A stretch of 12,705 nt of DNA from Acidobacteriaceae bacterium (GTDB lineage: Bacteria > Acidobacteriota > Terriglobia > Terriglobales > Acidobacteriaceae): contig JASHVU010000238.1 of NCBI GenBank assembly GCA_030044455.1, positions 1-12,705 on the forward strand. Direction: 5' to 3'. How positions within the stretch are numbered: the first letter of the stretch is position 1; every line of letters begins with the position of its first letter. Below are positions 1-12,705 of this stretch, piece by piece. The translations under genes and the position numbers were made by a program. Below the pieces are notes generated by a model that saw only the letters and a program-made list of their open reading frames with translations, was not told the DNA's origin and did not search any database.

Positions 1-2
1 TG

Positions 3-278
3 GTCAAAGCGCAGCTCACGCAGGGCCAATTCGATGCGCTGGTCGATTTTGTTTTCAACCTGGGCCAGGTTCGCCTGGCCGATTCCACGCTTTTGCACGA
101 ACTCAATGCCGGTCGCTTCGCTGAGGCAGGCGAGCAATTCCTGCGTTGGGACCACGCCGGCGCTCAGGAGAACGCCGGCCTAAAGGCGCGCCGTAAAGCG
201 GAACTGAGTCTCTGGAACTGCGCCGAAAGCGAGTCAGCGGGTCAGCAAGCCAGCGAGTCAGCTTTGGTTCACAGCTAA
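3..278 (+). CDS. GH24 (T4-type) lysozyme, C-terminal part, 5' truncated
   Basis: This is the 3' end of a gene that begins before the window; the frame is open from base 3 to the TAA at 276-278, giving about 91 residues. It should encode a muramidase that cleaves the MurNAc-GlcNAc bonds of peptidoglycan. The visible part matches the C-terminal half of the GH24 family: the LTQGQFDALVDFVFNLG segment, then STLLHELNAG, then QFLRWDHAG, and the closing GLKARRKAE-LSLW helix. The catalytic Glu lies upstream and cannot be checked. After the conserved Trp there is a short, poorly conserved Ser/Ala/Glu-rich tail ending LVHS. The stop overlaps the stop of the opposing gene. GH24 enzymes occur in prophages and as bacterial cell-wall enzymes; no other phage gene is nearby, so a domesticated or chromosomal enzyme is as likely as a prophage remnant. 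Confidence 0.85.
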   Translation, partial: VKAQLTQGQFDALVDFVFNLGQVRLADSTLLHELNAGRFAEAGEQFLRWDHAGAQENAGLKARRKAELSLWNCAESESAGQQASESALVHS

Positions 279-541
279 GATGCTAGCTCACAAATTTCCA
301 CCGGTTCGTCCGCCTTCACATATCCCTTCCGCCGAAACCAGTCTTCCATCGCGCTCTGCAACCGGTCGAGCGGCACGCGATTCCCCGCCTCCATCAACCC
401 ATCGGCCACCGGCAGCGTATCGTCAAAGACCGCATCGTTGGTAAAGTTGCGCATGGCAAAGTTGTCGATCCAGGCAATCGGGCACGCATGACGCGCTCCC
501 TCCACATCGACTCTCTCCACTCGGATCCGCCGCACAAACAT
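275..541 (-). CDS. small conserved-looking protein of unknown function (88 aa)
   Basis: I do not recognise this family. The reading frame starts at ATG 541-539 and ends at TAG 277-275, overlapping the TAA of the convergent lysozyme gene by 3 bases. It lies 44 bp downstream of the secreted-protein gene on the same strand, so it could be the second gene of a short operon. The protein is soluble and acidic, with no signal peptide or membrane segment. It opens with FVRRIRVERVDVEG, has an aromatic and polar middle (ACPIAWIDNFAMRNF), an acidic FDDTLPVADGLMEAG stretch, and ends with a probable helix (LQSAMEDWFRRKGY). Mixed composition with regularly spaced charged residues looks like a genuine protein and not a random frame. 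The ribosome-binding site is weak. No function is proposed. Confidence 0.6.
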   Translation of the reverse strand: MFVRRIRVERVDVEGARHACPIAWIDNFAMRNFTNDAVFDDTLPVADGLMEAGNRVPLDRLQSAMEDWFRRKGYVKADEPVEICELAS

Positions 542-585
542 GCATTCACTTTAAACGCTCGCGCCCGCCCGCTCTTGCGCGACGC

Positions 586-1446
586 TCACTGCTTCGTTGG
601 ATTGGCAACCTTCGCATCTTTGCCCTGCTGCGTCTCAACGCGGAACACCTTGAAGTCGTAATCGCGCTCGGTGATGTGCTGGCGCAGGCTTTTCACCATC
701 AGCACTCGCGCCAGAAACGTTCCCTCGCTGCCCGTCGGGAGCCACAGTCCTTCTTCGACCGGCGCCTGGTCGAACTTGAAGTTCGTTCCCTTTTCCACCG
801 TTGCCACCAATCCGCCGCCAACGCGGAATTTATCATTGAAACTCACTTCGAGATGCGCTACCTGTAGTCCCGCCTCGTCAATCCACAGCGTCCCCTGCAG
901 TTTTTTTGAAGCGTCCTCGGCCAGCCCATGGGTCTTTGCATTCTTGCGCCCGATAAAATCGAAAACGATTGTCGGCCTGCCGCGATAGGTCTCGCGCCGC
1001 GGGTTGCGCACGTCCATAATGTCAAGCAACCTGCTCACGCTGATGGTCTGTCCCTCGAGCGGCTGATCGGGCGGCGTCTTCTCTGCCTTCTCCACCAGTT
1101 TGGTTACACGTTCGGTCTCTTTCTCCTCGTCGTGGCCGGCCAGCGGCTTGCCGTTCTTGTTCACCGCGCGCTCAATCAGGTGACCGTTCACAAAAAAGTC
1201 ATCGTCCACTTCTGTCTCAGTCTTGGTGACATGGCCATTTGCGTCAATGTCCTCCACCGTCTGCGCCGAGGTGAACGTGTAGTTCTCCCGCACTTTCTCA
1301 AGCTGCTTCTGATGGTCATCCACCTGCCTCATCAGGTCTGGAATATTCGGTACGGGAGCATTCGCCGCCGGCTGGGCGCGCATGATCGAGGCAAAAACCG
1401 CCAATGCCGCCAGGCTCATCATCCAGCAATCGCCTCTCACTCGCAT
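586..1446 (-). CDS. secreted protein of unknown function (286 aa), signal peptide
   Basis: The start ATG at 1446-1444 is preceded by AAGGA with a 5-base spacer, which supports it. Residues 1-24 form a signal peptide: a charged n-region, a hydrophobic core SLAALAVFASI and a likely cut after MRA before Gln25. The mature protein begins with a helical, charged segment (about 38-58: MRQVDDHQKQLEKVRENYTF). It continues as a mainly beta-type chain with many Thr/Glu/Asp residues, including ETEVDDDFFVNGHLIERAVNKNG, GRPTIVFDFIGR, GTLWIDEAGLQVAHLEVSFND and EEGLWLPTGSEG. Repeated short strands around a 'substrate conversion' pattern (LWIDE, W-LP) recall LolA/LolB-like lipoprotein-sorting folds and related acidobacterial exported proteins, but this is only a resemblance. 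No catalytic motif is visible. The location is expected to be periplasmic. It may be co-transcribed with the 88-residue gene downstream. A dispersed repeat lies in its upstream region. Confidence 0.85.
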   Translation of the reverse strand: MRVRGDCWMMSLAALAVFASIMRAQPAANAPVPNIPDLMRQVDDHQKQLEKVRENYTFTSAQTVEDIDANGHVTKTETEVDDDFFVNGHLIERAVNKNGKPLAGHDEEKETERVTKLVEKAEKTPPDQPLEGQTISVSRLLDIMDVRNPRRETYRGRPTIVFDFIGRKNAKTHGLAEDASKKLQGTLWIDEAGLQVAHLEVSFNDKFRVGGGLVATVEKGTNFKFDQAPVEEGLWLPTGSEGTFLARVLMVKSLRQHITERDYDFKVFRVETQQGKDAKVANPTKQ

Positions 1447-1504
1447 GTGTCAATCCTTATCGAATTCAGTTTGCTTGGGCTCGCCTGCCTGCACTATCTT
1501 TGCG

Positions 1505-1668
1505 CTACAGCGATTCTGGGTTGCTAGAGCCAGAAGCGATTGCCGCGAAGTCGCCGCGACACCGGGGCCCCCAGCGAATGATTTGTATTTGCCGGGGTGG
1601 GACAACAAGGAGTCGGCGTCCTCTACCGATCCTCAACAGGACCCACTTACCCAGGAATTGCGTTTGAG
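1505..1668. repeat. dispersed inverted-repeat element, copy C (degenerate, longer)
   Basis: The right end, read on the minus strand, is CTCAAACGCAATTCCTGGG (1668-1650). The left end, CTACAGCGATTCTGGG (1505-1520), has lost one C relative to the family terminus. Next to the right end the minus-strand sequence includes GTCCTGTTGAG and then CTTGTTGTC, matching copy B (GTCCTGTTGAG, then TTTGTTGTC) in the same order and similar spacing. At 164 bp it is longer than the other copies (118-121 bp), so it has either an internal insertion or a differently placed left boundary. It lies between two divergently oriented genes, not at a gene end, and has no coding capacity. The right half is well supported and the left boundary is tentative. 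Confidence 0.6.
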
Positions 1669-1768
1669 GCCTGGTCCCGCTCAGCATTCACTTACGGAAG
1701 CGGCTTGTTCGAGGTTCCCACACACCGCCAAGCAGCCCCGGAGGGTATTCTGCATCCGATAATAGAAA

Positions 1769-1796
1769 GCCGCGCACCCTGGACGGCCTGCGCGGC
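1769..1796 (+). promoter_or_regulatory. leader hairpin upstream of the PF04020-type gene
   Basis: GCCGCGCA at 1769-1776 and TGCGCGGC at 1789-1796 are perfect 8-base complements around a 12-base loop. A GATAAT -10-like hexamer at 1758-1763 would place a transcription start just at the base of this hairpin. No T-run follows, so it is not an intrinsic terminator. A stabilising or regulatory 5' leader is possible; chance is not excluded. Confidence 0.35.
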
Positions 1797-1835
1797 AATC
1801 CATTCTGGCAGTTGGACTCTGAAGGAGAAAGAAAG

Positions 1836-2177
1836 ATGTTAGCTCTGCTGGCTCAATGGCTGCTCAGCGCATTGGCGCTGATCATCGTCTCAAGAATCGT
1901 ACCCGGATTCCACGTTTCAGGCTTCGGACCCGCACTCATTGCGGCGCTGGTCATCGGCCTGCTCAACGCCACCGTGGGACTGTTCCTCAAGATCGTCACC
2001 TTCCCGTTGAGCATCCTCACTCTCGGCCTGTTTCTGCTGGTCATCAATGCGCTGATGATTGAGTTTGCTTCAAGCATTGTGCGCGGGTTTCATGTGCACG
2101 GTTTCTGGCCGGCTTTTTGGGGCGGCGTAGTCCTATCGCTGCTTGGAATGCTGATTCGCGCTGTGTTGAAGGACTAG
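1836..2177 (+). CDS. PF04020-type small membrane protein ('phage holin family', 4 TM)
   Basis: This 113-residue protein consists almost entirely of four hydrophobic segments: about 3-19 (ALLAQWLLSALALIIVS), 29-50, 52-72 and 87-107. Short loops carry the recurring PGFHVSGFGPAL and RGFHVHGFWPAF motifs, an internal duplication typical of the PF04020 family (often annotated 'mycobacterial 4 TMS phage holin' or YvlD-like). The ATG at 1836 is chosen because AAGGAGA lies at 1822-1828 with a 7-base spacer; an upstream in-frame TTG has no such site. Family members are widespread chromosomal inner-membrane proteins of unknown role, so the holin name should not be taken as evidence of phage. The TAG stop (2175-2177) lies inside the terminal motif of repeat copy A. 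Confidence 0.9.
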   Translation: MLALLAQWLLSALALIIVSRIVPGFHVSGFGPALIAALVIGLLNATVGLFLKIVTFPLSILTLGLFLLVINALMIEFASSIVRGFHVHGFWPAFWGGVVLSLLGMLIRAVLKD

Positions 2178-2294
2178 GGCAATTCCTGAGTAGGTATATC
2201 CGTTGGGTGTCCTCGCCGGGTCGAAGTCTCCCTGATGGTCGCGTCGACTTGAAGTGATCGGTTTCGGGCCACAGGGACTCAGGAATTGCTTTAG
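2174..2294. repeat. dispersed inverted-repeat element, copy A (121 bp)
   Basis: Termini CTAGGGCAATTCCTGAG (2174-2190) and the reverse complement of 2278-2294, CTAAAGCAATTCCTGAG, match at 15 of 17 positions; the inner 12 bases are perfect. GTCGCGTCGACT at 2238-2249 recurs in copy B, and CGGTTTCGGGCCACAG at 2259-2274 recurs in copy D with one mismatch at exactly the same distance (85 bp) from the left end. The left edge supplies the TAG stop of the preceding membrane-protein gene. There is no coding capacity, which fits a REP/BIME or MITE-like element. Base pairing of the ends could also form a transcript-end structure. Confidence 0.85.
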
Positions 2295-2415
2295 CTTGAG
2301 CGGATATCGAGGTCCGGATCTGCGACCCTGAGCGTGGCGCAGCCAGTACGCTGCTTTGCGGCCGGCGGGCCAGAGGACTCACGACCGCTCACTCCGGGGT
2401 CGAGTAGGGGCCGGT

Positions 2416-3579
2416 TTAACCTGCCTTTGCGACAAGTGGTGCCGGCTCTGCCTTCGGCCGCGGCAGGCTGGAGTGGAAGATAAATTCTCCGCATCCCAGC
2501 TTCTTAGCCTCATACATTGCTCGATCGGCATCGTGCAGCAGTTGCTCGGGACACGTTCCATCCAGTGGAAATTCGCTGATTCCGATGCTCGCGCTGATTC
2601 TTAATTGGCACGGGCCAAGCTCAAACGGCATATCGATTGCTTCAACGATCCTTTTTGCCACTTGTGCGGCTTCAGCCCGATCGTGCGCTCCGGGAAGCAC
2701 CACCACAAACTCGTCGCCACCGAACCGCGCCACGATATCGCTATCGCGCAAGCAGCATCGCAAACGGCTTGAAACCATCACTAGTAACCTGTCTCCGATG
2801 TCGTGCCCGTAACAATCGTTCACACGCTTGAACCGGTCCAGATCGAGCATCAGCACCGAAATCTGTTCGCTCTTGATTTCCGCGCGGGTAATTGCCTGTC
2901 CGAGCTGCTCGTGCAGGGCTGCACGGTTCAGCAAATCAGTTAATGCGTCGTGCATCGCCATATGGTGCATCTGCAGTTCCGCGCGCCTTCGTTCGGTCAC
3001 ATCCCGTGAAACGCCCATGGTGCCGATAATCCTGCCGTGGCGGTCAATCAGCGGCAACTTGCTGGTCTGAACCCATGTCTCGTGCCCGTCCGGCCAGGTC
3101 TCTTTCTCCTCCTGTCCGATGATCGGACGCCCGGTCTCAAGAATCTTCCGTTCATCCTCCAGAGCCTGTTGCGCATGTTCGGCGGTGAATATATCGGCGT
3201 CGGTCTTGTTGAACAAGTCCGAGTCATTCTGGAAGCCAAAATATCTCACCATTCCCTTGCTCAGGCACAAGAAGCGGCTCTCGCGATCCTTGAAGAAAAC
3301 ATTGTCCGGAATATGGTCGAGCAACGATCTAAATAACGTATGTTCCATGTGCGCGCGCCGTTCGGCAGCAATCTTTAAATAAAGCACCAAGCCGAGCAAC
3401 ACCATCAGGACTGCGGCAGCCACGTTAACCGCCAGAACCATCGCGGGCGAAACGCGCGGTGCAAGCGCAAGCGAAGATCGTGTGCCGATCGCGAAGCCCA
3501 GCAACATCGCCAAAGCAGCGATCGTCATCCCTGAAACTCTGGGAAAACGATGCAATCTCCGCGTCATCTTCATTCCCAA
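2416..3579 (-). CDS. membrane-anchored PAS-GGDEF diguanylate cyclase
   Basis: This enzyme is expected to condense two GTP into cyclic di-GMP at the inner membrane. Two hydrophobic segments (about 17-35 and 46-68) form a minimal N-terminal anchor. A PAS domain follows (about 81-195, with DHIPDNVFFKD, NKTDADIF and the closing GTMGVSRDVTERRRAE). The GGDEF domain (about 208-372) carries DALTDLLNRAAL, DLDRFKRVND, RFGGDEF (287-291) and SIGISEF. All key residues are present, and an RxxD inhibitory site (RDSD, 278-281) sits exactly five residues before GGDEF, so product feedback inhibition is likely. Start: TTG 3579 has AGAGGA 8 bases upstream; ATG 3573 is an alternative two codons inside. The PAS ligand is not predictable. 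The gene stands alone, followed by a non-coding stretch containing repeat A, and its upstream neighbour is on the far side of repeat B. Confidence 0.95.
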   Translation of the reverse strand: MGMKMTRRLHRFPRVSGMTIAALAMLLGFAIGTRSSLALAPRVSPAMVLAVNVAAAVLMVLLGLVLYLKIAAERRAHMEHTLFRSLLDHIPDNVFFKDRESRFLCLSKGMVRYFGFQNDSDLFNKTDADIFTAEHAQQALEDERKILETGRPIIGQEEKETWPDGHETWVQTSKLPLIDRHGRIIGTMGVSRDVTERRRAELQMHHMAMHDALTDLLNRAALHEQLGQAITRAEIKSEQISVLMLDLDRFKRVNDCYGHDIGDRLLVMVSSRLRCCLRDSDIVARFGGDEFVVVLPGAHDRAEAAQVAKRIVEAIDMPFELGPCQLRISASIGISEFPLDGTCPEQLLHDADRAMYEAKKLGCGEFIFHSSLPRPKAEPAPLVAKAG

Positions 3580-3886
3580 GCGGGCGGTCCTCTGCGCGCG
3601 TCTGGTTACAATTCATCGGACAAAAAACGCGGAACTTTACAAAATGTCTCTGGGAATCCGCATTTCCGATGTCTGACGGCGACACCAGAAGATACCCAGG
3701 GCCGGTTGGCCAAACGCCTTACGCACAGGCCCAATCCCCGGCTGGCGTCGGGGTTCAATGTTGAGCCGATGGTTGCTGAGACTGCGGCTTACGGCAATTC
3801 CTGAGCTCGGGTGTCCTGTTGAGCTCTTCACAAGGTCGCCGCTCTTTGTTGTCGCGTCGACTCGGCTGCCTGCTTTTGGGATACAG
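3580..3886. other. 307-bp intergenic region containing repeat copy B
   Basis: This region lies between the diguanylate cyclase start and the end of the anti-sigma gene, both on the minus strand. Its part next to the anti-sigma gene is repeat copy B (3789-3906). The remaining 200 bp should carry the cyclase promoter, but I see no clear -35/-10 pair. Short frames here have no ribosome-binding sites and are not called. Confidence 0.5.
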
Positions 3887-3906
3887 CTACCCAGGAATTG
3901 CGCTCG
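3789..3906. repeat. dispersed inverted-repeat element, copy B (118 bp)
   Basis: The left terminus TTACGGCAATTCCTGAG (3789-3805) and right terminus, read on the minus strand CGAGCGCAATTCCTGGG (3906-3890), share the family core GCAATTCCTGRG. Internal blocks match other copies: GGGTGTCCT near the left end and GTCGCGTCGACT at 3851-3862 recur in copy A; GTCCTGTTGAG recurs in copy C. The right end overlaps the last codons of the anti-sigma gene: its final Ala-Ile-Pro-Gly-stop is encoded by element sequence. It has no open frame of its own worth calling. Confidence 0.8.
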
Positions 3907-4336
3907 TTGCTTTTTTTTGCGCTTTCTTGCGAGCCGGATGCGGCTTGGCCGATTTCGGCTGCAGGCTCACCACGGGTGGCTTGAGCGTCTGCGGGGATCG
4001 CATAGCGCCGGCTCCGGAAAACTCACCCACCGCACCCATCTTTGCCGGCACCGCCGGCGCTTTTGCAGGCTGCCACGGCTGAATGCGGGAATAGACACCC
4101 CAGCCTCCTCCTGCCACAACCATCACAATGGCCGCCGCGGCCGTCGCCCGAACCCAGGCAGCATCAGAACGCAACACAAGCGGCCACGCCAAAACCCGGC
4201 CCTGCCGCGGCGCGGTGTGCAAGGCATCATGCACGCGCTCCTCAAGCCCTTCGGGCGCAGGCAGGCTGGCGATTACCCGCAGCGTGTCTTCTCCTGTGTT
4301 TGCACCGTCCATCGAATTGTGCAGATTCAGATTCAT
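3887..4336 (-). CDS. probable membrane anti-sigma factor (149 aa), partner of the ECF sigma gene
   Basis: The call rests mainly on context: the gene starts at ATG 4336-4334, overlapping the stop of the ECF sigma gene as ATGA, and its ribosome-binding site GGAGG lies in the sigma coding sequence, so the two are translationally coupled. The product has a soluble N-terminal part (about 1-60, with DTLRVIASLPAPEGLEERVHDALHT), one transmembrane helix (about 63-83, TAAAAIVMVVAGGGWGVY) and a Pro/Ala/Lys-rich outer tail of about 65 residues. This topology suits an anti-sigma factor that holds the sigma factor at the membrane. There is no HxxxCxxC zinc-binding motif, so it is not a classic ZAS-type anti-sigma. 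The last codons (AIPG) and the stop come from repeat copy B, so the tail may have been altered by the insertion. A structural membrane protein of the same operon is the alternative. Confidence 0.75.
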   Translation of the reverse strand: MNLNLHNSMDGANTGEDTLRVIASLPAPEGLEERVHDALHTAPRQGRVLAWPLVLRSDAAWVRATAAAAIVMVVAGGGWGVYSRIQPWQPAKAPAVPAKMGAVGEFSGAGAMRSPQTLKPPVVSLQPKSAKPHPARKKAQKKATSAIPG

Positions 4337-4989
4337 TGCCTTTCCTCCTCTGCCGCGGCCGTTTCTGAGGTGCAGCCCGAGGGTTCCAACTCCCTGGTCT
4401 TGGCTCTTGAATGATTCAGCATCCCGGCCATCAGGTTGCGCGCGCGGAAAAGCCTCGACCTTACGCTCGACTCGGTAATGCCCAGCACCGACGCGATCTC
4501 AACGCTGGAAAGCTCGTCGAACGCCGAAAGCATCAGCACCTCGCGCTCCTTGGCCGGCAACTGCTCAACGCAGGCCAGCACCTGGGCGTGATGCTGCGCC
4601 GCGCTCGCCACCTGCTCGGCAGAGAGACCCGAGGAGGGCAGCACGCGCGCCAACTCCGCCACATCATCGGTCTCCGGGCGGGTCTTGGCGCGCCGTTTGC
4701 GGTCAAGAACGATATTCCACACGATGCGGATCAGCCATACCCGGTGATCGCGAACTTCATTCAGCTGGTCACGATGACGCAGCACGCGCAGGAAGGCCTC
4801 CTGCACGGCATCCTCCGCGTCAGCTGGGTTGCGCAATACTGAGAAGGCGACGCGGTAGAGTGCGCCGGCGTACTGATCGACCAGTGCAGCAAGGGCCGCC
4901 TCTTCCGCCTGCTGGCGGACCGCGTTGGCCGCGGCGGTGTCATCAAGGTCCATCCATCCTGCGCAAATGGCCTGAGTGGCGCTCATCAT
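4333..4989 (-). CDS. ECF (RpoE-type) RNA polymerase sigma factor
   Basis: This 218-residue protein has the two-domain layout of group 4 sigma factors. Region 2 (about 36-102) includes LVDQYAGALYRVAFSVLRNPADAEDAVQEAFLRVLRH, the last part being the hallmark of region 2.2, followed by VWLIRIVWNIVLDRKRR (2.3-2.4). Region 4 (about 133-187) includes LPAKEREVLMLSAFDELSSVEIASVLGITESSVRSRLFRAR, with the 4.2 helix-turn-helix. An acidic, Glu/Ala-rich C-terminal tail follows. It directs RNA polymerase to a small regulon, likely for envelope stress given the membrane partners. The start at ATG 4989 lacks a good ribosome-binding site; the in-frame ATG at codon 13 (4953), preceded by AGGATGG, is a credible alternative. 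The TPR gene ends 33 bp upstream (stop at 5023) and the probable anti-sigma overlaps its stop. Confidence 0.95.
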   Translation of the reverse strand: MMSATQAICAGWMDLDDTAAANAVRQQAEEAALAALVDQYAGALYRVAFSVLRNPADAEDAVQEAFLRVLRHRDQLNEVRDHRVWLIRIVWNIVLDRKRRAKTRPETDDVAELARVLPSSGLSAEQVASAAQHHAQVLACVEQLPAKEREVLMLSAFDELSSVEIASVLGITESSVRSRLFRARNLMAGMLNHSRAKTRELEPSGCTSETAAAEEERQ

Positions 4990-5022
4990 GCACCAGACGC
5001 AGGCACGGGGCGAAATGCTCGG

Positions 5023-5730
5023 CTACTGCCCTTTGCCGGAGAGCTTCTGCTCGGCAATGGATGCGGCGGCGCTGTCTTTGTCATTGTCCTTGATTTTGGC
5101 CCAGAGCAGCTTGGCCTGGTCCTGCTTGCCCTCGGCGGCGTAGAGATCGGCGAGGTTTAGTTGGGCGGCCGCGGACGACACGGTATCAGAAGGCTTGGCT
5201 ACCAACTGGTTATAGAGATTAATGGCGTCGTTGTCGCGGCCGATCTGGTGATAAAGTCCGGCCAGCGCCAGCCTGGCCAGGTTGGCGATGTTCCGGTTCC
5301 ACGATCCGGCAGCGGCTTTCAACTCTGTCTCGGCTGGCCCGCTGTGGCCGAGATCGATGTAGGTAACGCCTGCAAAGTAGTGAGCCTTCGAAGCTTGCGG
5401 CAACCCGCTGAAGTTGTGCGCGATGGCCACAAATTCGCGGTTCGCTTCAGTAGCGCGCGCTGCGGCGGTTGTATAGGTGCCGGAGTCGGGCACCCCGGGC
5501 TCAGCCAGCGGTTCCGTATAAACGTCAACGGCGCTTCCCAGCGCCTGGTCGGCGGCCGAGGTGCGCGTATTCCAATAGACGTATCCTGAGACCACCAAAA
5601 CCAGCGCAACGGCCGCGCTGATCACCCAACGGAGGACCATTGAGCGGTTGTCTCCCAGCCAGCTGGCGCTGGTTGCGGCCGCACGGGCGAATTTGTCTTG
5701 CTTCAGGGCGTGACGGGTTTGTGTATCCAC
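5023..5730 (-). CDS. membrane-anchored tetratricopeptide-repeat protein, YfgM-like (235 aa)
   Basis: The protein has a short cytoplasmic N-terminus (VDTQTRHALKQDKF), one transmembrane helix (about 32-53, VLRWVISAAVALVLVVSGYVYW) and an outer region of TPR-like helical repeats, including YFAGVTYIDLGHSGPAETELKAAA, ARLALAGLYHQIGRDNDAINLYNQLV and AAAQLNLADLYAAEGKQDQAKLLW. This is the layout of the PF09976/YfgM ancillary proteins that associate with the Sec translocon or outer-membrane assembly. I choose the GTG at 5730-5728 because conserved-looking sequence begins there; the frame stays open to an ATG-type codon at 5820, but those extra 30 residues look unlike a protein. The family name is by resemblance. 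It is followed at 33 bp by the ECF sigma gene on the same strand, so co-transcription is likely. The opposite gene starts 180 bp away, giving a shared divergent promoter region. Confidence 0.85.
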   Translation of the reverse strand: MDTQTRHALKQDKFARAAATSASWLGDNRSMVLRWVISAAVALVLVVSGYVYWNTRTSAADQALGSAVDVYTEPLAEPGVPDSGTYTTAAARATEANREFVAIAHNFSGLPQASKAHYFAGVTYIDLGHSGPAETELKAAAGSWNRNIANLARLALAGLYHQIGRDNDAINLYNQLVAKPSDTVSSAAAQLNLADLYAAEGKQDQAKLLWAKIKDNDKDSAAASIAEQKLSGKGQ

Positions 5731-5910
5731 TTGTTTCTTATGTCCTTCGCTGATTGACTTGCAGGCGGGGCCGAACTCGGCTGGACCAGACTGGCTAAAG
5801 GCGCTGCGACTGCAACCCAACTAGTTTAACAGCGGGCCGAGGCGAATAGCCAATTTCTGGAGCTTCCTCGTCCACTGTTCACAGTCCACCGTTACTGCTA
5901 CGCTAAACAC

Positions 5911-6288
5911 ATGTACGAAGACTTCCACGTCGCCGATCGCTGGAGCGGAGAAGACATTCATTGCCGCTGGAAGGCCAACATGGTGGCTATTGCCACGCGA
6001 CACGCCGACGCAGTCGATATCCGCTTCGACGTGAACGAACGCCCCATGTGGATCGCGCTGCCATCTACCGCCTGGGTCGAGCAGAAAAAGCGTTCCGGCA
6101 AAGTAATTACCGACCAGCTCGCCGCGCAGGTTGCGGGCCGCTACCTCAAGCAGCTCATTGGAGAGGGTTACGATGCGCGCCGCGAGGTGTATACCATGAC
6201 GGTCGATGAAGTGCTCTCGCACCTCGACGCTGTGGTTGAAGAAGCCAGGTCGCAGGGTGCCATGCCCACATTGCCGGTGCTGACCTGA
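5911..6288 (+). CDS. small conserved-looking protein of unknown function (125 aa)
   Basis: I do not recognise the family. It is a soluble mixed alpha/beta protein without signal peptide or cysteine clusters; the only features are a strand-rich N-terminal half (EDFHVADRWSGEDIHCRW, AVDIRFDVNERPMWIALP) and a helical C-terminal half (ITDQLAAQVAGRYLKQLIGEGYDARREV, TVDEVLSHLDAVVEEAR). The ATG at 5911 has no obvious Shine-Dalgarno sequence in front. It stands 10 bp upstream of the sugar-kinase gene on the same strand, so the two are almost certainly one transcript. It overlaps nothing on the other strand that looks real. Coding statistics (GC-rich third positions) support it. A role connected with the kinase is possible but not shown. 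Confidence 0.75.
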   Translation: MYEDFHVADRWSGEDIHCRWKANMVAIATRHADAVDIRFDVNERPMWIALPSTAWVEQKKRSGKVITDQLAAQVAGRYLKQLIGEGYDARREVYTMTVDEVLSHLDAVVEEARSQGAMPTLPVLT

Positions 6289-6298
6289 TCGCCAGCCG

Positions 6299-7399
6299 AT
6301 GACCTCAGATACGATTCCAGCCCGCGACCTCGGCGAAATTGCGCGCCAGTTTGCCGTCGAAGGCGAATTCTGTCAGGCAGTGCCTTACGGGGGCGGCCAC
6401 ATCAACGAAACCTGGTGCGCCACCTTCAACCGCGCCGACGCACGCGTTCGCGGCATTCTGCAGCGCATCAATCACAATGTCTTTCGCAATCCCGCGGCGC
6501 TGATGGAGAACATCGAACGGGTCACGCAGCACCTTTCAGCGCAATTGGCCAAAGAACCAGACAGAGAACGCCGTGCCCTCACGCTCATTCCCAGTCGCGC
6601 AGGTCGCAACTTGTATGTGGACCCGGGCGGCGGCTACTGGCGCGCATGGCGGTTCATTGAGGGCGCGCGCACCTACGACGCAATTGAATCCGCGCAGCAA
6701 GCCTATGAGGGTCCGCGAGCCTTCGGTCGCTTCCTGGCGATGCTGGCCGATTTGCCGGCGCCGCGGCTTCACGACACTATTCCGAACTTTCATTCCACGC
6801 CCGGGCGCTTCGCGGCTCTCGAAGATGCCATAGCCCACGATACCGCCGGACGCGTGCACCTGGCCGAGCCGGAGATCGCTTTTGCCCACGCGCGTAAATC
6901 CATTACCGGCGCGCTGCTCAATGCCGGCCTGCCCGAGCGCGTTACGCACAACGACACCAAGATCAACAACGTGCTGCTCGATGACCAGACCGGCGAAGGG
7001 ATCTGTGTGATCGACCTCGATACCGTGATGCCCGGCTTTGCCGCTTACGATTTTGGCGATCTGGTCCGGTCGGCCACCTGTCCGGCCGCGGAGGACGAGC
7101 GCGATCTTTCTAAAGTGACCGTGCGTTTTGATCTTTTTGAAGCCCTTGCGCGCGGCTACCTGAGCACGGCCGGAGACATGCTCACACGCGCAGAAAAAGA
7201 GTCTCTGGTCCTGGGCGGAAAACTCATCACCTTCACGATGGGAATCCGATTTCTCACCGATTTTCTGAATGGCGACACCTACTACAAGGTGCATCGCGCC
7301 GACCACAACCTCGACCGTTGCCGCACGCAGTTCAAGCTGGTCGAATCGATCGAAGCGCAGGAAAGCGCGATGGAGCAATTCATTCGATCAATCGGCTGA
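6299..7399 (+). CDS. N-acetylhexosamine 1-kinase-like phosphotransferase (APH fold)
   Basis: The 366-residue protein belongs to the aminoglycoside-phosphotransferase/choline-kinase fold and most resembles the NahK group, which phosphorylates GlcNAc/GalNAc at C1 using ATP. Visible landmarks in order: the nucleotide loop PYGGGHINETW (29-39), QRINHNVFRNP (55-64), the catalytic loop THNDTKINNVL (216-226, Asp219 as base), the metal-binding IDLDTVMPG (238-246), YDFGDLVRSA (250-259), AEDERDL, and the C-terminal GIRFLTDFLNGDTYYKV plus RCRTQFKLV. Length agrees with the family. The distinctive HNDTK and IDLDTVMPG motifs separate it from antibiotic kinases, so drug resistance is unlikely. No phosphorylase or uridylyltransferase gene lies beside it, so the source of the sugar (cell-wall recycling, glycan breakdown) is open. 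It follows a small unknown gene by 10 bp and faces the permease gene with 6 bp between stops. Confidence 0.9.
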   Translation: MTSDTIPARDLGEIARQFAVEGEFCQAVPYGGGHINETWCATFNRADARVRGILQRINHNVFRNPAALMENIERVTQHLSAQLAKEPDRERRALTLIPSRAGRNLYVDPGGGYWRAWRFIEGARTYDAIESAQQAYEGPRAFGRFLAMLADLPAPRLHDTIPNFHSTPGRFAALEDAIAHDTAGRVHLAEPEIAFAHARKSITGALLNAGLPERVTHNDTKINNVLLDDQTGEGICVIDLDTVMPGFAAYDFGDLVRSATCPAAEDERDLSKVTVRFDLFEALARGYLSTAGDMLTRAEKESLVLGGKLITFTMGIRFLTDFLNGDTYYKVHRADHNLDRCRTQFKLVESIEAQESAMEQFIRSIG

Positions 7400-7405
7400 C
7401 CGCAC

Positions 7406-10168
7406 TCACTCGTGCCTGAGCGCTTTCATGGGTTGCACACCCGCGGCGCGACGGGCGGGAATCCAGCTTGCGGCCAGCGCCACGGTCAGCAGAATTAAAA
7501 CTCCGCCAATAATTGTCGTTGGATCCCACGGCTGAATTCCGTAGAGCATTGACTTCACCAGCCGGGCCAACCCAAGGGCTGCGCCGGCGCCGGCCAGAAT
7601 GCCCACTATCGCGAGCCATGTGCTTTCGCGCAATATCATTCCGCGCACCTGGCCGGGTTGAGCGCCGAGCGCAAGGCGAATTCCAATTTCGCTGGTGCGT
7701 TGCGCCACCGTGTAAGCCATAATGCCGTAGATTCCCACGCAGGCCAGCGCAAGGGCCAGCAATCCGAAGCCCGAAGTGAGCGCGGCAAACAAGCGCTCCA
7801 TTTGCAGCGTGGCATCAATCTGCTCTTGTTGCGTGCGAATGTTGATGACGGGCAGGTCGCGGTCTTCCTGTTGTACTAGATGCCGCAGCGAAGGCACGAT
7901 CTGTGAGGGTGAGAACCGGGTGCGGACGGCGTAGGTCATTCCGCCCACTTCGGTTTGCTGCACATAAGGCACCATAAACTGCGGCGGCGCCGGGTCGCGC
8001 AACGTAGCGTAGCGAGTGTCTCCGCAAATGCCCACGATCGTCACCCATCCCTGCTTTGCGTCATCGGTTTTGAAACGAGTCCCGGTCGGGTTGGTGTGCG
8101 GAAATCGTTTCCTGGCCAGTGCTTCATTGATGATGGCGACGCGTTGCGATGTCGCGGTATCCTGCGGGCCAAAGCCGCGGCCGCCTACGATGGGAATGCC
8201 CATGGTTTGAAAGAAGTTGTTCCCAACTATATTCCAGTCTTCGGCGCCGCTGTGGTCGCCATTGTCGGCCGTATTTTCCGGAATGAAATCGTCGTTCGAC
8301 ATGCTGTCAGCGATGTATGCGGTCAAACCCAGCGTCACGCCTTCCACACCGGGCAATGCCGCGAAAGCCTGCTCGAGACGCCGATCCAGTTCGACGTCCT
8401 TGCCCATGCCGTAACGCAGGGCGGGAGGCACGATTTCAAAGAGAATCAGGTGATCCGTTCTGAAGCCAGGATCGATGGAATTGAGCGCGTACAGCGTGCG
8501 CACAAAGAGCCCCGCGACGATCACCAGCAGCGATGACAGCGTAATTTGGAATGCAACAATCGATTTGCCGCTGAGGTTCCGCCGCCGCCGCGTCGAGGTT
8601 TGAGCACTCTCTTTCAAGCTGCTGCTCACTTCGCTGCGCGCGGCGAGCCACGCGGGGATGAGCCCGAAGACCAGTCCCGTCGCAAGCGTAGCCGCCGCGG
8701 CAAAACCAAACACCCGCCAGTCGAAATGGACTTCAAGCGAGATCCGTTGCCAGCGATTGGTCATAAGCATGGGAATCGCGTTGCGCGCGAGGTAGCCGAG
8801 CGCAAGCCCTCCAGTGCCACCAATGCCCGCCAGCAGCAGGCTCTCAGTGAGCAGCTGCCTCAGAATGCGCCCGCGGGTCGCGCCGATTGCCAGCCTTACG
8901 CTCATCTCGCGTTGCCGCTCGGCTCCGCGCGCAAGCGTCAGGTTAGCAATGTTGGCGCATGCCAGCAGCAGCACAAAGCCGGTGAGCGCCATCAGCACAT
9001 ACGACGGCTTTCTGAACATCCCGTCAGCGAGGCGCAGCCCTCGGCTGCCGTCGACCAACACCAGGTGAGGCACGGTTTCATTCGGCTTCACCCGCATGGT
9101 GGCGCGGGTTGCCGACTCCAGCTGCGCCACAAGAATCGCCTGCGCTTGCGCGTCTGTGACTCCGGGTTTGGCTCGTCCCATCACGTTTACCCACCACATC
9201 GTGGAGTCTTCAAGCAGCGAGGTCTTCCCCTTGGGGTCGACGATGGGCTGCATGGTGAGCGGGACAAATATGTCGGGCGAAGCCTGCACACCCTTAGCGC
9301 CTGTGAATCCGCGCGGATTGACGCCCACGATCGTGAACGGAACCTGGTTGATCGTGATGGTCTGGCCGATCACTGAAGGCGACCGCCCATAGGACCGTTC
9401 CCATAACCCCTCACTGATGAGAGCAACGGCTCCCTCACCGTATTTACTTTCGTCCGACGGAGTGATAGGACGGCCCAGCTGCGGTCTCACGCCCAGCACG
9501 GAGTAGTAGTTGCCTGAGACCAACTCGGTCTCAACCTCTTGCGCCACACCGCGTATTGTCGCGTTCATCGCATCCCACTTGAACGCGAACAAGTCTTCGA
9601 GCGACTGGTTGTGGGCACGCAGTTGGAGGTAAACCGGGTAGGAGAAGATTGTGCCCTGCATCCCGCCCTCGGGCGCAGGATCGAAGTCTCCCCACATGCC
9701 GTGCACAGCCGAATCCCCAACCGAATGCCACTTCAACGCGCGCAACTGCTCAGGATGGGGCACACTCAGGCGGTCGTAGAGAACGCTCTTGGTGAGCGAG
9801 AAGATGGCGGTGTTGGCGCCGATGGCGAGCGCCAGTGACACAGCTGCAATGGTGGTGAACCCTGGGCTCTTGCGCAGAATGCGCACGGCGAAGCGCAGAT
9901 CGGCGCAAAGCTCGTCCCACCAGCGCAGGCCGAGCGAGGCGCGCATGTCTTCTTTGGTTTTGAGAGCTGGACCGAGCGCAACACGCGCGCTGCGGGCGGC
10001 TTCTTTTGGCGGGTGGCCGGCGCGGATGAGATCGGCGGTGAGGCGGTCGAGATGGTCCGCGAGCTCGGCTTCGATGTCGGCCTCGAGGCGGCTGCGGTAG
10101 ACGAGCGCGCGGAGCCAGGAAGCAAGCTCTGCTTTCTTGCACATGAAATAGGATTTGGCAGGCGTCAT
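7406..10168 (-). CDS. ADOP-family permease (Acidobacterial Duplicated Orphan Permease), MacB/FtsX type
   Basis: This 920-residue inner-membrane protein has a cytoplasmic prefix (about 25-70, ELADHLDRLTADLIRAG), then two consecutive MacB/FtsX modules. The first starts with the membrane helix GFTTIAAVSLALAIGANTAIFSL (about 103-125), a large outer MacB-type domain, and an FtsX block (about 388-510) with RQREMSVRLAIGATRGRILRQLLTES. The second starts near 540 and ends with the matching RTSEIGIRLALGAQPGQVRGMILRES block and SWIPARRAAGVQPMKALRHE. The tandem modules and absence of an adjacent ATPase gene are the definition of the ADOP family, common in acidobacteria. The start ATG 10168 is chosen because it overlaps the padR stop as ATGA and has GGAG 6 bases upstream; the frame itself is open further. 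Substrate unknown; MacB relatives act in efflux or envelope processes. Controlled by the PadR gene in front. Confidence 0.93.
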   Translation of the reverse strand: MTPAKSYFMCKKAELASWLRALVYRSRLEADIEAELADHLDRLTADLIRAGHPPKEAARSARVALGPALKTKEDMRASLGLRWWDELCADLRFAVRILRKSPGFTTIAAVSLALAIGANTAIFSLTKSVLYDRLSVPHPEQLRALKWHSVGDSAVHGMWGDFDPAPEGGMQGTIFSYPVYLQLRAHNQSLEDLFAFKWDAMNATIRGVAQEVETELVSGNYYSVLGVRPQLGRPITPSDESKYGEGAVALISEGLWERSYGRSPSVIGQTITINQVPFTIVGVNPRGFTGAKGVQASPDIFVPLTMQPIVDPKGKTSLLEDSTMWWVNVMGRAKPGVTDAQAQAILVAQLESATRATMRVKPNETVPHLVLVDGSRGLRLADGMFRKPSYVLMALTGFVLLLACANIANLTLARGAERQREMSVRLAIGATRGRILRQLLTESLLLAGIGGTGGLALGYLARNAIPMLMTNRWQRISLEVHFDWRVFGFAAAATLATGLVFGLIPAWLAARSEVSSSLKESAQTSTRRRRNLSGKSIVAFQITLSSLLVIVAGLFVRTLYALNSIDPGFRTDHLILFEIVPPALRYGMGKDVELDRRLEQAFAALPGVEGVTLGLTAYIADSMSNDDFIPENTADNGDHSGAEDWNIVGNNFFQTMGIPIVGGRGFGPQDTATSQRVAIINEALARKRFPHTNPTGTRFKTDDAKQGWVTIVGICGDTRYATLRDPAPPQFMVPYVQQTEVGGMTYAVRTRFSPSQIVPSLRHLVQQEDRDLPVINIRTQQEQIDATLQMERLFAALTSGFGLLALALACVGIYGIMAYTVAQRTSEIGIRLALGAQPGQVRGMILRESTWLAIVGILAGAGAALGLARLVKSMLYGIQPWDPTTIIGGVLILLTVALAASWIPARRAAGVQPMKALRHE

Positions 10169-10512
10169 ATCTGCTCCGGAGTCGCACTCAAAATGCCATT
10201 GATGATGCCCGACATGCGCTGCCAACGTTCAGTCTCTTCGCCAAGGCGCGCGCGACCCAGGTCGGTGAGGTGGTAGTACTTGGCGTGTCGGTTGTTCTCG
10301 CTCTCGCCCCATTCGCTGGCGATGGCGCCCTGGTGCTCAAGCCGGTAGAGGGCTGGATAAAGCGAGCCCTGCAGAATCACCAGCTCCTCGCCGGAGATCT
10401 GTTGAATCCGCAGCAGAACGCCGTAGCCGTGCAGCGGCCCGAGCGAAACCGCCTTTAGAATGAGCAGGTCGAGGGTTCCCTGGAGGATGTCCTGTTGCTT
10501 GTCTGAAGCCAT
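10165..10512 (-). CDS. PadR-family transcriptional regulator, acidobacterial ADOP-linked type
   Basis: This 115-residue protein is a winged-helix repressor of the PadR family. The signature runs from residue 8 (DILQGTLDLLILKAVSLGPLHGYGVLLRI), through the recognition region (ELVILQGSLYPALYRLEHQGAIASEWGES), to the wing (NRHAKYYHLTDLGRARL). A short C-terminal helix (EETERWQRMSGIINGIL) would mediate dimerisation; it is shorter than in long PadR proteins, as usual for the acidobacterial subfamily that precedes ADOP permeases. AGGAGA sits 8 bases before the ATG. The stop overlaps the permease start as ATGA, so both are made from one message. A 37-bp inverted repeat overlapping the promoter (10559-10595) is the likely operator, implying autorepression relieved by an unknown ligand, possibly a toxic compound. 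Confidence 0.95.
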   Translation of the reverse strand: MASDKQQDILQGTLDLLILKAVSLGPLHGYGVLLRIQQISGEELVILQGSLYPALYRLEHQGAIASEWGESENNRHAKYYHLTDLGRARLGEETERWQRMSGIINGILSATPEQI

Positions 10513-10558
10513 GATGGAGTCTCCTGTCGGGCTTTCTGAGGTCGGGCACTTCCCTAGT

Positions 10559-10595
10559 CAATCTAGGAGGAGTTTAGTACAACTCTCCTAGATTG
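10559..10595. promoter_or_regulatory. probable PadR operator (inverted repeat)
   Basis: CAATCTAGGAGGAGTT at 10559-10574 and AACTCTCCTAGATTG at 10581-10595 are inverted complements around the centre TAGTAC. The outer 11 bases pair perfectly and the only defect is one extra G in the left arm. The repeat covers the spacer and -10 region of the padR promoter, so a dimer bound there would block RNA polymerase. Binding by this PadR is inferred from position. Confidence 0.75.
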
Positions 10596-10599
10596 TCAA
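10571..10599 (-). promoter_or_regulatory. sigma-70-type promoter of the padR-permease operon
   Basis: On the minus strand TTGACA (10599-10594, perfect -35) is followed after exactly 17 bases by TAAACT (10576-10571, 4 of 6 matches to the -10 consensus). Transcription would start near 10564, leaving about a 50-base leader before the padR ATG at 10512. The operator inverted repeat overlaps it. Confidence 0.7.
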
Positions 10600-10663
10600 G
10601 GAGAGAAGGTCGACGAATTTACGGGATGGGCCTACTTTTGGGAGATTCGCCCCTGAGGAGAGG

Positions 10664-11968
10664 TTAGGGCTTGAGCGCGAAGGTCATGCAGTGTCTTCCG
10701 GTCTCCTCGCACTGAAGCATATCTTCGGCGAGCATGTTCCAGCCTACAAATCCGGCAAACTTACCGCCAGGCGACTGCGCAGGCGTGGGTGCGAGGCCGA
10801 GGCCGGTTTCGGCGTCGTAGTCCTCGTGCATCGAGCCCCACTTGGCAATGTCGTTGCGCAGGATGGTTGCCAGCGAGCCGGCCAGCCAATTTGCGTCGAC
10901 GTTGAATCCGTAGCGGCGAAGCGCCAGCCAGTCAAGATAGTTGGCGTTGATCCAGATGGGCCCGCGCCAGTTGGAGTAGGGATCGATAATGGCCTCGTTG
11001 TTGTATACGGGATCGCTTTTAGCAACGCTGCGAAAGCCGTAGGGCGAGCGCATCTCGGCCGGGTTGAGCAGGTGCATGCGAACCATGCGCGCGCCTTCGG
11101 TCTGGGGCAAAAGGCCAAAGGCGAGCGGAACAAAACTCGACCAAGTGATCGACGGCATCCATGCGCCGGTGTCGCGGCGTCGGTTGAGGAATAGAGCCGT
11201 ATCCGCGCGCCAGAGATGTTTCATGATTGCTTTGCGTGTGGCGTCAGCTTCGCGATCATACTGCGCTGCGAGTGAGTTGTCGTCAAGATGTCGGGCGATG
11301 ACCGCCATGGCCTGATACTCGCGCATGGCCCACACCGAAGCGTCGACGGCGAGAATGGCGCTGCGGTCGTTTGGATCGTTGCTGAGCGCGGGGCTGTTGT
11401 CGGCACCCGACTGCAAGCCATTGTCCCAGAACCAGAGATTCCACTTTGCATCGAACTGCGTCTTCTTCCGGTATTCGAGAATACGCTGCATGGCCGGCCA
11501 AACCGGGCGGATCCACTTGTAGTCGCCGAGCTTCTGGGCGGCGAGTACGGCTCCCTGCGCAAGAAAAGGCTTCATGGCAAATTTGCCGAAGAACGGCCGC
11601 GGGCCTTTGGACGTAATGCATCCGGCCACGTAGCCATCGGCGTCTGCGGAGGAGGCAAAGCTCAACACCCAGTCGCGCAAATACTTTGCGTCGGCAGTGT
11701 TTTGGTTGGCCCAGTGCGAGCCAATAAAAAATCCGTCCCAGTCCCACATCTGCGGGTAGTAGCCGGCGGGAATGAGATACGGGTAGTGAATGTAGCCGTC
11801 TGCGGGCCGGATAGTTTGCGGCGCGAGGCGATCGAAGTCGGCGGTAAGCCCGGCGAGAAGTCCCGGGCTGGCCGGCGATGATGGGCTAGTCGGCTGCTGC
11901 GAGCGGGAAACCGCTGAGGCGCAGAGGAATGTGAGAAGCGCGGTGACGAAGATGCGTAAAGTGGGCAC
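10664..11968 (-). CDS. secreted MGH1-like / GH63-type glycoside hydrolase
   Basis: Residues 1-23 form a signal peptide (LRIFVTALLTFLCASAVSRS), so the enzyme is exported. The rest is an (alpha/alpha)6-barrel hydrolase of the GH63/GH37 clan, close to the mannosylglycerate-hydrolase-like (MGH1) group. Landmarks: YYPQMWDWDGFFIGSHW (70-86), WFWDNGLQSGADNSPAL (179-195) with Asp190 as the likely general acid (compare SGMDNSP in characterised members), YSNWRGPIWINANYL (331-345), and GSMHEDYDAETG (378-389) with Glu382 as the likely general base. Both catalytic residues are therefore present, and the barrel appears complete at 434 residues. Substrate is uncertain: alpha-mannosyl or alpha-glucosyl glycosides, mannosylglycerate/glucosylglycerate or trehalose-like sugars are all possible. 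It is transcribed in the same direction as padR, and its stop lies 151 bp upstream of the padR start, with the padR promoter between. Confidence 0.9.
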   Translation of the reverse strand: MPTLRIFVTALLTFLCASAVSRSQQPTSPSSPASPGLLAGLTADFDRLAPQTIRPADGYIHYPYLIPAGYYPQMWDWDGFFIGSHWANQNTADAKYLRDWVLSFASSADADGYVAGCITSKGPRPFFGKFAMKPFLAQGAVLAAQKLGDYKWIRPVWPAMQRILEYRKKTQFDAKWNLWFWDNGLQSGADNSPALSNDPNDRSAILAVDASVWAMREYQAMAVIARHLDDNSLAAQYDREADATRKAIMKHLWRADTALFLNRRRDTGAWMPSITWSSFVPLAFGLLPQTEGARMVRMHLLNPAEMRSPYGFRSVAKSDPVYNNEAIIDPYSNWRGPIWINANYLDWLALRRYGFNVDANWLAGSLATILRNDIAKWGSMHEDYDAETGLGLAPTPAQSPGGKFAGFVGWNMLAEDMLQCEETGRHCMTFALKP

Positions 11969-11991
11969 GAAGCGAGGATAATACCGGAACC

Positions 11992-12231
11992 TTGGCGTCC
12001 CTTAGTGAGTCTACCTGGGAAAGTATCAAACAACCCGGAGCGTACATCGAGAGAGAGACTGGCCACCTTTACCGGGTCCCGCCCGAGGCGCTGCTTCGCG
12101 GAAGCTCTCCCTTGATCTCGAAGCTCTGCAACAACCCGTCAACGTTCGTCAAGCTCAGCGATGATCCCAACGCGATTGTTTCAAAGCTGCGGACCATTGC
12201 CGCGGATGCGGACGTCAAACCCAATTTCTAG
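11992..12231 (+). CDS. small protein of unknown function (79 aa)
   Basis: This short soluble protein begins LSESTWESIKQPGAYIERETG and continues with LYRVPPEALLRGSSPLI, FVKLSDDPNAIVSKLRTIAADADVKPNF. The pattern (a W/Y-containing N-terminus followed by a 'RVPPEAL' turn and a helical C-terminus) looks like a conserved acidobacterial family of unknown function, but I cannot name it. No ATG is available; TTG at 11992 is the only reasonable start. A GATAAT -10-like hexamer at 11977-11982 lies so close that the message may be almost leaderless. It is divergent from the glycoside hydrolase gene, 23 bp away. The TAG stop (12229-12231) lies in the left terminus of repeat copy D. Confidence 0.65.
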   Translation: MASLSESTWESIKQPGAYIERETGHLYRVPPEALLRGSSPLISKLCNNPSTFVKLSDDPNAIVSKLRTIAADADVKPNF

Positions 12232-12348
12232 AGCGATTCCTCAGTTGTTGTAGCCGTTTCCAGCCTCGGTGAAGGGTGGATTTTTCTTAAGGAAAAATCC
12301 ACTTGACCGCTGCGGTTTCGGGACACAGTAACTGAGGAACCGCTGTAG
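12228..12348. repeat. dispersed inverted-repeat element, copy D (121 bp)
   Basis: The termini CTAGAGCGATTCCTCAGTT (12228-12246) and, read on the minus strand, CTACAGCGGTTCCTCAGTT (12348-12330) agree at 17 of 19 positions. Length is 121 bp, identical to copy A, and CGGTTTCGGGACACAG (12313-12328) sits 85 bp from the left end, as in copy A, with one mismatch. The core is a perfect 11-bp hairpin at 12276-12302. The left edge provides the stop codon of the preceding small gene. It is not coding. Confidence 0.85.
12276..12302. repeat. central hairpin of repeat copy D
   Basis: GTGGATTTTTC (12276-12286) and GAAAAATCCAC (12292-12302) are perfect 11-base complements around a 5-base loop TTAAG. It sits near the middle of element D and has no counterpart of the same sequence in copies A-C. 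The A/T-rich stem has T-runs on both strands, so it could end transcription from either side. Confidence 0.7.
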
Positions 12349-12372
12349 CGCGCATCGGAATCTCCTATTCCC

Positions 12373-12464
12373 AGCGTGAGCGTTTTGCACGCTTACCGCT
12401 GTTTCCGCGCCCCTCGAAAACGCCAGTCTGATACGGCATTTCTTCGAGGGGCGCGGGTGTTTTT
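12373..12464 (+). terminator. stacked hairpins with T-run: intrinsic terminator or 3' end of a small RNA
   Basis: The main stem pairs CCGCGCCCCTCGAA (12405-12418) perfectly with TTCGAGGGGCGCGG (12443-12456), 14 bp. The 24-base loop can extend the stem further (AAACGCC with GGCATTT, one mismatch). Five T residues follow at 12460-12464, the classic intrinsic-terminator form. Just upstream, AGC-GTGAGCG (from about 12373) pairs with CGCTTAC-C-GCT (to 12400) as a second hairpin. Two neighbouring stable hairpins ending in a T-run resemble an independent small RNA as much as a simple terminator for the 79-residue gene. No promoter for such an RNA is evident. Confidence 0.6.
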
Positions 12465-12705
12465 AACGTCCGATGGAACTCCCTTGAGGACACAGATCGA
12501 CACCTCCAGCCCATGGCAGTTGTCCGGCACTGCACGAACGCGCGAATTTGAGCCAGGCCGCATCCTGCTGTTATCTCATTCTCACGACGGCGCCAGATTG
12601 CCCACCGCAGTTGGATCGGGGCTGACGGCAGTAGCGCAAATGTTCAGTCCGTAGATGCAGAGTTCGCCTTTACGATGGTCGAGCCGGCCTTGAGCCATTG
12701 CGGCC
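12465..12705. other. last 241 bp: no gene called with confidence
   Basis: On the minus strand two frames could be the C-terminus of a gene entering from the right: one ends at TGA 12646-12644 (...QWLKAGSTIVKANSASTD, 19 residues visible), the other runs further and ends ...PDPTAVGNLAPS. Both are too short to decide, and neither is recognised. A plus-strand frame through this region overlaps the hairpins and is not credible. No promoter or RNA gene is apparent. Confidence 0.35.

Follow-up and report, generated by a model that had tools for sequence, protein, structure and literature searches.

How short mobile repeats persist once the enzyme that moved them has been lost is the question raised by a 12,705-nt stretch of an Acidobacteriaceae genome, here called the window. 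The first-pass annotation described four related intergenic elements in it, and a profile model (R1) recovered all four as one family: element A (1505..1666, minus strand, 162 bp; 71.9 bits, E 2.6e-17; also placed by alignment), element B (2174..2294, plus strand, 121 bp; 101.6 bits, E 1.5e-25), element C (3789..3906, plus strand, 118 bp; 106.8 bits, E 5.4e-27) and element D (12228..12348, plus strand, 121 bp; 84.5 bits, E 8.2e-21). All four belong to the 26 copies on which R1 was trained, so these scores are no independent proof. Arm type GCAATTCCTGAG, carried by B and C (in C recognized independently of BLAST), occurs eight times in the window at up to two mismatches versus a mean of 1.43 in 200 shuffled sequences, none of which reached eight. 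As annotated, B and D both carry CGGTTTCGGGNCACAG at a distance of 85 bp from their left ends. Element D has arms GCGATTCCTCAG and GCGGTTCCTCAG and another kind of central hairpin. Element A is a family member but a long form, with an extra apical insert of ~42 nt; one of its terminal TAs has decayed, as has the right terminal TA of C.

The family extends well beyond the window. BLAST with element B returned 24 places in the genome, the query copy included, and YTANNGCAWTTYCTGAGT occurs 38 times genome-wide versus zero for its reversed control. Genome-wide models gave at least 133 matches at E ≤ 1 and at least 139 at E ≤ 0.01, from scans in which 150 of 1333 and 150 of 1512 preliminary candidates were scored and many places counted on both strands. 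Their union, 105 places and 23 further ones, comes to 128, a lower bound for this 4.7-Mb, 76.5%-complete genome. Four pairs among the 128 have common flanks and resemble assembly duplicates or strain variants, some places run off the end of a contig, and two score weakly (E 0.008 and 0.049). Thus, the supported number is somewhat above 100, as a lower bound, rather than the hundreds per genome first suggested. Family matches were present in all 12 same-genus relatives, but in only three genomes of a class-wide sample of 151. Setting aside 11 of the 105 places as cut, weak, divergent or duplicate left 94 full copies, of which 86 measure 116–121 bp and eight 161–167 bp; 11 of the 94, including eight long forms, were removed before A4. 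The elements are short, multicopy and bounded by terminal inverted repeats, and inspection by eye agreed that they have no coding capacity, as in IS630-associated MITEs. The ~120-letter repeats are real: they are mobile, code for nothing and use TA dinucleotides as insertion sites.

Each element reads Y-TA-nn-GC, a variable arm of ~11 bp, a subterminal TGTRTCC and a central hairpin, followed by the mirror image, in ~120 bp or, with the apical insert, ~160 bp. In element B, pattern matching placed the left arm (CTA-GG-GC-arm) at 2174..2191 on the plus strand and the right arm at 2277..2294 on the minus strand, 18 nt each and 89% complementary. The 17-bp end consensus first proposed fits part of the copies, but other arm types exist. 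Arms vary between subfamilies yet remain paired (covariation 0.532 versus at most 0.145 in slid controls), and the symmetry holds for every arm sequence. G-T and A-C mismatches in the outer stem are about equal (40:33). Together with the symmetry, this is what is expected of duplex DNA read from both ends.

Strong covariation, which extends to the central hairpin, could also signify a cis-acting structured RNA, such as an mRNA 3' end or a regulatory hairpin, that selection on the transcript maintains, with mobility secondary. In line with such a role, five copies gave stronger folds on both strands than nearly all shuffled versions (z -2.1 to -10.2), and the median distance from elements to gene 3' ends (63 nt, n=101) is shorter than that to 5' ends (185 nt, n=68). 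However, the central stem resembles the outer one in lacking an excess of G-U over A-C (22:19, one fixed G-T pair set aside), so neither strand is favored; the looser middle stretch does have an excess (83:34), to which a single pair contributes 38 G-T. Furthermore, Rfam covariance models gave no match at the elements in the window or at 20 element loci, and the presence of an element differs at an orthologous locus described below. We therefore regard selection on a transcript as a quite improbable origin of the family. The model of the family built here may help to annotate a soil lineage in which Rfam left the repeats unflagged.

Arm pairing might instead be kept by mutation rather than by an enzyme, with template switching during replication copying one arm onto the other. 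Such switching has been reported for RNA hairpins (in the accessible part of PMC8794818), would account for arms changing in pairs with no selection involved and might extend to the central hairpin. Yet pairing stays imperfect in the region that separates the outer from the central stem, and in one genome, G029, a single arm type is found on two different interiors. In addition, IS630 relatives have their own symmetric arms ~1 kb apart, a distance over which hairpin copying would hardly keep them alike. Template switching thus appears an unlikely explanation of the arms.

The ends of the copies define the target. Among the 94 full copies, 69 start with YTA and 61 end with TAR. TA stands at either end of 50 copies; the adjoining letters on the two sides match in 11 of these 50 in the outward direction and in 11 in the inward direction, about the chance rate. 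A tandem pair in L072 has one ATAG common to both elements. Reportedly, going by the title of one study, IS630-type elements prefer CTAG. Only TA is duplicated on insertion, as seen at the copy ends and at one filled/empty locus compared at species level. At that locus (L134), the orthologue of window gene 586-1446 has an element at its stop codon, and by eye the last conserved block is as far from the stop as in the window gene. R1 detected an element in this one of nine named loci. Because the named relatives are only ~70% alike here, empty sites could be compared only with genes as anchors; the proposed comparison of orthologous loci yielded this one presence/absence difference. Repeats X and Y beside some elements were considered as target copies and dropped, as no clean filled/empty pair emerged.

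Elements also sit within stop codons. Where elements overlap gene 3' ends, the overlap is exactly 4 nt in 15 of 17 cases, and the stop codon is then formed by the element end (13 TAA or TAG, two TGA); such a concentration in one of three frames has a chance probability of 4e-6. Element B is an example: the TAG stop (2175..2177, plus strand) of the upstream gene consists of the target TA and the first base of the element. This gene, 113 residues as called (1836..2177, plus strand; 1812-2177 in the list of open reading frames), has orthologues that end within one residue of its stop in all five relatives with a match. In some copies the element sits exactly in a stop codon without damaging its gene, and TA-targeting elements are able to occupy stop codons without gene truncation. 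Stop-codon elements make up 15 of 105, and stop-codon sites 27 of the 287 YTAR sites available in intergenic-plus-stop sequence (P 0.07). This share is not clearly above availability, and we accordingly claim no special targeting.

Which enzyme moves the elements was sought among insertion sequences (IS) and their transposases. The first-pass annotation had proposed movement in trans by an IS with the same ends or by a REP-associated tyrosine transposase (RAYT). Dispersal in trans is supported, and so is an IS partner in changed form: a same-genus genome (G011) contains an IS630-family IS that, behind its stop codon, has the end architecture and subterminal motif of the elements, with a different arm sequence. 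Its end, YTAGAGCATTATCACACTAGCTGTACCC, directly follows the transposase C-terminus on three contigs (L229, L231 and L232) with three different outer flanks. The transposase matches Pfam DDE_3 at 30.8 bits (cut-off 28.6) and NCBIfam IS630 at E 5.6e-9, below the full-length cut-off because it is a fragment. Among ISs, this end matches seven of 14 consensus element ends best, but at 15–20 of 30 letters, a level also reached by 0.08–0.5% of background TA sites, and half-element models gave E-values of only 0.03–0.05. Of the two ends of the G011 IS, the other was not recovered. TANAGC stood at both ends in all five plasmid relatives of IS630 and in 21 of 26 on viral contigs, where 34 of 58 were examined for ends and eight of those had no inverted repeat that paired at 18 of 30. 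The searches found no IS whose arms have the sequence of an element subfamily. A search of 13 genomes by arm pattern gave no IS with the exact 17-bp ends, only pairable matches ~120 bp apart; by eye, the 66 matching half-sites of G029 included no pair at IS distance.

The incomplete genome of the window has two DDE_3 genes, neither with element-type ends. Searches of G001, G002, G004, G006, G007, G008, G010 and G107, all of which carry elements and some of which are incomplete, detected no DDE_3 gene. An IS630 in L148 of the window's own genome, with ends TAGTCTCCTGAGTCAT, was dropped as parent because CCTGAGTCA, which resembles one subfamily, is offset by 4 nt. DDE_Tnp_1 (PF01609) genes had no adjoining element ends, apart from one weak half-end at L236 (E 0.24).

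The hairpin form of the elements would also suit REP/BIME-type repeats, moved on single-stranded hairpins by RAYT or an IS200/IS605-type HUH enzyme, and Y1_Tnp genes occur in 12 of 13 genomes searched, with two in the window's own. Nevertheless, none of 20 Y1_Tnp loci examined out of 35 (including those two) had an element or end at E<1, leaving the RAYT proposal unsupported. IS200/IS605 types are not known to make a target duplication, against the TA at both ends of many copies. The usual element length also departs from the 20–40 bp of REP palindromes (as given in the consulted part of PMC3733652). We consider mobilization of this kind most improbable.

The family is probably an IS630-type MITE. 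An IS630 transposase would bind matching arms at both ends, cut next to the terminal TA and paste the element into another TA, mostly in YTAR context, with duplication of the TA; IS630 elements themselves insert into TA and duplicate it (PMC2170065, in part). If the TA of a TAA or TAG stop is hit, TA plus an element base would remain, and the stop would survive where that base is A or G. Selection against insertions in genes, combined with surviving stops, would then confine elements to intergenic sequence and stop codons. The subfamilies, with their different arms, may have followed different IS630 transposases.

In form, the family resembles several known MITEs. RUP of Streptococcus pneumoniae, associated with IS630-Spn1 (107 bp, 108 copies), is alike in size, copy number, TA target, lack of coding, folding and IS630-like ends (accessible parts of PMC2229807 and PMC3049150). 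Unlike RUP, the acidobacterial family has several arm types per genome and a covarying central hairpin, and the IS with similar ends, whose arm sequence differs, comes from a sister genome. The terminal inverted repeat of Correia elements is one conserved sequence, whereas acidobacterial arms change between subfamilies. Its listed length is 24 bp, and the Correia/NEMIS elements of Neisseria (~107 and 155 bp) are similar in TA ends and in short and long forms that differ by an internal stretch (PMC2229807, in part). The enterobacterial ERIC/IRU/RU-1 (127 bp) shares near-equal size, end-to-end pairing and TA ends, but its terminal repeat has seven contiguous pairs versus ~13, with compensatory variation, here (same source). 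IS630-family ISs with YTA-nAGC ends share the end architecture, the TA target and arms symmetric within but different between ISs; unlike the elements, they carry a transposase gene, and those measured with TAGAGC ends span 1.0–1.06 kb. A literature search, thin on subscription papers, found no acidobacterial family of this kind, and PMC5900883, in its available part, treats transposable elements in general. Thus, the family seems new and its kind already known.

Both arms change jointly while the interior is kept. Perhaps, as a tentative extension of the IS630 reading, these are modular MITEs whose interior, including a selected central hairpin, is long kept while both arms are exchanged together to follow the present IS630 transposase, such that populations could outlive their mobilizers and switch to new ones. 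Several arm types on few interiors, in a dozen related genomes of which many have no detected IS630 gene, provide natural material for studying how arms match transposases and how they are exchanged. The IS630-MITE explanation does not predict the covarying central hairpin. In element D, this hairpin comprises an 11-bp stem (GTGGATTTTTC / GAAAAATCCAC) and a TTAAG loop at 12276..12302 on the plus strand, and the whole element folds with z -7.6 and -8.6 on its two strands.

The four inverted-repeat elements reported in the first-pass annotation lie at 1505-1666 (-), 2174-2294 (+), 3789-3906 (+) and 12228-12348 (+), above chance expectation, and the genome-wide scan it proposed extended the family well beyond these copies. 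Two search models, R1 (from a 26-copy alignment that included the four window copies) and the broader R2 (from the 83-copy alignment A4), together located at least 128 element places in the source genome among the candidates scored (150 of 1333 and 150 of 1512); four pairs of places have common flanks and may be duplicates. This genome, assembled from a metagenome, comprises 813 contigs totalling 4.72 Mb and is 76.5% complete. Among 94 full copies, 86 measure 116-121 bp and eight, carrying an apical insert, 161-167 bp. The longest copy seen spans 242 bp (L130, 85-326), and at L072 two elements of different subfamilies (777-894 and 891-1009) stand head to tail with one ATAG common at the joint.

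Each element end opens with Y and TA, followed inward by two unconstrained bases, GC, an ~11-bp arm and TGTRTCC (mirror GGATACA). The centre is a hairpin of two kinds, either GTCGCCG..CGTCGAC-like or perfect, such as GTGGATTTTTC-TTGAG-GAAAAATCCAC; perfect hairpins of at least 8 bp occurred in 31 of 142 copies, with 10 distinct, in some cases overlapping, arm strings. Both strands of five folded copies beat most shuffles, the least clear fold being that at 3789-3906 (4 and 6 of 200 shuffles equally good). In A4, 93.7% of cells were paired versus 35-47% with the partner slid, and covariation was 0.532, where slid controls peaked at 0.145 and shuffled ones at 0.196. Two-sided changes were found in 321 cells versus 102 after shuffling, and in 17 of 21 pairs (shuffled mean 15.1; reached by 37 of 500 shuffles). 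By our own grouping, seven arm types, two of them one arm position apart, take in 92 of 94 copies. Because G-T and A-C were similarly frequent among outer-stem mismatches (40:33; 12:7 in relatives' copies, n=41), outer-stem pairing looks to act at the DNA level. The middle stretch was richer in G-T (83:34 versus A-C), one pair supplying 38.

R1 matches were present in 14 of 21 genomes, namely the source genome, all 12 same-genus relatives (1-25 per genome, both strands counted) and one of eight from other genera of the order; those in G008 and G009 were weak, with poorly pairing arms. Under stricter filters, R2 matched three of 151 genomes sampled across the class: the source genome, same-genus G029 (24 matches; 24 candidates scored) and G107, of another genus in the family (12 matches). 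This class-wide search gave zero R2 matches in same-genus G123. All 20 copies fetched from G029 carry a single arm type with small changes around two interiors (11 and 9, hand count), and two additional half-sites there carry a different arm, GCAAAACCAGAGA. In G004, which also has long-form elements with a similar-looking insert, arm type tracks interior (6 and 7 of 17 copies; 4 others). The family appears new and is diverse and lineage-restricted; it falls within an established class, the palindromic MITEs that target TA and have IS630-like ends.

Both ends are TA in 50 of 94 copies, and duplication never exceeds TA. Called genes contained none of 105 element places versus 228 of 515 YTAR sites of the same loci, with a home-made caller for which some genes were short and weak and a gene-breaking insertion could pass for a gene end; the called gene before 12228-12348 scores barely above cut-off. 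This caveat is countered by three observations. Overlap was exactly 4 nt at 15 of 17 overlapped gene ends (15 ends, 14 elements); gene 1836-2177 (+), whose stop codon lies in the element at 2174-2294, ends within one residue of its orthologues in all five relatives with a match; and at L134 the orthologue of window gene 586-1446, with an element at its stop codon, matches its element-free orthologue in length by eye. Of the nine named loci related to 586-1446, one comes from a Terracidiphilus and the others from uncultured assemblies with the labels Acidobacteria, Acidobacteriota or Acidobacteriaceae.

Within the IS630 group examined here, arms behind TANAGC are similar within one IS and different between ISs. 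The elements' outer arms follow this pattern, which would account for their covariation. The central hairpin covaries as well, a feature that this pattern does not predict. Among IS630 relatives on viral contigs, 34 of 58 were looked at for ends; 26 had an inverted repeat of at least 18/30, and in 21 of those TANAGC stood at each terminus; three contigs (L255-L257) had the same ends. Plasmid relatives carried TANAGC at both ends in 5/5 copies. Element-end models were run on 29 and then 23 more transposase loci, where no exact partner IS was found; the three that stood out are pieces of one G011 IS630, with an element-like end immediately after the gene's stop and differing outer flanks. The IS630-family IS at L148 (source-genome contig C13) was rejected as partner, its inverted ends (TAGTCTCCTGAGTCAT, 16/20 matching) being unlike those of the elements. 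A search for genes with the IS630-type transposase domain DDE_3 found none in several element-bearing genomes. This and the missing exact partner count against the IS630 reading, and listing all such genomes slightly lowered our confidence in it. The elements are quite probably MITEs of IS630 type, with an IS630 transposase as candidate mobiliser.

Two further dispersed repeats adjoin elements, one of up to ~380 bp with copies 68-97% alike (element flanks at L027, L121, L127, L006 and L074) and one of ~290-360 bp with copies 75-87% alike (L010, L079, L094, L102 and L108). Elsewhere in the window, a large ORF at 7406-10512, by eye presumably an ABC-type permease, lies beside a small regulator-sized ORF.
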